Origin: Acidobacteriaceae bacterium KBS 83
GTDB lineage: Bacteria > Acidobacteriota > Terriglobia > Terriglobales > Acidobacteriaceae
Assembly: GCA_000381585.1 (NCBI GenBank)
Contig: KB906737.1
Span: 558,001 to 622,000 of the forward strand
DNA: 64,000 nt
Direction: 5' to 3'
This document shows positions 1 to 64,000 of the stretch, in pieces. The notes under the pieces are model-generated. The model had not been told where the DNA came from and did not search any database. It saw nothing but the letters and a program-made list of their open reading frames with translations. The first letter of the stretch is position 1. Each line of letters opens with the position of its first letter. The position numbers and the translations under genes are program-made.

Positions 1-140
1 CCGCAGCCTGGATCGCGGCAGACATTGTCCGGTTCGAAGACGGTCTTCTGGCCGAGCATTGGGATGTGTTGCAAGACGAAGCCACACGGAAAGAATCCGT
101 CAGCGGCCTTCCCATGTTTGGTAAGAGTTTCCCTTCATAA
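1..140 (+). CDS. SnoaL/NTF2-like protein, C-terminal fragment (cut by window edge)
   Basis: The third frame is open from the first base to a TAA at 138-140 and gives about 45 residues. The segment around VRFEDGLLAEHWDVLQDE is typical of the last strand of SnoaL-like (NTF2-fold) proteins, where a conserved R-F-x-x-G-L-x-x-E-H-W-D pattern lines the cone-shaped pocket. The 5' part lies outside the window, so substrate and start cannot be given. It ends 60 bases before the SDR gene on the same strand, so the two may be co-transcribed. Family call is from motif recognition only. Confidence 0.6.
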   Translation, partial: AAWIAADIVRFEDGLLAEHWDVLQDEATRKESVSGLPMFGKSFPS

Positions 141-200
141 ATGGTCGACACCCACATTTTGTGGACAAGCCGAGAGGAAGGTGACAAAGGACAACTACCG

Positions 201-938
201 ATGGCAAAAACTAAGAAGCTGCAAGGAAAAGTGGCAGTGATTACCGGTGGTTCAACCGGGATAGGGCTAGCTGCAGCAAAGCTCTTTGTAAAAGAAGGCG
301 CCGACGTCTTTATCACGGGCCGTCGTCAAAAGGAACTTGATGACGCCGTGAAGACAATTGGTAGCAACGTCACTGGCGTGCAGGGAGACATTGCCAAATT
401 GACGGATCTTGATCGTCTGTACGAGATTGTGGCGACGAAGGGGAGAATTGATGTCGTTTTCGCCAATGCCGGTGTCGCTGAATTTGCTCCTCTAGGCAAA
501 ATCACTGAAGAGCATTTTGACAAGCTCTTCGACATCAACGTAAAGGGAACGCTGTTCACAGTGCAGAAAGCCTTACCGCTGCTGAACGATGGTGGCTCGA
601 TTATTCTGAATGGCTCGGTCGCGAGCCTCAAAGGCACGCCCGCCTTCGGCGTCTACGGCGCGACGAAGGCCGCCCTCCGCTCCTTTGTGCGAACCTGGAC
701 CTCGGATCTCAAGGACCGCCATATTCGTTCCAACGTTATTAGCCCAGGGCCGACCGATACGCCGGTTATCGATGGGCAACCTGCAGATGCCATTGCCCGG
801 ATTGTATCCACCATCCCGATGGAACGCCTGGGAGAACCCGATGAAATTGCTAAAGCCGCGCTTTTTCTGGCGTCCGATGACTCCAGTTTCGTCACGGGTA
901 TCGAACTGTTCGTTGATGGCGGCAGAGGGCAAGTCTGA
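201..938 (+). CDS. SDR-family NAD(P)-dependent oxidoreductase
   Basis: A 245-residue classical short-chain dehydrogenase, the usual family length. The nucleotide-binding glycine motif GGSTGIG is at residues 16-22, the NAG motif at 89-91, the catalytic Ser near 139, and Tyr152-x3-Lys156 in YGATK. The C-terminal [11 protein letters not shown] is the usual SDR ending. An upstream in-frame ATG exists at 141, but the start at 201 is preferred: AAAGGA lies 9 bases ahead and translation begins just before the first beta strand. It probably reduces or oxidises a small carbonyl or alcohol; the substrate cannot be read. It converges with the TetR gene downstream. Confidence 0.9.
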
Positions 939-976
939 TCGAGAGACGCTGCACCGAAGATCTTGCATTATCGCTT

Positions 977-1549
977 TCAGGCGGGATGCTTTAGAAGGTC
1001 TGCCACCGTTTTCAAGATTTCGTGCGAAAGCGCCTCGTCCGATGCGGCACGGGCCAGCGACATCGCTCCGACGAGAGCGCTGAAAGTCAAGATCGCTCTC
1101 GACCTTACCGGGCGCTTGTCCTTGCCTGGCAGCAACCCGGCAAGCAACTCAAGGTCATTCTGGATTTGTTCAGAGGTAAGCGCGCGAATCCGCTTATCGC
1201 TGCGAGCGATCTCCGGCGCCAATGCGCTGAAGGCACAGCCCGTACCTGGATTCTTGCGGTGCGCATCGCTCACATAATCGTCGATAAGTTTCTCGAAAGA
1301 TAGCGGCTGCCCGCTGGATGCCGCAGCTTCCTTTTGGCGCTGCCAGGTGCCGAATGCACCGCTGAATGCCTCCGCCACGAGTTCGTCACGAGATTCGAAG
1401 TGCTTGTAGAAGCCACCAACCGTCAGGCCGGCTTCCTTCATCAACTCAGCAATTCCAAATCCCGCGAGACCCTTCTCGCGGAATCTCTTTGAGGCAATGG
1501 CAACGATGCGCTTATGAGTTTTCTCCTTTTGCGCCTGGGAATAACCCAT
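977..1549 (-). CDS. TetR/AcrR-family transcriptional regulator
   Basis: A 190-residue protein with an N-terminal TetR helix-turn-helix (about residues 10-55: IVAIASKRFREKGLAGFGI, then LTVGGFYKHFESRDEL) and a helical C-terminal ligand domain. The start at 1549 is chosen over an in-frame codon at 1579 because GGAGGAGG sits 6 bases upstream of it. It is divergent from the MDR gene at 1762, so that gene is the likely target. The intergenic region carries an inverted repeat (1610-1627) suited to a TetR dimer. TetR proteins of this YxHFxSRDEL type often repress reductases for quinones or aldehydes; this is inference. Confidence 0.9.
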   Translation of the reverse strand: MGYSQAQKEKTHKRIVAIASKRFREKGLAGFGIAELMKEAGLTVGGFYKHFESRDELVAEAFSGAFGTWQRQKEAAASSGQPLSFEKLIDDYVSDAHRKNPGTGCAFSALAPEIARSDKRIRALTSEQIQNDLELLAGLLPGKDKRPVRSRAILTFSALVGAMSLARAASDEALSHEILKTVADLLKHPA

Positions 1550-1609
1550 ATAAACCTCCTCCAAATAATCTGCGACCAAATCAGGCTTACGAATCCAATC
1601 CTGTAATGA

Positions 1610-1634
1610 GGATTATAAAGATAATCCATATTAT
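1610..1634. promoter_or_regulatory. Candidate TetR operator between divergent genes
   Basis: GGATTAT, a 4-base spacer, then ATAATCC (1610-1627) form a perfect 7-bp inverted repeat. ATAAT-4-ATTAT (1621-1634) overlaps it as a second palindrome. The site is 61 bases upstream of the TetR start and about 130 bases upstream of the MDR start, where an autoregulating repressor would bind. The symmetry is seen in the sequence; the protein-operator link is inferred. Confidence 0.5.
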
Positions 1635-1761
1635 CTATGCATGAAAACCAAGGGCTCAATCAATTTGCGACCTGCTGGCGGGCGCGAACGGCATTAACAA
1701 TTTCCGGTTTGCGGCCCTAACTGCGCAGGCCGTGAGTGAGATGGGAAAAAGGAGAATCAAT

Positions 1762-2733
1762 ATGCGTGCAATGAGAGCGGAACGATTTAGTGGTTATGAA
1801 GCGTTGAGGCTGGTCGATCTTCCCAAACCAGCGGCCACAGATGGGAGAGTACTCGTACGAATCACGGCGGCCGGCGTTACGCCGCTCGACCACACGATTC
1901 TCTTCGGCAATTTTCACATCCCGGAGGTGCCGCTAGTTCTGGGCAACGAAGGAGCGGGCGTGGTGGAGGAGGGAGGCGGAGCGGACTTTCCCGCGGGCTC
2001 ACGCGTAATGTTTTGGGGTGCCTATGGCGCTTTTGAAGACGGAACCTACCGTGAGTGGATTGCCGTACGGAAGGAAGATCTTTGCCTGATACCTGATGGT
2101 GTCGACGATATAAGCTCCGCAGGCATTCCGGTTGCATATCTCACCGCGCAAGTGGCTCTTACACTGGCTGGTTTTCGTCCGGGCAAAACCGTTCTGGCGC
2201 CGGCGATCGGAGGATCGGTCGGCAACGCGGTCACACAACTGGCGCGCTCTGTGGGAGCAAAACACGCCATATCGACCACGACCAACCATGCGAAAGCCGA
2301 GCAGGCGAAGGCGCTCGGATTCGATGAAGTCATCGATACTTCCTTGGAGAAGTTAGGTGACGGCGTGCGTCGTATCACCGACGGCTACGGCGCAGATATT
2401 GTCATCGACGGAATCGGCGGTGAAGTCTTGAGCGAGGCGCTCAAAGCGCTCGCGTTAGGAGGAAGCCTCACAACGCTGGGATATTCCGCAAGCCGTAAGA
2501 CGACCATCGACGTGACAGATCTCATCGTGCCGCAAGCCAGCATTCGGAGTCTCAACATGTTTCGTCAGCCGCAAGCGACTGTTACGCACGCGTGGAGCGC
2601 AATTGTGTCTCTCCTTCAATCCGGTGCGATCAAACCGATCGTGGCGAAGACGTTCCCTCTGGCCGAAGCGGCTGAGGCTCTGTGTTATCTCGTTGAAGGC
2701 CGCCCCTTCGGGAGGGTAGTTCTTACAGTCTGA
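1762..2733 (+). CDS. Zinc-independent MDR / quinone oxidoreductase-like protein
   Basis: A 323-residue medium-chain dehydrogenase/reductase. It has the N-terminal GroES-like fold (LVLGNEGAGVV) and a Rossmann fold with the AxxGxVG-type motif (APAIGGSVGNAVTQLA, near residues 145-160). The cysteine ligands of zinc alcohol dehydrogenases are absent, pointing to the QOR/enoyl-reductase branch. An in-frame ATG at 1732 exists, but AAGGAG 7 bases before 1762 and homology to family N-termini favour 1762. Likely NADPH-dependent reduction of a quinone or enone, controlled by the divergent TetR gene. Substrate unknown. Confidence 0.88.
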   Translation: MRAMRAERFSGYEALRLVDLPKPAATDGRVLVRITAAGVTPLDHTILFGNFHIPEVPLVLGNEGAGVVEEGGGADFPAGSRVMFWGAYGAFEDGTYREWIAVRKEDLCLIPDGVDDISSAGIPVAYLTAQVALTLAGFRPGKTVLAPAIGGSVGNAVTQLARSVGAKHAISTTTNHAKAEQAKALGFDEVIDTSLEKLGDGVRRITDGYGADIVIDGIGGEVLSEALKALALGGSLTTLGYSASRKTTIDVTDLIVPQASIRSLNMFRQPQATVTHAWSAIVSLLQSGAIKPIVAKTFPLAEAAEALCYLVEGRPFGRVVLTV

Positions 2734-2960
2734 CGACAATTGCGCCGCCCCCAGCCGTAATGCCCCACCTGGACAAGATCTTGGGTGCTTCGACCGTAAC
2801 AGCGTTTCCGTGAACCCAACTTGCATACAGTGACACCGCAGGGTGCGTCGCTCGTGAACTCGCACAACATTGAGGGCGCTTCGGGGCGCTTGGCCCCTTG
2901 TGGCGATGCAGTCCTGACGCAAACCTGTCATCATATGCACGATTGGCAGCGGAGGTCCGG

Positions 2961-3920
2961 ATGGACAAGAACGCTTCGCCGAAGGCGGATAAGATTCCGC
3001 AGACATCGCCTGAAACCCCCTTTACAACGTTTATTCAATTGGACGGAAAGTCCTCGGTCCCCTCGCAGTTTCGCACTCCGGGGACCTTTACCATCACCCG
3101 GCTCCAGTCGCCGACCGGGCTTCCTGACCGGATCACAAAGCTCTCTCCCATCCCCGCTCTGCTAGTGTCGATCTCACTTAAGCCTCTGCCATCTTCGAGC
3201 TACCAGGTGTGGACAGCGGACAAGCTCCTTACCACATCCGACGTTCACCCGTTTCGCTCCAACGTCATCGATTTCGATTCACAGCCAAGGTGCTGGGCAG
3301 GGGCTGCGTTCGATTACGTTCACTATTCCGTGCCTCGTAAGGGACTAGATGACATTGCCGAGGATCTCGGCTTTGGCCGGGTAAATGACTATCGCATGAC
3401 AGTGCTCAACGACGATCTAGTTGTGGCACAGATCACAAAAAGCATCCTGCCGTTCCTGGGGCGCAACGATCGTCTCTCTGTGCTTGCTCTCGATCAGTTC
3501 AGCCTCATCCTCGGAGCGCATCTTCTGCAGCACTATGGTGTGCTCCACAAAATAGGGCGGCGTCGTTCAAACGGAGGCCTGGAGCCATGGCAGAAGAGGC
3601 GAGCATCCGAGCTTCTTCATGAGAACTTGCATGGCTACATCCGGCTCACTCAGATTGCACGTGAATGCGGACTTTCCGTCAGCCATTTTGCACGCTTATT
3701 CAAAACCTCTTTTGGTATTTCCACGCATAAATGGCTGATTCAGCATCGCATTGATCACGCTAAGCAACTAATGAGCCAGACCCGCATGCCACTGATCGAG
3801 ATCGCGATTCAGTCAGGATTCAGTGACCAGGCAGCGTTCACGCGCACATTTCATCAACTCGTCGGGGTGAGCCCCGGAAGATGGCGACGGCACTATGCGA
3901 CAAGACATTCCCAGGCGTGA
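2961..3920 (+). CDS. AraC-family transcriptional regulator
   Basis: A 319-residue protein. The C-terminal 100 residues carry the two AraC helix-turn-helix units: IARECGLSVSHFARLFKTSF and IAIQSGFSDQAAFTRTFHQ, ending in GVSPGRWRR. The N-terminal two-thirds is an effector domain without a motif I can name. The start at 2961 follows GGAGG at 5 bases spacing; an earlier in-frame ATG at 2898 would add 21 low-complexity residues. It precedes the crotonase gene at 4056 on the same strand and may control it or the MDR gene upstream. Confidence 0.9.
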   Translation: MDKNASPKADKIPQTSPETPFTTFIQLDGKSSVPSQFRTPGTFTITRLQSPTGLPDRITKLSPIPALLVSISLKPLPSSSYQVWTADKLLTTSDVHPFRSNVIDFDSQPRCWAGAAFDYVHYSVPRKGLDDIAEDLGFGRVNDYRMTVLNDDLVVAQITKSILPFLGRNDRLSVLALDQFSLILGAHLLQHYGVLHKIGRRRSNGGLEPWQKRRASELLHENLHGYIRLTQIARECGLSVSHFARLFKTSFGISTHKWLIQHRIDHAKQLMSQTRMPLIEIAIQSGFSDQAAFTRTFHQLVGVSPGRWRRHYATRHSQA

Positions 3921-4055
3921 GACTTCAATTCCCATCTTTCAGATGGTCGAGCTTGCCGCCCGGCAAGTGCGGCTTATTTCTAAGCAAGAACGAACAAAAT
4001 CAGCACGATTCTGCAAGAGACCATGCGCCCAAGAGCCTACGGTTATTCGGGACAT

Positions 4056-4889
4056 ATGAGCAAATCAGCGGCGCACGTACGGGTGATCGAAGAAACGTCT
4101 GCGTACTGGAGGGTTGTGTTCGATTATCCGCCCTTCAACATTGTGGACGCCACCATTTTTGAAGGCTTGCAGGATCTGCTCTCCCGAATGGACGCGAGCC
4201 CGGGCCTACGTGTCGTGGTATTCGAGAGCGCGAATCCTGATTTCTACCTTGCCCACTTTGATTTGACTGGCAAGACGGGAAACATTACCACAGCCGTTGG
4301 GCCTTCCGGCCTTCCGATCTTGATGGATACGTTCGTCCGTCTCACCAGGTCCCCAGTGGCAAGCATCGCGAAAATTCGAGGCTGTGTGCGTGGTGTGAGC
4401 AGCGAGTTCGTCCTCGCCTGCGACATGCGTTTCGCGTCGCGCGAGAACACGCGACTGGGCCAACCCGAAGTCGGGGTGGGACTGCATCCCGGCGGAGGCG
4501 GTACGGAACGCCTTCCACATCTGGTCGGCCGCGGCCGGGCGCTCGAAATAATTCTCGGCGCGAACGATTTCGATGGCGACACCGCGGAACGATACGGATA
4601 CGTCAACCGGGCATTTCCCGATGCGGAGCTGGATGGCTTTGTCGACAGTCTCGCGCGCCGGATTTCCTCCTTCGACCGGAATGCCATCGCGGCAGCAAAA
4701 GGTCTCGTCAATCAGGTCTCGCTCCCGTCCGCCGACCATTTCCTCGACGCCATCACCTCGTTTGGGACCGCGCTCACGTGGACCGAAGCCCAGAAGCGAA
4801 TTCAAATCTTGTTGGAGCGTGGGCTGCAACGGGAGTTCGACTTTGAGACTCGATGGCCCGCAGTGCTCGGGACGCTCCTAGAGACATAG
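4056..4889 (+). CDS. Enoyl-CoA hydratase/isomerase (crotonase) family protein
   Basis: About 277 residues, near the usual crotonase length. The fold signatures are visible: a first oxyanion-hole segment (FYLAHFDL), the second around IRGCVRGVSSEFVLACDMRFAS, and GGGGTERLPHLVGR, the conserved turn preceding the active-site glutamate region. Crotonases hydrate, isomerise or cleave acyl-CoA thioesters; the exact reaction is not readable. Two ATGs are possible, 4023 and 4056; neither has a strong ribosome site, and 4056 gives the family-like N-terminus. A lone copy beside redox genes, without a beta-oxidation partner. Confidence 0.85.
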   Translation: MSKSAAHVRVIEETSAYWRVVFDYPPFNIVDATIFEGLQDLLSRMDASPGLRVVVFESANPDFYLAHFDLTGKTGNITTAVGPSGLPILMDTFVRLTRSPVASIAKIRGCVRGVSSEFVLACDMRFASRENTRLGQPEVGVGLHPGGGGTERLPHLVGRGRALEIILGANDFDGDTAERYGYVNRAFPDAELDGFVDSLARRISSFDRNAIAAAKGLVNQVSLPSADHFLDAITSFGTALTWTEAQKRIQILLERGLQREFDFETRWPAVLGTLLET

Positions 4890-4993
4890 TCACCATGTTG
4901 AAACATAGTCACCGTGTTGCGACTCGCAGAATGGCCGAGCCACTCGGTACACCATCTCGAAAATAAAGTTCATGAAAGGAAAGGAGAGCATAA

Positions 4994-5704
4994 ATGAAAT
5001 CAACGCAAACCAAACCTAGCATCGTCTTCTGCCACGGCCTTTGGGCGGACGGCTCATGTTTTAGCAAGGTGATCCCCGCACTCCAGGCAGAAGGTCACCA
5101 GGTGATAGCCGCCCAGTACGGACTCAACACAACGGCGGAAGACGTCGCCACCGTAAAAAGCGCTCTGGGTCGGGTCAGCAGCCCTGCTATCCTCGTCGGT
5201 CACTCTTACGGCGGAAGCGTCATCACCGGCGCAGGAACCGACGACCGTGTTGCGGGGCTGGTCTACATCGCCGCGCTCGCTCCGGACGCCGACGAGACAT
5301 CTCAGACTCAGCAGTCTAACTTCCCGAAGACGGACGTTTTCTCCTACATCGAAGTCGCGGACGGGCGTATTTGGCTTCTTCCGGAAGGCATCGACTGTTT
5401 TGCAGGTGACTTGTCCGAGCAGGAAAAGAAGCTCGTTTGGGCGACCCAGTGCGTGCCGGTTCCCGACCTGTTCAACGCGAAGGTTGGAGGAACTGCGTGG
5501 AGATCGAAGCCAAGCTGGTACATCGTCGCCAAGAACGACCGCACCGTCCACCCTGACATGGAACGGTTCGTTGCCAAGCGGATGGGCGCCACCACGACGG
5601 AAATCGCCAGCAGCCACGTCGCCATGCTCTCCAACCCCGACGTGGTGATCGATGTAATCCGTACCGCCGCAAAAACCGTTCAAGAAGCCGTGGCAGTCGC
5701 GTAA
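4994..5704 (+). CDS. Alpha/beta hydrolase
   Basis: A 236-residue alpha/beta hydrolase. The oxyanion HG motif (CHGLWADGS) is near residue 14, the nucleophile Ser71 sits in GHSYGG, and a C-terminal SSHVAML histidine completes the triad. It resembles the short esterase/EstC-like proteins common in soil bacteria, which are usually cytoplasmic; no signal peptide is visible. A strong AAGGAGAG lies just before the ATG. The substrate is unknown. It follows the crotonase by 104 bases and is followed by a non-coding gap before the convergent MarR gene. Confidence 0.88.
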   Translation: MKSTQTKPSIVFCHGLWADGSCFSKVIPALQAEGHQVIAAQYGLNTTAEDVATVKSALGRVSSPAILVGHSYGGSVITGAGTDDRVAGLVYIAALAPDADETSQTQQSNFPKTDVFSYIEVADGRIWLLPEGIDCFAGDLSEQEKKLVWATQCVPVPDLFNAKVGGTAWRSKPSWYIVAKNDRTVHPDMERFVAKRMGATTTEIASSHVAMLSNPDVVIDVIRTAAKTVQEAVAVA

Positions 5705-5886
5705 GCGCATTGAGGATCGTCTTTTGGCTACCGTGGTTCAGCAGAAGGTAGCTCTTCACCGAGAGGGTTCATTCAGGTTATGGAGCGTTCCTTCTGGATG
5801 AGAGGCAAGCCGAAAGCAATCCTGAGTTGGCGCTGCACTAGCACCAAATGTTCTGTCATGGAACGATGACAACTAAATAAGGCCGT

Positions 5887-6336
5887 TCAAGTCTGCCCCA
5901 TAAGCGCCGCAGCGCGCTTGCCGACTTTCTTGAGCGCTGCTTCGAGGCCGCGAAGTTCATCGGGGCTTAGGTCGGAGAATACCTTTCTCATCTGCTCAGA
6001 ATGTTTACGAAACGCCCGAACGATTAGCTCCTTGCCGCGCTGGGTGAGGGAGACAATTCGGATCCGCCGGTCTTCCGTGCTCTCGATCCTTCTTACCAGG
6101 CTTTTATCGACGAGCCGATCCACCGCGACACTGATCGAACCTGGGGTCAGATCAACAATTGGGCCGATCGTATTGACGGGCAACGGCCCCTTATGCAGCA
6201 GGACCTCCAGCACGCGAAAGTCTGATTCGCCAAGCCCCGTGTCTTCAATTGCAGCGTTGCCATAACGGGTAAGGGCGCGCATCGCCTTGATTGTGACAAG
6301 CCAGACGTGATCCGGGTTCTGAATATTTTGGGCCAT
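5887..6336 (-). CDS. MarR-family transcriptional regulator
   Basis: A 149-residue winged-helix protein of MarR size. The recognition helix region (TPGSISVAVDRLVDKSLVRRI) and the wing (STEDRRIRIVSLTQRGKELI) are textbook. It is divergent from the DoxX-NmrA-MDR run, and a perfect 28-bp palindrome lies between them at 6368-6395, 32 bases upstream of its start. MarR proteins of this context usually sense phenolics, quinones or oxidants and repress the adjacent detoxification genes; that role is inferred. Confidence 0.92.
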   Translation of the reverse strand: MAQNIQNPDHVWLVTIKAMRALTRYGNAAIEDTGLGESDFRVLEVLLHKGPLPVNTIGPIVDLTPGSISVAVDRLVDKSLVRRIESTEDRRIRIVSLTQRGKELIVRAFRKHSEQMRKVFSDLSPDELRGLEAALKKVGKRAAALMGQT

Positions 6337-6367
6337 AAAAGCCTGAATCCTTCCAAAACATACGCCA

Positions 6368-6395
6368 TCAACTATATTGACGTCAATATAGTTGA
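6368..6395. promoter_or_regulatory. Perfect 28-bp palindrome, probable MarR operator
   Basis: The half-site TCAACTATATTGAC is followed with no spacer by its exact reverse complement. It lies between the divergent MarR (start 6336) and DoxX (start 6438) genes, so one dimer could control both promoters. A half-site rich in TTGAC/TCAAC with an AT-rich core matches MarR-type operators in general. The palindrome is seen directly; binding is inferred. Confidence 0.8.
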
Positions 6396-6437
6396 CATCA
6401 AGATTGATGAATCGCCCACCCAGAAGGAGAACTTGTC

Positions 6438-6827
6438 ATGAAAATCGCGTCCTCAATCGCCCGCTACCTGGCAGGCCTGATCTTCCTCGTTTTTGGTTTG
6501 AATGGCTTCCTGCACTTCATTCCGCTGCCACCCCCGAATGGTATGGCGGCGCAGTTCATGGGTGCTCTGTACGTCTCACACTACCTGACGGTGATCTTCG
6601 CGGTTCAGGTGGTCGGGGGAGTGCTTCTATTGGTCAATCGCTTCGTGCCCTTGGCACTTGCCATTCTCGCGCCGGTAATCGTCAACATCCTTTCCTTTCA
6701 CGCCCTGATGGCCCCGAGCGGTCTCCCGCTCGCCCTCTTCGTGACGGTTCTTTGGGCCCTGGTATTCGTGTATGTTCGATCGGCCTTTGCCGCTTTATTT
6801 CAGGCGCGGTTTCAGGCACAGGCCTGA
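6438..6827 (+). CDS. DoxX-family membrane protein
   Basis: A 129-residue integral membrane protein with four hydrophobic segments. It begins with a helix starting RYLAGLIFLVFGLNGF, typical of DoxX. AGAAGGAG precedes the ATG at good spacing. DoxX proteins sit in the inner membrane and are linked to quinone-dependent oxidation and oxidative stress, although their chemistry is poorly defined. It is the first gene of the run facing the MarR operator, with NmrA-like and MDR genes downstream on the same strand. Confidence 0.88.
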   Translation: MKIASSIARYLAGLIFLVFGLNGFLHFIPLPPPNGMAAQFMGALYVSHYLTVIFAVQVVGGVLLLVNRFVPLALAILAPVIVNILSFHALMAPSGLPLALFVTVLWALVFVYVRSAFAALFQARFQAQA

Positions 6828-6872
6828 TTAACCCAGCATGTGCTCGCATGACCAAGAAATGAGGTTTCAGCC

Positions 6873-7763
6873 ATGACAAGCAATCGAACGATTCTCATCA
6901 CCGGAGTGACAGGCAATCAGGGCGGCGCAGTCGCGCGGGCGCTCGAGGGCGCAGGGTTCAATCTTCGCGGCCTGACGCGCAAGCCGGACAGCGAGCGGGC
7001 AGCAGCGCTGGCGCGCCAGGGTGTCGACATCATCAAGGGCGATCTCGATGACGAGGCGACGCTGCGCCGTGCGTTAGCGGGCGTATGGGGCGTCTTCGGC
7101 GTACAGAACGCGGGAGAGGCGGGCGTCGAGCGGGAAGAGGCGCAGGGGAAGCGTCTTGCGACACTGGCGCGCGAGGCCGGCGTCGAACATTACGTCTACA
7201 CATCCGTCGGATCGGCACACAAGCAAACGGGCGTTCCGCACTTCGACAACAAGTGGCGCATCGAAGAAACCGTGCGCGGCCTCCGCTTCCCCTCGCATGT
7301 GATCCTGCGCCCCGTGTTCTTCATGGAGAACCTGCTGGCGCCATTCAGTCTCCAGGGCTCGACGCTGGCCTGGGCGCTCGGGCCAGCAACGAAGCTACAG
7401 ATGATTGCGGTGGACGACATTGGCTGGTTCGGCGCGCGCGCGTTCACCGATGCCGCCGCCTTGAACGGCCGCGAAATCGACCTCGCTGGGGACGTACGAA
7501 CGATGGCGGAGTCGGCGGAGGTCCTGACGGAGGCGTTAGCCCGACCGATTGCGTTCGTGCAGACGCCAATCGAACACGTCCGGCAGTACAGCAAAGAGAT
7601 GGCGTTGATGCTTGAGTGGTTCGAGAACGTCGGCTACAGCGCCGACATCGCTGGCCTGGAACGCGAGTTCGGCCGCGCGCTCACGAAGCTCCACGACTGG
7701 GCACGCCTCCACTCGCGGCCAGATGCGCGCTTAAACGAGACAACCCAAAGGAGGGTCTCATGA
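6873..7763 (+). CDS. NmrA-like NAD(P)-binding protein
   Basis: A 296-residue atypical SDR of the NmrA/HSCARG group. The N-terminal dinucleotide motif GVTGNQGG (11-18) replaces the classical TGxxxGxG. The protein continues with a KGDLDD segment, a YTSVGSA strand and RPVFFMEN, which are characteristic of the family. The SDR Tyr-Lys pair is not obvious, so it may sense the NADP(H) ratio or act as a reductase. Its stop overlaps the start of the next gene as ATGA, showing translational coupling to the MDR gene. Confidence 0.87.
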   Translation: MTSNRTILITGVTGNQGGAVARALEGAGFNLRGLTRKPDSERAAALARQGVDIIKGDLDDEATLRRALAGVWGVFGVQNAGEAGVEREEAQGKRLATLAREAGVEHYVYTSVGSAHKQTGVPHFDNKWRIEETVRGLRFPSHVILRPVFFMENLLAPFSLQGSTLAWALGPATKLQMIAVDDIGWFGARAFTDAAALNGREIDLAGDVRTMAESAEVLTEALARPIAFVQTPIEHVRQYSKEMALMLEWFENVGYSADIAGLEREFGRALTKLHDWARLHSRPDARLNETTQRRVS

Positions 7764-8718
7764 AAGCTGTCAGATTGTTGGAATCCGGCGGGCAGTTGGT
7801 GTTCGACGATGTACCGGTGCCGGCGATCGCACGCGACGAGGTCTTAGTGAAGATCAAGAGTACGGCCGTCAATCATATAGATCTTGTTAAGGCCTCCGGA
7901 ACACTGAGACAGATACTCCCGATCGACCTGCCGTGGATCCCGGGACATGAATTTTCAGGAATCGTGGAACAGGTCGGCAGTGACGTTGCGGCTTATGCCT
8001 CAGGAGATGCAGTGTTCGGGACCAGCGAATTGGGCGCGAACGCGGAGTTTCTGGCCGTCAAGCCGGCGACCATCGTAAAGAAACCATCAAACCTCTCCTT
8101 CGAGGAGTCGGCATCGGTGCCGGTGGCCTCCGAAACTGCGTGGGAGGGAATCTTCACCCACGGTCACCTGGAGAAGGGACAAACGATCCTGATCCATGGT
8201 GGTGCCGGAGCTGTGGGCGCCTATGCGGTGCAATTGGCGTCGCACGCCGGTACCACCATCATTGCTACGGCAAGCGCTGACGATGAGGCCTACGTCAAGT
8301 CTATCGGAGCCAGCCGGGTTATCAACTATCGAGAAGAGCACTTCGAGAAGGTTCTGGGAGAGAAGGTCGATGTGGTCTTCGATTTGGTCGGTGGCGATAC
8401 GCAGAAGCGGTCGTTCCACGTCCTGAAGGAAGGCGGCCATCTCGTCTCTGCCACCCAGCCCGTATCGCAGGAAGAAACCGCGAGGTACCGTGTCTCGGGC
8501 GAAATGATGAGGCTCGCGCCGTCAGCGGATATGCTCGGAAGAATCGCGCGGCTGGGACGATCCGACCAGACGTCGCGACAGTGTACGCGCTGCAGGATGC
8601 TGGCCAGGCCCGGAGGGATATCGCCGGGAAACTGCCAGGGGTTCATGGGATGTCACTCAGCGGACCGGGAGCGGCAAAGCACAGGGCACATGGCAAGATT
8701 GTGCTTCGCGTGTCCTAG
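7760..8718 (+). pseudogene. NADP-dependent MDR oxidoreductase, frameshifted near its 3' end
   Basis: Translation from the ATG at 7760 (AAAGGAGG just upstream, ATGA overlap with NmrA) gives a good quinone-reductase-type MDR: GHEFSGIVEQVG, then HGGAGAVGAYAVQLA, up to about residue 264. After LGRIARL the frame becomes nonsense and stops at 8764. The normal family ending (TIRPDVATVYALQDA up to HGKIVLRVS) is intact in another frame from about 8557 to a TAG at 8716-8718. A small deletion near 8554-8557 has therefore removed a few codons and shifted the frame. Either the gene is newly inactivated or the base is a sequence error. Confidence 0.85.
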
Positions 8719-8721
8719 AGA

Positions 8722-9017
<296 letters not shown>

Positions 9018-9112
9018 ATAATTGGCTAAGACAGGCGCTTATTTCGTAAAGCGAGTTCCTCGTTCGCCGCAGTCCTCGTATAGCCCGAATCGCTTCAAAG
9101 GAGGAGACAGCT

Positions 9113-9478
9113 ATGTCGTACAGCATTTCGACCTTGCTGAAACGGAACCTTCAGGACGTCTTTGGTGAAGGCGACCCGGAGCGCAGACGCGCAGCAATCG
9201 ACGAGCTCTACACCGAAGATGTCGTTTTCTATGATCCCAGCAAGGGTGTCTACCGTGGCCGCGACGAGATCGATCGCATCGCAGGCGCAATCAAGGCGAC
9301 TCATCCCGACTTTAGCTATCAGCCAATTGCCGAGCCCGAGGAGGTGGGCGATGGCGGGCGGGTTCCATGGGTATCGGGCCGCCCTGGCGAAGCGCCGGAA
9401 TACGCCGGAACGGATTTCATCATCGCCCGGGACGGCCGGATTGCCGCCATCTACCTCTTCTTCGACAAGCTGTCCTGA
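9113..9478 (+). CDS. SnoaL/NTF2-like protein
   Basis: A 121-residue cone-fold protein. It contains the helical N-terminus (RRAAIDELYTEDVVFYDPS), a YRGRDEI turn and a final strand IARDGRIAAIYLFFDK, all standard for SnoaL-like proteins. A strong AAAGGAGG precedes the ATG. Such proteins act as small isomerases, hydratases or unassigned ligand binders. It closes the MarR-linked run and is intact, unlike the two genes before it. Confidence 0.85.
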   Translation: MSYSISTLLKRNLQDVFGEGDPERRRAAIDELYTEDVVFYDPSKGVYRGRDEIDRIAGAIKATHPDFSYQPIAEPEEVGDGGRVPWVSGRPGEAPEYAGTDFIIARDGRIAAIYLFFDKLS

Positions 9479-9785
9479 GCCAGGCCTGCGTTGCAAAAGG
9501 GTCCATCGCACTACCGGAGCGAGATGCCAATCGCTGCATTCTCGTCAGGGGATGCAAGCCAGCATTCGTACCTCCGTGCGGCGCTGAACAGCTGCTGCAT
9601 CTCGTTTGGCGTTGACGGTCAGTCCAGCGGCACCTTGGCGAACTTCAGCCGGCAGCTGGCGTGTCCCATGCCCCTTGTAAAACGCGCGCGCCATTCCTAG
9701 AGGGTTCGACAAATCTCTCTTCTGACAGAATTCGATGCTGATTTGTTCTTATTTTGAAGAAATGAAATTTCACTCCGCAACTTCT
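9479..9785. other. Non-coding stretch with one copy of a diverged repeat
   Basis: No convincing gene in 307 bases between the SnoaL gene and the convergent di-heme gene. The part from about 9645 to 9772 resembles 27952-28080: a TCAGCC-GCAG-GCGTGTCC block is followed about 111 bases later by GAAATGAAATTTCAC. See the repeat entry. Confidence 0.5.
9645..9775. repeat. Diverged repeat, copy A
   Basis: Two short blocks, TCAGCCGGCAGCTGGCGTGT and AGAAATGAAATTTCACTCCG, are spaced as in copy B (27952-28080) within a couple of bases. The sequence between them is only partly alike. It could be the fossil end of a mobile element or a shared non-coding motif. The alignment was done by eye. Confidence 0.35.
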
Positions 9786-11075
9786 TCACAGAGTTCTCAA
9801 GAAGGTAATCAATGCTTTTTTCTCCTCGGGGCTCAATTCTTTGAAACGCCTGGCGGGCTCGCGTGCCTCTCCATCGTGACGCGAGATGGCATTTTCAAGA
9901 GATAACGACGCCAGGTCATGCATGAAGCGGGGCTTTGTGCGCAGGCCCCACAAGGGCGCCGTTCTTAACTTGTTCGCCGTGTCTTGCGGCCCGACCTGGA
10001 CGATTCCATCCCCGGTTCCGATGTCATGCAGCAGATAGTCGCCAAAAGGATGGATGATTTTATCTCCCAAGGCCTCCGGGACTGTAAACGTGCCGCCGTC
10101 GATCAACGTTCCGGGAGGCGCGGTGGTGATGGATTCCACATGGCAGACATTACAACCGAGCCGCCGGAATACTTCTGCACCCTTTTTGGCTGCGGGAGTC
10201 CCGGCGAGTACTTCGTCTCGCGGTGGAACCATCGTGCCGCGCACGAACTGAGCAAAGTGGTCGATGTCAGCAAGGCCAAGCTCATCGGGCTGATCTTCGG
10301 GGTCCTTCGTAGTCTTGTGAACGGTGGTGGCATCCTTGGGGCGCAGCCGGTTCGTAATTCCCATCTCGTTGAGATAGGCATCGCCAATAAAGGAGAGCAG
10401 GCTGCCGTGCTGGTCTTTCCAGCCGAAGCGTCCGACGCGGGTCTGTCCAGGCGCTTCGAAGATGGGAGCCTGCACAACTTCGCCGTGAACTCTGCCGTCG
10501 CTCAACTCCGGCTGTCTCTCGGCGATTGCGATCAGTGTCGTGTCGTCAATGGCTTCCACAAATCCATCCCCGAGAGTATTGAGGGCGGCGCGCAATGCAC
10601 GGATATTTTCTGTCGACGGAATGTGCTCCTGATCTTCGGGACCGATCGCACGATCATTGACGATGGAGCGGCCGGTGATTGTGTTTTTGCCGTCGTTGAT
10701 GAAGATGGTCGGGTTAACGAAATTGCCGTTTTCATCATTGTGTCCAACCCGGAGTTCCGTGAACTGGCTGGCTCCCCCACTATTCGGATTCTGATGGCAA
10801 CTGACGCAGCTCGGGGCGTTGTAGACAGGTCCAAGCCCGTCGGCGACTGCCTTATTTTGCTCGTAGACCTGCTGATCCCGAGCAAACGTGTCTCCGGCTG
10901 GCTCAACGATTCCGTTGCTGATGCTTTGTGCACCGTTGAAGCTGGGCGTGTTGAATCCGGCCGGCGCTTCGCTTGTTGACTTCGCTACGACTCTGGCGAG
11001 TCCTGTACCCAACGCTGCCAATAGCACGAAGACGCAAGAAGAGAAGAGAAGCTTCCTCCCATCGGGGATGAGCAT
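9786..11075 (-). CDS. Di-heme oxidoreductase, cytochrome-c-peroxidase-like (DUF1111 type)
   Basis: About 429 residues with an N-terminal signal/anchor segment (LLFSSCVFVLLAALGTGLA) and two c-type heme sites, CVSCH near residue 90 and CNVCH near 308. The layout is that of DUF1111 di-heme proteins: heme 1, an FTELRVGHND region, GRFGWKDQ, heme 2, then APLWGLRTKPRFMHDL. They are exported and heme-loaded in the periplasm and are thought to transfer electrons or act as thiol/peroxide oxidases. ATGs at 11081 and 11075 are both possible; GGAGG is 7 bases from 11075, so that is preferred. A NemR-like inverted repeat lies about 47 bases upstream. Confidence 0.88.
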   Translation of the reverse strand: MLIPDGRKLLFSSCVFVLLAALGTGLARVVAKSTSEAPAGFNTPSFNGAQSISNGIVEPAGDTFARDQQVYEQNKAVADGLGPVYNAPSCVSCHQNPNSGGASQFTELRVGHNDENGNFVNPTIFINDGKNTITGRSIVNDRAIGPEDQEHIPSTENIRALRAALNTLGDGFVEAIDDTTLIAIAERQPELSDGRVHGEVVQAPIFEAPGQTRVGRFGWKDQHGSLLSFIGDAYLNEMGITNRLRPKDATTVHKTTKDPEDQPDELGLADIDHFAQFVRGTMVPPRDEVLAGTPAAKKGAEVFRRLGCNVCHVESITTAPPGTLIDGGTFTVPEALGDKIIHPFGDYLLHDIGTGDGIVQVGPQDTANKLRTAPLWGLRTKPRFMHDLASLSLENAISRHDGEAREPARRFKELSPEEKKALITFLRTL

Positions 11076-11121
11076 GAGCATGCCTCCAACAAGAAATAAG
11101 TCGCCGACGCGTGCGGGACGC

Positions 11122-11139
11122 AGACCGACTGATCGGTCT
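11122..11139. promoter_or_regulatory. Inverted repeat resembling a NemR/TetR box
   Basis: AGACCGA, 4 bases, TCGGTCT: a perfect 7-bp inverted repeat about 47 bases upstream of the di-heme gene start. The AGACC-N-GGTCT layout is that of NemR and related TetR operators (established for NemR). No regulator gene is adjacent, so a trans-acting TetR protein would be needed. Confidence 0.5.
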
Positions 11140-11383
11140 CAAATCTCAGAGCCGTGACGGAACGATCGAGAATTACGGCCTAAGAGTGAAAAGTCCTGTG
11201 AATATGCAAACTGAGTGGCGTGAGGATTATTCCCGCCACAACGCAAAAAAATATTGCGTCTGGAAAATGCGGACGCTGTGTAACATTTTGGGACCGCTCG
11301 TACTCAAACTGACGCGCTCAACGAACAAGAGATCGACATTCTGTAACCGTCGCGCTAACGCACATTTGAGAAGGAGCTATTTT

Positions 11384-12520
11384 ATGAAGAGTGGTGCTCG
11401 TAACACGTCCCTTTTGCTGGCAGCAATGACCCTAACCATTCAAGCCCTGTACGCATCTGAGCGGCCAGATGCGCTACCCACACAGCGTGTATACGCAATG
11501 ACAAACGACGCAACCAAGAACGAGGTTTTCGCATTTGCTCGGGGTCACGATGGAACCTTTCATTCCACCGGCAGCTTTGCGACCGGCGGACGAGGCAGCG
11601 GCGGCATCACAGATCCTTTGGAGTCTCAAGGATCGCTGACTATTAGTCAGGATCACCGTCTTCTTTTTGCGGCAAATGCCGGTAGCGGGACGGTCTCCAG
11701 CTTCCGAATCGAACGCGACCGCCTGGTATGGGCAGATCAGCAGCCGACTGATGGTGCGGAGCCAGTATCCGTGGCGCAGCACGGGCATTTCGTCTATGTC
11801 CTGGATCAAGGGGGCTTCGGCGGTATCGCAATCTTCTCCGTCGACGATGGCGGTCATCTGAAGAAAGTCCCGAACTCTACGACCCTGCTCCCCGCCACCA
11901 GTCTTGGAGGCTCGTCGATCGCGGTCAGCCCGGACGGGCAACTCCTGGCTGTAGTTGAGCGGCTCACGGATAACATTGACATATTCCATATTCTTCCCAA
12001 CGGCACTCTTTCGGCGATTACCACAACGGCCGACCCGAACCCGGGAGGATTTTCTGCGATTTTTTCGCGAGGTGGTGAGCTTCTTGTGTCGGAGACAGGA
12101 CCGTCAGGCGTGGCAGATGGTTCCACAATCTCATCGTTCACCGTCAGCAGCAACGCAACCATTACTGCGATCAGTGCTGCCGTTCCGACCGAGGGCGCGG
12201 CCAACTGCTGGCTCGCCATTACGCCGAATGGCAAGTTTGTATACACGTCCAATTCTGGTTCCGATACCATCTCCGGTTTCAATGTGGCCCAGAATGGCGC
12301 CTTGAAGCCGATCGGGAGCGGCGTTGTCGCTGCTAATCCAGCCGGTAGCCACAATGTAGATATCGCAGTCAGCGCAGATGGTAATTTCGTGTATACCCAA
12401 AACTCGAATACGGGGACCATTAGAGTCTGGACAATCAACTCGGACGGAACGCTGAAGGAGGTCGACAGCATCTCTGGGCTTCCGCAGATGTCCGGAACCA
12501 ATGGTTTGGCTGCCGACTAA
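11384..12520 (+). CDS. Secreted seven-bladed beta-propeller (lactonase/YncE-like)
   Basis: A 378-residue protein with a Sec signal peptide (KSGARNTSLLLAAMTLTIQALYA) after the ATG at 11384, which follows AAGGAG at correct spacing. The mature part repeats the blade pattern (SQDHRLLFAANAGSGTVSSF, SPDGQLLAVVERLTDNIDIF, TPNGKFVYTSNSGSDTISGF, SADGNFVYTQNSNTGTIRVW), as in the 6-phosphogluconolactonase/YVTN propeller families. Export argues against a cytosolic sugar-lactone role; it is likelier a binding or scaffold propeller. Divergent from the di-heme gene across a 308-base gap; followed by a 10-bp stem-loop. Confidence 0.87.
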   Translation: MKSGARNTSLLLAAMTLTIQALYASERPDALPTQRVYAMTNDATKNEVFAFARGHDGTFHSTGSFATGGRGSGGITDPLESQGSLTISQDHRLLFAANAGSGTVSSFRIERDRLVWADQQPTDGAEPVSVAQHGHFVYVLDQGGFGGIAIFSVDDGGHLKKVPNSTTLLPATSLGGSSIAVSPDGQLLAVVERLTDNIDIFHILPNGTLSAITTTADPNPGGFSAIFSRGGELLVSETGPSGVADGSTISSFTVSSNATITAISAAVPTEGAANCWLAITPNGKFVYTSNSGSDTISGFNVAQNGALKPIGSGVVAANPAGSHNVDIAVSADGNFVYTQNSNTGTIRVWTINSDGTLKEVDSISGLPQMSGTNGLAAD

Positions 12521-12531
12521 TAGGTGCTTCT

Positions 12532-12561
12532 GAGCTGAGCCTGCACCTGCCGGCTCAGCTC
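12532..12561 (+). terminator. Strong stem-loop after the propeller gene
   Basis: GAGCTGAGCC, a 10-base loop, then GGCTCAGCTC: a perfect 10-bp stem starting 12 bases after the stop. There is no clear T-run, so it may be a weak or factor-assisted terminator, or a 3' stabiliser. Confidence 0.55.
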
Positions 12562-12689
12562 CTTAGCGGCCCCATCGATACCATTGGGATCCGAATGCAC
12601 GTGCGAATGCCTCCGTCAGATGATCAGCCGAGGACATCGCGCAAGAACTCGACTTGGCCATCGCAAAATGCTTCGACAGCGGGATGTAA

Positions 12690-13151
12690 ATGGATCGACG
12701 GAAAGTCGCCTCCGGCGCAGGCTTCCCCAGGGAAGGGAACTATGGCAGGTCACGGCTCAACCGATTGACGGCAGGAGTTCGGGCCGGGATGGAGGAACGA
12801 CTTGGCGAACGAGAGAAGATCGACACTCTGTCCAAAAGCTTGCAAGGCCTGATCCTCCGCTTCGAAGCAGCAGCCGAACGAATACTTCCCTCAGAATGTG
12901 CCCGCCAGATTGTCAAGAAGGCTCTCGATTGCGCGGATGAAGCGCTGGTTCAAGGACGAGATCACCTTAAGAACCTTCGTCTCACTATTTTGCGATTCAT
13001 CTCAATTAGTCGGGTTCGTCATACGCGCCGATCTCGGCAATATGGGGCATTTCCTTGCTGCTCTCCAAGAGGAGGCGGATCTTCTGAGATGAGACGCGCG
13101 GAATGCGATGAATTGTCGTCGGAGCGGGTGTTTCGCCCCCCGTCAGAGTGA
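12690..13151 (+). CDS. Hypothetical ORF of doubtful status
   Basis: An open frame of 153 codons. The stretch from about codon 34 (ATG at 12789) reads as a charged, probably helical protein (MEERLGEREKIDTLSK, then AAAERILPSECARQIVKKAL). The last 146 bases run antisense into the fucosidase gene, where the translation turns arginine/serine-rich, so a true gene would need an earlier stop. It may be the remnant of a helical protein. I do not recognise the family. Confidence 0.2.
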   Translation: MDRRKVASGAGFPREGNYGRSRLNRLTAGVRAGMEERLGEREKIDTLSKSLQGLILRFEAAAERILPSECARQIVKKALDCADEALVQGRDHLKNLRLTILRFISISRVRHTRRSRQYGAFPCCSPRGGGSSEMRRAECDELSSERVFRPPSE

Positions 13152-14460
13152 TCCAGCTCGTGCCGTTCCAGTGCTGAAAGCGATAGCTACGGATGCGGCT
13201 TTCTGGGTAGTCCTTTCTACCGACAGGCTCAACCAGCGAGATAACGTTGAAGCTCTCCTGCTTCGTCAGATCCACCCCTAACCAACCCGAGCTTTGTCCC
13301 TCATCCAGATACCAGCTCGACCGGAAGTCACCATCGTTCGCCTCGTCCGGTCCCACAGTATCCGGGTAGGAGCTGGCATGAATGGGCTTGGCCGTAGCGA
13401 GGTTCCGCGTCGTGATGACAACGTGCTCGCGGAGCTTTGCCATGGGCCCAGGATGCGTCCAGGCCTTGCCCATCTCTTCCAGCCGGCTCACAACGTTGGG
13501 TGAGAGTCTTCCTTCACGGGTTGGGGGAGCATTCAGAATCAGGTTGCAGTGTCTGCGATTAAGTGGCTGAAGCCACTCGTCCACCACGGTCGTCACCGGC
13601 TTGAGGTTTCTGTTCACATCCTGCCGTTTCCAAAACCAACCATCGGTAAGGGTCACGCAGGAAAGCGCCGGTACATCACTGCCCTCAGGAACCTTTTGCC
13701 CGGCGTTCTGCTCAAACGCCTTCACATCAGAGTAGTAGAGACCACCTGCAGGATACTGGCTGGCGTTGAGATCGCACAGCAGGCAGTTGGGCTGAAGACT
13801 CTTGACATGACCATAGATCTCGAGGAACGGAACCTCTTCATACGTGATACGGCTCCATGGCGCATCCCATCCATCAGTGATGAGGATGTCAATCTCGCCG
13901 TAGCGGGTAAAGAGCTCCGTGAGTTGATCCTTGATGAGCTCTATCTTCGCTGGAGTGACGTTGAAATGGCGGATATCGTCGCGCAGCGACAGGATGGAAT
14001 AATAGAGCCCCACCCGGAGACCGACCTTGCGGAACGAGTCTACATAAGCGCGCACCACGTCGGTTGAATGTGACGTCTGCCCCACGCTTGCCGCCGCCGT
14101 CTTTGTCGGCCAGATACAGAACCCATCGTGATGCCGGGTGGTCAGGCATGCCCAGGTCATGTTGGCAGACTGCGCCGCCGCGGCCCATTGATCTGTATCG
14201 AGAGCGGTGGGATGAAACAGCTTCGGCGGGGAGGTAGGATCGCCCCATTCGCGGTCTTGAAATGTAGCCATGCTGAAATGCACGAACATGCCGAAACGCA
14301 AGTCGACAAACCGCTGTTGCAGATCGAGAAGAGGCAGTCCGCCGCGCGCGGTCGTGGGATGCGCTTGATTCTGCGCCGCAGCCGCGCCGCCATGACCAGC
14401 CAGCAGTGTGGCGGTCGCAGTCTGGGCGGCCCATCGGAGAAGCTCTCTCCTTGTCGTCAT
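13006..14460 (-). CDS. Tat-exported alpha-L-fucosidase (GH29) with F5/8-type C domain
   Basis: A 484-residue protein. The N-terminus TTRRELLRW followed by a hydrophobic stretch and AAAA is a twin-arginine signal. The catalytic barrel shows GH29 marks: FGMFVHFSMAT, the TTRHHDGFCIW loop, and ITDGWDAPW, which should hold the aspartate nucleophile. The last 140 residues (ANDGDFRSSWYLDEGQSSGWLGVDL to IRLLLE) form a discoidin-like carbohydrate-binding domain. It would remove terminal alpha-linked fucose outside the cytoplasm, in line with plant- or exopolysaccharide degradation. Stands alone between unrelated genes. Confidence 0.9.
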   Translation of the reverse strand: MTTRRELLRWAAQTATATLLAGHGGAAAAQNQAHPTTARGGLPLLDLQQRFVDLRFGMFVHFSMATFQDREWGDPTSPPKLFHPTALDTDQWAAAAQSANMTWACLTTRHHDGFCIWPTKTAAASVGQTSHSTDVVRAYVDSFRKVGLRVGLYYSILSLRDDIRHFNVTPAKIELIKDQLTELFTRYGEIDILITDGWDAPWSRITYEEVPFLEIYGHVKSLQPNCLLCDLNASQYPAGGLYYSDVKAFEQNAGQKVPEGSDVPALSCVTLTDGWFWKRQDVNRNLKPVTTVVDEWLQPLNRRHCNLILNAPPTREGRLSPNVVSRLEEMGKAWTHPGPMAKLREHVVITTRNLATAKPIHASSYPDTVGPDEANDGDFRSSWYLDEGQSSGWLGVDLTKQESFNVISLVEPVGRKDYPESRIRSYRFQHWNGTSWITLTGGETPAPTTIHRIPRVSSQKIRLLLESSKEMPHIAEIGAYDEPD

Positions 14461-14558
14461 CCTCGATGCTTACCCGCAGCCAGTATGAATCTTCTTCAAA
14501 ATAAATGAATGCTAGCAGACAGGCGGGGCCAGCTGCGACACCGCTGGGGTTAGCAGGA

Positions 14559-15341
14559 TTACTCACGATCACGGCTGCTATCGCGAGTCATGTCGGCTGG
14601 ATGAGTCGAATCCCAAAGCTCTGTCCTGAACCTGCCTACCAAAAGCGCCACCGTAATCGCTATGTAGAGAACTCCGGTCACTCCCTCTAGTGCTGCCAGT
14701 ATGCGGGCCTCCCCGCTAAGCGGCACGATATCGCCATACCCGATTGTCGAGAGCGTTATCAGGCTGAAATAAAGCAGATTGGTAGCATGCTGGGCTGGCT
14801 GGCTTCCGATCTGGATTGAACCCGGATAGAACGCATCAATTCCCAAATAGAGCGTCGCCCATAGCAGCCCCAGCAACAGGTAAATGTTGACCGCCGTATA
14901 GAGGTGAGATCGCGTGACGGTACGAGAACTTCTTAGATGGGAGAAAAGCCCCGCAGCCGCGAGCGCGAAAAACGCCGCCAGAAATCCCCATCGAATCCCA
15001 GTGAGTGCTCGGCTGCGGAAAGTGTTGCCTGCTATTACAAAGGCCATGTTGATCAACATCAACAAGACCGATGGCCACACCCACAATTTGATCTGCGACA
15101 ACATGACGGTGGATACCATGACGGGTATGAACGTCACTCCCGCGAGCATTAGACGGCGCCAACCATCATGGTCCAATACCGGAGTCAACAGAATTGCCAG
15201 CAGCAAGGAGAGGAGTAGAAGCAAGTCCGGTCGCGGGTGAAGTTTCGTCTGCATCAGAAAACTTTGAGCTGGCGCCTTCGATCGATTCGCTGCTGATTCT
15301 ACTGGAATCTGAGACAGTAGTTGGTTGGTCCAGTTGTGCAT
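14559..15341 (-). CDS. Two-TM potassium-channel-type membrane protein
   Basis: About 260 residues. Several hydrophobic helices occupy the N-terminal two-thirds (LLLLLSLLLAILLTPVL; WPSVLLMLINMAFVIAG; a helix starting WGFLAAFF), and a classical pore module ends the protein: an outer helix (YLLLGLLWATLYLGI), the filter TLSTIGYGDIVP, and an inner helix. The filter T-x-G-Y-G-D is the K+ signature. No cytosolic RCK domain is present. A second possible start is the ATG at 15254. The first 60 bases overlap the end of a haloperoxidase relic frame. Confidence 0.85.
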   Translation of the reverse strand: MHNWTNQLLSQIPVESAANRSKAPAQSFLMQTKLHPRPDLLLLLSLLLAILLTPVLDHDGWRRLMLAGVTFIPVMVSTVMLSQIKLWVWPSVLLMLINMAFVIAGNTFRSRALTGIRWGFLAAFFALAAAGLFSHLRSSRTVTRSHLYTAVNIYLLLGLLWATLYLGIDAFYPGSIQIGSQPAQHATNLLYFSLITLSTIGYGDIVPLSGEARILAALEGVTGVLYIAITVALLVGRFRTELWDSTHPADMTRDSSRDRE

Positions 15342-15395
15342 CTAGTGTCTTCTCGAAATCCGGATACAGCTCTTCGTGACACTCCCCAACTTGTA

Positions 15396-15555
15396 CAAAG
15401 TAAGGCATGTGCGTTCGGTCGATGTTGTTGACCGCGTCGTAGATTGCGGCGTGCATGATGGCAAAGCTGAGGGTAGGGTTTACTGTCTTACGTCCGAGCC
15501 GCTGCTCCTGCAGATTAGCCAAAAGGATATAAGGTTTCATTTCTCTTGCCTGCAA
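15396..15555 (-). pseudogene. Vanadium-haloperoxidase N-terminal fragment
   Basis: The minus-strand frame starting at 15555 reads LSFAIMHAAIYDAVNNIDRT then HMPYFVQV. The M-H-x-A-x-Y-D-A-V-N pattern is the conserved first helix of vanadium-dependent haloperoxidase/PAP2-like proteins. After about 53 codons similarity ends and the frame runs into sequence overlapping the ion-channel gene. The catalytic histidine and the vanadate-binding residues, which lie near the C-terminus, are absent. It is best explained as a deletion relic. The assignment rests on one motif. Confidence 0.5.
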
Positions 15556-15864
15556 TCAGGGAATAAACCCGCGCCGCCTCAGTTCTTATCCGCAGACAGG
15601 GGAGGAAAGGAAGATCCAGGTGAAAAGAGTATGCGCTCTGATTTAGTGTTCGGGGCACTTGCCCAGATTTCGAATCGCTATCATCTTTGTCGGCTGACCT
15701 CCAAGGGCACCCGCAAACTTCATGTACCGAAAGCTCGCTTGCAAGAGACGACAAACGATGTGCTTGTGCGCTTACGTCACTCCCAACCGATTCCGCTGAT
15801 TACACTACAATCTGCACATTTCCAACGCCGCCCTGCTTCACGGCTGAACTGTCAGAGGTGAACA
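15556..15864. other. Non-coding stretch
   Basis: About 309 bases upstream of the small hypothetical gene at 15865 and of the haloperoxidase fragment on the other strand. Short open frames here are arginine/serine-rich and overlap one another. I see no gene, repeat or clear stem-loop. Confidence 0.4.
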
Positions 15865-16197
15865 ATGCCTGCCTTCTGTGACAAGCGGACTAAGACCCTC
15901 ATGGCCACCATGACATCTCTATCGATGACGCCGTTCGAAGTGCCACGACAAATCGAATGGTATTGCCTTCTCCTTGAGCATCTAAACGAATTTGCAACGC
16001 TCGCATGGTATTTCGTCGCGGACAGCCAGCTTGTCGAATGTGTAATCCGGCGAACGCTGAAATCGCTTCATGACATTCCATTCGATACTTCCCAACCGCT
16101 TCTTACATACCACAACGCTCGAAACATGGTCATCACACAAGCGATTGCAACGCTATTCAGCGATCGGGAAGTACCTCAATATCCCATTGTTTGTTGA
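15865..16197 (+). CDS. Small hypothetical protein, 110 residues
   Basis: GAGGTG lies 5 bases before the ATG. The sequence has natural composition, rich in aromatic residues and predicted to be helical (RQIEWYCLLLEHLNEFATLA; ADSQLVECVIRRTLKSL; YHNARNMVITQAIATLF). The arrangement of helices recalls the region-2 part of sigma-like regulators, but the core DNA-binding signature is absent, so I leave it unnamed. Another ATG lies at 15901, nearer the conserved-looking part. No coupling with neighbours. Confidence 0.5.
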   Translation: MPAFCDKRTKTLMATMTSLSMTPFEVPRQIEWYCLLLEHLNEFATLAWYFVADSQLVECVIRRTLKSLHDIPFDTSQPLLTYHNARNMVITQAIATLFSDREVPQYPIVC

Positions 16198-16475
16198 TCA
16201 TCTGTGTGGTTGTGAATCTTCTGCCGGAACCGCGTCGCCGAATTCACCATTCGCAGCTCGAATGGCACCAGAATTCACCCCAGACGTGGTCGCAAGTTGT
16301 TGACCTTCGCCTCCAAATCTTTCGCTTCTCGGGAATATTTCTCCTATGCAGCAGTTAACTACTGTGCATCAACCATGATGCCCAGCTGTGCGAATGACTG
16401 AACATCCAAACGCGACCTTAAGTGAGCTATACGCCTGGACCGCCCAAATTGTTGAAGGGGTCTGACTGAAAAACC

Positions 16476-17961
16476 ATGGCACATTCATCACTCGAAAAGT
16501 ACAACCAGTCTCTCGCAGCAGTTCGGGAGAGGTTTGACGCAAACCCAGCCCTCAACGCACTGCGATCAAATAGCGATCCGCGGATGTTGGAGCTGTTTTT
16601 GTTGTACTTCTGTGCCATTGGTGCACAGATGACTCAGCCCGTAGAAGACTGGATTCGTCGCGCCGCATCGCGCTGTACTGAGCTTGGCTTTGAACAATTG
16701 GCAAAGGCCCTGGGTCACCACGCCCAGGCTGAATCCGGTCATCACCTGATGATGATTGCTGACGTTCACTCACTCGCGAATCACTGGAATTCCCGCCGGT
16801 TGACGCAGATGAACTACTCAGGCAAGCACCGGGGAAAGGGCGCGGAGCTATTGTGAAGTCCATGAGCGGAACATCGCAGGCAATACCCCCTATGCACAGA
16901 TTGCAATCGAGTATGAGATCGAACAACTTCCACTACGTTATGGCAACTTGTTCCTCACCCGCTGCCTTGAGGTTTTCGGACCGGAAATCCTGTCGAGCTT
17001 GAGTTTCGTTTCGGCACATATTGATTTGGATGTCGGCCATACCCATTTCAACGAACGCGAGTTGGCAAAACTGATCGATTCGACTCCGGAGAGCCTTCCG
17101 GCCCTTGTAGCAGCCGGAACCCCCGCACTCGACGCCTACGCCGAGTTCTTGCGCGAGTGTGTCGCGCTTGCTGAGCAACACTCCAGCACTATCAGGAAGT
17201 CTTTCAAAAGCGGTCGCAGTTCCTATCGTGGCGACTTCAACCGCCACCTGAGATCCTGGCTCCTGAATGCTCGGAATGGATCCCTAGGTGGCTTGAAGAG
17301 TCGAGAGCCTTGCGAGGGACGGTTCTCTTCGACGATGGAAGACGCCCGCGTTTCCGCGGTCCCGGGCGGCGGTTATGACGATCCGGATCCCATAGACTTT
17401 TACGCATGGCATGTGCTTGCCTACCATCGATCCGCACCCGTCGGCTGTGTCCGTGTATATCCGATAACCGAGGACGGTCCCCCGAGTCTCACAGAATCGA
17501 TTCTTGGCACAGCTGAGTTCATCAGGATGCTCGCCAGATTAGGGAAGCAACGGGAGCAGGTGATCGAAATTGGACGATGGGTCGTCGATCCTGCCTTCCG
17601 AAACGGGCGTAGTCTGGCTCCTGGAATTGGGCTGGAACTGGCCGCCGGTGCAGGCGCACTTGCCCTTGCGCTCGCAGACCAAATCGAGTCTGGGAATGGA
17701 GTAGCGATCTTCGCTGCTGGAACGCGCGACGGGCAGTATCTCACACTTACACGCCTCGGCTTGAGGATGGTTGCCGGTCTCTCTCCTGTGCGTTCCAGCG
17801 AATATAACGACTTCATTCAAGTCCTGCACTGCGATAGCACGACGAAGCTGCAGCCGCGTCTTCGACGCATCATCGAATCACTTTCGATCGCAATGCGAAT
17901 TGAAGAAACCGTGCAAATGGTTCACAGCCAAACCCTCTACAGTTCATCTGCAGGCGACTAG
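16476..17961 (+). pseudogene. Heme-oxygenase-like domain fused to an N-acyltransferase, multiply frameshifted
   Basis: The locus decodes as one protein of about 495 residues only if four frame changes are accepted, near 16795, 16840, 17185 and 17362. The N-terminal part (RMLELFLLYFCAIGAQMTQP to HHAQAESGHHLMM) looks like a TenA/heme-oxygenase-like di-iron protein. After the second shift, CEVHERNIAGNTPYAQIAIE continues that domain. The C-terminal part (GCVRVYP, then EIGRWVVDPAFRNGR and AAGTRDGQYLTLTRLGLRM) looks like a GNAT-type N-acyltransferase of the FeeM/LuxI-like kind. The alternative frame at 17185-17360 reads WIPRWLEESRALRGTVLFDD, filling the gap. Such a fusion suggests a fatty-acyl amino acid or signal pathway. 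As it stands the gene cannot make this protein. Confidence 0.7.
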
Positions 17962-18024
17962 GAATGCAATAATAGATAGCCCGCAGCTTATGTCTCTGAA
18001 GCCGATTGATTTCATTTGCTGGCC

Positions 18025-18275
18025 CTAAGCGATGCGCAGGGAGCGGGAGACCATGCGGTCAATCACAGCCTGGTTGTTGTTGGCCTCTGTCCACCAGGAA
18101 CGTGTCCCAGCCCAAGTCACAGCCGCCGGATCATGCACCCGGGTGACTCGGCCGAGAACTACGCCGCGGGGAATACCTAGTAGGGAAAGTGTGGATGCGA
18201 ACAGTGAGGAACGCAATGTGGTCGCGGCTGCAATGGACAGGGTGAATTGTCGGCGGTCATTTCCATTTTGTCTTA
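18025..18275 (-). pseudogene. N-terminal relic of a Tat-exported protein
   Basis: A GGAGGAG followed by ATG lies at about 18271-18290 on the minus strand. One base out of frame, the sequence reads DRRQFTLSIAAATTL, a twin-arginine signal, and continues LLGIPRGVVLGRV, then DPAAVTWAG and WWTEANNNQAVIDRMVSRSL before a stop at 18025. Past the stop, similar sequence continues briefly in another frame. So the start is frameshifted and the body is lost. The DPAAVTWAG segment recalls Tat-exported DUF362 proteins; that name is tentative. Confidence 0.5.
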
Positions 18276-18400
18276 CTCCTCCGAGTAAAGTTGCTTCCCT
18301 GGTTAGTTCCTTGAGGGCCAGACGCTAGTGAGCTCTCATTCTGACACGTGCAATGCGAGAGGTGATTTGTCGCGGCTGACCTCGCGCAAACGGAACAAGC

Positions 18401-19933
18401 CTACCTTACGGTCACCCGCAGCCCCGAAGCATGCGGCACCTTGACTGCGCACTGGCCGTGTTTGAGGGACGCGCGCTTCGACTCGTGCGTGATGTGCGCC
18501 TCCCGTGAGTCCAACCCCGGCGCGTGCAGCGTCGCCGTCTCCATCGCGCCGCTGCGGCTTGCACCAAAGTCGAGGGTCAGTTCCAGGTCGTGCGCAGCAT
18601 CCTTGTTCAGGATCACAACCGCGATCTCACCGCCTTGCAGCTTCGCGGCATATGCCGTGGCGTTTACGCCCGTGGCCTGGATCTGGCTGGTCAGATCGGC
18701 CTTCACCAGCGTGGCGCCGCAGAGTGCGCCCACAAATTTGAGCCCGTACGCCACAGGCTCGAGAGTGTATTGGTCCCCGAACGTAGCGACAGGAGTGTAG
18801 AACGGGTGCGGGCGGCTGGCGATCTGCTCCGGCGTCGCTCCCGCATCCTTCAGCATCACGTCTCCGGGAAGGGATCCACCCACCGAGTTTGCCACCGATT
18901 TTCCCGTGCCTCCGTGCAGGTTCACGCCCGAGTAGTTGTTGCTCGCTAGCAGGAGCGAGTAATCCGCCGACCATAACGCCGCTGCAAAGACATCCGATAC
19001 GCCCGGCTTGCCGCCCCGATAGCACGTGTTGCCCTCGGTCATGCGCACGCGCACGCCCATCTTGTCCGCCGCCGCGGTGGCTGTGTCCGCGGTTTTCTGC
19101 ACGCGCGCCGTCGTCGCCGGTTTCAGCAGGTTGGGGATGCTCACCTCGGGATTCGTCGCGGGACCGCCGAAGTAGTAATGGTGGGTCAGTGTTGTGACGT
19201 GCGGGGGGTCGTGGATGGAAGACCATAGCTCGGCGATCTGCGTCAGCCATTCTACGTTTGCCGCTACGTCCGGCATGCCAAATTTCGCGTTCGGCACCGC
19301 CTTTGTTATCGTTCGCGAGATGCTCAGCCATTCGTCCAGATAGGCTTTCGCGTTCCATGTCTTCGGATCGCGCAGGTGACGATCGAACAGGTCTACCTCG
19401 TTGCCGATTTGGAAGTATTGCAGCCGATCTCCAAGCGTCTTGGCCACGTATTCCGCCTCGGCTGCAGCGCGCTTCGATGTATTAGTCCCCATGCCAATCC
19501 CATACAGGCAGGTCCATCCGGTTGCCCGCAGGAAGCCTGCGAGATTGCGCACAGCCTCGGCCGTCACAGCGTAGAACTGCGCCTTAGGCTCACCCGCCAC
19601 CTCACGCGTCCGCGCGTGTTCCGGCTCCTGTGCGTTGGGTGTTGGCTTCCACCACTCGAACTCGCTGGTGTTGCCGCCGAGCCGTAGCACGCCGTGCGTG
19701 CTCAACGCCTTGAATTCGCGAATGAGGCCGGCGTTCTTCGGCGAGAAGAATGCCGGATTGACCAGCTGCTGCACCTCGTATGAGAGCCCGACGTAATCCT
19801 CTGGCATGTGCGGCCCATTCGCCGCGGACGGAATGGTCAAGGTCACCTGTGCCGTGCCTTGCGCACGGAGGCGCGTGGCGGCAACACTCATTGCGGCAGC
19901 AGCAAGAAAACGGCGCCTGCTGATTCGATTCAT
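18401..19933 (-). CDS. Tat-exported glycosidase, GH79 (beta-glucuronidase/heparanase)-like
   Basis: A 510-residue protein starting at the ATG at 19933 with a twin-arginine signal (RISRRRFLAAAAMSVA); an earlier in-frame start at 20074 would bury it, and GGGAGAG precedes 19933. Domain marks: LSYEVQQL and RLGGNTSEFEWW at the barrel start, the acid/base glutamate in IGNEVDLF, and the nucleophile glutamate in MTEGNTCY. A beta-sandwich C-terminus (VVILNKDAAHDLELTLDF) follows. This is the clan GH-A/GH79 pattern, with uronic-acid-containing glycans as likely substrates. The exact substrate is uncertain, and GH30 or GH39 relatives cannot be excluded. Confidence 0.82.
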   Translation of the reverse strand: MNRISRRRFLAAAAMSVAATRLRAQGTAQVTLTIPSAANGPHMPEDYVGLSYEVQQLVNPAFFSPKNAGLIREFKALSTHGVLRLGGNTSEFEWWKPTPNAQEPEHARTREVAGEPKAQFYAVTAEAVRNLAGFLRATGWTCLYGIGMGTNTSKRAAAEAEYVAKTLGDRLQYFQIGNEVDLFDRHLRDPKTWNAKAYLDEWLSISRTITKAVPNAKFGMPDVAANVEWLTQIAELWSSIHDPPHVTTLTHHYYFGGPATNPEVSIPNLLKPATTARVQKTADTATAAADKMGVRVRMTEGNTCYRGGKPGVSDVFAAALWSADYSLLLASNNYSGVNLHGGTGKSVANSVGGSLPGDVMLKDAGATPEQIASRPHPFYTPVATFGDQYTLEPVAYGLKFVGALCGATLVKADLTSQIQATGVNATAYAAKLQGGEIAVVILNKDAAHDLELTLDFGASRSGAMETATLHAPGLDSREAHITHESKRASLKHGQCAVKVPHASGLRVTVR

Positions 19934-20157
19934 CTGGATCGCTCTCCCTGCCGGACTCATCGCGCGCTCCGGATTTTCGCGCTTCAGTATAGACGGCGTA
20001 TCCATCGGCACGCCGCAAGCCGTCCCCTGAAGATCGATTAAACCTGCAGGAACATGTAGTTTTTTTGTGGACAAGACGGCGATAACATCGCCGTGTACTC
20101 AGGTAGATCGTGTCTCCTGAAAGTGAGGACTCCCGAAGGGAGCGAGGTATTCGCAGG

Positions 20158-21813
20158 ATGCAAGACAATCCCACACTGAATCGAGAACATATCGACCGGA
20201 TTAGAACGGTAGCGCAATTGCGTTCCGTGCGCAGTGGAGATGTTCTATATGAACCCTCTTGTCCCGATGTTCCTCTCTTTGTTGTCCTGGACGGGACAGT
20301 CTCGATCAGCAGAGCCGGCGAGGATGAGAAGATCCTGGCAGTTCGCGAGCCAGGACAGTTCACAGGAGAAATGTCTGTAATCTCCGGCAATCGATCGCTC
20401 CTGACGGCACGGGTAGCAAAAGGTGGTGCCGTGCTCGAACTCACTCGTGAAAAAGTGCTGTCGCTCATGACCAAGGACACGGAACTCGGCGACATCCTCA
20501 TGGGGGCTTTTGTCGCCCGTCGCTTGCTGATGATTCAGCTTGGAGAAGGCAATGTCGTCCTGTTCGGCAACAAGAGTTCTGCACATACTCTTGCGCTCAG
20601 AGAATTTCTCACTAGAAATGGGCATCCGTTCACGTACGTCGATATTGAAACGGACTCCTGTAGCGGCGACCTGATGGAAAAACTGGCAGTTCGTAGTGGC
20701 GAAATTCCAGTTGTCTATTGCAACAGGCGATATGTGCTGAGAAATCCGTCTATTGCCGAGTTAGCTGCCTGTCTTGATCTGAACATCAACGTCGACAAAG
20801 GCGTGCGCGACGTTTTAGTGATCGGTGCAGGCCCTGCAGGACTCGCAGCAGCGGTCTACGCCGCTTCAGAGGGGCTCAAGACGCTGGTTATCGAGAAGTC
20901 AGCACCTGGTGGCCAGGCAGGGTCGAGCTCGAAGATCGAAAACTACCTGGGGTTTCCCACGGGGCTTTCTGGACAGGAGCTTGCGAATCGATCCATCGCT
21001 CAAGCTCAGAAATTTGGGGCGCAGTTGATGGTCGCGCAATCAGTCGTGCACATCGATTCCAGCCGGCAACCATATAAGGTGGTTTTGGAGTCTGGCCATA
21101 AGTTCAATGCGCGCAGCGTCGTGATCGCAACTGGCGCGCAATATGCGCGATTGCCTGTCGAGGAAGCAGACGCCTTTACAGGCAGAGGGATCTATTACAA
21201 CGCGACGCATATGGAGGCGCAGCTCTGTGACTCTGAAGAGGTAGCGGTGGTGGGTGGTGGAAACTCTGCGGGACAAGCGGCCGTTTTCCTTGCTCAGACA
21301 TCATCGAAGGTGCATCTTCTCGTGCGTTCGAGCAAGCTTTCAGAATCGATGTCGCAGTATCTGATCGCCAGAATAGAAGCGCATCTCAAAATCGAAGTAC
21401 ACTATGTGACTCAAATTGTTGCTGTCACCGGCACCGCGCATCTGGAAAGTATCGCGTGGAAGGACGACTCATTAGGACTCAAGGAAGCGAGGCCAATTCG
21501 CCACGTGTTTGTGATGGCAGGTGCTGCTCCTCAGACGGAGTGGCTTGAAGATACATTTGTCCTGGACAAAAAGGGGTTCATAGTTACTGGCCCGGACCTT
21601 CTCGGATACGACGATTTTCAGTGGCCGTTGAACCGTTCCCCTCTCCTGCTTGAGACCAGTGTGCCCGGAATATTTGCGGTGGGAGACACACGAGCCGGCA
21701 GCGTTAAACGGGTCGCGTCGGCAGTTGGGGAGGGTGCAATGGCGGTCCATCTCGTGCATCGATTCCTAGCCGAATGCGCAGCGTGGCACAACCCGTCATT
21801 GAAATATGCATAA
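20158..21813 (+). CDS. cNMP-binding / glutaredoxin-like / thioredoxin-reductase fusion
   Basis: A 551-residue protein. A cyclic-nucleotide-binding domain occupies about residues 20-115 (FTGEMSVISGNRSLLTARV). A thioredoxin/glutaredoxin-like segment spans 133-205 (VVLFGNKSSAHTLALREF), then a TrxR-like FAD domain (GAGPAG at 223-228; GGGNSAGQAA at 366-375; final GVFAVGD-type motif FAVGDTRAGS). The CxxC redox pair of thioredoxin reductases is missing: the matching site reads YYNATHMEA. The glutaredoxin-like segment also lacks CxxC. It may be a cNMP-gated flavin sensor or reductase with another electron acceptor. A GTG at 20110 is an alternative start. Divergent from the GH79-like gene. Confidence 0.88.
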   Translation: MQDNPTLNREHIDRIRTVAQLRSVRSGDVLYEPSCPDVPLFVVLDGTVSISRAGEDEKILAVREPGQFTGEMSVISGNRSLLTARVAKGGAVLELTREKVLSLMTKDTELGDILMGAFVARRLLMIQLGEGNVVLFGNKSSAHTLALREFLTRNGHPFTYVDIETDSCSGDLMEKLAVRSGEIPVVYCNRRYVLRNPSIAELAACLDLNINVDKGVRDVLVIGAGPAGLAAAVYAASEGLKTLVIEKSAPGGQAGSSSKIENYLGFPTGLSGQELANRSIAQAQKFGAQLMVAQSVVHIDSSRQPYKVVLESGHKFNARSVVIATGAQYARLPVEEADAFTGRGIYYNATHMEAQLCDSEEVAVVGGGNSAGQAAVFLAQTSSKVHLLVRSSKLSESMSQYLIARIEAHLKIEVHYVTQIVAVTGTAHLESIAWKDDSLGLKEARPIRHVFVMAGAAPQTEWLEDTFVLDKKGFIVTGPDLLGYDDFQWPLNRSPLLLETSVPGIFAVGDTRAGSVKRVASAVGEGAMAVHLVHRFLAECAAWHNPSLKYA

Positions 21814-21962
21814 ACAGTTCCTACGGCTACCCAAACGCGATCTCAACTCATGCACCAGGGCCTTGGACGCGAATTGAGGTGGGTTCAGAATCGAGGCGTT
21901 TCTCAAGCCGCGGGTCTCTCGAATGCTCTCACGCCTAAGCGAATTGAACAAGGAGACTACTC

Positions 21963-22427
21963 ATGAGCAAACACGCTACCATCTCGCCCGAGGAAGCTGC
22001 GGATCGCCTCGCTATTCGGGAACTGGTCGAGGCCTACGCACACTGCGCGGATCGCCGGGATGCGAAAGGTCAGATGTCGCTCTTTACCCCAGACACTCAT
22101 TTCGCGGTGTACATGAATACGAAGGATTCGACTCCCTCACAGGAGCTGCATTCGCGCAAGGCGCTCGCTCCAGTTTTCGCCGACCTGAACAAGTATGACG
22201 CCACCACGCACTTCGTGGGCCAGTGCACAATCTACACGCTGACAGGCACCCGAGCCATGGGGGAAACCTACTGCCTGGCGCACCACGTCACGGTCGACGG
22301 CGAAAGACGACGATTGATGCTCGCCTCGCTCCGTTACCACGACACGTTTGTGAAGATGGAGGGCATTTGGCTGTTTGCGGAGCGCTTGCTCTACGTGGAT
22401 TGGGTCGAGGAACGCGCATTATCATGA
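21963..22427 (+). CDS. SnoaL-like protein
   Basis: A 154-residue NTF2-fold protein: an N-terminal helix pair (DRLAIRELVEAYAHCADRRD), an FTPDTHFAVYM strand, THFVGQCTIYTLTG and a final HDTFVKMEGIWLFAERLLY. A good AAGGAG precedes the ATG. The D-x-x-A-I-R-E-L-V-x-x-Y start is typical of SnoaL_4-type proteins acting on aromatic or polyketide-like substrates. Its stop overlaps the next start as ATGA, the first of three such overlaps in this run. Confidence 0.87.
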   Translation: MSKHATISPEEAADRLAIRELVEAYAHCADRRDAKGQMSLFTPDTHFAVYMNTKDSTPSQELHSRKALAPVFADLNKYDATTHFVGQCTIYTLTGTRAMGETYCLAHHVTVDGERRRLMLASLRYHDTFVKMEGIWLFAERLLYVDWVEERALS

Positions 22428-23212
22428 CAGCCACGAGGCACATGGGGCTCGATGAGTGCCTTTGCAGCGACAGGGGGCCCTGGATGAATATTCCGAGGGC
22501 GAGCAGGAAGCGCCTGGCAATTGTTGGCGCGACAGGAATGGTCGGAGGATATGCCCTTCGCTACGCGCTCGAACATACCTCCATCGACGCTGTGACAGCT
22601 ATTGGGCGCAAGGAACTCGTTATCTCGCACCCCAAGCTGAAAGAGGTTGTGCACCGAGACTTTGCTGACTGCTCCGCACTCGCGGAAGTGCTCTCGGACC
22701 AAGACGCAGCGGTCTTTTGCCTGGGTGCGTATACCGGGGCAGTCTCAGACGCAGAGCTCCGCACGATCACGGTGGACTATACGGTCGAGTTCGCGCGAGT
22801 TCTCCGCGACAGCAGCCCCGATGCCGCGTTCTCGTTCTTGAGCGGCAGTGGTGCGGACCCGACGGGACGCAGCCGAATGGCTTTCGCTCGGTATAAGGGA
22901 GAGGCTGAGACGCTACTCCTTGCGTCGGGGTTCCCGAACGTTTACATCTTCCGGCCCGCGTACATCTACCCCGTGGAACCGCGGAAGGAACCGAATTTCA
23001 GCTACCGCTTCTTGCGAGGGATCTACCCGGCGTTTCGGGCGCTGTTCCCCAATCAGGTAATCAGGGCCGATGACTTGGCCCGAGCCATGGTGGATGTCGT
23101 GGTTGGCGGGATGGGAGTCGCTCCAAGTATGGTTTTCGAGAATCGTGATATCCGAGCTCTGATACAGCCCCTTGATCCGCAACGGGGTGCCCCAGCGAAA
23201 GGGCGCAAATGA
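22424..23212 (+). CDS. NAD(P)-binding oxidoreductase (NAD(P)H-binding, HTATIP2/NmrA-like)
   Basis: A 262-residue protein with the dinucleotide motif VGATGMVGG and an extended-SDR core: SAFSFLSGSGADP-like strand (FSFLSGSGADPTGRS), then FARYKGEAETLLLASGFPNV and IFRPAYIYP. These match the HTATIP2/oxidoreductase group. The start at 22424 overlaps the previous stop (ATGA); another ATG at 22484 with GGGGG upstream sits closer to the Rossmann motif and is possible. Its own stop overlaps the kinase start at 23209. Confidence 0.85.
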   Translation: MTATRHMGLDECLCSDRGPWMNIPRASRKRLAIVGATGMVGGYALRYALEHTSIDAVTAIGRKELVISHPKLKEVVHRDFADCSALAEVLSDQDAAVFCLGAYTGAVSDAELRTITVDYTVEFARVLRDSSPDAAFSFLSGSGADPTGRSRMAFARYKGEAETLLLASGFPNVYIFRPAYIYPVEPRKEPNFSYRFLRGIYPAFRALFPNQVIRADDLARAMVDVVVGGMGVAPSMVFENRDIRALIQPLDPQRGAPAKGRK

Positions 23213-26200
23213 CACAACGCCGAGCACGAAAGCAGCCTATCGAAGCACGTAACATCTTGAATGATCGGGGTCCTGAGCGAACGGATGCACTTGAGAAGGC
23301 CAATGAAGAGCTGAAAGCAGCGCAGGCGGAGTTGCAAAGACGATGGCAGTACCTGGCAGAAGCTCAGATACTGAGTCATTCGGGAACATTCGGATGGAAG
23401 GTTAGCAGTGGCGAACTCAATTGGTCGGACGAGACTTACAGAATTCTAGGATTTACACGAGAAACGCATCCGACGCTCGATCTGGTATTCGACAGAATTC
23501 ATCCCGACGACCGGGACCGCCTTCAGCAGCTCAGGGACCGCGCCGCGCAGGACGGCATGGACTTAGATGTCGAGCATCGAATCCTCTTGCCAGACGGTGT
23601 CATTCGGTACGTCCACGTGGTCGCCCACGCGGGAGAAGGCCGCTCGGGCGATCGCGAGTACATAGGCATAGTCAGCGACATCACTGAACGAAAACGTGCA
23701 GAACAAGATCGACAAGCGCTATCTCGTGACTTAAAAGAGAGCAACGCCAGACTTGAAGAAGCACAACGAATCGCACATCTGGGCTACTGGGAGTGGGATC
23801 TTGAGACGGGTGAGATCGTCTGGTCTGACGAGACCTATCGCATCTTTGGGCTCAAACCGCAAGAACGTACCATGGACTTAGCAACGGTACGCGGAATGGT
23901 CCACCCTGAGGACAGAGAAGCTCTCTACAGCGGAGTGGACGTGGAGATTGATGCCGGCGTGCATCCCGAGGCTGAATTTCGGATTGTCACTCCAAGTAGA
24001 GAAGTGCGCACCGTGCACGCGATCACCTCAAAGCTTTGGGCGGCGATGCCGGGCGATCTGGATAACGAGGCATCCGGAAGGGCCCGCAGGCTGTTCGGTA
24101 CCGTTCAAGACGTTACGGAATTAAAGCACGCAGAGGAAGCCCACCATGCCCTGTCCCGGGATTTGCGAGAAAGCAAAGCTTGGCTCGAAGAAGCTCAACG
24201 GGTTGCCCATCTTGGCTACTGGGTATGGGATCTTGAAACGAATCAAGTGATCTGGTCGGAAGAAACCTACCGCATCTTTGGGTTGACGCCACAGGTGGGC
24301 TCCATGGACATAGCGATAGTAGGGGAAATGTTCCATCCGAATGATCGAGACCATGTATTTCGGACAGCAGAAGAAGCCATCCGTTCTGGGACGCGCGCTG
24401 ACTGTGAACATCGGCTCATTCGTCCCGATGGAGAAATAAGGGTCGTACACAGCTTGGGTGACTTGAAGAAAACTTCAGAGGGGCGAACCCAAATGTTCGG
24501 TACGACTCAGGACATCACCGACCGGAAACGAGCAGAGGAGGAGCGCCAGACCCTATCAAGTGCCCTACAGCAAAGCAACGCGAGGCTTGAAGAAGCTCAA
24601 CGAGTGGGTCACATAGGACATTACGAATTTAACCCTGTCGCAAATCAAGTCACTTGGTCCGCCGAACTTTGTCGTATCTGGGGGTTACCTGCGGTGAAAG
24701 GCCCCATCGACATGGCAGTGGTTTTCCAGATGATCCACCCAGAGGATAGGGAATATGCGGCCCGGGTGGTGGAGGAGACCATTCGTATCGGAACTCACTT
24801 GAAGGCGGAACATCGTATCGTTCGCCCCGACGGAGAAGTGCGATTTCTTCAAGTCCTGGGAACTGTGAAAAGAGATGCCTCGGGGCGCGCCTACGAACTG
24901 TTTGGTACAGGCCAGGACATCACTGATCGAAAACTCGCAGAACAAGCCCTCCGGAGAAATCAGTTCTACCTAAGCGAAGGCGAGCGCCTTGCTCACATGG
25001 GGAGCTGGGCGTCCAGAGATTTAGGTGTACGTTGGTCCGACGATTTAAGTATCTATTGGTCTGATGAGGTCTACAAGATTTACGGACTGGATCCAAAAGA
25101 TGGGACTCCGAACCTTCAGCAGTATTTGGCTGCGATCCATCCCCTGGACCGAGCCTCCATGGCTGAAACAATAAAGATGATGCATGAGCAGCGCTGCGGC
25201 TGCGATGTCACGAAGCGAATAGTTCGACCGGATGGGGAGACACGGTACGTCCGCTGTGTTGGTATTCCGGTGGTAGAAGACGGAGTTTTTCAGGGATTCC
25301 ACGGCACCGCAATGGACGTCACAGAGCAGGAGTTACTGACACAGGAATTGCGAAGGGAACAGGCATACCTCACCGATGCACAAAGTATGGCCCACATCGG
25401 AAGTTGGGTTTTCAATCTCGTCACACACAAGTTACTGCATTCATCGGACGAAAATGCTCGCCTGTATGGCTTTGATCCCAGTCAAGGCCCGATATCAGCC
25501 GAACGCTTTTTCGACACTCAACACGCGGAAGACGCACCTTATGTGAATGCAGCTCTTGACAGAGCAGTCCGCGAGGGAACGGATTTCTACCTTGACGAAT
25601 ATCGGATTCATCATACCGACGGCAGCATCAGATTCCTACGCGCGATCGGACATCGCAATGTATCCGGAGAACCAGGCGAGTATGTCGGCGTCACCATGGA
25701 TATTACGGAACGGAAGCGTGCCGAGGAAGAGCGCGAAAGGCTGCGTCAATTAGAGGCTGAACTTGCACACATCAACCGCGTCAACATGATGGGAGAACTG
25801 GCCGCCGCGCTGGCGCACGAAATCAAGCAACCGATCGCCGCCTCGATCACTAGCGCAAACGCTCTCTTGCGCTGGCTGGCACATGATCCACCCGATCTGG
25901 AAAGAGCACGGGCAACAGCGGTCAGGATTGAGCAAGACGGCCATCGTGCAGCTGACGTTATCAACAGTTTGCAGTCCTTCTACAGAACTGGAACCCCCGC
26001 AGAACGCCAGATAGTTGACGTGAAGGAAACAATTGGAGAGATGACCGGTCTGTTGAGGGGCGAAGCGGATCGGCACTCCATAAAGATCCATCCCGAACTC
26101 GAGGTCGATACACCTAAAACCTTGGCAAATCGGGTACAACTTCAACAGGTTTTCATGAACCTGATGCTGAACGCGATCGAGGCCATGAAAGATACCGGTG

Positions 26201-26466
26201 GCGAATTGACGATCAGATCGCGAGTGAATCCCGAAGGTCGTCTAATGGTTTCCATCAGCGATACCGGCGTTGGATTGCCTGTGGAATCCACCGAACAGAT
26301 TTTTGACCCTTTTCACACGACCAAACCGCAGGGGACGGGTATGGGGCTGACGATTACCCGCTCGATTGTGGAGTCTTACGGAGGGCGTGTGTGGGCCACC
26401 GCAAATCAGGGGGCGGGTGCCACCTTCCATTTCACGCTCCCTGTCGAGACCGAGGCTCACATATGA
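23209..26466 (+). CDS. Soluble histidine kinase with six PAS-PAC domains
   Basis: A 1085-residue protein without a transmembrane segment. Six PAS-PAC units run in tandem, each beginning with a GxWxW-like motif (GTFGW, GYWEW, GYWVW, GHYEF, GSWAS, GSWVF) and closing with an E/D-R-K-type linker such as ITERKRAEQ. Units 2 and 3 are very similar, suggesting recent duplication. The kinase core follows: H870 in LAHEIKQP and an ATP-binding C-terminus with GVGLP and GTGMGLTI. It most resembles FixL-type kinases, but heme or flavin ligation cannot be judged. ATGA overlaps link it to the NAD-binding gene upstream and the response regulator downstream, which is its probable partner. Confidence 0.93.
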   Translation: MTQRRARKQPIEARNILNDRGPERTDALEKANEELKAAQAELQRRWQYLAEAQILSHSGTFGWKVSSGELNWSDETYRILGFTRETHPTLDLVFDRIHPDDRDRLQQLRDRAAQDGMDLDVEHRILLPDGVIRYVHVVAHAGEGRSGDREYIGIVSDITERKRAEQDRQALSRDLKESNARLEEAQRIAHLGYWEWDLETGEIVWSDETYRIFGLKPQERTMDLATVRGMVHPEDREALYSGVDVEIDAGVHPEAEFRIVTPSREVRTVHAITSKLWAAMPGDLDNEASGRARRLFGTVQDVTELKHAEEAHHALSRDLRESKAWLEEAQRVAHLGYWVWDLETNQVIWSEETYRIFGLTPQVGSMDIAIVGEMFHPNDRDHVFRTAEEAIRSGTRADCEHRLIRPDGEIRVVHSLGDLKKTSEGRTQMFGTTQDITDRKRAEEERQTLSSALQQSNARLEEAQRVGHIGHYEFNPVANQVTWSAELCRIWGLPAVKGPIDMAVVFQMIHPEDREYAARVVEETIRIGTHLKAEHRIVRPDGEVRFLQVLGTVKRDASGRAYELFGTGQDITDRKLAEQALRRNQFYLSEGERLAHMGSWASRDLGVRWSDDLSIYWSDEVYKIYGLDPKDGTPNLQQYLAAIHPLDRASMAETIKMMHEQRCGCDVTKRIVRPDGETRYVRCVGIPVVEDGVFQGFHGTAMDVTEQELLTQELRREQAYLTDAQSMAHIGSWVFNLVTHKLLHSSDENARLYGFDPSQGPISAERFFDTQHAEDAPYVNAALDRAVREGTDFYLDEYRIHHTDGSIRFLRAIGHRNVSGEPGEYVGVTMDITERKRAEEERERLRQLEAELAHINRVNMMGELAAALAHEIKQPIAASITSANALLRWLAHDPPDLERARATAVRIEQDGHRAADVINSLQSFYRTGTPAERQIVDVKETIGEMTGLLRGEADRHSIKIHPELEVDTPKTLANRVQLQQVFMNLMLNAIEAMKDTGGELTIRSRVNPEGRLMVSISDTGVGLPVESTEQIFDPFHTTKPQGTGMGLTITRSIVESYGGRVWATANQGAGATFHFTLPVETEAHI

Positions 26467-27089
26467 AGCCCGCGGCCGTGCCCACCGTATTCATCATCGA
26501 TGATGATCGTGGCATGCGTCAGGCGGTTCAGGATCTCGTCGAGTCAGTTGGTCTTCGTGCGGAGTCGTTTGCGACTGGTCAGGAGTTTCTGAGCAAACAA
26601 CCCACCTCTGACCCGAGCTGCCTGGTTCTGGATGTAAGACTTCCTCAGATGAGTGGACTCGATTTCCAGCGCCGGCTGACCGAGGTCGGGATGCGAATAC
26701 CTATTATCTTTATTACGGCACACGGAGACGTTCCTATGTCCGTCAGGGCGCTGAAATCGGGCGCCGTGGAATTTCTGACGAAGCCCTTTCGCGATCAGGA
26801 CCTGTTGGACGCGATTCAGCAGGCTCTCCAGTGTGACCGTGCGGAGCGAGCACAGCAGGCGGAGGCCCACGAACTGCATGGACGGTATCAGGCATTGACC
26901 GCGCGAGAGCGGGAGGTTATGGGGCTCGTAGTCTCTGGAATGCTCAACAAGCAGATTGCCTCAGAAATCGGAGCCAGCGAAGCCACTGTAAAGATCCATC
27001 GAGGCAACTTGATGCAGAAGATGCAGGCCAGCTCGCTAATTGAATTGGTCCGCATGGCCGACAAGCTAAAGCTTGTTCTTCCTAAATAG
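26463..27089 (+). CDS. FixJ/NarL-type response regulator
   Basis: A 208-residue regulator: receiver domain with the acidic pocket DDD at 13-15, phospho-acceptor Asp57 in LVLDVRLPQMSG, Thr in FITAHG and Lys in TKPF. A LuxR-type helix-turn-helix follows (LTAREREVMGLVVSGMLNKQ; EATVKIHRGNLMQKM). The start overlaps the kinase stop (ATGA), so kinase and regulator are made together. The C-terminal GVxNKQIA pattern groups it with FixJ. Target promoters are unknown. Confidence 0.93.
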   Translation: MKPAAVPTVFIIDDDRGMRQAVQDLVESVGLRAESFATGQEFLSKQPTSDPSCLVLDVRLPQMSGLDFQRRLTEVGMRIPIIFITAHGDVPMSVRALKSGAVEFLTKPFRDQDLLDAIQQALQCDRAERAQQAEAHELHGRYQALTAREREVMGLVVSGMLNKQIASEIGASEATVKIHRGNLMQKMQASSLIELVRMADKLKLVLPK

Positions 27090-27220
27090 CGTCGAATTAT
27101 CTCTCTAGAGAGGCTGCTATTCCGCTCCTCCTCCAGTTCTAGCCGACTACCACCAGAGTAGTAGTTTTTTCGACTACGATCCGATTGTGCTGCCTTTATG
27201 GAGAGCGTTACCTTTTGGCC

Positions 27221-27895
27221 ATGAAGATCGAGCACACCCCAAGCCTTCTGGCAATCCTCGATGATGACAAGTCGGTTCAAAGCGCACTGCAAGATCTGAT
27301 CGAATCGGAGGGGATGTCCGCGCTCTGCTTCGACTCCGCAGAGCAGTTCCTGGATACTGACGCCAGACACAAGGCCGCATGCCTGATTGCCGACATTCGC
27401 ATGCCAGGCATGTCTGGTATTGAAGTGCAAGCGAAGCTTAAGGCCGAGCGATGCCCAATACCGATCATCTTCATCACTGCCCGCGGCGACATTCCATCGA
27501 CAGTGATTGCGATGAAGAGAGGAGCGATTGACTTCTTTACTAAACCGGTTGATGGAGCTGCCCTGCTCAATTCGATTGAAAAGGCGTTGCAGCAGGCTCG
27601 GGCGAATCGCCAAGAGGCGATCGAATATGCAAGGTTGGCCGCCAGATACGAGTCCCTGACGCCCAGGGAGCGAGAGGTGTTGCCACTATTGGTTTGCGGT
27701 CTGTTAAACAAACAAGTGGCATTCGAGTTGGGGATCACCGAGTGGACTGTTCAACTACATCGAGGACATATTATGCGAAAGATGCAAGCCGACTCTTTTG
27801 CAGCGTTAGTCAGGATGGCGGCCAACCTCAGCTTTAATAACCGACAGCATCCAAGAGCAATAAGTAGAATTGGAAGCGGCTTACGCTCATGTTGA
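27221..27895 (+). CDS. Second FixJ-type response regulator
   Basis: A 224-residue regulator of the same family as its neighbour: acceptor Asp58 in LIADIRMPGMSG, FITARG, TKPVDG, then the helix-turn-helix (LTPREREVLPLLVCGLLNKQ; EWTVQLHRGHIMRKM). It lies 131 bases downstream of the first regulator with no strong ribosome site; the ATG at 27221 is the best start. In other bacteria paired FixJ regulators behind one PAS kinase form a branched pathway. A tail of about 25 residues beyond the domain is unrelated to the family. Confidence 0.9.
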   Translation: MKIEHTPSLLAILDDDKSVQSALQDLIESEGMSALCFDSAEQFLDTDARHKAACLIADIRMPGMSGIEVQAKLKAERCPIPIIFITARGDIPSTVIAMKRGAIDFFTKPVDGAALLNSIEKALQQARANRQEAIEYARLAARYESLTPREREVLPLLVCGLLNKQVAFELGITEWTVQLHRGHIMRKMQADSFAALVRMAANLSFNNRQHPRAISRIGSGLRSC

Positions 27896-28201
27896 TGCCG
27901 ACGACGACCGGATAAACCCTTCAGTGTGTGCGCACCCCTCGTCGGCAATCGTCAGCCAGCAGTTTGCGTGTCCTCTGGCCCTTGCAGCGCCGGTACAGGC
28001 CGTTGCTGTAGCGCTTCGCGATATGCTCTGTGACCAAAGAAGCGGCATCGATTTTCCCCATTTCGGAGAAATGAAAATTTCACGCCGTTAGGTCTCACGC
28101 TGGCCACTTTCAAAGTATTTGACCCCCATACCCCCCGCATGCTTCTCATCCGCGCCCCAGCAAGGGAAATTAGGAATGCTGAGTTCAAACTATGTAGGAA
28201 G
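27896..28201. other. Non-coding stretch with a diverged repeat and a C-rich tract
   Basis: No gene is supported between the second FixJ regulator and the primase element. It contains copy B of the diverged repeat (27952-28080) and, at about 28120-28137, a TTGACCCCCATACCCCCC tract. Short open frames on both strands overlap one another. Confidence 0.4.
27952..28080. repeat. Diverged repeat, copy B
   Basis: The counterpart of copy A at 9645-9775: TCAGCCAGCAGTTTGCGTGT at the left and AGAAATGAAAATTTCACGCC at the right, about 113 bases apart. The interior is only weakly alike. Both copies lie in intergenic DNA beside accessory genes. Confidence 0.35.
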
Positions 28202-28558
28202 TCAACTATTGCAGATATCCCTTGAATTCGCATAGCGGTTGTCCGTTGCTCTTTTCTTGCGATGTGGAGAGCCAGTGCAACCAACCTCCAGTTCTTTGAT
28301 CGCGAATTCGTCCGGATGGAAGTGTGGAAATACCTTGATAAATTTGGCTGACGTTCGGTCCAGCGCTGATCCTGAAGGATTTTCCAGCCCCGTAGATGTG
28401 TCCACACTGCGGCGGTAATGGGTTGGTGACGGGTCGTGACAAGTACAAAGTGACGGGTTTTCTCCTTTCTCTTCAATAGTTGTGACCGGTATGAGGGGTG
28501 TATGGGAAGCCTCTTGTGAGCGGCCTCGCCTTTGATAATTTAAGCGTGAACCCGTCAT
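28202..28558 (-). CDS. Possible small gene of the primase element
   Basis: An open frame of 118 codons starts 7 bases after the primase stop on the same strand, its ATG lying inside the GTGACGGGT repeat pair. It has natural-looking stretches (SAKFIKVFPHFHPDEFAIKE) but two overlapping frames on this strand are also open and look similar in quality, so the true frame is uncertain. No family recognised. If real it would be the last gene of the XRE-AlpA-primase operon. Confidence 0.25.
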   Translation of the reverse strand: MTGSRLNYQRRGRSQEASHTPLIPVTTIEEKGENPSLCTCHDPSPTHYRRSVDTSTGLENPSGSALDRTSAKFIKVFPHFHPDEFAIKELEVGCTGSPHRKKRATDNRYANSRDICNS

Positions 28559-28568
28559 AACCCGTCAC
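28425..28568. repeat. GTGACGGGT repeats at the primase 3' end, possible origin iterons
   Basis: Two direct copies, GTGACGGGT at 28426-28434 and 28450-28458, and two inverted copies, ACCCGTCAT at 28550-28558 and ACCCGTCAC at 28560-28568, the last pair repeating at a 10-base period. The final copy spans the primase stop codon. In P4-like elements the primase itself binds short repeats at the origin (established for P4). An origin here is inferred. Confidence 0.5.
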
Positions 28569-30748
28569 TCGTTATTCCCTTCTGATTGATTTCGCAATCC
28601 CAGCCCGAGATAAACCTTGCCTTTGCTCGTGTGTTTCTTTTGGAATCCGCGCTCGCAAAGACTCAATCCGAATGCCGTCTCGGTCATCGCATCTTCGCCT
28701 GCCCGCTCGGCCCACGCCCTGTAATGCTGGTACAGCCAGCGAGCTTGCGACAGCGCGTATTGACCAGACGTGCAGCACTCTTCAATGAAGCGAGCGAGTT
28801 GGTCCGACTCGGCGCGATATTCGTTCGTTGCCACCTGTACCGAGATGCTCGAGCCGAGCCCTTCGCGTTGCCACTTCAGGCAACCGTCAACTGCCCAGTT
28901 CAGAATGCCGGGTAGTTCTTCAAGCAGGTTCGATTTGAGTTTTTTGTCTTCGCGTCCGTTGAAGGACACCTCGAACGGGATCAATCTGAGCCGACTCCAG
29001 ATGCCAGCATCCGTTCCACGAATGACAGGTTTGCGATTCACGGCCAACCAAATATGGTGAGTGGGGCGCCACTCGACAGATCGCTCATATAGATTGCGCG
29101 CGCGTACCAGATCGCCGCCTGTGAGCCATTTGATAAGCGCTTCCGCCAAAGGCGCTCCTTCCCTCATTTCCTGTGACACGACCATACGTCGCCCGCGCAT
29201 GTTAGCCACGTCGTCGCGTGGACCACGGTCATCTCCCCGGGAGGTGAATGTAGAAAAGTCCGCCGTTGATGCGTAGTCGCCCAGTATTGCTTGGAGGGTT
29301 CCGAGAAACGTTCCTTTTCCGTTCCTGCCGGTTCCGTGCAACAGAAAGAGGCATTCTTCGCGGATGTCACCCGTTAACGAATATCCGATCGCCCTTTGGA
29401 CAAATTCGATGAGGTCCGGGCGAGGCGCAAAGATCTGATCCAAAAATTGAAGCCATCGCGGACACCGGGCCGCCGGATCAAAGCGTACTGGCGCAAGTTT
29501 GGAGATATAGTTCTCTGGGCTATGTGGATTTAGTTTGCCCGTCCGCAGGTCGATCGTGCCGTTCAAAACGTTGAGCAACCAGCCGTCAGCATCGAAATCA
29601 TTGATGCGAACCGCAATCCCATCCTCGGCTGCCGCCCTATTCAACAGGGCGCGAATCCCATGATCGGACTCCGACCGCAGTGCAAATTTAAGCGTCGCCT
29701 TGCGCCTGTCTTCGTCCTCCATGGCAAACGCATCCTGACGAAGTTGGCGGACAATCTTCTTCGCGTATCGCTCCACCTGGGCATCCTCGTCAGGCGCGAA
29801 CCGAGTCCCATCCCAGACGAACCATAACCGAAGCGAATGGCAAAAGAGCACCTCGCCGCGATATTCGTTCGCGAATCGTTCCGCGTTGCCCAGTTGAGTG
29901 AGGATCGGAGCCTCGGTCTTCGAGCGAGTCTGTGGATCGTATGCACTGCTGGTGATCAGATCGAGCACGCGGTCTCTGCCCCATACGCCGACCAGATCAT
30001 CCACGCCATTGACACCGGCATCGGCGGGGATATCGATGAACAGAATGCGAGCGACACGCCGACGAAGTTCTTTCGCCAAAGCGCTTCGTGCGATCCTGAC
30101 GCCCTCGTTTGTATGCACATTCGAGTCGAACAGGATCATGACCTGACGACCCTGCCATGCAATGGAGTTGAAGTCGGAGATGGGTCCTTTGACGTCTGAA
30201 TACCCACCTTGTGGGCCTTCGGTTCGGCCAGTCTTCCCGCGCCAGCTCCAGACACCCGGCAAGGCCATGGTCAGCCAGCATGGACGATCCGCAGTGTCGC
30301 CAACTTTGAGCCATGCAAGTGCGGATGCAGCGATAGCCTTCTTCTCGCCTTCCACAATGAGCAGGGGTAAAGTGCTGTCTGCAAGCCAAGACTGCTCCGT
30401 CCCGGGCACGAAGTACACCATGTTGCCGCGACCCGGCGGTGACAGATACTTTCCCCGAGGTTTGAGCACGCCGTGCGACCACTCACTTTCGGGCCTATCA
30501 CGGCGGAGACGGTACTCCCGGACACGGTTCGTCCCCGGCCAAATGTAAGGAATCGCGATGCCGGCAAAATCACCAGTCCCGTTCCTGCCAACGATGTCGG
30601 AACCCGTGGAAGAGTCAACGCGGCGCAGGAGTGCGCGCTCGGCCAAACCAGCATCAATGCCAGCCTGCGACAAACTGCGCAGGTCAGCGAGGCTGAGCGG
30701 AGAGCCGAGAACGGCGGGTCGCGGGGCGGGATGAATGGGCAGGGACAT
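28565..30748 (-). CDS. P4-type phage/plasmid primase-helicase
   Basis: About 727 residues starting at the ATG at 30748, which shares one base with the AlpA-like stop (TGATG). The N-terminal third has a toprim-like module (LLIVEGEKKAIAASALAWLK; IAWQGRQVMILFDSN) as in DUF3854 primases. The middle is D5_N-like, and the C-terminus is an SF3 helicase with Walker A GTGRNGKGT near residue 470 and WLAVNRKPVIRGTDAGIW downstream. Such proteins prime and unwind DNA at the origin of phages, satellites and plasmids. It is the core of a small integrated element. Length and motifs look intact. Confidence 0.92.
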   Translation of the reverse strand: MSLPIHPAPRPAVLGSPLSLADLRSLSQAGIDAGLAERALLRRVDSSTGSDIVGRNGTGDFAGIAIPYIWPGTNRVREYRLRRDRPESEWSHGVLKPRGKYLSPPGRGNMVYFVPGTEQSWLADSTLPLLIVEGEKKAIAASALAWLKVGDTADRPCWLTMALPGVWSWRGKTGRTEGPQGGYSDVKGPISDFNSIAWQGRQVMILFDSNVHTNEGVRIARSALAKELRRRVARILFIDIPADAGVNGVDDLVGVWGRDRVLDLITSSAYDPQTRSKTEAPILTQLGNAERFANEYRGEVLFCHSLRLWFVWDGTRFAPDEDAQVERYAKKIVRQLRQDAFAMEDEDRRKATLKFALRSESDHGIRALLNRAAAEDGIAVRINDFDADGWLLNVLNGTIDLRTGKLNPHSPENYISKLAPVRFDPAARCPRWLQFLDQIFAPRPDLIEFVQRAIGYSLTGDIREECLFLLHGTGRNGKGTFLGTLQAILGDYASTADFSTFTSRGDDRGPRDDVANMRGRRMVVSQEMREGAPLAEALIKWLTGGDLVRARNLYERSVEWRPTHHIWLAVNRKPVIRGTDAGIWSRLRLIPFEVSFNGREDKKLKSNLLEELPGILNWAVDGCLKWQREGLGSSISVQVATNEYRAESDQLARFIEECCTSGQYALSQARWLYQHYRAWAERAGEDAMTETAFGLSLCERGFQKKHTSKGKVYLGLGLRNQSEGNNE

Positions 30749-31023
30749 CAGACGGTCCGTACCGCACTCGCGGGTACACCAGCACCTCCGCTTGGAAGGC
30801 TCTCGACCCAAGCCTCCACGTCGGACACTTTGTAGCGCACGCCGGACCCGAATTTCCGAAATCGCGGGCCTTTCCCAAGCACGCGCCAGTTCTGCAGCGT
30901 CTTACGAGGAATGCCGTATGCGTGTTCGATTTCGACGTCAGTTATGAACCGCTTCGCGGCGAGAATGTCAGAAGTTTGCTGCAGCAGCTCAGCCGTGACC
31001 TGCAGTGATTTGGATTTATGCAT
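30748..31023 (-). CDS. AlpA-like helix-turn-helix (excisionase-type) protein
   Basis: A 91-residue protein. The core (FITDVEIEHAYGIPRKTLQN, then GPRFRKFGSGVRYKVSDVEA) is the MerR-like fold of AlpA/excisionase proteins: a helix-turn-helix followed by R-Y-x-x-x-D-V-E-x-W. The ATG at 31023 is favoured over an upstream TTG. Its stop overlaps the primase start, so it is in an operon with it. AlpA proteins activate or shape excision of cryptic prophages. No integrase is visible nearby. Confidence 0.85.
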   Translation of the reverse strand: MHKSKSLQVTAELLQQTSDILAAKRFITDVEIEHAYGIPRKTLQNWRVLGKGPRFRKFGSGVRYKVSDVEAWVESLPSGGAGVPASAVRTV

Positions 31024-31078
31024 GATGCCCTCGCGTCTCCGCCAATCATCGACGCGATGGGGCAAAACGAAACTGCAA

Positions 31079-31096
31079 ATAATCTGCAGAGATTAT
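31079..31096. promoter_or_regulatory. Inverted repeat upstream of the AlpA-like gene
   Basis: ATAATCT, GCAG, AGATTAT: a perfect 7-bp inverted repeat centred on a CTGCAG palindrome. Two more CTGCA copies flank it (31073 and 31103). It lies 56 bases upstream of the AlpA start, between that gene and the XRE gene. Probably an operator for one of the two HTH proteins; binding is inferred. Confidence 0.45.
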
Positions 31097-31133
31097 GCGA
31101 ATCTGCAAGGAATCGGCGAATCGTGAGGAAAAC

Positions 31134-31784
31134 TCATTCGCGGAAGAGTTCTTCGGAGGTAATCCCAAGCGCGTTCGCAACCGCCACTCGTGTTCCCTTC
31201 CCTATGGGATCTCCGGCCAGAACGTATCCCACTGTTCGCTCGCTCATACCAATCAACTTCGCGAACGCAAGGTTCGTTAGCCCCTTTCTTTGCATAAAGT
31301 CCTTGACCCGATCGGCTGCGGAAGCGTTCTTTCCCTTGTTTTCAGCCGAGCGCCGTTCATCGTCTACGTGCTGATCCTGCTCATCCGTAGCGCAGAGGAA
31401 CTCCAAGTCGAGCTCCTCATTTTGCAACTTCGATAGTTCGAGCGCATAAACGGCGTGCTCGATGTTGCCTTGCATAATTTTTTGAAATTCGCTAGCCGGC
31501 AGTCCTAATTTTCGGAATTCCGCCGCCTGTACGCTGAGCACTTTGCGAGCCGCCTGCTTCATTGATTCAGTCATGTCGTTATAGGCGCTGCCGCTGCTAA
31601 GGAATTCCTCAAATCCAATGCCACGGGAAGGCTCAGCGTTATAGAGAGTTTCAAGCCTGGACAAGGCCTGTGCTCTGATTAGGTGGGAGGCCATATACGC
31701 GGCTCGGATTCGTTGGCGGGCCTTACGCGAAAGGAGATTTTCGGGATCGTCGGGATCGAGCACGGGCAGTGACAGGTCGGACAT
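31134..31784 (-). CDS. XRE-family regulator with long N-terminal domain
   Basis: A 216-residue protein with GAGAGG before the ATG. The last 65 residues are a Cro/CI-type helix-turn-helix (DFMQRKGLTNLAFAKLIGMS, then ERTVGYVLAGDPIGKG and ANALGITSEELF). The first 140 are helical and charged, with no recognised family. It heads the XRE, AlpA, primase gene order on the minus strand and is preceded by three TGTAGCGG repeats. It is probably the repressor of the element. Confidence 0.85.
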   Translation of the reverse strand: MSDLSLPVLDPDDPENLLSRKARQRIRAAYMASHLIRAQALSRLETLYNAEPSRGIGFEEFLSSGSAYNDMTESMKQAARKVLSVQAAEFRKLGLPASEFQKIMQGNIEHAVYALELSKLQNEELDLEFLCATDEQDQHVDDERRSAENKGKNASAADRVKDFMQRKGLTNLAFAKLIGMSERTVGYVLAGDPIGKGTRVAVANALGITSEELFRE

Positions 31785-31817
31785 CGCAAACCTCTCGGGA
31801 TTTCACGAGGAAGTCGC

Positions 31818-31847
31818 TGTAGCGGAAATTGTAGCGGATGTAGCGGG
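31818..31847. promoter_or_regulatory. Triple TGTAGCGG repeat upstream of the XRE gene
   Basis: Copies start at 31818, 31830 and 31839 (12- and 9-base steps). They lie 34-63 bases upstream of the XRE start. Directly repeated short motifs here fit an autoregulatory operator. The repeats are seen; the function is inferred. Confidence 0.5.
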
Positions 31848-31930
31848 AAGACAAGGGTAAAAGCCGGTATTTTAGGGTACGAGCCCCAACCGCTGATGCC
31901 TTGCTAACTCGCTGATTCTATTGTGGAATA

Positions 31931-32007
<77 letters not shown>

Positions 32008-32091
32008 TGAGGGTGGCCAGAGCGACGGGCGGTGCCCCGCTCCTATGGTCCCTCAACGATAACAAATGGAGAAGCGGGCAGTCAAAAGCCC

Positions 32092-33381
32092 TCAACTGCA
32101 GTGACGCAGTACCGACTGCGCTGCTCGGCGTCCGGAGGCGAGAGCACCTTGGATCGACGGCGTCTCCAGATAGTCCCCACACAGGTAGACACCTTCGGCC
32201 AGGCATAGATTTTTTTGCTGCCATTCGGCGCGCGTGCAGAGGGGCAAAGCCTGCGCGATCGGATATCCACCGATGATGTTCCACCCTGCAACATCCGCAC
32301 CGAACCAACGCTGCAGTTGAGCACGGGCATCACTTTCCAGTCGTTCCATCTGCGGCGCGGACTGTGGCGCACGGCCAACCACGTTTGCGGCAACCAAGTG
32401 CATACCCGGGGGAGCGTACCGTTCACTAGCCTGGCTCACAACCATGACATGATTTACTGGACCGGCGTTTGGCCCATCCCCGTTCAGCGCGAGCAATGGG
32501 CCATCGATGGGTGTCTGTTCGGCGGCATAATAAAAGGTAGTGCCCCTGTTCCACTGGACCGGGCTCCTAGTGCCCCGGTTGCGTCCCGCTTGACTGCCCA
32601 GGAGCAAACGCGCCTGCGCGTCGTCCACGGCCAGCACAACTTGACGAGCTGCATACGTAGTATTGTTTCCAGTTTCAAGCACAAAGCCGTTAGCTGTTCG
32701 CTTGAGCGCGATCACACGAGCCTTCGTCTCTAAACTCCCGCTCGTCAACCGAACGGCTAGCTGACGCGGCAACGCCTCCATGCCGCTCTCCGGCACAACT
32801 GCGTCGCCATACGCGAACATTCGGAAGAGGAACTGAAAGTAACGGCTCGAGGTTGCCAGCTCACGCTCTAGAAAGACTCCGCCAAGAAATGGGGCAAAGA
32901 AGCGATCTATCATTTTGGGGGAGAAGCCGTAATCCTCGAGAAATTGCCGGGTCTTCACCTCTGGTTTCCTAAAAAGATCCACAGGCTCACCCCGGCCCAC
33001 CAGACGACGCAGCCGTGCGATGCGCAACTTGTCACCGAAACTCACCACGGGATCTACCGCAATGCTCAGCGCGGTTCCCAAAGAACCGCGGAATGGATCG
33101 GAGAAGTGGTGAAACCGGCCGCCATGGCGCACTAGCGCGCCATGCGCGAAACGGCGCAGTCGAAGCGCCTTCATGTCAAAGTGGTGAGCGAGTTCCGGAT
33201 AACCCGTGAGCAGAATCTGAAATCCGCGATCCAGCCGAAATCCCTCTACCTGGTCAGTGCGAATTCGTCCCCCTGGTGCATCTTCGGCCTCCAGCAATCG
33301 AACTGACAGACCTGCCCTCTCGAGCATCACAGCGCAGGAAAGGCCGGCAAGACCCGCCCCCACGATGGCTACATCGACCAT
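32092..33381 (-). CDS. FAD-dependent amine-oxidase/phytoene-desaturase-like oxidoreductase
   Basis: A 429-residue flavoprotein. The dinucleotide motif VAIVGAGLAGLSCAVMLERAG begins at residue 3, followed by E-A-E-D-A-P-G-G-R-I-R-T, the hallmark of protoporphyrinogen-oxidase and phytoene-desaturase-like enzymes. The C-terminal GVYLCGDYLETPSIQGALAS closes the FAD site. The ATG at 33381 is chosen so that the Rossmann strand starts the protein; the frame extends upstream to 33468. No signal peptide. Substrate unknown; carotenoid- and heme-pathway neighbours are absent. Confidence 0.85.
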   Translation of the reverse strand: MVDVAIVGAGLAGLSCAVMLERAGLSVRLLEAEDAPGGRIRTDQVEGFRLDRGFQILLTGYPELAHHFDMKALRLRRFAHGALVRHGGRFHHFSDPFRGSLGTALSIAVDPVVSFGDKLRIARLRRLVGRGEPVDLFRKPEVKTRQFLEDYGFSPKMIDRFFAPFLGGVFLERELATSSRYFQFLFRMFAYGDAVVPESGMEALPRQLAVRLTSGSLETKARVIALKRTANGFVLETGNNTTYAARQVVLAVDDAQARLLLGSQAGRNRGTRSPVQWNRGTTFYYAAEQTPIDGPLLALNGDGPNAGPVNHVMVVSQASERYAPPGMHLVAANVVGRAPQSAPQMERLESDARAQLQRWFGADVAGWNIIGGYPIAQALPLCTRAEWQQKNLCLAEGVYLCGDYLETPSIQGALASGRRAAQSVLRHCS

Positions 33382-33543
33382 GAACGCCAGTTTGCCACAC
33401 ACGGCGAGAGCGGACTGCCTTACTCCGAATGAGCGAAGACACGTCGTAAGCTGAGTCCGGCAAGACACTCCCTCAGAAGATCAACTCATTAACAATCAAT
33501 GCGAGGTTCTCTGGCGGTCGGCCATTAGGATGATGAGAGATTT

Positions 33544-34974
33544 ATGCGGCTTCCCTTTCAACGAACTCTTTTCCCGATACTTCTGCTGATCGCGGCGATC
33601 ATTGTTCTTCTGAATGCTTGGTGGGCGCTTCAATCGGTTCGCACGCTGGCCACCAATGCATACTGGCTTGCCCACAGCTGGCAGGTGGTCCACCAGGTGG
33701 AGCGCGTATTGGGCTCCGCCGTCAACGCGGAGACAGGCGAGCGCGGTTATCTCATCACCGGGATGGAAAGCTACCTCGAGCCGTACACGTTAGCTCGCCA
33801 GGAACTGCCCGGTCAGCTCGATCGACTGCAGTCACTCACGTCGGATAATCGCCGCCAGCAAGAGTGGCTACGCGATCTTCGCGCCGCGCTAGGCCGTCGA
33901 CTGCTCGTGCTCCAAAAAGCGATCGATGCGCGCACGCAGAATGGTCCGAATGTGAAAACGCCACTGCTGGCCAGTGGGCCCGGCAAAGCTGAGATGGATC
34001 ACGTGCGTGCCGTGTGCGATTCCATGGAAGCCGAGGAAGACCGGTTGCTTGCGATTCGAAAAGCATCAACGGATACCAGCACCCTGCGTGCACAGGTTGC
34101 TGTGGTGTTTGCCAGCACCTTGGATTTCCTTCTCATACTCTTTGCCTTCTGGGAATTCGTGCGTGAACGCAAGCTGCGCGTTGCCGCAGAGACCGCCGGC
34201 GAGCGGCTTCTGCTCGCACAGCAGGAGACGGAGGCTAGAGCCGCGGAAGTCCTCTCGTTAAACGCGACCCTTGAGGATCGAGTACGCGTACGAACTGCCG
34301 AGCTGGAGCGCATCAACCGGGAGCTCGAGGCCTTCAGCTACTCCGTTTCTCACGATTTGCGAGCACCGCTGCGCACAATCGATGGATTCAGCCTCGCTCT
34401 TCAGGAAGACTTCGCAGCCACCATCGACGACACCGGCAGAGACTATATTGGCCGGGTTCGCGGCGGCGTCCAACGCATGGGCCAGCTCATTGATGCGCTC
34501 CTGCAGCTCTCGCGCATAACCCGCACCGAGATCGTGCGCGAGGAATTCAGCATGAGTGGACTGGCCGAGTCGGTTGCCTCTGATCTGCAAGAGCAGAATC
34601 GTGAGCGTAATCTCTCTTTCGACATCGAGGCGGAATTGAATGCGTATGCAGATCCACGGCTTACGCGCATCGCACTTGAAAACCTCATGAGCAACGCTGT
34701 GAAATTCTCCTCCAAAGTTGCCCGCGCTGAAATCCGGTTCGGATGGGACCCAGAGCAAAATGCCTGGTACGTGCGCGACAATGGAGCAGGCTTCGACATG
34801 ACCTACGCGGACAAATTATTCGGCGCCTTCAATCGCCTGCACGGGGACAAGGATTTCAGAGGCTCGGGCATCGGATTGGCCACCGTTGCCCGAGTTGTTC
34901 ACGGACATCACGGACGCATTTGGGCAAATAGTGCAGTAGATCAGGGCGCAACCTTCTGGTTCACTCTGGAGTGA
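33544..34974 (+). CDS. Membrane histidine kinase with CHASE3 sensor
   Basis: A 476-residue kinase. A first transmembrane helix (LFPILLLIAAIIVLLNAWWA) is followed by a periplasmic CHASE3 domain (about 38-170, with NAETGERGYLITG), a second helix (VVFASTLDFLLILFAFWEF), a coiled-coil linker, HisKA with His270 in FSYSVSHDLRAP, and an HATPase_c domain (NAVKFS; DNGAGFDM; GSGIGLATV). This is the phytochrome-like CHASE3-HK layout. No adjacent response regulator, so it is an orphan in this window. The signal is unknown. Confidence 0.92.
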   Translation: MRLPFQRTLFPILLLIAAIIVLLNAWWALQSVRTLATNAYWLAHSWQVVHQVERVLGSAVNAETGERGYLITGMESYLEPYTLARQELPGQLDRLQSLTSDNRRQQEWLRDLRAALGRRLLVLQKAIDARTQNGPNVKTPLLASGPGKAEMDHVRAVCDSMEAEEDRLLAIRKASTDTSTLRAQVAVVFASTLDFLLILFAFWEFVRERKLRVAAETAGERLLLAQQETEARAAEVLSLNATLEDRVRVRTAELERINRELEAFSYSVSHDLRAPLRTIDGFSLALQEDFAATIDDTGRDYIGRVRGGVQRMGQLIDALLQLSRITRTEIVREEFSMSGLAESVASDLQEQNRERNLSFDIEAELNAYADPRLTRIALENLMSNAVKFSSKVARAEIRFGWDPEQNAWYVRDNGAGFDMTYADKLFGAFNRLHGDKDFRGSGIGLATVARVVHGHHGRIWANSAVDQGATFWFTLE

Positions 34975-35034
34975 AGTCGACAAGTCTCCCACGCACGGAC
35001 ATTACACTGGGAGAAGCAGAGCGAGGTGGTGGTT

Positions 35035-35637
35035 ATGGCGCGCATTTCACGACTGGGACGACGTGACGTTACCGAGGCAGTAGGGGAGATTTATGACCGT
35101 TACGTAAGGCAGCGCGGCAATGTGCCAAACATGTTTCGCACGGTTGCCCATCGGCCGGAGATCCTGCAGACGATGATCGCGCATATGGAGGCGGTGCTCA
35201 ATACCGGAACACTGCCGACTTCACTGAAGGAACTCGTCATTGTGCGAACTTCGCAGATGAACGCCTGCGAATACTGCCTCGCGTCGCACTCATTGCTCGC
35301 GAAAAAGCTGGGATACAGCGATGCGCAGATTGCTGCCCTACCCGGCTTCGAAAGCAGCGATGCATTCAGTCCGCGCGAGAAGGCGGCGCTCCGGCTCGCC
35401 GAGCGCCTTACGCGCAACGAGAGACCGCTCGACGACGCGGAGCTTGCCGAGCTGAAGGGCCATTTCACCGAGGGCGAAATCGTCGAGCTGATGGCCGCCA
35501 GCGGTCTATTTAATTATTTCAACCGCTTCAACAATCTGCTCGCAATGGAGCCCACACAGGCCGGCGCAGGTGTGGAGCCCGTAACAACGCACGCATATCA
35601 AGGAACGGAAACCTGGACGGAGGAGAAAGATGCAGTT
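35035..35637 (+). CDS. AhpD/carboxymuconolactone-decarboxylase-like peroxidase
   Basis: About 200 residues with the AhpD motif [11 protein letters not shown], in which the two cysteines and the histidine make the thiol-peroxidase relay. The helical fold continues ([25 protein letters not shown]). GTG codons at 35026 and 35029 precede the ATG; GAGG upstream suits the ATG at 35035. Its stop (35638-35640) lies inside the SOD gene start region, a short overlap that ties the two to one transcript and an oxidative-stress role. Confidence 0.87.
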
Positions 35638-36172
35638 TGAGCGGATGATGATCCTGACGGTGCTGATGGCCTCAACTGCTATTGCAGCAGGCGCAGCTAA
35701 GGTGAAGCCGGTTGTAGTCGCGATCCACACCGCCGACGGCAAGGATGCCGGCACCGTAACCTTACGTCCGGGCAAAAGAGAGGCAGTCAATGTGAAGGTG
35801 GATGTTAAAAATCTGCCGCCGGGCGAGCACGGTATCCATATCCATCAATACGCAAAATGCGATCCGCCCGATTTCAAATCCGCGGGTGCTCACTTCAATC
35901 CCGGCAGCAAGCAGCACGGCACCAACAACCCGAATGGGCCGCATGCGGGCGACATGCCTTTTAACTTGACTGTAGGAGCAGACGGTACCGACAAGACCGA
36001 GTTCAGCACCACGGGAATATCTCTCGATCCCAAAGCGTTGGATTCCGTCTTCACCAATGATGGAACCTCAATCGTTATCCACGAAAAAGCCGACGACATG
36101 ATGACCGATCCCTCCGGCAACTCCGGCACAAGAATCGCCTGCGGCGTGATCATGACACCCAAATCGTTGTAA
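35630..36172 (+). CDS. sodC: Periplasmic Cu/Zn superoxide dismutase
   Basis: A 180-residue SodC with a signal peptide ([16 protein letters not shown]). Metal ligands are all present: Cu by His70, His72, His88 (bridging) and His151; Zn by His88, His96, His105 and Asp108. Cys77 and Cys171 form the conserved disulfide. It dismutates superoxide in the periplasm. GGAGGAG precedes the ATG, which overlaps the end of the AhpD-like gene by 11 bases. No truncation. Confidence 0.94.
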
Positions 36173-36252
36173 TGTGGGCTTTTGGTAGCGCAGATTCCTC
36201 GTCCGGCTACTTAAGGCATTAGTGGGTTTGCGCGATTGTGCGATCATGCCGC

Positions 36253-37104
36253 ATGGCCCGCGCTACCATCGGATACCGGCTGAAACACCAGCCCCTCGCT
36301 GTCATTGGAGTTTCGCTGCTTGTGCTTTTCGCGGCGATGGCACTGCTGGCCTCCGCAGCAGCGCCCTACGATCCCGCCGCCATCGACCTGAGCCATCGCC
36401 TGCTCTCCCCTGGTCATGGTCATTGGTTTGGCACCGATGAGCTCGGACGCGATATTTTCTCGCGCATCCTTTATGGCGCGCGGATCTCACTGATCGTGGC
36501 CGTCAGCGTCGTTGCGATCTCGCTCTCGCTCGGCATGCTGATCGGAGGCCTCGCCGGCTACTACGGCGGCTGGGTCGATACGGCCCTCAACATCTTCCTC
36601 ATGAATGCATTCCTCGCGCTTCCGGGAATACTGTTGGCTATCGCGTTCGTTGCCTTCCTCGGCCCCGGCCTCTTCAATCTTGTGCTCGCGCTTTCCATCA
36701 GCGGCTGGGTCGGCTATGCCCGGTTGGTGCGGGCTCAGGTGCTAGCCGTTCGTGAACGTGAGTTCGTCGAGGCAGCAAGGGCTCTGGGCGCCGGCGATGT
36801 TCGCATCTTTACACGCCACATCGTGCCAAACATCGTGCAGCCTATCCTCGTGCAGGCGGCCATCGGGATGGCTGGCGCCGTCCTCGCTGAGGCGACTCTC
36901 AGCTTCCTCGGCCTCGGCATCCCGGCGCCTGCGCCAAGTTGGGGTTCCATGCTGAACGACGCGCGCTCTCACCTCTTCGATTCGCCGCACCTCGTCGTCT
37001 TCCCCGCTCTCGCGGTCATGGGTTGCGTGCTCTCCTTCAACTTCATCGGCGACGCGCTCCGCGACTACCTCGATCCGCGCACCCGTATGGCGGTCGGGCT
37101 ATAG
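36253..37104 (+). CDS. Opp/Dpp-type ABC permease (DppC-like)
   Basis: A 283-residue membrane protein with six predicted helices. The N-terminus is the usual DppC opening (YRLKHQPLAVIGVSLLVLF) and HWFGTDELGRDIFSRILYGAR is the family fingerprint. The EAA loop reads EAARALGAGDVRIFTRHIVP. A peptide or nickel importer needs the B permease, two ATPases and a binding protein; here the B-type gene is 1.7 kb away on the opposite strand and no ATPase or binding protein is in view. Confidence 0.9.
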   Translation: MARATIGYRLKHQPLAVIGVSLLVLFAAMALLASAAAPYDPAAIDLSHRLLSPGHGHWFGTDELGRDIFSRILYGARISLIVAVSVVAISLSLGMLIGGLAGYYGGWVDTALNIFLMNAFLALPGILLAIAFVAFLGPGLFNLVLALSISGWVGYARLVRAQVLAVREREFVEAARALGAGDVRIFTRHIVPNIVQPILVQAAIGMAGAVLAEATLSFLGLGIPAPAPSWGSMLNDARSHLFDSPHLVVFPALAVMGCVLSFNFIGDALRDYLDPRTRMAVGL

Positions 37105-37107
37105 GCG

Positions 37108-37566
37108 ATGCGCATTGGTGTCATCTCCGACACACACGGGCTGTTGCGTCCGGAAGCGATCAAAGCATTGCAGGGTTCCGAACACATCCTCCACGCGGGA
37201 GACGTTGGCATTCCGCGCGTCCTGAACTCCTTACGGACCATCACCACCGTCACCGCGATCCGTGGGAACATCGATGAACGCGGTCCGTGCCACGACTTGC
37301 CTCCAACGGAACTCGTGGAACTCGGTGGTCATACCATCTACATGCTCCACGATGTGCATACGCTCGATATCAACCCCGGCGCCGCCGGAATCTCTGCGGT
37401 CGTCTTCGGCCACTCACACCAGCCGCTGATAGAAAGGCGTCGCGGCATACTGTTTCTCAACCCGGGCAGTGCCGGGCCCCGCCGATTTAGCCTTCCTGTT
37501 ACGGTCGCGTGGCTTGACATCGAAGATCGCGATCTGAGTGCCCAAATCGTCGATCTTCACGTTTAG
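37108..37566 (+). CDS. YfcE-type metallophosphoesterase
   Basis: A 152-residue enzyme of the MJ0936/YfcE family. Metal ligands are visible: D8 and H10 in GVISDTHG, the aspartate in HAGDVG, N in GNIDERG, and the histidines of GHSHQPL, with NPGSAGPRR at the end. It likely hydrolyses phosphodiesters of small molecules. It starts four bases after the DppC-like stop, so it is co-transcribed. No signal peptide. Confidence 0.9.
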   Translation: MRIGVISDTHGLLRPEAIKALQGSEHILHAGDVGIPRVLNSLRTITTVTAIRGNIDERGPCHDLPPTELVELGGHTIYMLHDVHTLDINPGAAGISAVVFGHSHQPLIERRRGILFLNPGSAGPRRFSLPVTVAWLDIEDRDLSAQIVDLHV

Positions 37567-37586
37567 CGCGCGGGCACTTCATTCTT

Positions 37587-38711
37587 TTACCTGTCAGGAT
37601 TGGAAGCACGCACCGGCTCTGGCGGTTTCAATGCGCCGAGCCTTACCACCTGATCCGGATCGATGTGCCTAGAACGCACGAACGGCCCAAGCTTCTGTAC
37701 CTCTCCCGTCTGCAAGGACCGCTGGATCGCTTCCAAAACCCGCACATCCGCTAATCCCTCCTCCGCATCCGGTTCCGGATCGAGGTCGTTCAGGATGCAA
37801 TCGGAGAAGTACTTCATCTCCCCTCCAAATTGGTCGGTGTTCTTGTAGCTGACGTCGTCCTTCTTCTCGCCGATAGTCAGGAAATGTTCGAGAGACTTGC
37901 CATAGGTATAACCCGGTTGCACCTCGAGCGACCCCTTTGTACCCAGCACTGTGTAGGAGTCGATCGCGTTTCCGAAATAAGAAACCACGAAGTGCGCCAG
38001 CTTCCCTTCAGGAAAGCGCAGCATCACCGTCACGGTGTCGTCAAAATCTCCCAGGCCCGAGTTCGCATGCCTCGATCCGAACGCCGATACCTCTGTCGGC
38101 TCCGAGCCAAACAGATTGCGCGCTGCATTCACCGGATATGGGCCCATATCGAGTACTGGGCCGGCAGCCTCAGTCTTTGCCCGATGATTCGCGGGATCCA
38201 CCATCTGGGCGAAGGTCGATGTGAACAGGTGGGCCTCTCCGAGTTCACCGTCGCGGACGCGTTCGATGGCCGCGATTGTCGCCGGTTCAAAGTGCAGCCG
38301 GTAGGCCACCATCAGCTTGGCCTTCGACGACTTCTGCGCATCAAGAATCTTCTGGCAACGCGCCGAGTCGATCTCAAGCGGTTTCTCCACCAGCACATGG
38401 ATTCCGGCAGCCAGCGCCGGGAGTACAAACTCAGAATGCCGCCAGTTCGGCGTTGCTACATAGATAGCGTCGATGTGCCCCGAAGCCAGCATCTCCGCGA
38501 GTTGCTCATAGCTGTAGGTATGCGCCACGCCATAGCGCTCCGCCAGCCGGCCGGCCTTCACCGGATCGCCTGTCATCAGTGCCGCAATGCTTGAATTTCC
38601 AGTGTGTTCGACCCCGGGAAGCATCGCCTCTTGCGCGACATCGCCAAGAGCAATGAACCCATAGCGGATCTTCTTCTTCGGCGCGAGCCCCAACGCTTCT
38701 CGTATGTTCAT
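37587..38711 (-). CDS. Gfo/Idh/MocA-family oxidoreductase
   Basis: A 374-residue NAD(P)-dependent dehydrogenase: IRYGFIALGDVAQEAMLPGV opens the Rossmann fold, DAIYVATPNWRHSEFVLPAL and HVLVEKPLEIDS hold the EKP lysine of the family. A beta-sheet C-terminus follows. The start at 38711 has GGAG 8 bases upstream; another ATG at 38717 is possible. Such enzymes act on sugars or inositols. It lies between the two oppositely oriented permease genes. Confidence 0.88.
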   Translation of the reverse strand: MNIREALGLAPKKKIRYGFIALGDVAQEAMLPGVEHTGNSSIAALMTGDPVKAGRLAERYGVAHTYSYEQLAEMLASGHIDAIYVATPNWRHSEFVLPALAAGIHVLVEKPLEIDSARCQKILDAQKSSKAKLMVAYRLHFEPATIAAIERVRDGELGEAHLFTSTFAQMVDPANHRAKTEAAGPVLDMGPYPVNAARNLFGSEPTEVSAFGSRHANSGLGDFDDTVTVMLRFPEGKLAHFVVSYFGNAIDSYTVLGTKGSLEVQPGYTYGKSLEHFLTIGEKKDDVSYKNTDQFGGEMKYFSDCILNDLDPEPDAEEGLADVRVLEAIQRSLQTGEVQKLGPFVRSRHIDPDQVVRLGALKPPEPVRASNPDR

Positions 38712-38785
38712 GGGCATCTCCTGTGCCGGTGCTATATATCGAGCATCGACGATCACCTATGAGATGCAGCCATGCAGGCTGGCCA

Positions 38786-39709
38786 TCATGCGCGAATGCG
38801 CGGATTCAGCACGGCATAGAGAATATCGGTCGCGACATTGACCAGGATGTAGGTCAATCCAACCGCGAGAATGCAGCCCTGCACGAGTGCGTAGTCGCGG
38901 TTAGAGATCGCCGTAATGGTCAGACGGCCCACTCCCGGCCAACTGAAGATCGTCTCCGTGACGATCGCGCCAGCCAGTAGCGCGCCAAACTGCAATCCCA
39001 CCAGCGTCACGATGGGGATGAGAGCATTCCGCAGCGCGTGACGATACAGAACTGTCCGTTCCGGCAGTCCCTTGGCGCGCGCGGTCCTCACGTAATCCTG
39101 TCCCAGTTCTTCCAGCATGGCGGTCCGCACCATGCGTGTCAGAATCGCGGCCAGTCCTGAACCCATCGTGATCGCGGGCAACACAAGGTGCGCCAGCGAC
39201 CCGGCACCCGACACGGGCAGCCAACCGAGCTTGATAGAAATCAGCAGGATGGCGATGGGACCCAGGGCAAAAGCCGGAAAGGACAGCCCGAACAGCGAGA
39301 CCACGCCTACCGTGTTGTCGCGCCACTTGCCACGATAGAGCGCCGCAAGGATGCCCGCCGGAATAGCCGCCAGCAGGGCAATCACCAGGGCGGCCAGCGT
39401 CAGCTCCAATGTGTATGGATAACGTTGCAGGATGAGGTGGGTGACCGAATCATTCAGCCGCAGCGAGTGCCCCAGATCGCCATGAAGAACCCCGTGCCAG
39501 TAGCGAAGGTATTGCTGACCCAACGGCAAATCGAGTCCATACTGATGACGTAACGCATCCAGGTCCGTCGCGGTCGCTCCTTCGCCCAGCATCTGCGCCA
39601 CCGGATCGCCGGGCACAAGGTGGATCAGCAGAAAGACGAGCGAGACCACCAGCCAGACAACCGGAAGCGTGTAGAGGAGCCGGCGGCCCAGCGCGGGCAG
39701 CAGCTTCAT
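38786..39709 (-). CDS. Opp/Dpp-type ABC permease (DppB-like)
   Basis: A 307-residue membrane protein. The N-terminus (LLYTLPVVWLVVSLVFLLI, then HLVPGDPVAQMLGE) is the DppB fingerprint; the EAA loop reads RTARAKGLPERTVLYRHALR. Its ATG overlaps the stop of the CorC-like gene as ATGA, so these two form an operon on the minus strand. Its usual partner, the DppC-like gene, points the opposite way 1.7 kb off. Substrate unknown. Confidence 0.9.
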   Translation of the reverse strand: MKLLPALGRRLLYTLPVVWLVVSLVFLLIHLVPGDPVAQMLGEGATATDLDALRHQYGLDLPLGQQYLRYWHGVLHGDLGHSLRLNDSVTHLILQRYPYTLELTLAALVIALLAAIPAGILAALYRGKWRDNTVGVVSLFGLSFPAFALGPIAILLISIKLGWLPVSGAGSLAHLVLPAITMGSGLAAILTRMVRTAMLEELGQDYVRTARAKGLPERTVLYRHALRNALIPIVTLVGLQFGALLAGAIVTETIFSWPGVGRLTITAISNRDYALVQGCILAVGLTYILVNVATDILYAVLNPRIRA

Positions 39710-41088
39710 GCGCCTCCTCGCGCCGCCGGCGCCGGAGGATGGGCGGCGTTCGCGGAGGGGATGGGCTCAATTCGTACGCGGCCGATGCGGTGTCCGCTCA
39801 TCTCGACAACAGTGTAGCGGCGACCCTCGAAATCCACGCTTTCGCCAACATCAGGAATATGTCCAAGTTGAGTCAGCAGAAAGCCGGCCAGCGTCTCCAC
39901 GCCGCCATCGCGAGGCAGGTACCAGTGCATCTGCGTTTCCAGATCACGGAGGTTTACGCCGCCGTCCAGATAGAAGGCCTCCGCGGGCATGCGCGCTGCG
40001 CGGCGCATGCCCACATCGAACTCATCCTCCATCTCGCCGACCAGCTGTTCCAGTGCGTCCTCCACAGTTACCAGCCCAACCGTGGTCCCATGTTCATCAA
40101 CGACAATCGCCAGATGCCGCCGCCGCTCCTGGAACTCATGCAACAGGTCCAGCACCGGCTTGGTCTCCGGCACTACCAGGATGTCTCGCATGATCTGCCC
40201 CAGTTGCAATCCGCGCGACGAGCGAAGGCCACTGCCGGCACGCGCGGATGCGAAGTGCATCAGACGTGAGACATCCTTTGAATAAACGACGCCGACAATG
40301 TGCTCCGGACCACGCTGGGCGTCGTAGATCGGGATACGCGAATGCTGCTCGTCTACGATACGGGCGCTTGCCTCGTCGACTGGCATGTCGGCCGGCAGAG
40401 AGAAGATGCGCTGCCGAGGCGTCATAATCTCACGCGCGACAATCGTATTCAGCTCGACCGCCCGGTGGATCAGAGATTCCTGGTAAGGCGGCAGCAATCC
40501 CTGGCGCCGGGTCGCGGTCGCCATGAGCTTCAATTCGTCAGGCGAATGCACAGGCTCTTCGTTGACCGCCACGGTGTGAAACAGGCGCAAAACTCCCGCC
40601 GCCGAGCGGTTCATGAAAACCACAAATGGCCGGGTAAGCCGGATGAATGCCAGCATTGGAGGAGCCACCCCGAGCGCGAGCCGCTCCGGCCGCCGCAACG
40701 CCAGAGACTTCGGAACCAGCTCGCCGAGGATGACCTCCAGATAGGTGATGCAGGCGAAGGCTATGGCCGCGCTCACCGCGTGAGAGAAGAATGCGGCATG
40801 CGGAAGCGCATGCAGCGGCCGCTCGATGAGGGGAGCGACGACTGGTTCACCCAGCCAGCCGAGCGCCAGACTCGCAACTGTCACGCCAAACTGCACTGCG
40901 GAGATGGTTTCGCTCATCGAAGCGCGCAATTGGACGACAGCGCGGGCCCCAGGTCGGGACTCTGCCAGCAATTGCTCCACCCGGGTCGCCCGCAGACTTA
41001 TCAAGGCGAACTCCGCCGCCACGAAGAAGCCGTTCGCCAATATGAGGCCGACGATCGCAACAAGGTGGAAAAGCGTCCAGTGGGCCAT
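39706..41088 (-). CDS. CNNM/CorC-type transporter (DUF21 + CBS pair + CorC_HlyC)
   Basis: About 460 residues. The DUF21 membrane domain comes first (VGLILANGFFVAAEFALISLR; EVILGELVPKSLAL), then two CBS domains (VAREIMTPRQRIFSLP; MRDILVVPETKPVLDLLHEF) and the C-terminal CorC_HlyC transporter-associated domain. Family members export Mg2+/Co2+ or maintain divalent-ion balance. Start is either 41088 or 41109; neither has a good ribosome site. The last four bases overlap the DppB-like start. Confidence 0.88.
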   Translation of the reverse strand: MAHWTLFHLVAIVGLILANGFFVAAEFALISLRATRVEQLLAESRPGARAVVQLRASMSETISAVQFGVTVASLALGWLGEPVVAPLIERPLHALPHAAFFSHAVSAAIAFACITYLEVILGELVPKSLALRRPERLALGVAPPMLAFIRLTRPFVVFMNRSAAGVLRLFHTVAVNEEPVHSPDELKLMATATRRQGLLPPYQESLIHRAVELNTIVAREIMTPRQRIFSLPADMPVDEASARIVDEQHSRIPIYDAQRGPEHIVGVVYSKDVSRLMHFASARAGSGLRSSRGLQLGQIMRDILVVPETKPVLDLLHEFQERRRHLAIVVDEHGTTVGLVTVEDALEQLVGEMEDEFDVGMRRAARMPAEAFYLDGGVNLRDLETQMHWYLPRDGGVETLAGFLLTQLGHIPDVGESVDFEGRRYTVVEMSGHRIGRVRIEPIPSANAAHPPAPAARGGA

Positions 41089-41196
41089 GTGGATAGGGTA
41101 AAGCAGCATTCCTTAACAGACCGGCTCTTCCGTTGTTGCTGCCGATCATCATCGGACCGTCGAAGCGTTCCGTTTTGCCACGACTACAATCTCTCT

Positions 41197-41625
41197 ATGA
41201 AGAATCGCTCCGTGCCCGTCGATACGGTACTGCCCCATGTCAACTATCAGAACCTCGAAGAGGCGATGGCTTGGCTGACAAAGACTTTCGGGTTTCGGGA
41301 GTATTACCGTTACGGCGACGGTCCTGGCGGCGGACAGATGTGGGCGGGCACGGCTGCGATTCAGGTGAGGCAGGCGGACAGCGGACAGAAATCACCCGCT
41401 CAACTCGGCTACGGTACCCAGTCGTTAACGCTCTTTGTGGATGACGTGGATGAACACTACGAGCGTGCGAAAGCAGCAGGGGCGAAGATTGTGGAGGAGC
41501 CGCATGTGACGGAGTACGGGGAATATCAGTATGCGGCTGAGGACCTGGACGGACACCACTGGCTGTTCTCGCGGCACACGAACGACCGCAGCCCAGAAGA
41601 CTGGGGCGCGGTAATGAACCGATAG
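41197..41625 (+). CDS. VOC-family (glyoxalase/bleomycin-resistance) protein
   Basis: A 142-residue protein with one VOC module: DTVLPHVNYQNLEEAMAWLT then LTLFVDDVDEHYERAKAAGA and AEDLDGHHWLF, which is the glyoxalase fold with candidate metal ligands His, Glu. It most resembles PhnB-like members that bind rather than transform a ligand. The frame is open far upstream, but only the part from the ATG at 41197 looks like protein. Divergent from the CorC-like operon. Confidence 0.85.
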   Translation: MKNRSVPVDTVLPHVNYQNLEEAMAWLTKTFGFREYYRYGDGPGGGQMWAGTAAIQVRQADSGQKSPAQLGYGTQSLTLFVDDVDEHYERAKAAGAKIVEEPHVTEYGEYQYAAEDLDGHHWLFSRHTNDRSPEDWGAVMNR

Positions 41626-41828
41626 CACATGCTCGAGCGCAAGAACAGGCTTCGCCGAGACGCCTGCAGGCAGTCTCATCCGCAACATGACGTCGGCGTG
41701 GTTGCGTAGGCGGACCAATTTGCCCCGATTGGACGCCAAACCAGCTCAAAATCGTACTCGGGGAACCTTTTTCATTGACCTCGCGTAGCATACGGTGGGC
41801 CGGGCCGTGTTCCGGCATGGAGGGTGTT

Positions 41829-43031
41829 GTGGCGGCTCGGAAGCGCAGTCGATTCATGTTGTGGGGCTCACTCGGTGCGCTGGTCGCCCTCGTGGTTCTC
41901 GTCGCGGCTGTGGTAGCTCACAGCAGCGGCACCAAGATCGACGGCAGTCGCATCGCGTCTGTCACCCGCACGGACGTTGCCAAGAGCGTAGTAGCCACCG
42001 GCAAGGTGCAGCCCATCACCAAGGTGGAAGTGAAATCGAAGGCAAGCGGCATCGTCGAAAAGTGGTACGTGGACGCAAATGCCCGGGTTCACAGAGGCCA
42101 GGTACTGGCTCAGTTGGACCGGGTGGAGATCCTCGCCCAGGTCGATGCAGCGCGCGCCACCCTGCAGGCGGCCGAAGCCAACGTCAAAACAGCCGACGCC
42201 GACATTAAGCAGGACGAAGTAGCAGCCCGGGCGCCGGATCTGCCGATGTACGAGGCCACCCTCCACCGCAATCAGGAGATGAAGGATGCCGGCATCGTGA
42301 GCCAGCAGGCATTGGATGACGCCAATCGCGACTACCTTTCTAATTTGAACAAACAGCACACTGCCATTGCCACCGTTGCCGTGGACCGAGCCAAATTGCA
42401 ACAGGCGCAGGCACAGGTTGCCGAGAGCCAAGCGAGTCTCAAGCAGCTCGAAGAACAGTTGAGTTACACCACCATTGTTTCATCCATCGACGGCGTGGTC
42501 CTTTCCCGGGACGTCGAAGTGGGCGACGCGGTCAGCTCGATCCTTGTTCTGGGCTCGACTGCAACGCTCGTGTTCACTCTCGGCGACACAAGCCAGGTCT
42601 ACGTTGACGGCAAGGTGGACGAGGCCGATATCGGGAATGTCTACATGGGGCAGCCCGCCCGGATTCGGATCGAATCCTTCAAGAACCGCGTCTTCTACGG
42701 CAAGGTGACACGTATCGCGCCGCTCGGAGTGGAGAAGGACAATGTCACGACCTTTGCCGTGCGCGTCTCTATCGATAATCCCACTGGTGAGATCAAGGCG
42801 ATGATGACGGCCAACGCGGAGATCCTGATCGACGAGCACAAGGGTGTGCTCGCTGTTCCCGAGCAGGCGATCAGCTATGACGCGCAGAAGCATGCATTTG
42901 TAAACGTGCCTGATCCGAAGGCCAAGGACGGCATGCGCAAGGTATCAGTAACAGTGGGCCTGGCAAATGGCAGCAACACAGAGATCACCAGCGGGTTGAA
43001 AGAGGGCGACAAGGTGGTCCTGCAGCAGTGA
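41829..43031 (+). CDS. RND/MacA-type efflux periplasmic adaptor
   Basis: About 400 residues. An N-terminal helix (FMLWGSLGALVALVVLVAAV) anchors it, followed by a split lipoyl domain (VEVKSKASGIVEKWYVDANA and TTIVSSIDGVVLSRDVEVGD), a long coiled coil (residues about 85-190), a beta-barrel and a membrane-proximal domain. The lipoyl and hairpin lengths fit MacA-like adaptors. GTG at 41829 follows GGAGGG; an ATG at 41817 is also possible. No inner-membrane partner is adjacent; the next gene is an exported DUF4097 protein. Confidence 0.87.
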   Translation: MAARKRSRFMLWGSLGALVALVVLVAAVVAHSSGTKIDGSRIASVTRTDVAKSVVATGKVQPITKVEVKSKASGIVEKWYVDANARVHRGQVLAQLDRVEILAQVDAARATLQAAEANVKTADADIKQDEVAARAPDLPMYEATLHRNQEMKDAGIVSQQALDDANRDYLSNLNKQHTAIATVAVDRAKLQQAQAQVAESQASLKQLEEQLSYTTIVSSIDGVVLSRDVEVGDAVSSILVLGSTATLVFTLGDTSQVYVDGKVDEADIGNVYMGQPARIRIESFKNRVFYGKVTRIAPLGVEKDNVTTFAVRVSIDNPTGEIKAMMTANAEILIDEHKGVLAVPEQAISYDAQKHAFVNVPDPKAKDGMRKVSVTVGLANGSNTEITSGLKEGDKVVLQQ

Positions 43032-43048
43032 AAAGAGGGAGAAAAGCA

Positions 43049-43909
43049 ATGACGATCATGATGGCAATGCGAGCGGCAGCGCTCACAGCGGCAACACTGG
43101 CAATCCCTGCCCTGGCACTCGCCTCGGACGGAACCTTTGACAAGACCTTGAATGTGAATGGCGCCGTGCAACTCGAAGTCTCCACCGGGTCGGGCTATGT
43201 GCACGTCAACCCGGGCTCGGACAATCAAGTGCACATCATCGGCCATGTGCACGCGAATCACGGCTGGATGGGCGGCAACAGCGAAGATCAGGTCAAGCAC
43301 GTCGTCGACAATCCGCCGATTCAGCAGAGTGGCAATACCATCCGTATCGGCGAGATGCATGAGAGCTGGTTCAATCACGTCTCCATCGACTACGACATCA
43401 CCGCTCCCAGGAACACCCATCTGAAGGCCGAATCCGGCTCGGGCGATCTGAAAGCTGCCTCGATGAACGGTGGTGTCCGGCTAGAAACCGGCTCCGGCTC
43501 CATCAACGGGGATGACCTGGGTGGCGAAGGCTACCTGCAGACGGGTTCCGGCGACATTCGTGTGAACTTTTCGAGTGGCACGAATGTCACAGCTGGCGCG
43601 GGCTCCGGCTCCATCCGCCTGACCGGTGTAAAGGGCAGTCTGAAGGCCGAGACTGGCTCGGGCGATATCAGCATAGCCGGGCAGCCAACAGATGCCTGGA
43701 AAATTGAAGCAGGCTCCGGTTCCATCGACCTGAACCTCGGCGGATCGAAGTTCACCCTCGATGCGGAGACCGGCTCGGGCTCCATTCACACGGACCAGGC
43801 CATCAGCATGCAGGGGAGTCTCGAACGCCATCACATCACAGGCAACGTCAATGGCGGCGGCCCGACAGTTAAGGTGGAGACCGGCTCCGGCAGCGTCCGC
43901 ATTCATTGA
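43049..43909 (+). CDS. Exported DUF4097-type beta-strand repeat protein
   Basis: A 286-residue protein with a signal peptide (MRAAALTAATLAIPALALA). The mature part is built of short repeats with a GSGS(I/D) core: ESGSGDLKAASM, ETGSGSINGDDL, QTGSGDIRVN, GAGSGSIRLTG, ETGSGDISIAG, EAGSGSIDLNL, ETGSGSIHTDQ, ETGSGSVRIH. This forms a beta-helix-like stack typical of DUF4097. The repeats sit at DNA level about 60-90 bases apart. It begins 18 bases after the adaptor stop. Function unknown. Ends at a strong terminator. Confidence 0.85.
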   Translation: MTIMMAMRAAALTAATLAIPALALASDGTFDKTLNVNGAVQLEVSTGSGYVHVNPGSDNQVHIIGHVHANHGWMGGNSEDQVKHVVDNPPIQQSGNTIRIGEMHESWFNHVSIDYDITAPRNTHLKAESGSGDLKAASMNGGVRLETGSGSINGDDLGGEGYLQTGSGDIRVNFSSGTNVTAGAGSGSIRLTGVKGSLKAETGSGDISIAGQPTDAWKIEAGSGSIDLNLGGSKFTLDAETGSGSIHTDQAISMQGSLERHHITGNVNGGGPTVKVETGSGSVRIH

Positions 43910-43921
43910 TACCGACAACGC

Positions 43922-43963
43922 CGAAGGGCCGCGGACTCGAACCTCCGCGGCCCTTCGCTTTTA
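43922..43963 (+). terminator. Intrinsic terminator after the DUF4097 gene
   Basis: CGAAGGGCCGCGG, a 10-base loop, CCGCGGCCCTTCG: a perfect 13-bp GC-rich stem followed by CTTTT. It separates the adaptor/DUF4097 operon from the HAD phosphatase. Confidence 0.9.
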
Positions 43964-43973
43964 CACTAGCAGT

Positions 43974-44675
43974 ATGATCGAGCGCCTGCGCCCGCTTCCC
44001 TCCCCCGCCTCTCTGCGGCTCATCGCCTTCGACCTTGACGGCACCCTCATCGATTCCCGGGCCGACCTGGTCGCGAGCGTGAATGCTACTCTCGCCCACC
44101 TGGGCCGCCATCCCCTGCCCGACGCGGTAATCGCCAGCTACATCGGCGATGGAGTTCAGATGTTGGTCCGAAGGGCGCTTGGCGATCCCGAGCACGAGGA
44201 CATCATTGCCGCCGCGGTAGCTTTTTTTCTGAGCTACTATCGCGTTCACAAACTCGATCACACGTATGTCTATGAGGGTGTTCTCGAGGCTCTTTCGGGA
44301 ATCGCTGCAGCGTTGCCGCAAGCGAGACTCGCCGTCCTCACCAACAAGCCGGTGCGTCCTTCTGAAGAGATCTGCGCAGCACTGCAGCTCACCCCACACT
44401 GTTTTCGCATCTATGGCGGCAACTCGTTCGAGACGAAGAAACCCGATCCGCTCGGCCTTGAAACGCTGATGCATGAAGCCAACGCCACCCCTGAACAGAC
44501 GCTCATGATCGGCGACTCTGATGTGGACGTTCTGACCGCACGGAATGTCGGCGCGAGCGTTATCGGATGCCGCTTCGGTCTAGCCCCCCATTCGCTCGGC
44601 GACGCCCCACCGGACTGCCTCGTGGACGCACCATTTGAGTGGCTGGAAGCCATGGGCTTACCACAAAACGCATAA
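43974..44675 (+). CDS. HAD-family phosphatase (phosphoglycolate phosphatase-like)
   Basis: A 233-residue HAD hydrolase. Motif I is FDLDGTLIDSR, motif II Thr in AVLTNKP, motif III Lys in ETKKPDPLGL, motif IV IGDSDVDVLTA: all four catalytic motifs are present. The cap (VNATLAHLGRHPLPDAVI) is the helical type of Gph. It would dephosphorylate 2-phosphoglycolate or another small phosphate ester. The frame continues upstream antisense to nothing coding; the ATG at 43974 follows the terminator by only 10 bases and lacks a ribosome site, so the transcript may be leaderless. Confidence 0.9.
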   Translation: MIERLRPLPSPASLRLIAFDLDGTLIDSRADLVASVNATLAHLGRHPLPDAVIASYIGDGVQMLVRRALGDPEHEDIIAAAVAFFLSYYRVHKLDHTYVYEGVLEALSGIAAALPQARLAVLTNKPVRPSEEICAALQLTPHCFRIYGGNSFETKKPDPLGLETLMHEANATPEQTLMIGDSDVDVLTARNVGASVIGCRFGLAPHSLGDAPPDCLVDAPFEWLEAMGLPQNA

Positions 44676-44700
44676 CGCGCCCGGCCCATACAATTGCGAT

Positions 44701-45645
44701 ATGGGTCTTTTCGATCGCCTGAGGAAGCCGCCATACAACCCGGATGCGCCGGTGAATGTTCCAGCAGAACCGGTTATCCCGCATTCTGCGATTCCCGAGC
44801 CTGAGCTCCCGGAGCGCCACGAACAAGTCTCCGATGGAGAGCCACCGGCTTACGCTGCCGGTATACCAGGCCGTCGTTACGTCTCAGTTCCGGATGAGCG
44901 CTTCAATCTCGACGATACGAACCGTCTCGCGGTAGCCATGGAAATTCCACGCGAACAGCGCGACGCCCGATGGCTCGACGAGTTTCAGAGCGCAGCGTGG
45001 AATGCTTCGATGGTGCTCCCCGCCGAGCCAGTCTTTGTTGGCCCGGACGGCATGCCGTATGTGCGATTCCAACTACCGCCGGTCGGCGAAGCGGTCGAGA
45101 CCAACTGCCTCTCCAACCTTTTCGTCTCCATGGCGGAACAGGGACTGGGCGCCGCCTTCTTCAAGAACAATACCGATCTCCCGGAAACCGCCGAGTATGT
45201 GGTCCCCACAGGAGTGATCGAATCGCTGCGCGAGTACGGAACATGGGACGGCGATCCAGACGATCTCGCTGAACTTGCGTCGCCCCCCCAACAACACGCC
45301 CAGGAAAGCGGTATTGAGAAAGCCGAAGTTGAGACTGAACGCCAGGTCATGGTCGGCTCACCGTCAGAGTCTTATTTGCCGAAACACACAGCACGTTTGC
45401 TCTATCGCCATCTGACCGAGGGCTGGAAGATGGAGGATCCCCGGATCGCGCTCGTCGTCGACCCGCAGATGACGCCATCTCGGAATCTGGTCATTGGACG
45501 CAAATTCTCGGAATTCCCCGATCCGGAGATCGCTGCTCAGGCTGCGCGCATGCTGCTGTGGTATCTGCCACCGCGACGGTATCTCCTTCTTATGCCGGAG
45601 AACTGGTCTGCCGACCAGATGCGCCCGTTGCGCGACCTCTGTTAA
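44701..45645 (+). CDS. Hypothetical cytosolic protein, 314 residues
   Basis: Starts at the ATG at 44701, 26 bases after the phosphatase stop. Acidic and proline-rich N-terminus, then a folded part (ERFNLDDTNRLAVAMEIPR; MPYVRFQLPPVGEAVETNCL) and a C-terminus with aromatic residues (MLLWYLPPRRYLLLMPE). No signal peptide or membrane helix, and no family I recognise. Repeated cis-proline-like YLP and acidic segments suggest a protein-interaction role, which is only a guess. It ends 36 bases before uvrB. Confidence 0.75.
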   Translation: MGLFDRLRKPPYNPDAPVNVPAEPVIPHSAIPEPELPERHEQVSDGEPPAYAAGIPGRRYVSVPDERFNLDDTNRLAVAMEIPREQRDARWLDEFQSAAWNASMVLPAEPVFVGPDGMPYVRFQLPPVGEAVETNCLSNLFVSMAEQGLGAAFFKNNTDLPETAEYVVPTGVIESLREYGTWDGDPDDLAELASPPQQHAQESGIEKAEVETERQVMVGSPSESYLPKHTARLLYRHLTEGWKMEDPRIALVVDPQMTPSRNLVIGRKFSEFPDPEIAAQAARMLLWYLPPRRYLLLMPENWSADQMRPLRDLC

Positions 45646-45681
45646 TTTCCTGTCGCACCTTCGCAAGAGAACCATCAGTTT

Positions 45682-47670
45682 ATGGACTTCCAACTCGTCA
45701 GCGATTACAAGCCCCGCGGTGACCAGGGCCGCGCCATCGAAGAGATCCTCTCCGGCCTGGCCGCCGGCGAGCAGCATCAGACGCTGCTCGGCGTCACAGG
45801 CTCCGGCAAGACTTTCACGATGGCAAAGGTCATTGAGGAGATGAACCGGCCGGCGCTCATCCTGGCACACAATAAAACCCTCGCTGCCCAACTCTTCCAC
45901 GAGTTCAAGCAGTTCTTCCCTTCGAACGCGGTTGAATACTTCGTCTCTTACTACGACTACTACCAGCCAGAGGCTTACATACCGTCCGGCGATCTCTACA
46001 TCGAGAAGGAAGCGACCATCAACGAAGAGCTGGACAAGCTACGGCTCTCCGCCACGCGTTCCCTCTTCGAGCGACGCGATGCGATTATCGTTGCCTCCGT
46101 CAGTTGCATATACGGTCTCGGCTCGCCGGAGGCGTATTACGGCATGCTGCTGCTGCTCGAGCGGGGACAGAAGATCAAGCGCGAGGACATCACGCGCCGC
46201 CTGGTTGAAATTCTGTATGAGCGCAACGATGGCGACTTCCGACGCGGCACCTTTCGCGTGCGCGGAGATGTCATCGAAGTCTTCCCTACCTACGATGAAA
46301 TGGCCTACCGCATCGAGCTTTTCGGCGACGAGATTGAAGCGCTCTCGCAGATCGATCCGCTGTTCGGAACGGTGCGGCAAAAATATGCGAGGCTCCCGAT
46401 CTATCCGAAGAGCCACTACGTCGTACAGCCAGATCGCAAGCGCTCGGCTATGGACTCCATCCTCGCCGAACTCGAATGGTGGGAAAAGGAGCTGGAGGGT
46501 CAGGGCCGCCTGGTTGAATCACAGCGTGTGCACCAACGAACGCGCTTTGACCTGGAAATGATCAAGTCTGTCGGTTACTGCCACGGCATCGAGAACTACT
46601 CGCGACACTTCAGCGGGCGGATGCCTGGTGAGGCGCCGCCAACACTGCTCGACTATTTCCCGCGCGACTACCTGCTCTTCATAGACGAAAGCCACGTTAC
46701 CGTGCCGCAACTCCACGGAATGTGGCATGGCGACCGCTCGCGCAAACAGAACCTGGTCGACTACGGCTTTCGCTTGCCGTCGGCGATGGACAATCGTCCG
46801 CTCAAATTCGACGAATTTGAGACCCGCACGAACCAGATTCTCTATGTCTCGGCTACTCCAGGTCCTTACGAACTCACTAAGTCTTCTGGGGTTGTCGTGG
46901 AGCAGATCATCCGTCCCACGGGCCTGCTCGATCCGCCGGTAGAGATTCGGCCGATCAAAGGACAGATTGACGATCTGCTTGCAGAGATTCGCCAGCGCGC
47001 GGCGAAGAACGAACGTGTTCTGGTAACGACACTGACCAAGCGCATGGCGGAAGATTTAGCCGGCTATTACACCGAGGTCGGCGTGAAGTGCCGCTACATG
47101 CACTCGGAGATCGAGACGCTGGAACGCGTGCGCTTGCTGCGTGATCTGCGCAAAGGCGAATACGACGTCCTGATCGGCATCAACCTCCTGCGTGAGGGCC
47201 TCGATCTGCCGGAAGTGTCTCTTGTTGCCATCCTCGACGCCGATAAGGAGGGATTCCTGCGCTCGCAGGGATCGCTTATCCAGACCATCGGCCGGGCAGC
47301 GCGAAACATCAATGGCTGCGCCATTTTGTATGCCGACAAGATGACGGACTCCATGCGTCGCGCCCTCGATGAAACCGAGCGGCGGCGCGTGATTCAGCAG
47401 GCACACAACGAGGAAAACGGCATCACGCCCGAGTCAATCCTTCGCCCCATCGACATGTCTCTCGCGCAGATTCTGAAGGCCGAATACGCCGACATGACCG
47501 AGCAGGACGAGACCACGCCAGAATTCCACAATCAGCAGGATCTGGATGCCTTCGTCGCTAAACTGGAAATGGAGATGCGCGAATCCGCAAAGAAGTTCGA
47601 GTTCGAAAAGGCAGCGAAGCTGCGCGATCGCGTCAAGGAGCTGAAGACAAAGGAATTTCTCTTCGGCTGA
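45682..47670 (+). CDS. uvrB: UvrABC excinuclease subunit B
   Basis: A 662-residue UvrB of normal length. Walker A GVTGSGKT is at 37-44; the beta-hairpin that melts DNA at lesions reads [17 protein letters not shown]2 helicase motifs continue ([32 protein letters not shown]). The C-terminal UVR domain that binds UvrC is present ([20 protein letters not shown]). UvrB loads onto damaged DNA with UvrA and directs dual incision by UvrC. Sits alone among unrelated genes, as is common in this group. Confidence 0.97.
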
Positions 47671-47677
47671 GGCCCGT

Positions 47678-47713
47678 AAAAAAAGAAAGGGGCCGCTCTT
47701 CGCAACGCCCCTT
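47678..47713 (-). terminator. Terminator of the monooxygenase-like gene (partly bidirectional)
   Basis: AAGGGGC, a 13-base loop, GCCCCTT: on the minus strand the stem is followed by TCTTTTTTT, a good intrinsic terminator; on the plus strand it is followed by CTT only. It lies between the uvrB stop and the convergent gene. Confidence 0.75.
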
Positions 47714-47730
47714 CTTGCCTGCAACTTAAC

Positions 47731-48027
47731 TCAGCCCTTTGCAGCCAGAATCTCGATCTTATGTATCTGGGGATCGCTGGAGAACAACTCCTTCGCGTTC
47801 GCAATCAGCGCCTTGGCGATCTCTCCATTCAGGTGAGCCTCACGTCCCGACTCATCCTGAAAGGTATCGAAAATACCAAACCTTCCTCCACCCAGATTGA
47901 CCGCATACCAGGTCACGGTTCCAGGCTCGGCTTCCGCTAACGGCTGAGCTGACTTGAGAAACGCCTCCACCTGACTCTCTTTGCCAGGCTTTGCCTGGAC
48001 TGTGGCCCAGATTGCAAGCTTAACCAT
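47731..48027 (-). CDS. Antibiotic-biosynthesis-monooxygenase-like (ABM) protein
   Basis: A 98-residue dimeric ferredoxin-like protein: ATVQAKPGKESQVEAFLKSA, then EPGTVTWYAVNLGGGRFGIF and EAHLNGEIAKALIANA. This is the ABM/YgiN quinol-monooxygenase pattern, in which a small cofactor-free enzyme oxidises quinols or anthrones. AAGGAG precedes the ATG. No pathway neighbours; convergent with uvrB. Confidence 0.85.
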   Translation of the reverse strand: MVKLAIWATVQAKPGKESQVEAFLKSAQPLAEAEPGTVTWYAVNLGGGRFGIFDTFQDESGREAHLNGEIAKALIANAKELFSSDPQIHKIEILAAKG

Positions 48028-48223
48028 GAAGTAACTCCTTTCTCCACATCAGATGCCCGCGTGGCAAAGCTGTTACAGGGCAACTCTGTAAATTTCGTAT
48101 GACGCGAAAGGAAAGCCGTTGTATCGTGGTGCCGTCCCCCAGACCGATGTAGACCGATGTGATCGTTGGGCCTTGGGCGTCGGGACTGCGCGGCCGCTCT
48201 AACATTTCCGAGGAGGAATTGCC

Positions 48224-48733
48224 ATGCAGTGTCCAGCCTGCTCCACAGAAAATCCGGCCGGTGCCACATTCTGCCAGAATTGCGGCGCTTCGTTGAGCGC
48301 AGCTCCACCGCCGCCTTCGGGCGGCTTTACCCAGGTACCGCAGCCGGCTACGACGCCTGCCGCTGCCGGCTACGCCCCGGCGCAAAGCGGCGGTCTGTCC
48401 GACAATTCTGCTGCCGCTATTGCTTACATCACGATCATCCCAGCCATCATCTTCCTGGTAATGGAGCCCTACAATCGCAAGCCATTCGTGCGCTACCACG
48501 CCATGCAATGCATCGGTCTGCATGTGCTTTGGCTTGCGGTGTGGCTAGTACTGATGGTCCTCGGCATCATGCTCGCGATGGTTCATCTTCACATGCTGGT
48601 GCTGCTGCTCTGGCCGATCTGCTGGATCGGGCTGGTGGTCCTATGGCTGCTCTGTATCGTCAGTGCCGCACAGGGCAAGTGGTTCAAGCTGCCCATCATT
48701 GGCGATTTTGCGCGGAAGCAGGCTGGCGCGTAG
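48224..48733 (+). CDS. Zinc-ribbon membrane protein (DUF4870-like)
   Basis: A 169-residue protein. Cys3, Cys6, Cys17 and Cys20 form an N-terminal zinc ribbon (CPACSTENPAGATFCQNCGA). A proline-rich linker follows, then three hydrophobic helices (AIAYITIIPAIIFLVM; HVLWLAVWLVLMVLGIML; WPICWIGLVVLWLLCIV) and NRKPFVRYHAMQC, the DUF4870-type motif. GAGGAGG precedes the ATG. Role unknown; such proteins may be zinc- or redox-responsive membrane sensors. Confidence 0.87.
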   Translation: MQCPACSTENPAGATFCQNCGASLSAAPPPPSGGFTQVPQPATTPAAAGYAPAQSGGLSDNSAAAIAYITIIPAIIFLVMEPYNRKPFVRYHAMQCIGLHVLWLAVWLVLMVLGIMLAMVHLHMLVLLLWPICWIGLVVLWLLCIVSAAQGKWFKLPIIGDFARKQAGA

Positions 48734-48756
48734 TCAAGGCTCGTTCAGATCGGAGG

Positions 48757-48789
48757 AAGGCCGGCGGACCCCACCCGGCCTTTTCTTTT
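48757..48789 (+). terminator. Terminator after the zinc-ribbon gene
   Basis: AAGGCCGG, a 10-base loop, CCGGCCTT, then TTCTTTT: a good intrinsic terminator 23 bases after the stop. Confidence 0.85.
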
Positions 48790-48878
48790 GGCCGCTTTTC
48801 TTATCTGAGCCACGCAGCAAACTGTCTTCTAATTCGATCTCTAGCCGGGCAATCCCGGCAGCTCAAGCATGGCAAGGG

Positions 48879-50153
48879 TCACTCCACCTCCTGCCGGGCG
48901 CGGTAGCCATCGCGCGCAACCACGTCATATTTCAGGCTGTGGTGTTTTTCGTCCTGCATTTGCAGCGGCTTACCTTCATTGTCAACCAACTCTACTCGGA
49001 TCTTGCGATAGCTCCCATCTTCCTTCGCATTCGTGGGTCTATAACTCACGACGTACTGATTGCGAATCGCAGAATTGATATCGCGGAAGATCTCGGGCAT
49101 CTCGCCTGCAAAGCGTGGGAAATATGCCTTGCCGCCTGTCATGCCGGCGAAGGTCCGCAATTGATTGTCAGCCTGCAAATAGTCGATTTCATGGGCCCCA
49201 AACATGCCGCCGCGTGCATTCCCGGTCAGACGCGCGGTTTGACCAGTACTGACCGCGTAAATAGTCACGTCGGGGGTGGCCTTTACCTTCTGCATGATCT
49301 TGTCGAGGTTGATTTTCGAGAAGGTATCGAGCCCGGAACCGATGAAAACGACGTACTTGCGCCCTTCCACCCGGCTCAGCCGGTCCAGGGTTTCGTAAAG
49401 CGCGTCAAAGGTATTCGTTTCGTTAAATCCCGGGATTTGCAGCGAATTGAGCGACTCGTATACCAGCCGCTTGTCCTCCGTGAAGTCGGTCAGTATGTGC
49501 GTGTGCATGTCGAAAGTGGCGACGGCGATGTAATCATCCGGACGCAACTGCTGTGCAAACGCATAGGCTGCGTTCCGCATGTCATAGATGAACCAGTAAT
49601 TGTTGGCGGCAAACTCGCACAGCAATACTGCGGTGATAGGCGCCTGTGTCCGGCCAAACGAGACAATCTCCTGGGGCTTGCCATCCTCGAAAATACGGAA
49701 GTTCTCCTCCTTCAGATTGGGTACGAACTGGTGGGTCTTCTGCAGCAGTACACCGACATCGACCGTCACAACCGGAACGTTGACGCGAAGCGAGAAGTTT
49801 TCCAGCCCCTTGGGATTCTTGACCTCCGGGGGCGGCGGTGGAGGAGGCACATCTTCCTTGGGAGTCTTTTTGGGCAGCGCGATCGCACCGCTGTCACCTC
49901 CCGGACCACCGGCCTCCGGGGCCGTCTGGTCCTGGTTCGGGGCAGGGTTCTGTTGTGGCGGGGTTGATCCCGGCATCTGGTACTGGCCGTTGTGTTGCGG
50001 CTCCTGCTGCGCGGGAGGCGTCTGCTGCTGATCAGACGAGGTGCTTTGCGCAATGACGGGTGTCGCTGCGAGGCCTGCGGCCAGTGATGCAGCAGCGAGA
50101 AGACGAACGAATCGATGCACGAGCAAGGAACTTACCTCGGGAGCCACACCCAT
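48879..50153 (-). CDS. Exported VWFA-related protein (acidobacterial type)
   Basis: About 424 residues. A signal segment (HRFVRLLAAASLAAGLAATP) is followed by a long proline/glutamine-rich linker, then the VWA-like domain of the acidobacterial group: VTVDVGVLLQKTHQFVPNLK, FRIFEDGKPQEIVSF, and VVFIGSGLDTFSKINLDK, but with a modified MIDAS (the canonical DxSxS is not obvious). The C-terminus is a beta domain. Such proteins are exported in large numbers in acidobacteria with no known function. Start 50153 (ATG) has no ribosome site; GTG at 50120 is possible. Divergent from the S55 gene. Confidence 0.85.
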   Translation of the reverse strand: MGVAPEVSSLLVHRFVRLLAAASLAAGLAATPVIAQSTSSDQQQTPPAQQEPQHNGQYQMPGSTPPQQNPAPNQDQTAPEAGGPGGDSGAIALPKKTPKEDVPPPPPPPEVKNPKGLENFSLRVNVPVVTVDVGVLLQKTHQFVPNLKEENFRIFEDGKPQEIVSFGRTQAPITAVLLCEFAANNYWFIYDMRNAAYAFAQQLRPDDYIAVATFDMHTHILTDFTEDKRLVYESLNSLQIPGFNETNTFDALYETLDRLSRVEGRKYVVFIGSGLDTFSKINLDKIMQKVKATPDVTIYAVSTGQTARLTGNARGGMFGAHEIDYLQADNQLRTFAGMTGGKAYFPRFAGEMPEIFRDINSAIRNQYVVSYRPTNAKEDGSYRKIRVELVDNEGKPLQMQDEKHHSLKYDVVARDGYRARQEVE

Positions 50154-50336
50154 AAGGACGGTTACCCGCGCCGAAAGTTGGCGGCCCGCCCGCAACCGTC
50201 TACTGTTAAAGACGTGCGAGCCCACCGTTTTGACGTCTCCGCCGCCATTCTGGAACCATTTTCCTACGATTGCGCTCAGCGGAGTATTGATACCAGTGAT
50301 GTCTCCTTCGAGAGATGCCACGAGAACACCCTTGCC

Positions 50337-52145
50337 ATGAACTACATCTTTCGGAAAATGGCGTTATTAGCGCCATTGCTGACGATTATTCTTGCTCCGG
50401 CGGGGCTATATGCGCAAACCGCCCCGCCAGCACAGGCGCCGGAGCCTGTTCCCACAGAGGTACGTACTCCCCCTCCTCCGGCCACCCCACCGGATTCCGC
50501 CACTGCGGGCATCTTCCCACTGGACCAGGTGCACCGCGGGGAGCACGGTGTCGCCTACACGGTTTTTGAGGGAGTTGCGCCCTCTGCTGTAGAGGTGGAG
50601 ATTTTGGGCATTCTCCACAATGCATTGGGACCGCATCAAGACATGATTTTGGCCCGGCTGGGAGGAAAGGACGCCATTTACACCGGTGTAGTGGCAGGTA
50701 TGAGCGGCAGTCCGGTTTATATCAACGGAAAGCTCGCTGGTGCGCTCGCCTTCCGTATCGGTCAGTTCAGCAAGGAGCCGATCGCCGGTATCACGCCCAT
50801 CCAGCAAATGCTCGAAGTCAAAGAGATGCCCCAGGTTGGCGTCACGCCCACGAATAACGGCAAGGCAGAAAGCGGCAGCGCTGAAATTCGGCCTATCGAG
50901 ACGCCGCTGCTCTTCAGCGGATTCAGCCAGCAGGCAGTCGACGCATTTAAGGACCGCTTCGCCGCGCAAGGGCTCACGCCCGTGGTTGGCGTGGGTGGCG
51001 GCTCGAGTACTGAGAAGCAGCCAGAGCCGATCGAGCCGGGTTCTTCCGTCAGCGCCCTACTGGTGCGCGGCGACATGGAGGTCGCGGCGACCTGCACCGC
51101 CACCTATGTCGATAAGAACCAGCTTCTGGCTTGCGGCCACCCCATCACTCAGACCGGCGCCCTCTCCGTGCCCATGACCAAGGCGGAGGTCGTGGCTACG
51201 CTTCCCTCGCCGCTCAACGCTTTCAAGATCGTGAACACCACCGAAGAAGTTGGCGCCTTCACCCAGGACCGGCAGACGGCCATCCGCGGTGAGTTCGGAG
51301 CCAAGGCACATATGGTGCCTGTAACAGTTACGTTTAACTCGGCTGCAGGAACACGTCCCGTGCACTTCGACGTCGTGGACAGCCCGGAACTCACCCCGCT
51401 GCTCATGCTCATCTCCATCTATCAGTCCATGATGCAGAGCAACAGTTACGCAGCCGAGACCACCTATCGCATTCGAGAGCGCGTCGCCATCGATGGCGCA
51501 CCGGATCTGGATCTGACCCGTTTCGCCGCGCCAACTACCGGAATACCAGCGGCTCTCGGCGCAACGCTCGAGATGGGTGAACCACTCGTGCAACTGTACG
51601 GCAATCCCGCGCGGCGTGGTCTGTTGCGCAGCGTTTCGCTGGATATCGACACTCTGCCCGGCCGGCAGACCATGGAGATCGAAAGTGCTGAACACGAGGG
51701 CGGCGCTGTACATGCCGGCGATACCGTGTCCCTGCGGGCAACTCTGCGGCCGTGGCGGGGTGCAACACGCGCCATCGACATCCCTGTCAAACTGCCGCGC
51801 ACGCTGCCCGAGGGTCCTGTCCGTCTGGTAGTGAGCGACGCGGCCACCGTTGACCACATGCTGGAAGCCCCAGCCAACCATCTCGACATGAATGACACTG
51901 TGGCCGCCTTGAATGCGACCCACGCCAACGATCGTGTATATGTAACCATGCTTACTCCTCAGCCGCAGGCGCGCCTTGATGGGCGGACGCTTACGCAGCT
52001 CCCCATTTCCATGGCCAATGTGCTCGATCCGCTGCGCGCCAATCGGATGCTCACATTGAATGGCGAGTCCGCGGTTGCTGTAACATCTGTCCCCATGGAT
52101 GCGGTCGTGACTGGCAACCAGGTCGTCACGATTCAGGTGGAATAA
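50337..52145 (+). CDS. SpoIVB-type (S55) peptidase domain protein
   Basis: A 602-residue exported protein with a signal peptide (ALLAPLLTIILAPAGLYAQ). The SpoIVB peptidase domain occupies about residues 55-280: HRGEHGVAYTVFEGVAPS with the histidine and GVVAGMSGSPVYINGK with the serine. SpoIVB peptidases of Bacillus start sigma-K signalling; here no spore genes exist, so a self-cleaving or periplasmic signalling role is inferred. The C-terminal half is a beta-rich region of unknown type. The long upstream open frame is not supported. It shares a divergent region with the VWA gene. Confidence 0.85.
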   Translation: MNYIFRKMALLAPLLTIILAPAGLYAQTAPPAQAPEPVPTEVRTPPPPATPPDSATAGIFPLDQVHRGEHGVAYTVFEGVAPSAVEVEILGILHNALGPHQDMILARLGGKDAIYTGVVAGMSGSPVYINGKLAGALAFRIGQFSKEPIAGITPIQQMLEVKEMPQVGVTPTNNGKAESGSAEIRPIETPLLFSGFSQQAVDAFKDRFAAQGLTPVVGVGGGSSTEKQPEPIEPGSSVSALLVRGDMEVAATCTATYVDKNQLLACGHPITQTGALSVPMTKAEVVATLPSPLNAFKIVNTTEEVGAFTQDRQTAIRGEFGAKAHMVPVTVTFNSAAGTRPVHFDVVDSPELTPLLMLISIYQSMMQSNSYAAETTYRIRERVAIDGAPDLDLTRFAAPTTGIPAALGATLEMGEPLVQLYGNPARRGLLRSVSLDIDTLPGRQTMEIESAEHEGGAVHAGDTVSLRATLRPWRGATRAIDIPVKLPRTLPEGPVRLVVSDAATVDHMLEAPANHLDMNDTVAALNATHANDRVYVTMLTPQPQARLDGRTLTQLPISMANVLDPLRANRMLTLNGESAVAVTSVPMDAVVTGNQVVTIQVE

Positions 52146-52186
52146 AAGAGCAGTACCGTGCTGAAGGACGGAGCGGACGAGGAACG

Positions 52187-53194
52187 ATGCCAGAGATCCG
52201 AGGCTATGCAACACATGCTGCCGGGGCCGAACTGCTTGCATACCGGTATGAGGTCGGGGAACTGGGCGCCGACGAGGTACAAGTTCGTATCAGTCATTGT
52301 GGTATTTGCCGAAGCGATCTCCATTTAATCGACAACGATTGGCAGGTCAGCAAATTTCCTTTCGTTCCGGGCCACGAAATCGTGGGAACCGTGGAAGCGG
52401 TCGGCAAGGCAGTGCAAAAACTGCAGCCGGGCGAACGCGTTGGTGTCGGCTGGCAGTCCGGTAGTTGCGGCAATTGCACATGGTGTCGCTCGGGCAAAGA
52501 AAACCTTTGTCCGGACTCGCAGCCGACCTGCGTGCACCGCAACGGTGGCTTTGCCGACGCGGTACGTGTTCCGGCGCGCTTTATCATCCCCATCCCCGAG
52601 GCGCTCGAGAGCGAGAATGCGGCGCCACTTCTCTGCGCCGGCATCACGGTCTACACGCCGCTGCGTACATACGGTGTCTCGCCTGCCTCTCGCGTCGCTA
52701 TTGTCGGCGTCGGCGGTCTGGGTCATCTGGCCCTGCAGTTCGCACGCGTCTTCGGCGCGGAGGTGACAGCTTTCTCCACCTCGCCGGCAAAGGAAGAGGA
52801 AGCCCGGGCAATGGGTGCCCATCACTTCTGCAATTCGCGTGAGAGCAAGGGCATGAAGGCACTTGGTGGCTCGCTGGACTTGATCATCTCTACCGTGAAT
52901 GCGGACCAGGACTGGAGCGCCTTCCTGACCACGCTGCGGCCGGAGGGCGTGCTCTGCCTGGTCGGTGCGCCCAGCAGGCCACTGCAGATTCCTGGCTCTT
53001 TGCTGATCCAGGCGGCAAGGACTGTTAGCGGCAGCAACACCGGCAGCCCCCTGGCTCTGGCGGAGATGCTCGACGTTGCCGCGCGCCACAAGGTGAAGGC
53101 GCAAACCGAGCGCTTCCCGATGGGGAGAGTCAACGAAGCCGTCGCCAAGGTTCGCAAGGGGGCGGTGCGCTATCGCGCCGTGCTCGCCAATTGA
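52187..53194 (+). CDS. Zinc-dependent alcohol dehydrogenase (NADP-type)
   Basis: A 335-residue MDR with full zinc sites: catalytic Cys38 in HCGICRSD and His63 in GHEIVG, structural Cys94, Cys97, Cys100 and Cys108 (CGNCTWCRSGKENLC). The cofactor motif is GVGGLGHLA. This is the YahK/CAD group acting on aldehydes with broad specificity, probably NADP-linked. GAGGAAC precedes the ATG. It starts 41 bases after the S55 gene and may be co-transcribed. Confidence 0.92.
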   Translation: MPEIRGYATHAAGAELLAYRYEVGELGADEVQVRISHCGICRSDLHLIDNDWQVSKFPFVPGHEIVGTVEAVGKAVQKLQPGERVGVGWQSGSCGNCTWCRSGKENLCPDSQPTCVHRNGGFADAVRVPARFIIPIPEALESENAAPLLCAGITVYTPLRTYGVSPASRVAIVGVGGLGHLALQFARVFGAEVTAFSTSPAKEEEARAMGAHHFCNSRESKGMKALGGSLDLIISTVNADQDWSAFLTTLRPEGVLCLVGAPSRPLQIPGSLLIQAARTVSGSNTGSPLALAEMLDVAARHKVKAQTERFPMGRVNEAVAKVRKGAVRYRAVLAN

Positions 53195-53218
53195 GTCCCT
53201 GCTTTAGACTTAAGCCAC

Positions 53219-55438
53219 ATGTCTTTTCGCACTGTGAGCCTTTCCCTTTTACTCTGCTCCGCCTCCCTGAACTGTGTCGCGCAGGGTACCAAGGTCTGGA
53301 CCGAGTCGCATATGGAGGACTGGGAGAAGGGGCGGCCACAGGGGGTCGCTATTTCGAGCGATGGCTCACTGTCCGCCGCACCGGCCAGTACTCTTACGGC
53401 CACGACGCCCTCTACGTATATCTGGGCTCTCAACAGCGATAAATCCGGTGATGCGTATGTAGCGACCGGTTCACCAGCCACGGTGCTTCGCATTGCTTCC
53501 GACGGCAAGACCACAGCCCTGTTCAAGACCAAGGACATGAGCGTGCAGGCGGTCGCAGTCGGCCCCGATGGCTCTGTCTATGCAGCCACGCTCCCAAATG
53601 GCAAGGTCTACCGGGTCCCTGCCGGCTCAACCGACCTTGAGCAGGAGAAGGCTTCGGTCGTCTTCGATCCCGAGAAGCTCGAGGGCGTAAAACCCGACGC
53701 CGCTCCCAAGTACATCTGGGCTCTCGCCTTCGGACCGGATGGAGCGCTCTACATTGCGACCGGTGGACCGGCGGCAGTGTATCGCGTCCGCACTCCCGCG
53801 GCCGATGCCCATGCGGAGCGATTCTTCCAGAGTGATGAACAGCACATCCGCACGATGCTCTTCGAGAAGGATGGCAATCTGCTCGCCGGCTCGGATGGCG
53901 ATGGCCTGGTCTACCGCATCGACAAGGCGGGCAAAGGCTTCATCCTCTTCAACGCCCCCAAGCGCGAAGTCACGGCACTGACGGCGTCGGCTGCCGGGCA
54001 GATTTATGTGGCCACCGTCGGGGAGAAGGGCAAGAGCAACCTGCCGCCCCTGCCGGTCCAAGGCATTGCTGCCGTCACTGCGACGATCACGATCGTGACT
54101 CCCGGGTCGGTGCAGGCCTCCAACAACAACTCCCTGGTGCCGGATGGCTCTGAAGTATATGAGCTTGATCCGAACGGCGCCGCCCGCAAGCTGTGGGCGC
54201 CTCACGACGATGTCGTCTATGGTCTGCACTGGACGGCTGACGGCCTCCTGGCAGCAACCGGCAATCGCGGCCGCATCTATCGCATCCGCGAGAACGGTGA
54301 GTTTGCCGACATCGCCCGCGTTGAGGCATCACAGGCCACCGGGTTCGCGCCTGCGCCTGATGGCGTCTACGTGGGGACCAGCAATGGAGGCAAGCTCTAT
54401 CACTTGAGCGCGCAGAGCTCCGAGGGCAGTCTGCAGAGTGATGTGCAGGACGCAGGGGCGGTGGCGCGCTGGGGCCGGAGCGAGGTAGATGCCACCGGAG
54501 CGGGCTACCAGCTCGCCGTGCGGACCGGCAACGTCAACAACGCCGACCGTGGCTGGAGCGAGTGGAAGCCTGTAGGCGTGGATGCTGCGGCGGCTGTGCC
54601 GCAGGCGCGTTTCGGCCAGTGGAAGCTCACGCTAAAACCGGGCACCCAGGTCCATGCGATATCGCTGAGTTACCTGGCGGCGAACATCGCCCCGGTGGTG
54701 GACGAGGTCGTCGTGATGCCGGGGGCACGGGTGAACCAGCAGGCGCAGTTTCAGCCGCCGGCGCCGCCGGTGATGATCAACCTGCCTTCCGCGTCGGCAA
54801 ACGTCATGAATATCCAGCAGGACCAGGCGACCGCGCCGCTTCAGGGTGTCAAGGACAAGGGCTCCATAACCGCGCGCTGGGCGGCGCATGACGACAATGG
54901 AGATGACCTCGTCTTCGCGCTTTACTACCGCAGCTCCGGTGAGCAGAACTGGCAACTGCTAAAGGACAATGTCACCGATCGGTACTACACCTTCGAGGCG
55001 GCACAGTTGCCGGATGCACCGTATCAACTCAAGGTTGTGGCCAGCGATGCGCCATCGCACAATCCGGGCGATGCACTGATCAGCGAACGCACCAGCGACC
55101 GCTTCGTCGTCGACACTGCTTCGCCCGCCATCGCCAATCTGGTGGCGAAGCTCGAAGGCGGCAAGATGCATGTGACGGCGGAGGCCAAGGACCCGGGCTC
55201 GGCGGTTACGCACGCGGAGTACTCGATCGATGCCGGTCCGTGGCAGTACGTCGAGCCGGTAAGCAAGATCTCCGACGCCAATACCGAACGCTATGACTTC
55301 TCTGCCCCGTTACCGCAGCCGTCGGAACAGTTGCGCGTGGCGAAGCTGCCGCCGGCGAATCCGAACGAGCATGTCGTGACGCTGCGCGTCTTCGACCGCT
55401 ACGAGAATTCAGCTACAGCGAAGACGGTAGTCCGATGA
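53219..55438 (+). CDS. Large exported propeller with Ig/FN3-like C-terminus
   Basis: A 739-residue protein with a signal peptide (FRTVSLSLLLCSASLNCVA). Residues about 60-400 are propeller blades (AVGPDGSVYAATLPNGKVYR; AFGPDGALYIATGGPAAVYR; LFEKDGNLLAGSDGDGLVYR; APAPDGVYVGTSNGGKLYHL). Residues about 430-735 are beta domains ending in HVVTLRVFDRYENSATAKTV. It probably binds sugar or protein outside the cell. It lies 24 bases downstream of the alcohol dehydrogenase and 6 bases upstream of the LolC/E permease, which suggests one transcript. Confidence 0.85.
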   Translation: MSFRTVSLSLLLCSASLNCVAQGTKVWTESHMEDWEKGRPQGVAISSDGSLSAAPASTLTATTPSTYIWALNSDKSGDAYVATGSPATVLRIASDGKTTALFKTKDMSVQAVAVGPDGSVYAATLPNGKVYRVPAGSTDLEQEKASVVFDPEKLEGVKPDAAPKYIWALAFGPDGALYIATGGPAAVYRVRTPAADAHAERFFQSDEQHIRTMLFEKDGNLLAGSDGDGLVYRIDKAGKGFILFNAPKREVTALTASAAGQIYVATVGEKGKSNLPPLPVQGIAAVTATITIVTPGSVQASNNNSLVPDGSEVYELDPNGAARKLWAPHDDVVYGLHWTADGLLAATGNRGRIYRIRENGEFADIARVEASQATGFAPAPDGVYVGTSNGGKLYHLSAQSSEGSLQSDVQDAGAVARWGRSEVDATGAGYQLAVRTGNVNNADRGWSEWKPVGVDAAAAVPQARFGQWKLTLKPGTQVHAISLSYLAANIAPVVDEVVVMPGARVNQQAQFQPPAPPVMINLPSASANVMNIQQDQATAPLQGVKDKGSITARWAAHDDNGDDLVFALYYRSSGEQNWQLLKDNVTDRYYTFEAAQLPDAPYQLKVVASDAPSHNPGDALISERTSDRFVVDTASPAIANLVAKLEGGKMHVTAEAKDPGSAVTHAEYSIDAGPWQYVEPVSKISDANTERYDFSAPLPQPSEQLRVAKLPPANPNEHVVTLRVFDRYENSATAKTVVR

Positions 55439-55444
55439 CCTTCC

Positions 55445-56695
55445 ATGCGCTTTGAACTTTTCATTGCGGCGCGGTATCTGCGGGCCAAGCGCCGGCAAGC
55501 TGTGGTGGGGGTGATCACAGCCATCTCGGTCGCCGGCGTCGCTGCCGGTGTGGCCGCGCTGATCATTGCGCTGGCGATCACGACCGGGATGCGGCGCGAC
55601 CTGCAGGATCGCCTGCTTGGATCCACGTCGCATGTCGAGCTGATGCGCACGGCTGGCGACGGCATCCGCGAGTGGCGGCCGCTGCTGGCGCGGCTTGGAA
55701 AATTGCCGCATGTCCGAGCCGACGCCCCGGGGCTCTACGGGCAGGTGCTGGTCTCGCGCGGGGCCCGTTCCGGCGGCCTGATGATCAAGGGCGTGCTGCC
55801 GGACGAGGAGCGCCACGTCACCGACCTGCTGGACATGGTGAAGCTTGGCTCGGCGCAGGCGCTGGAGCCGGCACCCTCTCGCACGCCAGGCGATACCGCG
55901 CCGCTGCCGCCGATCGTCATCGGGCAGGACCTAGCCACCACGCTTGATGCCAACGTCGGCGATACCGTGCTGGTGACCAGCCCGCAGGGCGAGCTGACAC
56001 CGCTGGGCATCGTGCCCAAGTTCCAGCGCTACTACGTCGCCGGCATCTTCCACTCCGGCTTCTACCAGTACGACTCCAGCCTGGGCTTCATCCGGCTCGA
56101 GGATGCACAGCATCTGCTGGGCGAGCCCGATCTCATCTCGGTGATCGCCTTCAAGGTCGACGATCTCTATCACGCGGATACGATCGGGCGGGAGATCGAG
56201 CAGGCCGCCGGTCCGGGATTCCTGACCACGAACTGGATGGAGCAGAACCGCGAACTCTTCCGCGCGCTGCGGCTGGAGCAGATCGTCACCTTCATCGTGA
56301 TCGGGCTGATCGTGTGCGTGGCCGCGCTGAACATCCTGATCGCGCTGACCATGATGGTGATGGAGAAGACGCGCGATATCGCGGTGCTGATGAGCTTCGG
56401 AGTGCGGGCGGAGCAGGTGCGACGGATCTTTCTGCTGCAGGGCCTTCTGATCAGCGCGGTCGGCACGGCGCTCGGGCTGGTGCTGGGCTACGCGGCCTCC
56501 TGGGCCGGGGGACATTACCGCTTCATACGCTTGCCGGGCGATGTGTATTCGATCGACTACCTGCCCTTTGCCCCGCGCATCTCTGACGCGGTGATCGTCG
56601 CGGCAATGGCGCTGGGTGTTTCGCTGGTGGCTACACTCTATCCTTCGCGCTCCGCGGCGCGGGTGCTGCCAGCCGAGGCGCTACGGTACGAGTAG
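55445..56695 (+). CDS. LolC/LolE-type ABC permease
   Basis: A 416-residue FtsX-type permease. The N-terminus FELFIAARYLRAKRRQAVVG, the first helix, a large periplasmic MacB-PCD-like domain (IKGVLPDEERHVTDLLDM) and three C-terminal helices with MSFGVRAEQVRRIFLLQG are the LolC/LolE pattern. It releases lipoproteins from the inner membrane to LolA with the LolD ATPase. The expected lolD is 6.7 kb downstream rather than adjacent. Single permease; the organism may use one LolCE-like homodimer. Confidence 0.9.
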   Translation: MRFELFIAARYLRAKRRQAVVGVITAISVAGVAAGVAALIIALAITTGMRRDLQDRLLGSTSHVELMRTAGDGIREWRPLLARLGKLPHVRADAPGLYGQVLVSRGARSGGLMIKGVLPDEERHVTDLLDMVKLGSAQALEPAPSRTPGDTAPLPPIVIGQDLATTLDANVGDTVLVTSPQGELTPLGIVPKFQRYYVAGIFHSGFYQYDSSLGFIRLEDAQHLLGEPDLISVIAFKVDDLYHADTIGREIEQAAGPGFLTTNWMEQNRELFRALRLEQIVTFIVIGLIVCVAALNILIALTMMVMEKTRDIAVLMSFGVRAEQVRRIFLLQGLLISAVGTALGLVLGYAASWAGGHYRFIRLPGDVYSIDYLPFAPRISDAVIVAAMALGVSLVATLYPSRSAARVLPAEALRYE

Positions 56696-57014
56696 GACTG
56701 GCCATCCGGGCGGATGCGACTGCGGTACGAGCTGCTGACCGACCTGATGGAAGGCGTTGCAGGACAGGTAACCTGACCACCACCCCTCCCCCTCCCGCCA
56801 CCAGAGGCCGGCTACGAAGCTGTTTCTTTTCTTTGGGTTAGGCCATCTTCCGTAGGCTAAAAATGTCATTTCAAAAGACTTGCGCGTAAATATGTCTTTC
56901 TAAACAGTTTATAGACAGTGATATGCCCTATTCGCGGTGCGGTCGGGTGCTCCCGCGGGCAAACATCTCATTCCACGGACGTTGCAGCTAAATTTTTCCA
57001 GATAAAAGACTTAC
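56696..57014. other. Gene-free stretch
   Basis: About 320 bases after lolC/E without a supported gene. AT-rich around 56860-56925. No tRNA or clear repeat seen. It leads into the stem-loop at 57015. Confidence 0.4.
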
Positions 57015-57055
57015 GGGGCTCCCGCCCGGGATCTGCCGTGGGCGGGATTTGCCCC
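57015..57055. ncRNA. Strong stem-loop, possible structured leader
   Basis: GGGGC then TCCCGCCC pair with GGGCGGGA then GCCCC across a 12-base loop, with a three-T bulge on the right arm: 13 base pairs in all. It ends 33 bases before a small ORF with a ribosome site, so it could be an attenuator or leader. It lacks a T-run, so a plain terminator is less likely. Confidence 0.35.
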
Positions 57056-57087
57056 TAATTCAAGAGTAGCAATTTGAGGGGAATTAA

Positions 57088-57234
57088 ATGGCAGGTTTGT
57101 TTGAGGGCCTATCGAGAGGAAAACCCAATCCGGGAAATCCCGGATTGCGCGTTCGGGAGGACTCGAATTGGAGTTGGCCAGTTTTGGGCCCTCGAGTGGA
57201 GGGACGACTAAGCAGTTTGTGCAGTGGGCGCTAA
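57088..57234 (+). CDS. Possible small ORF, 48 codons
   Basis: GAGGGG lies 6 bases before the ATG. The product begins MAGLFEGLSRGKPNPGNP and is glycine/proline/arginine-rich. Its middle holds a perfect inverted repeat at 57126-57147 (CAATCCGGGA, AA, TCCCGGATTG). Its last 27 bases overlap the minus-strand ORF below. Either this or that gene, or both, could be real; there is no homology evidence. Confidence 0.22.
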   Translation: MAGLFEGLSRGKPNPGNPGLRVREDSNWSWPVLGPRVEGRLSSLCSGR

Positions 57235-57423
57235 AACGTGGACTTTGCCGCCATTTGCCTGCCAGACCTCATACCAGATGCCATGCGACAGATCATCAGG
57301 ATTGACCGATAACTGCTTCCACATGCGTTCGATATCCTCTGTTGTGCAGTTGCCGGTTGCAAGATGGTGCCACTGGCCTCCTTCCCCCTTGAGGGCGAAG
57401 AACGAAACGATTGACGTGATCAC
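57208..57423 (-). CDS. Small hypothetical protein, 71 residues
   Basis: A GTG start at 57423 gives a protein of natural composition: ITSIVSFFALKGEGGQWHHL, then ERMWKQLSVNPDDLSHGIWY and EVWQANGGKVHVLAPT. It has no signal peptide, no membrane helix and no family I know. No ribosome site is visible upstream of the GTG. It lies between the gene-free stretch and the methyltransferase on the same strand. Confidence 0.5.
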   Translation of the reverse strand: MITSIVSFFALKGEGGQWHHLATGNCTTEDIERMWKQLSVNPDDLSHGIWYEVWQANGGKVHVLAPTAQTA

Positions 57424-57539
57424 GGATAAAGTTTACGGCACTTCATGTTTCCCGCTGCCACGTGGAAATCGCGTCAGAATTGTGAAGATCGCTTGATGGG
57501 TCGCGCCGAATCTGCGGTTTAGGCGGTGATTGTAGAGGG

Positions 57540-58337
57540 TCAAGATCGACGTCGCGCAACGTAAAGGCTTGTGACCATATTGCGAGTCACACACCCATGG
57601 AACTCGTCGCGTGCAACACGATGCAGCTCAGTAAGCACGGCCTCGCGGTCGGGGCGGATGTTGATGTTGGAATAGGTCGCATAGAGGGCAACGGTTTGAT
57701 TAGCGTCGAGTACGAGTGACCATGCGCTGGTTCGGTGATCAACGATGTCGAATGCTTGGGTCCGCTCCAGCGCCGCCACTCTGGCCTCAGTATCGAGAGC
57801 GAAAGGAATTTCCCCGTTGCCATCCGAAGGGCTCGAAGGACCTTTGAGAAGTTCTTTGGTTGCTTCGTGGAAGGGATCCAGGCGATGTGAATCGCCGAAC
57901 ACGTTCCAGACCATTGCCCACCACCCGCCCCGACGGAGCAGTCTGGCCACCTTGGCCAAGGCAACGTCCTCTGCTAACCAATGGAATGCGGTGGCGCTGA
58001 CACCGAGATCAAAGCTGGCCTCTTGCAACACGGCCTCTTCGAACGTCGCAGCCAACACTGTGAGAGCCTTGTCCTGCGTGGTCTCCCTAAGGAAGGCTGC
58101 GAGGCGATCATCGGGCTCTACGGCAACCAGTGGGTTGGCACCCAGCTCGAGTAGACGGTGAGTCGCCGTTCCCGTCCCGGCTCCAATCTCAAATGTAACC
58201 GCATTGGGCGCGAGACCACAGCGCTCGCACAGGAGATCAAACACCCAGTCCGGGTATGCGGGTCGCGCAGCATGATAGCCGCCGGGATCAAGCCCGAAGG
58301 CCTGGCGGCCAAACGTTCTGTGGATGGATTCTTTCAT
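57540..58337 (-). CDS. Class I SAM-dependent methyltransferase
   Basis: A 265-residue methyltransferase. SAM motif I reads VTFEIGAGTGTATHRLLELG (residues about 47-66), the acidic end of strand 2 is AVEPDDRL, and FDLGVSATAFHWL is motif IV. The N-terminal FGRQAFGLDPGGYHAARPAYP places it in the small-molecule methyltransferase group. Its ATG overlaps the stop of a 44-codon upstream ORF (ATGA). Substrate unknown. Confidence 0.9.
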   Translation of the reverse strand: MKESIHRTFGRQAFGLDPGGYHAARPAYPDWVFDLLCERCGLAPNAVTFEIGAGTGTATHRLLELGANPLVAVEPDDRLAAFLRETTQDKALTVLAATFEEAVLQEASFDLGVSATAFHWLAEDVALAKVARLLRRGGWWAMVWNVFGDSHRLDPFHEATKELLKGPSSPSDGNGEIPFALDTEARVAALERTQAFDIVDHRTSAWSLVLDANQTVALYATYSNINIRPDREAVLTELHRVARDEFHGCVTRNMVTSLYVARRRS

Positions 58338-58468
58338 TCGAAGTACCGGTGGTCTGTGCGAAGAATGCTTACCTGCGGAGGTTGTGTCTTGATTCCTTCG
58401 CTTGTTCTTGAAAAGCCCAGGGGCTTATATCTCTCCAGTGGGTGCTCCGGATCGAAGGTTGATTTCAT
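58334..58468 (-). CDS. Possible 44-codon leader ORF coupled to the methyltransferase
   Basis: It starts MKSTFDPEHPLERYKPLGF and stops as ATGA over the methyltransferase start. Its first codons and upstream flank copy those of the gene that starts at 61213 (TTCGGC-A-ATGAAATC), so the start region was probably duplicated from there. No homology for the remainder. Confidence 0.25.
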   Translation of the reverse strand: MKSTFDPEHPLERYKPLGFSRTSEGIKTQPPQVSILRTDHRYFE

Positions 58469-58504
58469 TAGCCGAATCGCAATTGCAATGCCTTAGACGT
58501 TCTT

Positions 58505-58546
58505 CTACTGGTCGCGCCCAACGGAGAGCATAGATCGGTAGGGCTT
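58505..58546 (-). pseudogene. C-terminal relic of a paralog of the gene at 59882-61213
   Basis: The minus strand reads KPYRSMLSVGRDQ and stop, against KPFRSMLLVGRDQ and stop at the end of the intact gene. About 42 bases are conserved at DNA level. Only 36 bases separate its stop from the copied start at 58468, so two boundaries of lost tandem copies seem preserved. Confidence 0.6.
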
Positions 58547-58865
58547 TTGCATTCGTCGCACTGGCAGACACAATAGGTCACTCACAATGGGTCATTCTTG
58601 GTCTCGTTCTTTTTGAGCAGTCGCCGCAACTCAGTGGATGCTGCGCGGTTCGGCGACCAGCGGCTTAAGCCAAACGCACTCTTTTCTCTTCGGCTGTCAG
58701 CTCTGCCCCCACCAGCCGGCTCCCTTCTAAGGTTGATGTGACGCTGATCACAATCGAAAGTGATTGAACGCAGTACGCATTGCCTGCTTGTCGAGCGAAG
58801 ATAGTCGCATGAATGGCACACGAGCAAACAGCGCAACTGCATCAGAGATAACGGAGGCTCCCCTA
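58547..58865. other. Non-coding stretch upstream of the UspA gene
   Basis: About 319 bases without a supported gene. The right end holds the UspA ribosome site (GGAGG at 58852). Otherwise I see nothing. Confidence 0.4.
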
Positions 58866-59750
58866 ATGGAGGCGTGGACACGCCCCACCCGCATTCTGCT
58901 GGTCACCGACCTTACTGATCTGCAGCGGACCCTTCCCGTGACGATAGACCAGGCTAAGAGTTATGGCGCAGAAATCCTGCTGGCCTATGTGCTGCCTGAC
59001 TTTGCATCCCCGCCGGCCGCGCCATCTCTGCTCGTGTACTCCCAACCAGAGCTCCATCGCCAACATGGCGAGCGCATCCTGCTAGCAGCCGCGCGCGAGG
59101 CGGAAGCTGCGGGCGTACGCTGCACCTGGAAGATATCGAGCGGCGATGTGGTCGAGCAGATCGAAGCCGTCGTTGACGAGTGGAAGCCGGGCCGCGTTGT
59201 CGTCGGTTCGCATGGCGAGACCAAGTTCTGCCTGGGAATTCTCGGGTCTACAGCAGAGCGACTGTTTCAGCGGCTTGGGGTGCCGGTGCTAGCCGTCGGC
59301 CCAGAGGTGCGCTCCCACTCAAGGCAGCTGCCAAAGGGCATACGCGTGCTCGCGCCTATCTCGCTCAAGCGGGAATCACCCGGCGTGCGCAGTTTTGCAG
59401 CCGAATTCGCTGCGGCTCATGATGCTGATATGACTCTGCTTCATGTGATCCCGAATGAGCTCGAGGAGAACCCCTCGGCGGCCCGCATCGCGAGCTTTGA
59501 GCGGCAAATGCTTGACAACTTCGTTCCTGCATCTTTGGGAACTCGGAGGCCTTCCTGCGTCGTCAAAATCGGCAGGGCGATTGAGACGATTCTGAACCAC
59601 GCAACCAACGGAGGCTTCGATCTGATTCTCCTCGGCAGCACATCCTCTTCCTCTTTTGTCCCGAAACTCGTGCCCGGAACCGCCTATGGCGTCCTATGCG
59701 GCGCTCCCTGCCCTGTGCTGATTCTCAAGCAGACCGCCGACGCTCCCTGA
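58866..59750 (+). CDS. Tandem universal stress protein (UspA)
   Basis: A 294-residue protein of two UspA domains. Domain 1 (RPTRILLVTDLTDLQ) ends in VVVGSHGETKFCLGILGSTA, close to the G-x2-G-x9-G-S/T ATP-binding motif. Domain 2 (IRVLAPISLKRESPG) ends in ILLGSTSSSSFVPKLVPGTA, a weaker match. GGAGG lies 9 bases before the ATG at 58866; upstream in-frame starts add only a low-complexity tail. Likely a cytosolic nucleotide-binding stress protein. Confidence 0.87.
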   Translation: MEAWTRPTRILLVTDLTDLQRTLPVTIDQAKSYGAEILLAYVLPDFASPPAAPSLLVYSQPELHRQHGERILLAAAREAEAAGVRCTWKISSGDVVEQIEAVVDEWKPGRVVVGSHGETKFCLGILGSTAERLFQRLGVPVLAVGPEVRSHSRQLPKGIRVLAPISLKRESPGVRSFAAEFAAAHDADMTLLHVIPNELEENPSAARIASFERQMLDNFVPASLGTRRPSCVVKIGRAIETILNHATNGGFDLILLGSTSSSSFVPKLVPGTAYGVLCGAPCPVLILKQTADAP

Positions 59751-59881
59751 GGGGACGGAGCCTTCCTTGGGCGATTGTCCGAGACCCAGGTTAACGCAAT
59801 CCAGCACGCCTATGCCTTATAGGATTGAAGGCTCATACCCTGTGCGCATGAAGTGCTGATTGCAGGGTCTTCGACGCTCTT

Positions 59882-61213
59882 CTACTGGTCGCGGCCAACG
59901 AGGAGCATGGATCGGAAGGGCTTCGGGCGACCGAGTTTGAAGGCCGGAATGTACTTCCATCCGGCGGCTGCGGCCACCCAATCCTTGTTGAATTCTGCGC
60001 TCGGCGCGTTGGCTGCCTGTGGGACTGCGTCCTTATCGAGAAGTGGAGTCATGATGCGGGCGGACCTCACCTTGCCGGCTTCGTCGACGACCAGCTCCAT
60101 CTGCTTCGCTTCGGCCCAGTGTTTGGCATTCTGTGCGGGCGGAATTCGGAGCAGGATCTGCAGCGGGGCAGTATCTGCGTGCTCCGAGTGCTCATAGTGT
60201 TCATACTGGCTCGGTGAGCTGAACCCGGAATCAGAGCCCACTCGCTCATAGATCTCCGCGCGTTGCGACTGCCGAAATGGCAGCACGTTGTGAGAAACGC
60301 CATCCACCTGCGCGCGAAGGCCGCGGGCCTGCGCATCTACGATCGCGGTACGGATACGATTGAGATCCGATGACGGCCACATTTCGGCGAGCGTCTTCCA
60401 GGCTTCCTGCTCGCGGCCGCTGTAGAGATAGCACCACACAATCTCCAGCACCTTGACCTTTGTCGCCAGGAGACCCTGGGGCTGGTCTTTCATCCACTGC
60501 TCGTTCGGTAGTTTGCCGTCGCTCTGCCTGAAGTCGTTCAGTGGCCGCGCATCGAGCTGGGAACGAAGCGTCTCGATCTCACGATCAAAGTACGGCCGAA
60601 ATTCCGAATTGACGTCGATCAGCTTCTTCTTTTCAAACCGCAAAGCGACTGTTGGAGCCGCGTCAAAGGCATCGAGCGGCAAGCCTTCAAAGCCTCGTAT
60701 CGCAGCAGCGTCGGTGGTCCAGATTTCTACGCTTCCATCGAGCATGGTATCGGCGGCACTGAAGAAGTCTTCGCCGGTAATGGTCCGCAACAGTTGCGGC
60801 GGCTTGCTCAGTGAATAGATTTCATATTTGATTTGCGGGTCCGTGTCGGAGGCTTTGAGTTGAAAGGCGACGACGAGGGAGCCGAGACCGAGATCGGCGC
60901 CCATGACATCGATGTCAACCTGCGCCGCATCGGGAACAACCACGAGATCGCGCTTATGCCAGGTGAGTTTTGCCTGGCAGGATCGAGCGGCGAATCCCTT
61001 CGTCTTTGCTGCCCCGACGGAGACGGCGATGTCATGGTTTGCTGTGCCCTTCGGCAAGGTTCCATGGAAGCTGCCATCCCCCTTGTTGCATACCAGGAAG
61101 CGCGTCGGGTTGGTAGCGAAGCGTGTGGGAGAGCCGGCTTGCGCGCGAGCGATGGAGACAACGGAAAGGCAACAACAAAGCGCCGAGAGGGATGCCCGAG
61201 CGAGAGATTTCAT
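59882..61213 (-). CDS. Exported protein with TonB-C-like C-terminus
   Basis: A 443-residue protein with a signal peptide (KSLARASLSALCCCLSVVSIARA) starting at 61213. The middle is beta-rich with no known family. The C-terminus (QMELVVDEAGKVRSARIMTP; AAAGWKYIPAFKLGRP) resembles the TonB C-terminal fold found in acidobacterial periplasmic proteins. A relic of a paralog with the same ending is at 58505-58546. The frame upstream of 61213 is not supported. Divergent from the lipocalin-like gene. Function unknown. Confidence 0.75.
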   Translation of the reverse strand: MKSLARASLSALCCCLSVVSIARAQAGSPTRFATNPTRFLVCNKGDGSFHGTLPKGTANHDIAVSVGAAKTKGFAARSCQAKLTWHKRDLVVVPDAAQVDIDVMGADLGLGSLVVAFQLKASDTDPQIKYEIYSLSKPPQLLRTITGEDFFSAADTMLDGSVEIWTTDAAAIRGFEGLPLDAFDAAPTVALRFEKKKLIDVNSEFRPYFDREIETLRSQLDARPLNDFRQSDGKLPNEQWMKDQPQGLLATKVKVLEIVWCYLYSGREQEAWKTLAEMWPSSDLNRIRTAIVDAQARGLRAQVDGVSHNVLPFRQSQRAEIYERVGSDSGFSSPSQYEHYEHSEHADTAPLQILLRIPPAQNAKHWAEAKQMELVVDEAGKVRSARIMTPLLDKDAVPQAANAPSAEFNKDWVAAAAGWKYIPAFKLGRPKPFRSMLLVGRDQ

Positions 61214-61351
61214 TGGCCGAATCGCGATTGCAAAAGGCTGAAGCAGAATACACTGGCGGTCACGGACCATGCCCGGATTATCCTGATTCGCGCCGATATC
61301 GAAATCCATGACAAGCCAGTGACCGATGAGGGGCAGTCGAAGGAGACATGC

Positions 61352-61828
61352 ATGGCGGCACGAGCGTGGTGGATGGTGGCCGTTGCAGTGGCGCTCAGCG
61401 GAGCATCGCTGGCACAGCCGGCGAAGACAAAAGAACCAGCCGCGGGTGCTGACAAGGAGAAGTTGATCGGCGCGTGGCATCTGGTTTCGATGAAAGAGCC
61501 AGCGGCGGACGGGAAATTGCATGACGTAGCAGACAGGACCGGAACGCTAATCTACACGCGTGACGGGCACATGTCGGTGCAGATCATGTACCCGAAGTCG
61601 GAGGCGGCGCTCTCCAACAACTATGTTCTGAATGGGTATGAGGCCTCCTTCGGCAGCTACGAGGTAAATGAGAAGGCGCATACGGTGACGCATCATGTGA
61701 TGGGATCGCTCACTCGGCAACTTGTGGGAAAAGACCTTACCCGGGTGTACCGGTTTTCGGAAGGGCGCCTGATCATTCAATCGGCCCGGCCGGACGAACA
61801 CTGGTCGGTGACTTGGAAACACTACTGA
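61352..61828 (+). CDS. Exported lipocalin-like protein
   Basis: A 158-residue protein with a signal peptide (RAWWMVAVAVALSGASLA). The core begins KLIGAWHLVSMKEPAADG and continues TLIYTRDGHMSVQIMYP; EASFGSYEVNEKAHTVTHHV and LTRVYRFSEGRLIIQSA follow. This is the lipocalin-like (PF13924-type) pattern, a beta-barrel binding an unknown ligand. AAGGAG precedes the ATG. Ligand and partner are unknown. Confidence 0.85.
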   Translation: MAARAWWMVAVAVALSGASLAQPAKTKEPAAGADKEKLIGAWHLVSMKEPAADGKLHDVADRTGTLIYTRDGHMSVQIMYPKSEAALSNNYVLNGYEASFGSYEVNEKAHTVTHHVMGSLTRQLVGKDLTRVYRFSEGRLIIQSARPDEHWSVTWKHY

Positions 61829-61998
61829 CGGGCGCTGCTCAGGATGGCATCGGTTGTGTTTAAGGATCGTCCCTTTTGCGCTGAAGTGCTGAAATGCGGA
61901 TTCGCGGGATGAAATTGTGCTGATTCGCGGTAACGTGATCTCGATGTTGATCCCACCCTTCGCTTTTGCTCAGGATGGGCACGCTCGTAGGAGGCACG

Positions 61999-62802
61999 AT
62001 GCAATTGACCCGGGAGCAGCAGCCGGCATTGACGTTGTTTGCGGTGGGGATTATCGGGCTCGGCGTGCTGGGCCTGATCTATGGGGACTTCGCGATGGTA
62101 TGGCAACCGGTGGCGTCGTGGGTGCCGGGCCGGACGGCGCTGGCGTACCTGGCCGCGGTGGTGATGCTGGTGGGCGGGGCCGGGCTTCTGTTCGAGACGA
62201 CGGTGCGGTGGGCGGTGCGGCTGCTGTTTGTCTATTGCATTGTGTGGGCGCTGTTGAAAGTGCCGGCTCTGGTTGTCGCTCCGCAGATTGAAGGCGTGTG
62301 GCTGGGCTTCGGTGAGCTGGCGGTGCTGCTGGCGGGTGCATGGGTGCTGTTTGCGCGGCTCGGCGACGTGGGCGAAGAGGGTGTGTGGAGATTCGTATCC
62401 GGTGATCACGGCGTGCGCGCAGCGCGCATTCTGTTTGGCGTGTTCCTGATTCCGATCGGGCTCTCGCACCTGATGTATGTGAAGGAGACGGTGGCGCTGG
62501 TGCCCGAGTGGCTTCCCTATCGAGTGGGATGGGCGTATCTGACGGGCGCGGGGCAGATCGCGTGCGGGCTGGGCGTGCTGTTCGGCGTGCTGCCGCGGGT
62601 AGCTGCGGCGTGCGAGGCGGGGATGATCAGCATCTTTGCGCTGCTGGTGTGGCTGCCGAGAGTGGTCGCCGCGCCGAAGGTGCGGCTTCCGTGGACTGCG
62701 TTCTGGATCACTTGGGTGATTGGCGCGGCGGCCTGGGTGATGGCGGCAAATATTGGGGCTCGGCGAGCCGCTGGGGTGCGAGAAGCTGTTGTTGCGCCAT
62801 GA
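61999..62802 (+). CDS. Seven- to eight-helix hypothetical membrane protein
   Basis: A 267-residue integral membrane protein. GGAGG lies 5 bases before the ATG at 61999. Seven or eight hydrophobic helices (ALTLFAVGIIGLGVLGLIYG; ALAYLAAVVMLVGGAGLLF; AYLTGAGQIACGLGVLFGVL) suggest a DoxX-like duplicated bundle. No catalytic motif. Role unknown. Confidence 0.8.
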   Translation: MQLTREQQPALTLFAVGIIGLGVLGLIYGDFAMVWQPVASWVPGRTALAYLAAVVMLVGGAGLLFETTVRWAVRLLFVYCIVWALLKVPALVVAPQIEGVWLGFGELAVLLAGAWVLFARLGDVGEEGVWRFVSGDHGVRAARILFGVFLIPIGLSHLMYVKETVALVPEWLPYRVGWAYLTGAGQIACGLGVLFGVLPRVAAACEAGMISIFALLVWLPRVVAAPKVRLPWTAFWITWVIGAAAWVMAANIGARRAAGVREAVVAP

Positions 62803-62807
62803 GGGAA

Positions 62808-63335
62808 CTACTCAACGTCAAAGACACGCTCCGGATGTTGGCGGGCATACCGAATCCAGGCATCGTAGATCGATGATTTGCCGGAAGGCGTTTTGTGAAG
62901 CGCTATAGCCTTTCGATCAAGTTCTTCCGCAAATTGCTTCACGCCTTTCCGTTTAAGCATCTCGTCATAATCACCAATGTCTGCCCATTCGGAAATAAGA
63001 GGCGTCATCAGTTCCTTCGCTTCGTGGAAACACCAGGCGAGTTCGCCCAACCCCAATTCAATGAGGCCTGCCTCAGTTTCAGCTACGAGACCAGGTTCGC
63101 CAAAATTCCGAAATGCCAGGTAATGCTATCCAGAGTCAGGCTCACGTCCAGCCAGTGCGTCGCCGCCATGGCTCGGAGCCCGGGAGGGAGCGTTGTGAGG
63201 ATTTGTGCACTCGCCATCTGAGGCGTACGGGTTAGCGTCCGCACGGACGGAGAGGATTGTGAATAGCTCTTTTTCCAGCCCAGCGTCGTCTTTGCGGAGG
63301 GCTGGCCATCGTTCGACTTTGGCGGCTTCGTCCAT
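62808..63335 (-). pseudogene. Hypothetical gene, twice frameshifted
   Basis: Three frames join into one natural-looking protein of about 176 residues: first MDEAAKVERWPALRKDDAGL to about 63220, then ILTTLPPGLRAMAATHWLDV and DSITWHFG to about 63110, then NFGEPGLVAETEAGLIELGL through CFHEAKELMTPLISEWADIG to the stop at 62808. The change at 63110 is in a run of T. It may be related to DMP19/DUF4375-like proteins, but this is tentative. Decay or sequence error. Confidence 0.6.
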
Positions 63336-63429
63336 GGCCCTTTGAGTTTAGTAAGTGCCGCCAGCGATGCCCCTGCACGGAAGTGGCAGTCGATGGTCAC
63401 TGTTTTGTACTTTCGCACTCCCCCTCTAA

Positions 63430-64000
63430 ATGGTAGACATGGGTATGGGCGGGTCTGTGACTTCCGTTTCCGCGATGCACTCCGAAGTGGGCGTTGAGAA
63501 TGCCCTGCTGGAGGTGCGCGGGCTGCGGAAGGAGTACGTGACCGGCCGTGGGCGACTGCAACTCTTCGATGGCCTGAGCTTCACGGTGCAGAAGGGCGAG
63601 CTGCTGGCGATCGTCGGTGCGTCCGGGGCGGGTAAAAGCACGCTTTTGCACATTCTTGGTGCACTTGATGCACCCACAAGGGGTGCCCTATACTTCGCCT
63701 CAATTCCCTTGAACACGCTTAACTCCAGGCAGGCCGCAGACTTCCGGAATCGGGAAGTTGGCTACGTCTGGCAGTTTCACTACCTTCTGCCTGAGTTCAC
63801 GGCGGCAGAAAACGTTGCACTACCCCTGCTGGCCCGGGGTGAAGCCCGCAAAAGCGCTGAAAAGAAGGCGCTTGCCTGGCTGGCTGAAGTGGGATTGGCG
63901 GACCGAGCAGAGCACCAGGCGGGCGAACTTTCAGGCGGCGAGCAGCAGCGAGTGTCGCTGGCGCGCGCGCTGGTGACCGAACCGCGCATGCTGCTGGCCG
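63430..64000 (+). CDS. lolD: LolD-type ABC transporter ATPase (cut by window edge)
   Basis: 190 residues are visible. Walker A is VGASGAGKST, the Q-loop region is QFHYLLPEFTAAENVALP, and the signature is ELSGGEQQRVSLARAL. The overall pattern (LLEVRGLRKEYVTG; LLHILGALDAPTRG) is that of LolD/MacB-like ATPases. ATGs at 63430, 63439, 63445 and 63475 are all possible; the last begins closest to the family start. It would power the LolC/E permease at 55445-56695. No stop before the window end. Confidence 0.88.
   Translation, partial: MVDMGMGGSVTSVSAMHSEVGVENALLEVRGLRKEYVTGRGRLQLFDGLSFTVQKGELLAIVGASGAGKSTLLHILGALDAPTRGALYFASIPLNTLNSRQAADFRNREVGYVWQFHYLLPEFTAAENVALPLLARGEARKSAEKKALAWLAEVGLADRAEHQAGELSGGEQQRVSLARALVTEPRMLLA

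Follow-up and report, generated by a model that had tools for sequence, protein, structure and literature searches.

Heme-oxygenase-like dimetal oxidases (HDOs), among them UndA, CADD, SznF, HrmI and BesC (PF14518), combine a helical heme-oxygenase-like fold with a metal ligand pattern that ends in H-x3-D-x2-H, and a set of three histidines and three carboxylates (3H/3C) is given for most of them in a 2026 review of these enzymes (PMC13108848). According to the same review, HDO proteins number more than 10,000, and function has been validated for only about a dozen of them. The N-acyl amino acid synthases, represented by FeeM (PF21926), the PF13444 family and NasY, with TyzA as a structural relative, have been described as separate proteins accompanied by separate tailoring genes (PMC10404671, PMC12479983). 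In the Tyz pathway, TyzA N-acylates tyrosine and the flavin oxidase TyzC desaturates the product with O2 (PMC10404671), and a similar gene set has been proposed for the stieleriacines (PMC12479983). The oxidase of the tyrazolone/oxazolone pathway (TyzA/TyzB/TyzC; OxzA/OxzB) is a nitroreductase-superfamily flavin enzyme that is found with a ThiF cyclase, and fusions occur there too, OxzB being a ThiF-nitroreductase.

How does the locus analysed here compare with these systems? In the window, by which we mean the whole analysed stretch of 64,000 nucleotides (558001-622000 of contig C5) from the soil acidobacterium Acidobacteriaceae bacterium KBS 83, positions 16476-17961 are in our judgement likely to be a copy, with disrupted frames, of a bifunctional HDO/N-acyltransferase of about 500 residues that would make an oxidised lipid; this copy is probably a recent pseudogene. 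Its N-terminal domain shares the predicted helical fold and the 3H/3C pattern ending in H-x3-D-x2-H with the HDOs, but is distant from them in sequence (three of four members have no PF14518 match), and unlike them it is followed by an N-acyltransferase on the same chain. The C-terminal domain resembles the N-acyl amino acid synthases and passes the PF13444 cut-off (and that of FeeM in one Rhodoblastus copy), whereas the fusion has an oxidase on the same chain instead of among separate tailoring genes. Like the tyrazolone/oxazolone pathway, the fusion would couple N-acylation to O2-dependent oxidation of the product; unlike that pathway, it has a dimetal HDO domain and no ThiF. No HDO/N-acyltransferase fusion was found in the literature searched, which included the HDO review and left most subscription-journal papers outside, and no paper that names such a fusion came to light there; the initial annotation had likewise given no standard name for the pairing. 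Both domains are already known, and it is the fused pairing that appears to be unnamed.

Frame structure of the window copy

Translation of the window gives a frame-0 ORF at 16476-16856 and a frame-1 ORF at 16948-17961. We compared the window with a profile (A1) built from three intact homologs only, leaving the window copy out. Four fragments of 16476-17961, in frames 0, 2, 1 and 0, match this profile in the correct order. Frame 0 of 16470-16853 matches profile positions 2-106 (158.4 bits, E 7e-49), frame 2 of 16763-16999 matches positions 107-124 (11.2 bits) and fills exactly the positions that are missing, and frame 1 of 16813-17958 matches positions 123-481 (413.7 bits) with one poor stretch inside. 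The fourth fragment, frame 0 of 17175-17375, matches positions 247-298 (39.4 bits, E 8e-13) and replaces the stretch where the frame-1 reading loses similarity, and is thus an excursion within frame 1. As a control, 2,107 six-frame fragments from elsewhere in the window were scored against the same profile, with a highest score of 3.0 bits. The segments of the copy, and the flanking gene remnant discussed below, are as follows.

16476..16796, + strand: frame-0 segment, first part of the HDO domain (residues ~1-107); A1 profile match and alignment with intact homologs
16793..16840, + strand: short frame-2 segment PVDADELLRQAPGKG, HDO domain continued; profile match and tblastn
16846..17184, + strand: frame-1 segment, second part of the HDO domain; profile match and ligand columns
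17187..17361, + strand: frame-0 excursion, linker and start of the N-acyltransferase (FLSWRLQPPP...RALRGTVLFDDGRRPRFR); profile match
17365..17961, + strand: frame-1 segment, body of the FeeM-type N-acyltransferase to the stop codon; Pfam PF13444 and identity to Silvibacterium
15304..15994, - strand: flank, remnant of a gene that is intact elsewhere (about 430-506 aa); blastn and intact relatives

The first segment carries the ligand E and H of an 'AESGHH' motif, and the third the Glu of 'IEYEIE' together with the H-x3-D-x2-H motif (HIDLDVGH). Between them, the frame-2 segment is a 16-residue tblastn piece with 81% identity to Silvibacterium, and the last segment is 54% identical to Silvibacterium and contains the conserved EIGRWVVDP motif. 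The initial annotation had placed four frame changes in this copy, and they are present in the sequence close to its positions (about 16795, 16842, 17185 and 17362), because it is there that the profile fragments switch frame. Its read-through of ~495 residues agrees in length with the intact homologs (498-502 aa).

N-terminal domain

An unguided 23-row alignment of the fusion N-domains with 19 PF14518 proteins from relatives has only six invariant columns, E84, H87, E151, H183, D187 and H190 (Rhodoblastus numbering), and these fit the 3H/3C dimetal ligand set of HDOs. Overall identity between the fusion N-domains and the 19 HDO-family relatives is only 15-20%. The window fragments retain all six of the invariant residues, at which metal binding is predicted. 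A search for di-iron ligands in the N-terminal half had been suggested at the outset, and these six columns supply dimetal ligand residues.

Pfam finds no match in most of the fusion N-domains: PF14518 (Haem_oxygenas_2) matches one of four, at E 0.0016, and leaves the other three without a match at E up to 10. Comparison of the N-domain with the PF14518 alignment by hhalign gave 40.6, against 25.1 for the best of 200 column shuffles, in which the alignment columns were filtered, and 14.5 for the reversed alignment. An AlphaFold model of the N-domain made from an alignment containing PF14518 proteins reached a pLDDT of 95.1 and a pTM of 0.90, although those proteins could bias the model towards a heme-oxygenase-like fold; the three close rows alone gave a pLDDT of 35.7. 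VIA Z values of the model were 24.0 to 3dde, 21.5 to CADD (1rcw), 20.5 to HrmI and 20.0 to UndA, and Foldseek placed the same four at or near the top, with 3dde at E 3e-5. The 3dde entry is a structure of a heme-oxygenase-like domain, and its sequence is the only heme-oxygenase-like one in the PDB that the profile matched, weakly (E 0.21 and 0.81).

The N-terminal half is thus modelled, with confidence, as a heme-oxygenase-like helical domain. The TenA model PF03070 matched neither the full proteins (E up to 5) nor the N-domains (E up to 10), and a thiaminase identity was rejected: the fold is common to both, but PF03070 is silent and the HDO ligand set is present. We conclude that the N-terminal half is an HDO domain and not a TenA thiaminase, so that of the TenA/heme-oxygenase-like N-terminus first described, the fold stands by AlphaFold, VIA and Foldseek, and the TenA assignment gives way to the HDO branch by its ligands.

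C-terminal domain

By its Pfam matches, the C-terminal half is assigned to the Acetyltransf_5/FeeM-type N-acyltransferases. All copies scored against PF13444 (Acetyltransf_5) lie above its cut-off of 22.4 bits (35.6 for the window copy, 40.2 for Rhodoblastus and 28.6 for Silvibacterium), and PF21926 (FeeM), with a cut-off of 27 bits, gives 29.0 in one Rhodoblastus copy, 15.8 in the window copy and 14.6 in Silvibacterium. The FeeM-like C-terminus of the initial annotation is supported by PF13444 and, in one Rhodoblastus copy, by PF21926. NCBIfam gave nothing above its cut-offs on the fusion proteins. The one hint that this domain makes a LuxI-like signal is a weak, collinear profile match to the BjaI autoinducer synthase (E 0.45, 69 profile positions covered). 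The window's genome has a second, weak FeeM-type match at another place, in a 294-aa frame (L085, G000:C4:261802-262164).

Intact homologs and rarity of the fusion

Searches for homologs started from the frame-1 C-terminal part of the window copy. In Silvibacterium bohemicum S15, which belongs to the same family as the window's 6.25-Mb genome, the fusion is one uninterrupted ORF of 558 aa, or of 498 if translation begins at an inner ATG; two Rhodoblastus genomes each have it as a single 502-aa ORF. Both halves therefore occur together in one ORF in three genomes, as the initial annotation had asked to see, and these three intact fused ORFs rule out separate genes as the usual state. A fifth copy, in a genome from another acidobacterial family (G469, L013:5420-6564), lies at a contig end with its two halves in different frames and an acyltransferase short by ~23 residues; because the contig end cuts it and those residues are missing, this copy is itself degraded. 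Five copies were found in all, two of them broken. The fusion occurs in one genome besides the window's own among 150 family members searched, and likewise in one among ~396 members of the phylum. In the Rhodoblastus family (397 genomes) it was present only as the two Rhodoblastus copies, and no further full fusion was found in the Rhodoblastus order (297 genomes).

Outside the fusion copies, neither A1 nor the N-domain gave a convincing match to the N-terminal half when used as query, and when the N-domain search was widened to E up to 5, only chance-level pieces came up beyond the known copies. The N-domain had no match in phage records or viral contigs, and the plasmid search matched the C-domain only; a phage or plasmid origin was rejected on this absence from the phage and viral records searched and on plasmids that match the C-domain alone. 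The two-domain fusion is a real, rare gene architecture, and it is real although the window copy looks dead, because intact one-gene copies exist in other bacteria.

Pseudogene or sequence error

Is the window copy a fossil, as it was first labelled, or a living gene that was badly read? We consider the label likely to be right and the copy a pseudogene. It is rather unlikely that the living strain has an unbroken gene and that the four frame changes arose locally through errors of sequencing or assembly, but several features speak for that explanation: no stop codon falls within the correct-frame segments, all six ligand residues are kept, as is the EIGRW motif, and private replacements at otherwise fixed positions are not accelerated, with 40 in the window lineage vs 36 in the intact Silvibacterium copy. 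Frame changes without a nonsense codon, together with these replacement counts, make local error and very recent loss look alike. Dozens of long open frames in the rest of the window, the longest of 1,085 aa, however, exclude a general error rate of four indels per 1.5 kb. The adjacent gene (15304-15994) has also shrunk: it aligns by blastn at 87-91% identity with genome G118, where the gene is intact at 500 aa, in three pieces split by deletions, with ~48 and ~470 bases lost internally and the far end gone, which is not readily sequencing error. These large deletions next door make genuine, recent decay likelier than faulty sequence.

Proposed function

What might a single chain with these two domains do? 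We infer its enzymatic activity, substrates, chemistry, step order, export and biological role from related systems and from gene context. Judging from the domains and established pathways, two reactions of the fusion are most likely: attachment of a fatty acyl group to an amino acid, and O2-dependent oxidation of the conjugate. The N-terminal domain (residues ~1-243) would hold two metal ions through three histidines and three carboxylates and activate O2, and the C-terminal domain (~246-480) would acylate the amino group of an amino acid, with acyl-ACP or acyl-CoA as the fatty acyl donor. The HDO domain would then oxidise the amino-acid part of the N-acyl product, most likely by desaturation or oxidative decarboxylation, and so fill the place of the nitroreductase-superfamily flavin oxidase of the tyrazolone pathway. 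One polypeptide would thereby make and modify an N-acyl amino acid, as was suggested at first, and the product would be a lipid, probably exported. Export is suggested only by the gene set in Rhodoblastus, where the fusion follows, as fourth gene on the same strand, genes for an MlaC-like protein, an ABC ATPase and a MacB/FtsX permease. More tentatively, and with somewhat less than even confidence, we propose an undescribed class of bifunctional natural-product enzymes in which one chain N-acylates an amino acid and its dimetal HDO domain oxidises the product, giving a new oxidised lipid or signal with dedicated MlaC/MacB-type export in Rhodoblastus.

The steps might run the other way, with the oxidase acting first on a free amino acid or fatty acid (by N-oxygenation, hydroxylation or C-C cleavage) and the acyltransferase capping the product to give a signal of the LuxI kind. 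HrmI, BesC, AetD and PolF do act on free amino acids and UndA on fatty acids (PMC13108848), and the weak BjaI match described above points the same way, but no LuxR-type partner was seen among the annotated flanking genes, which include ECF sigma factors and an exporter, and we regard this order as somewhat unlikely. It is very unlikely that the N-terminal domain is a structural or regulatory heme-oxygenase-like module with no oxidase activity, for example a ligand-binding tuner of the acyltransferase: such folds have non-oxidase roles too, as in TenA, and this N-domain subfamily is without any known activity, yet the six HDO ligands are invariant in the Acidobacteria and Rhodoblastus copies and in 19 relatives at 15-20% identity. 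The fusion also points to a way of oxidising N-acyl amino acids without a flavin, in parallel with the tyrazolone and stieleriacine pathways. Fixing an HDO to an N-acyltransferase narrows its likely substrate to the amino acid, the acyl chain or their conjugate, so that one recombinant protein would be enough to test directly what an unassigned branch of the HDOs does.

The only plasmid match to the C-domain, at 28-29%, is a protein of Streptomyces sp. NBC_01431 (WP_329468361.1), which resembles the fusion in joining an N-acyltransferase-like domain to a possible tailoring domain. It differs in that the partner is ThiF, placed after the acyltransferase, and an HDO domain was not detected in it. 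Its gene (L015:7965-9833) is directly followed by one for a ketoacyl-ACP synthase III, and the protein may be a further case of N-acyl amino acid tailoring on a single chain.

Gene neighbourhoods

In Rhodoblastus an ECF sigma factor gene lies downstream of the fusion on the opposite strand, and in Silvibacterium the fusion is preceded by genes for an ECF sigma factor and a zinc-finger anti-sigma protein; the genes on either side of the window copy are unrelated. Homology of the window to G118 ends at 15994, and the fusion was found in G118 neither in the 12 kb beyond that point nor by the family search. The remnant at 15304-15994 looks haloperoxidase-like by eye, with Pfam silent, and a relative of intact length exists in the window's own genome (G000:C2:170121). 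Beside it, window positions 15865-16194 hold a 110-aa ORF with a GC content of ~0.50, against 0.58 for the window, and only two relatives were found for it: a 251-aa frame (47%) on the small contig C17 of the window's genome, and a short, TGA-containing piece in G118. In G118 a gene for an ECF sigma factor (L095:2206-2599) appears in two frames. Close to it are genes for metallophosphoesterase and cytochrome c, which neighbour the Silvibacterium fusion too, and decay of this shared neighbourhood seems to have set in in more than one lineage.
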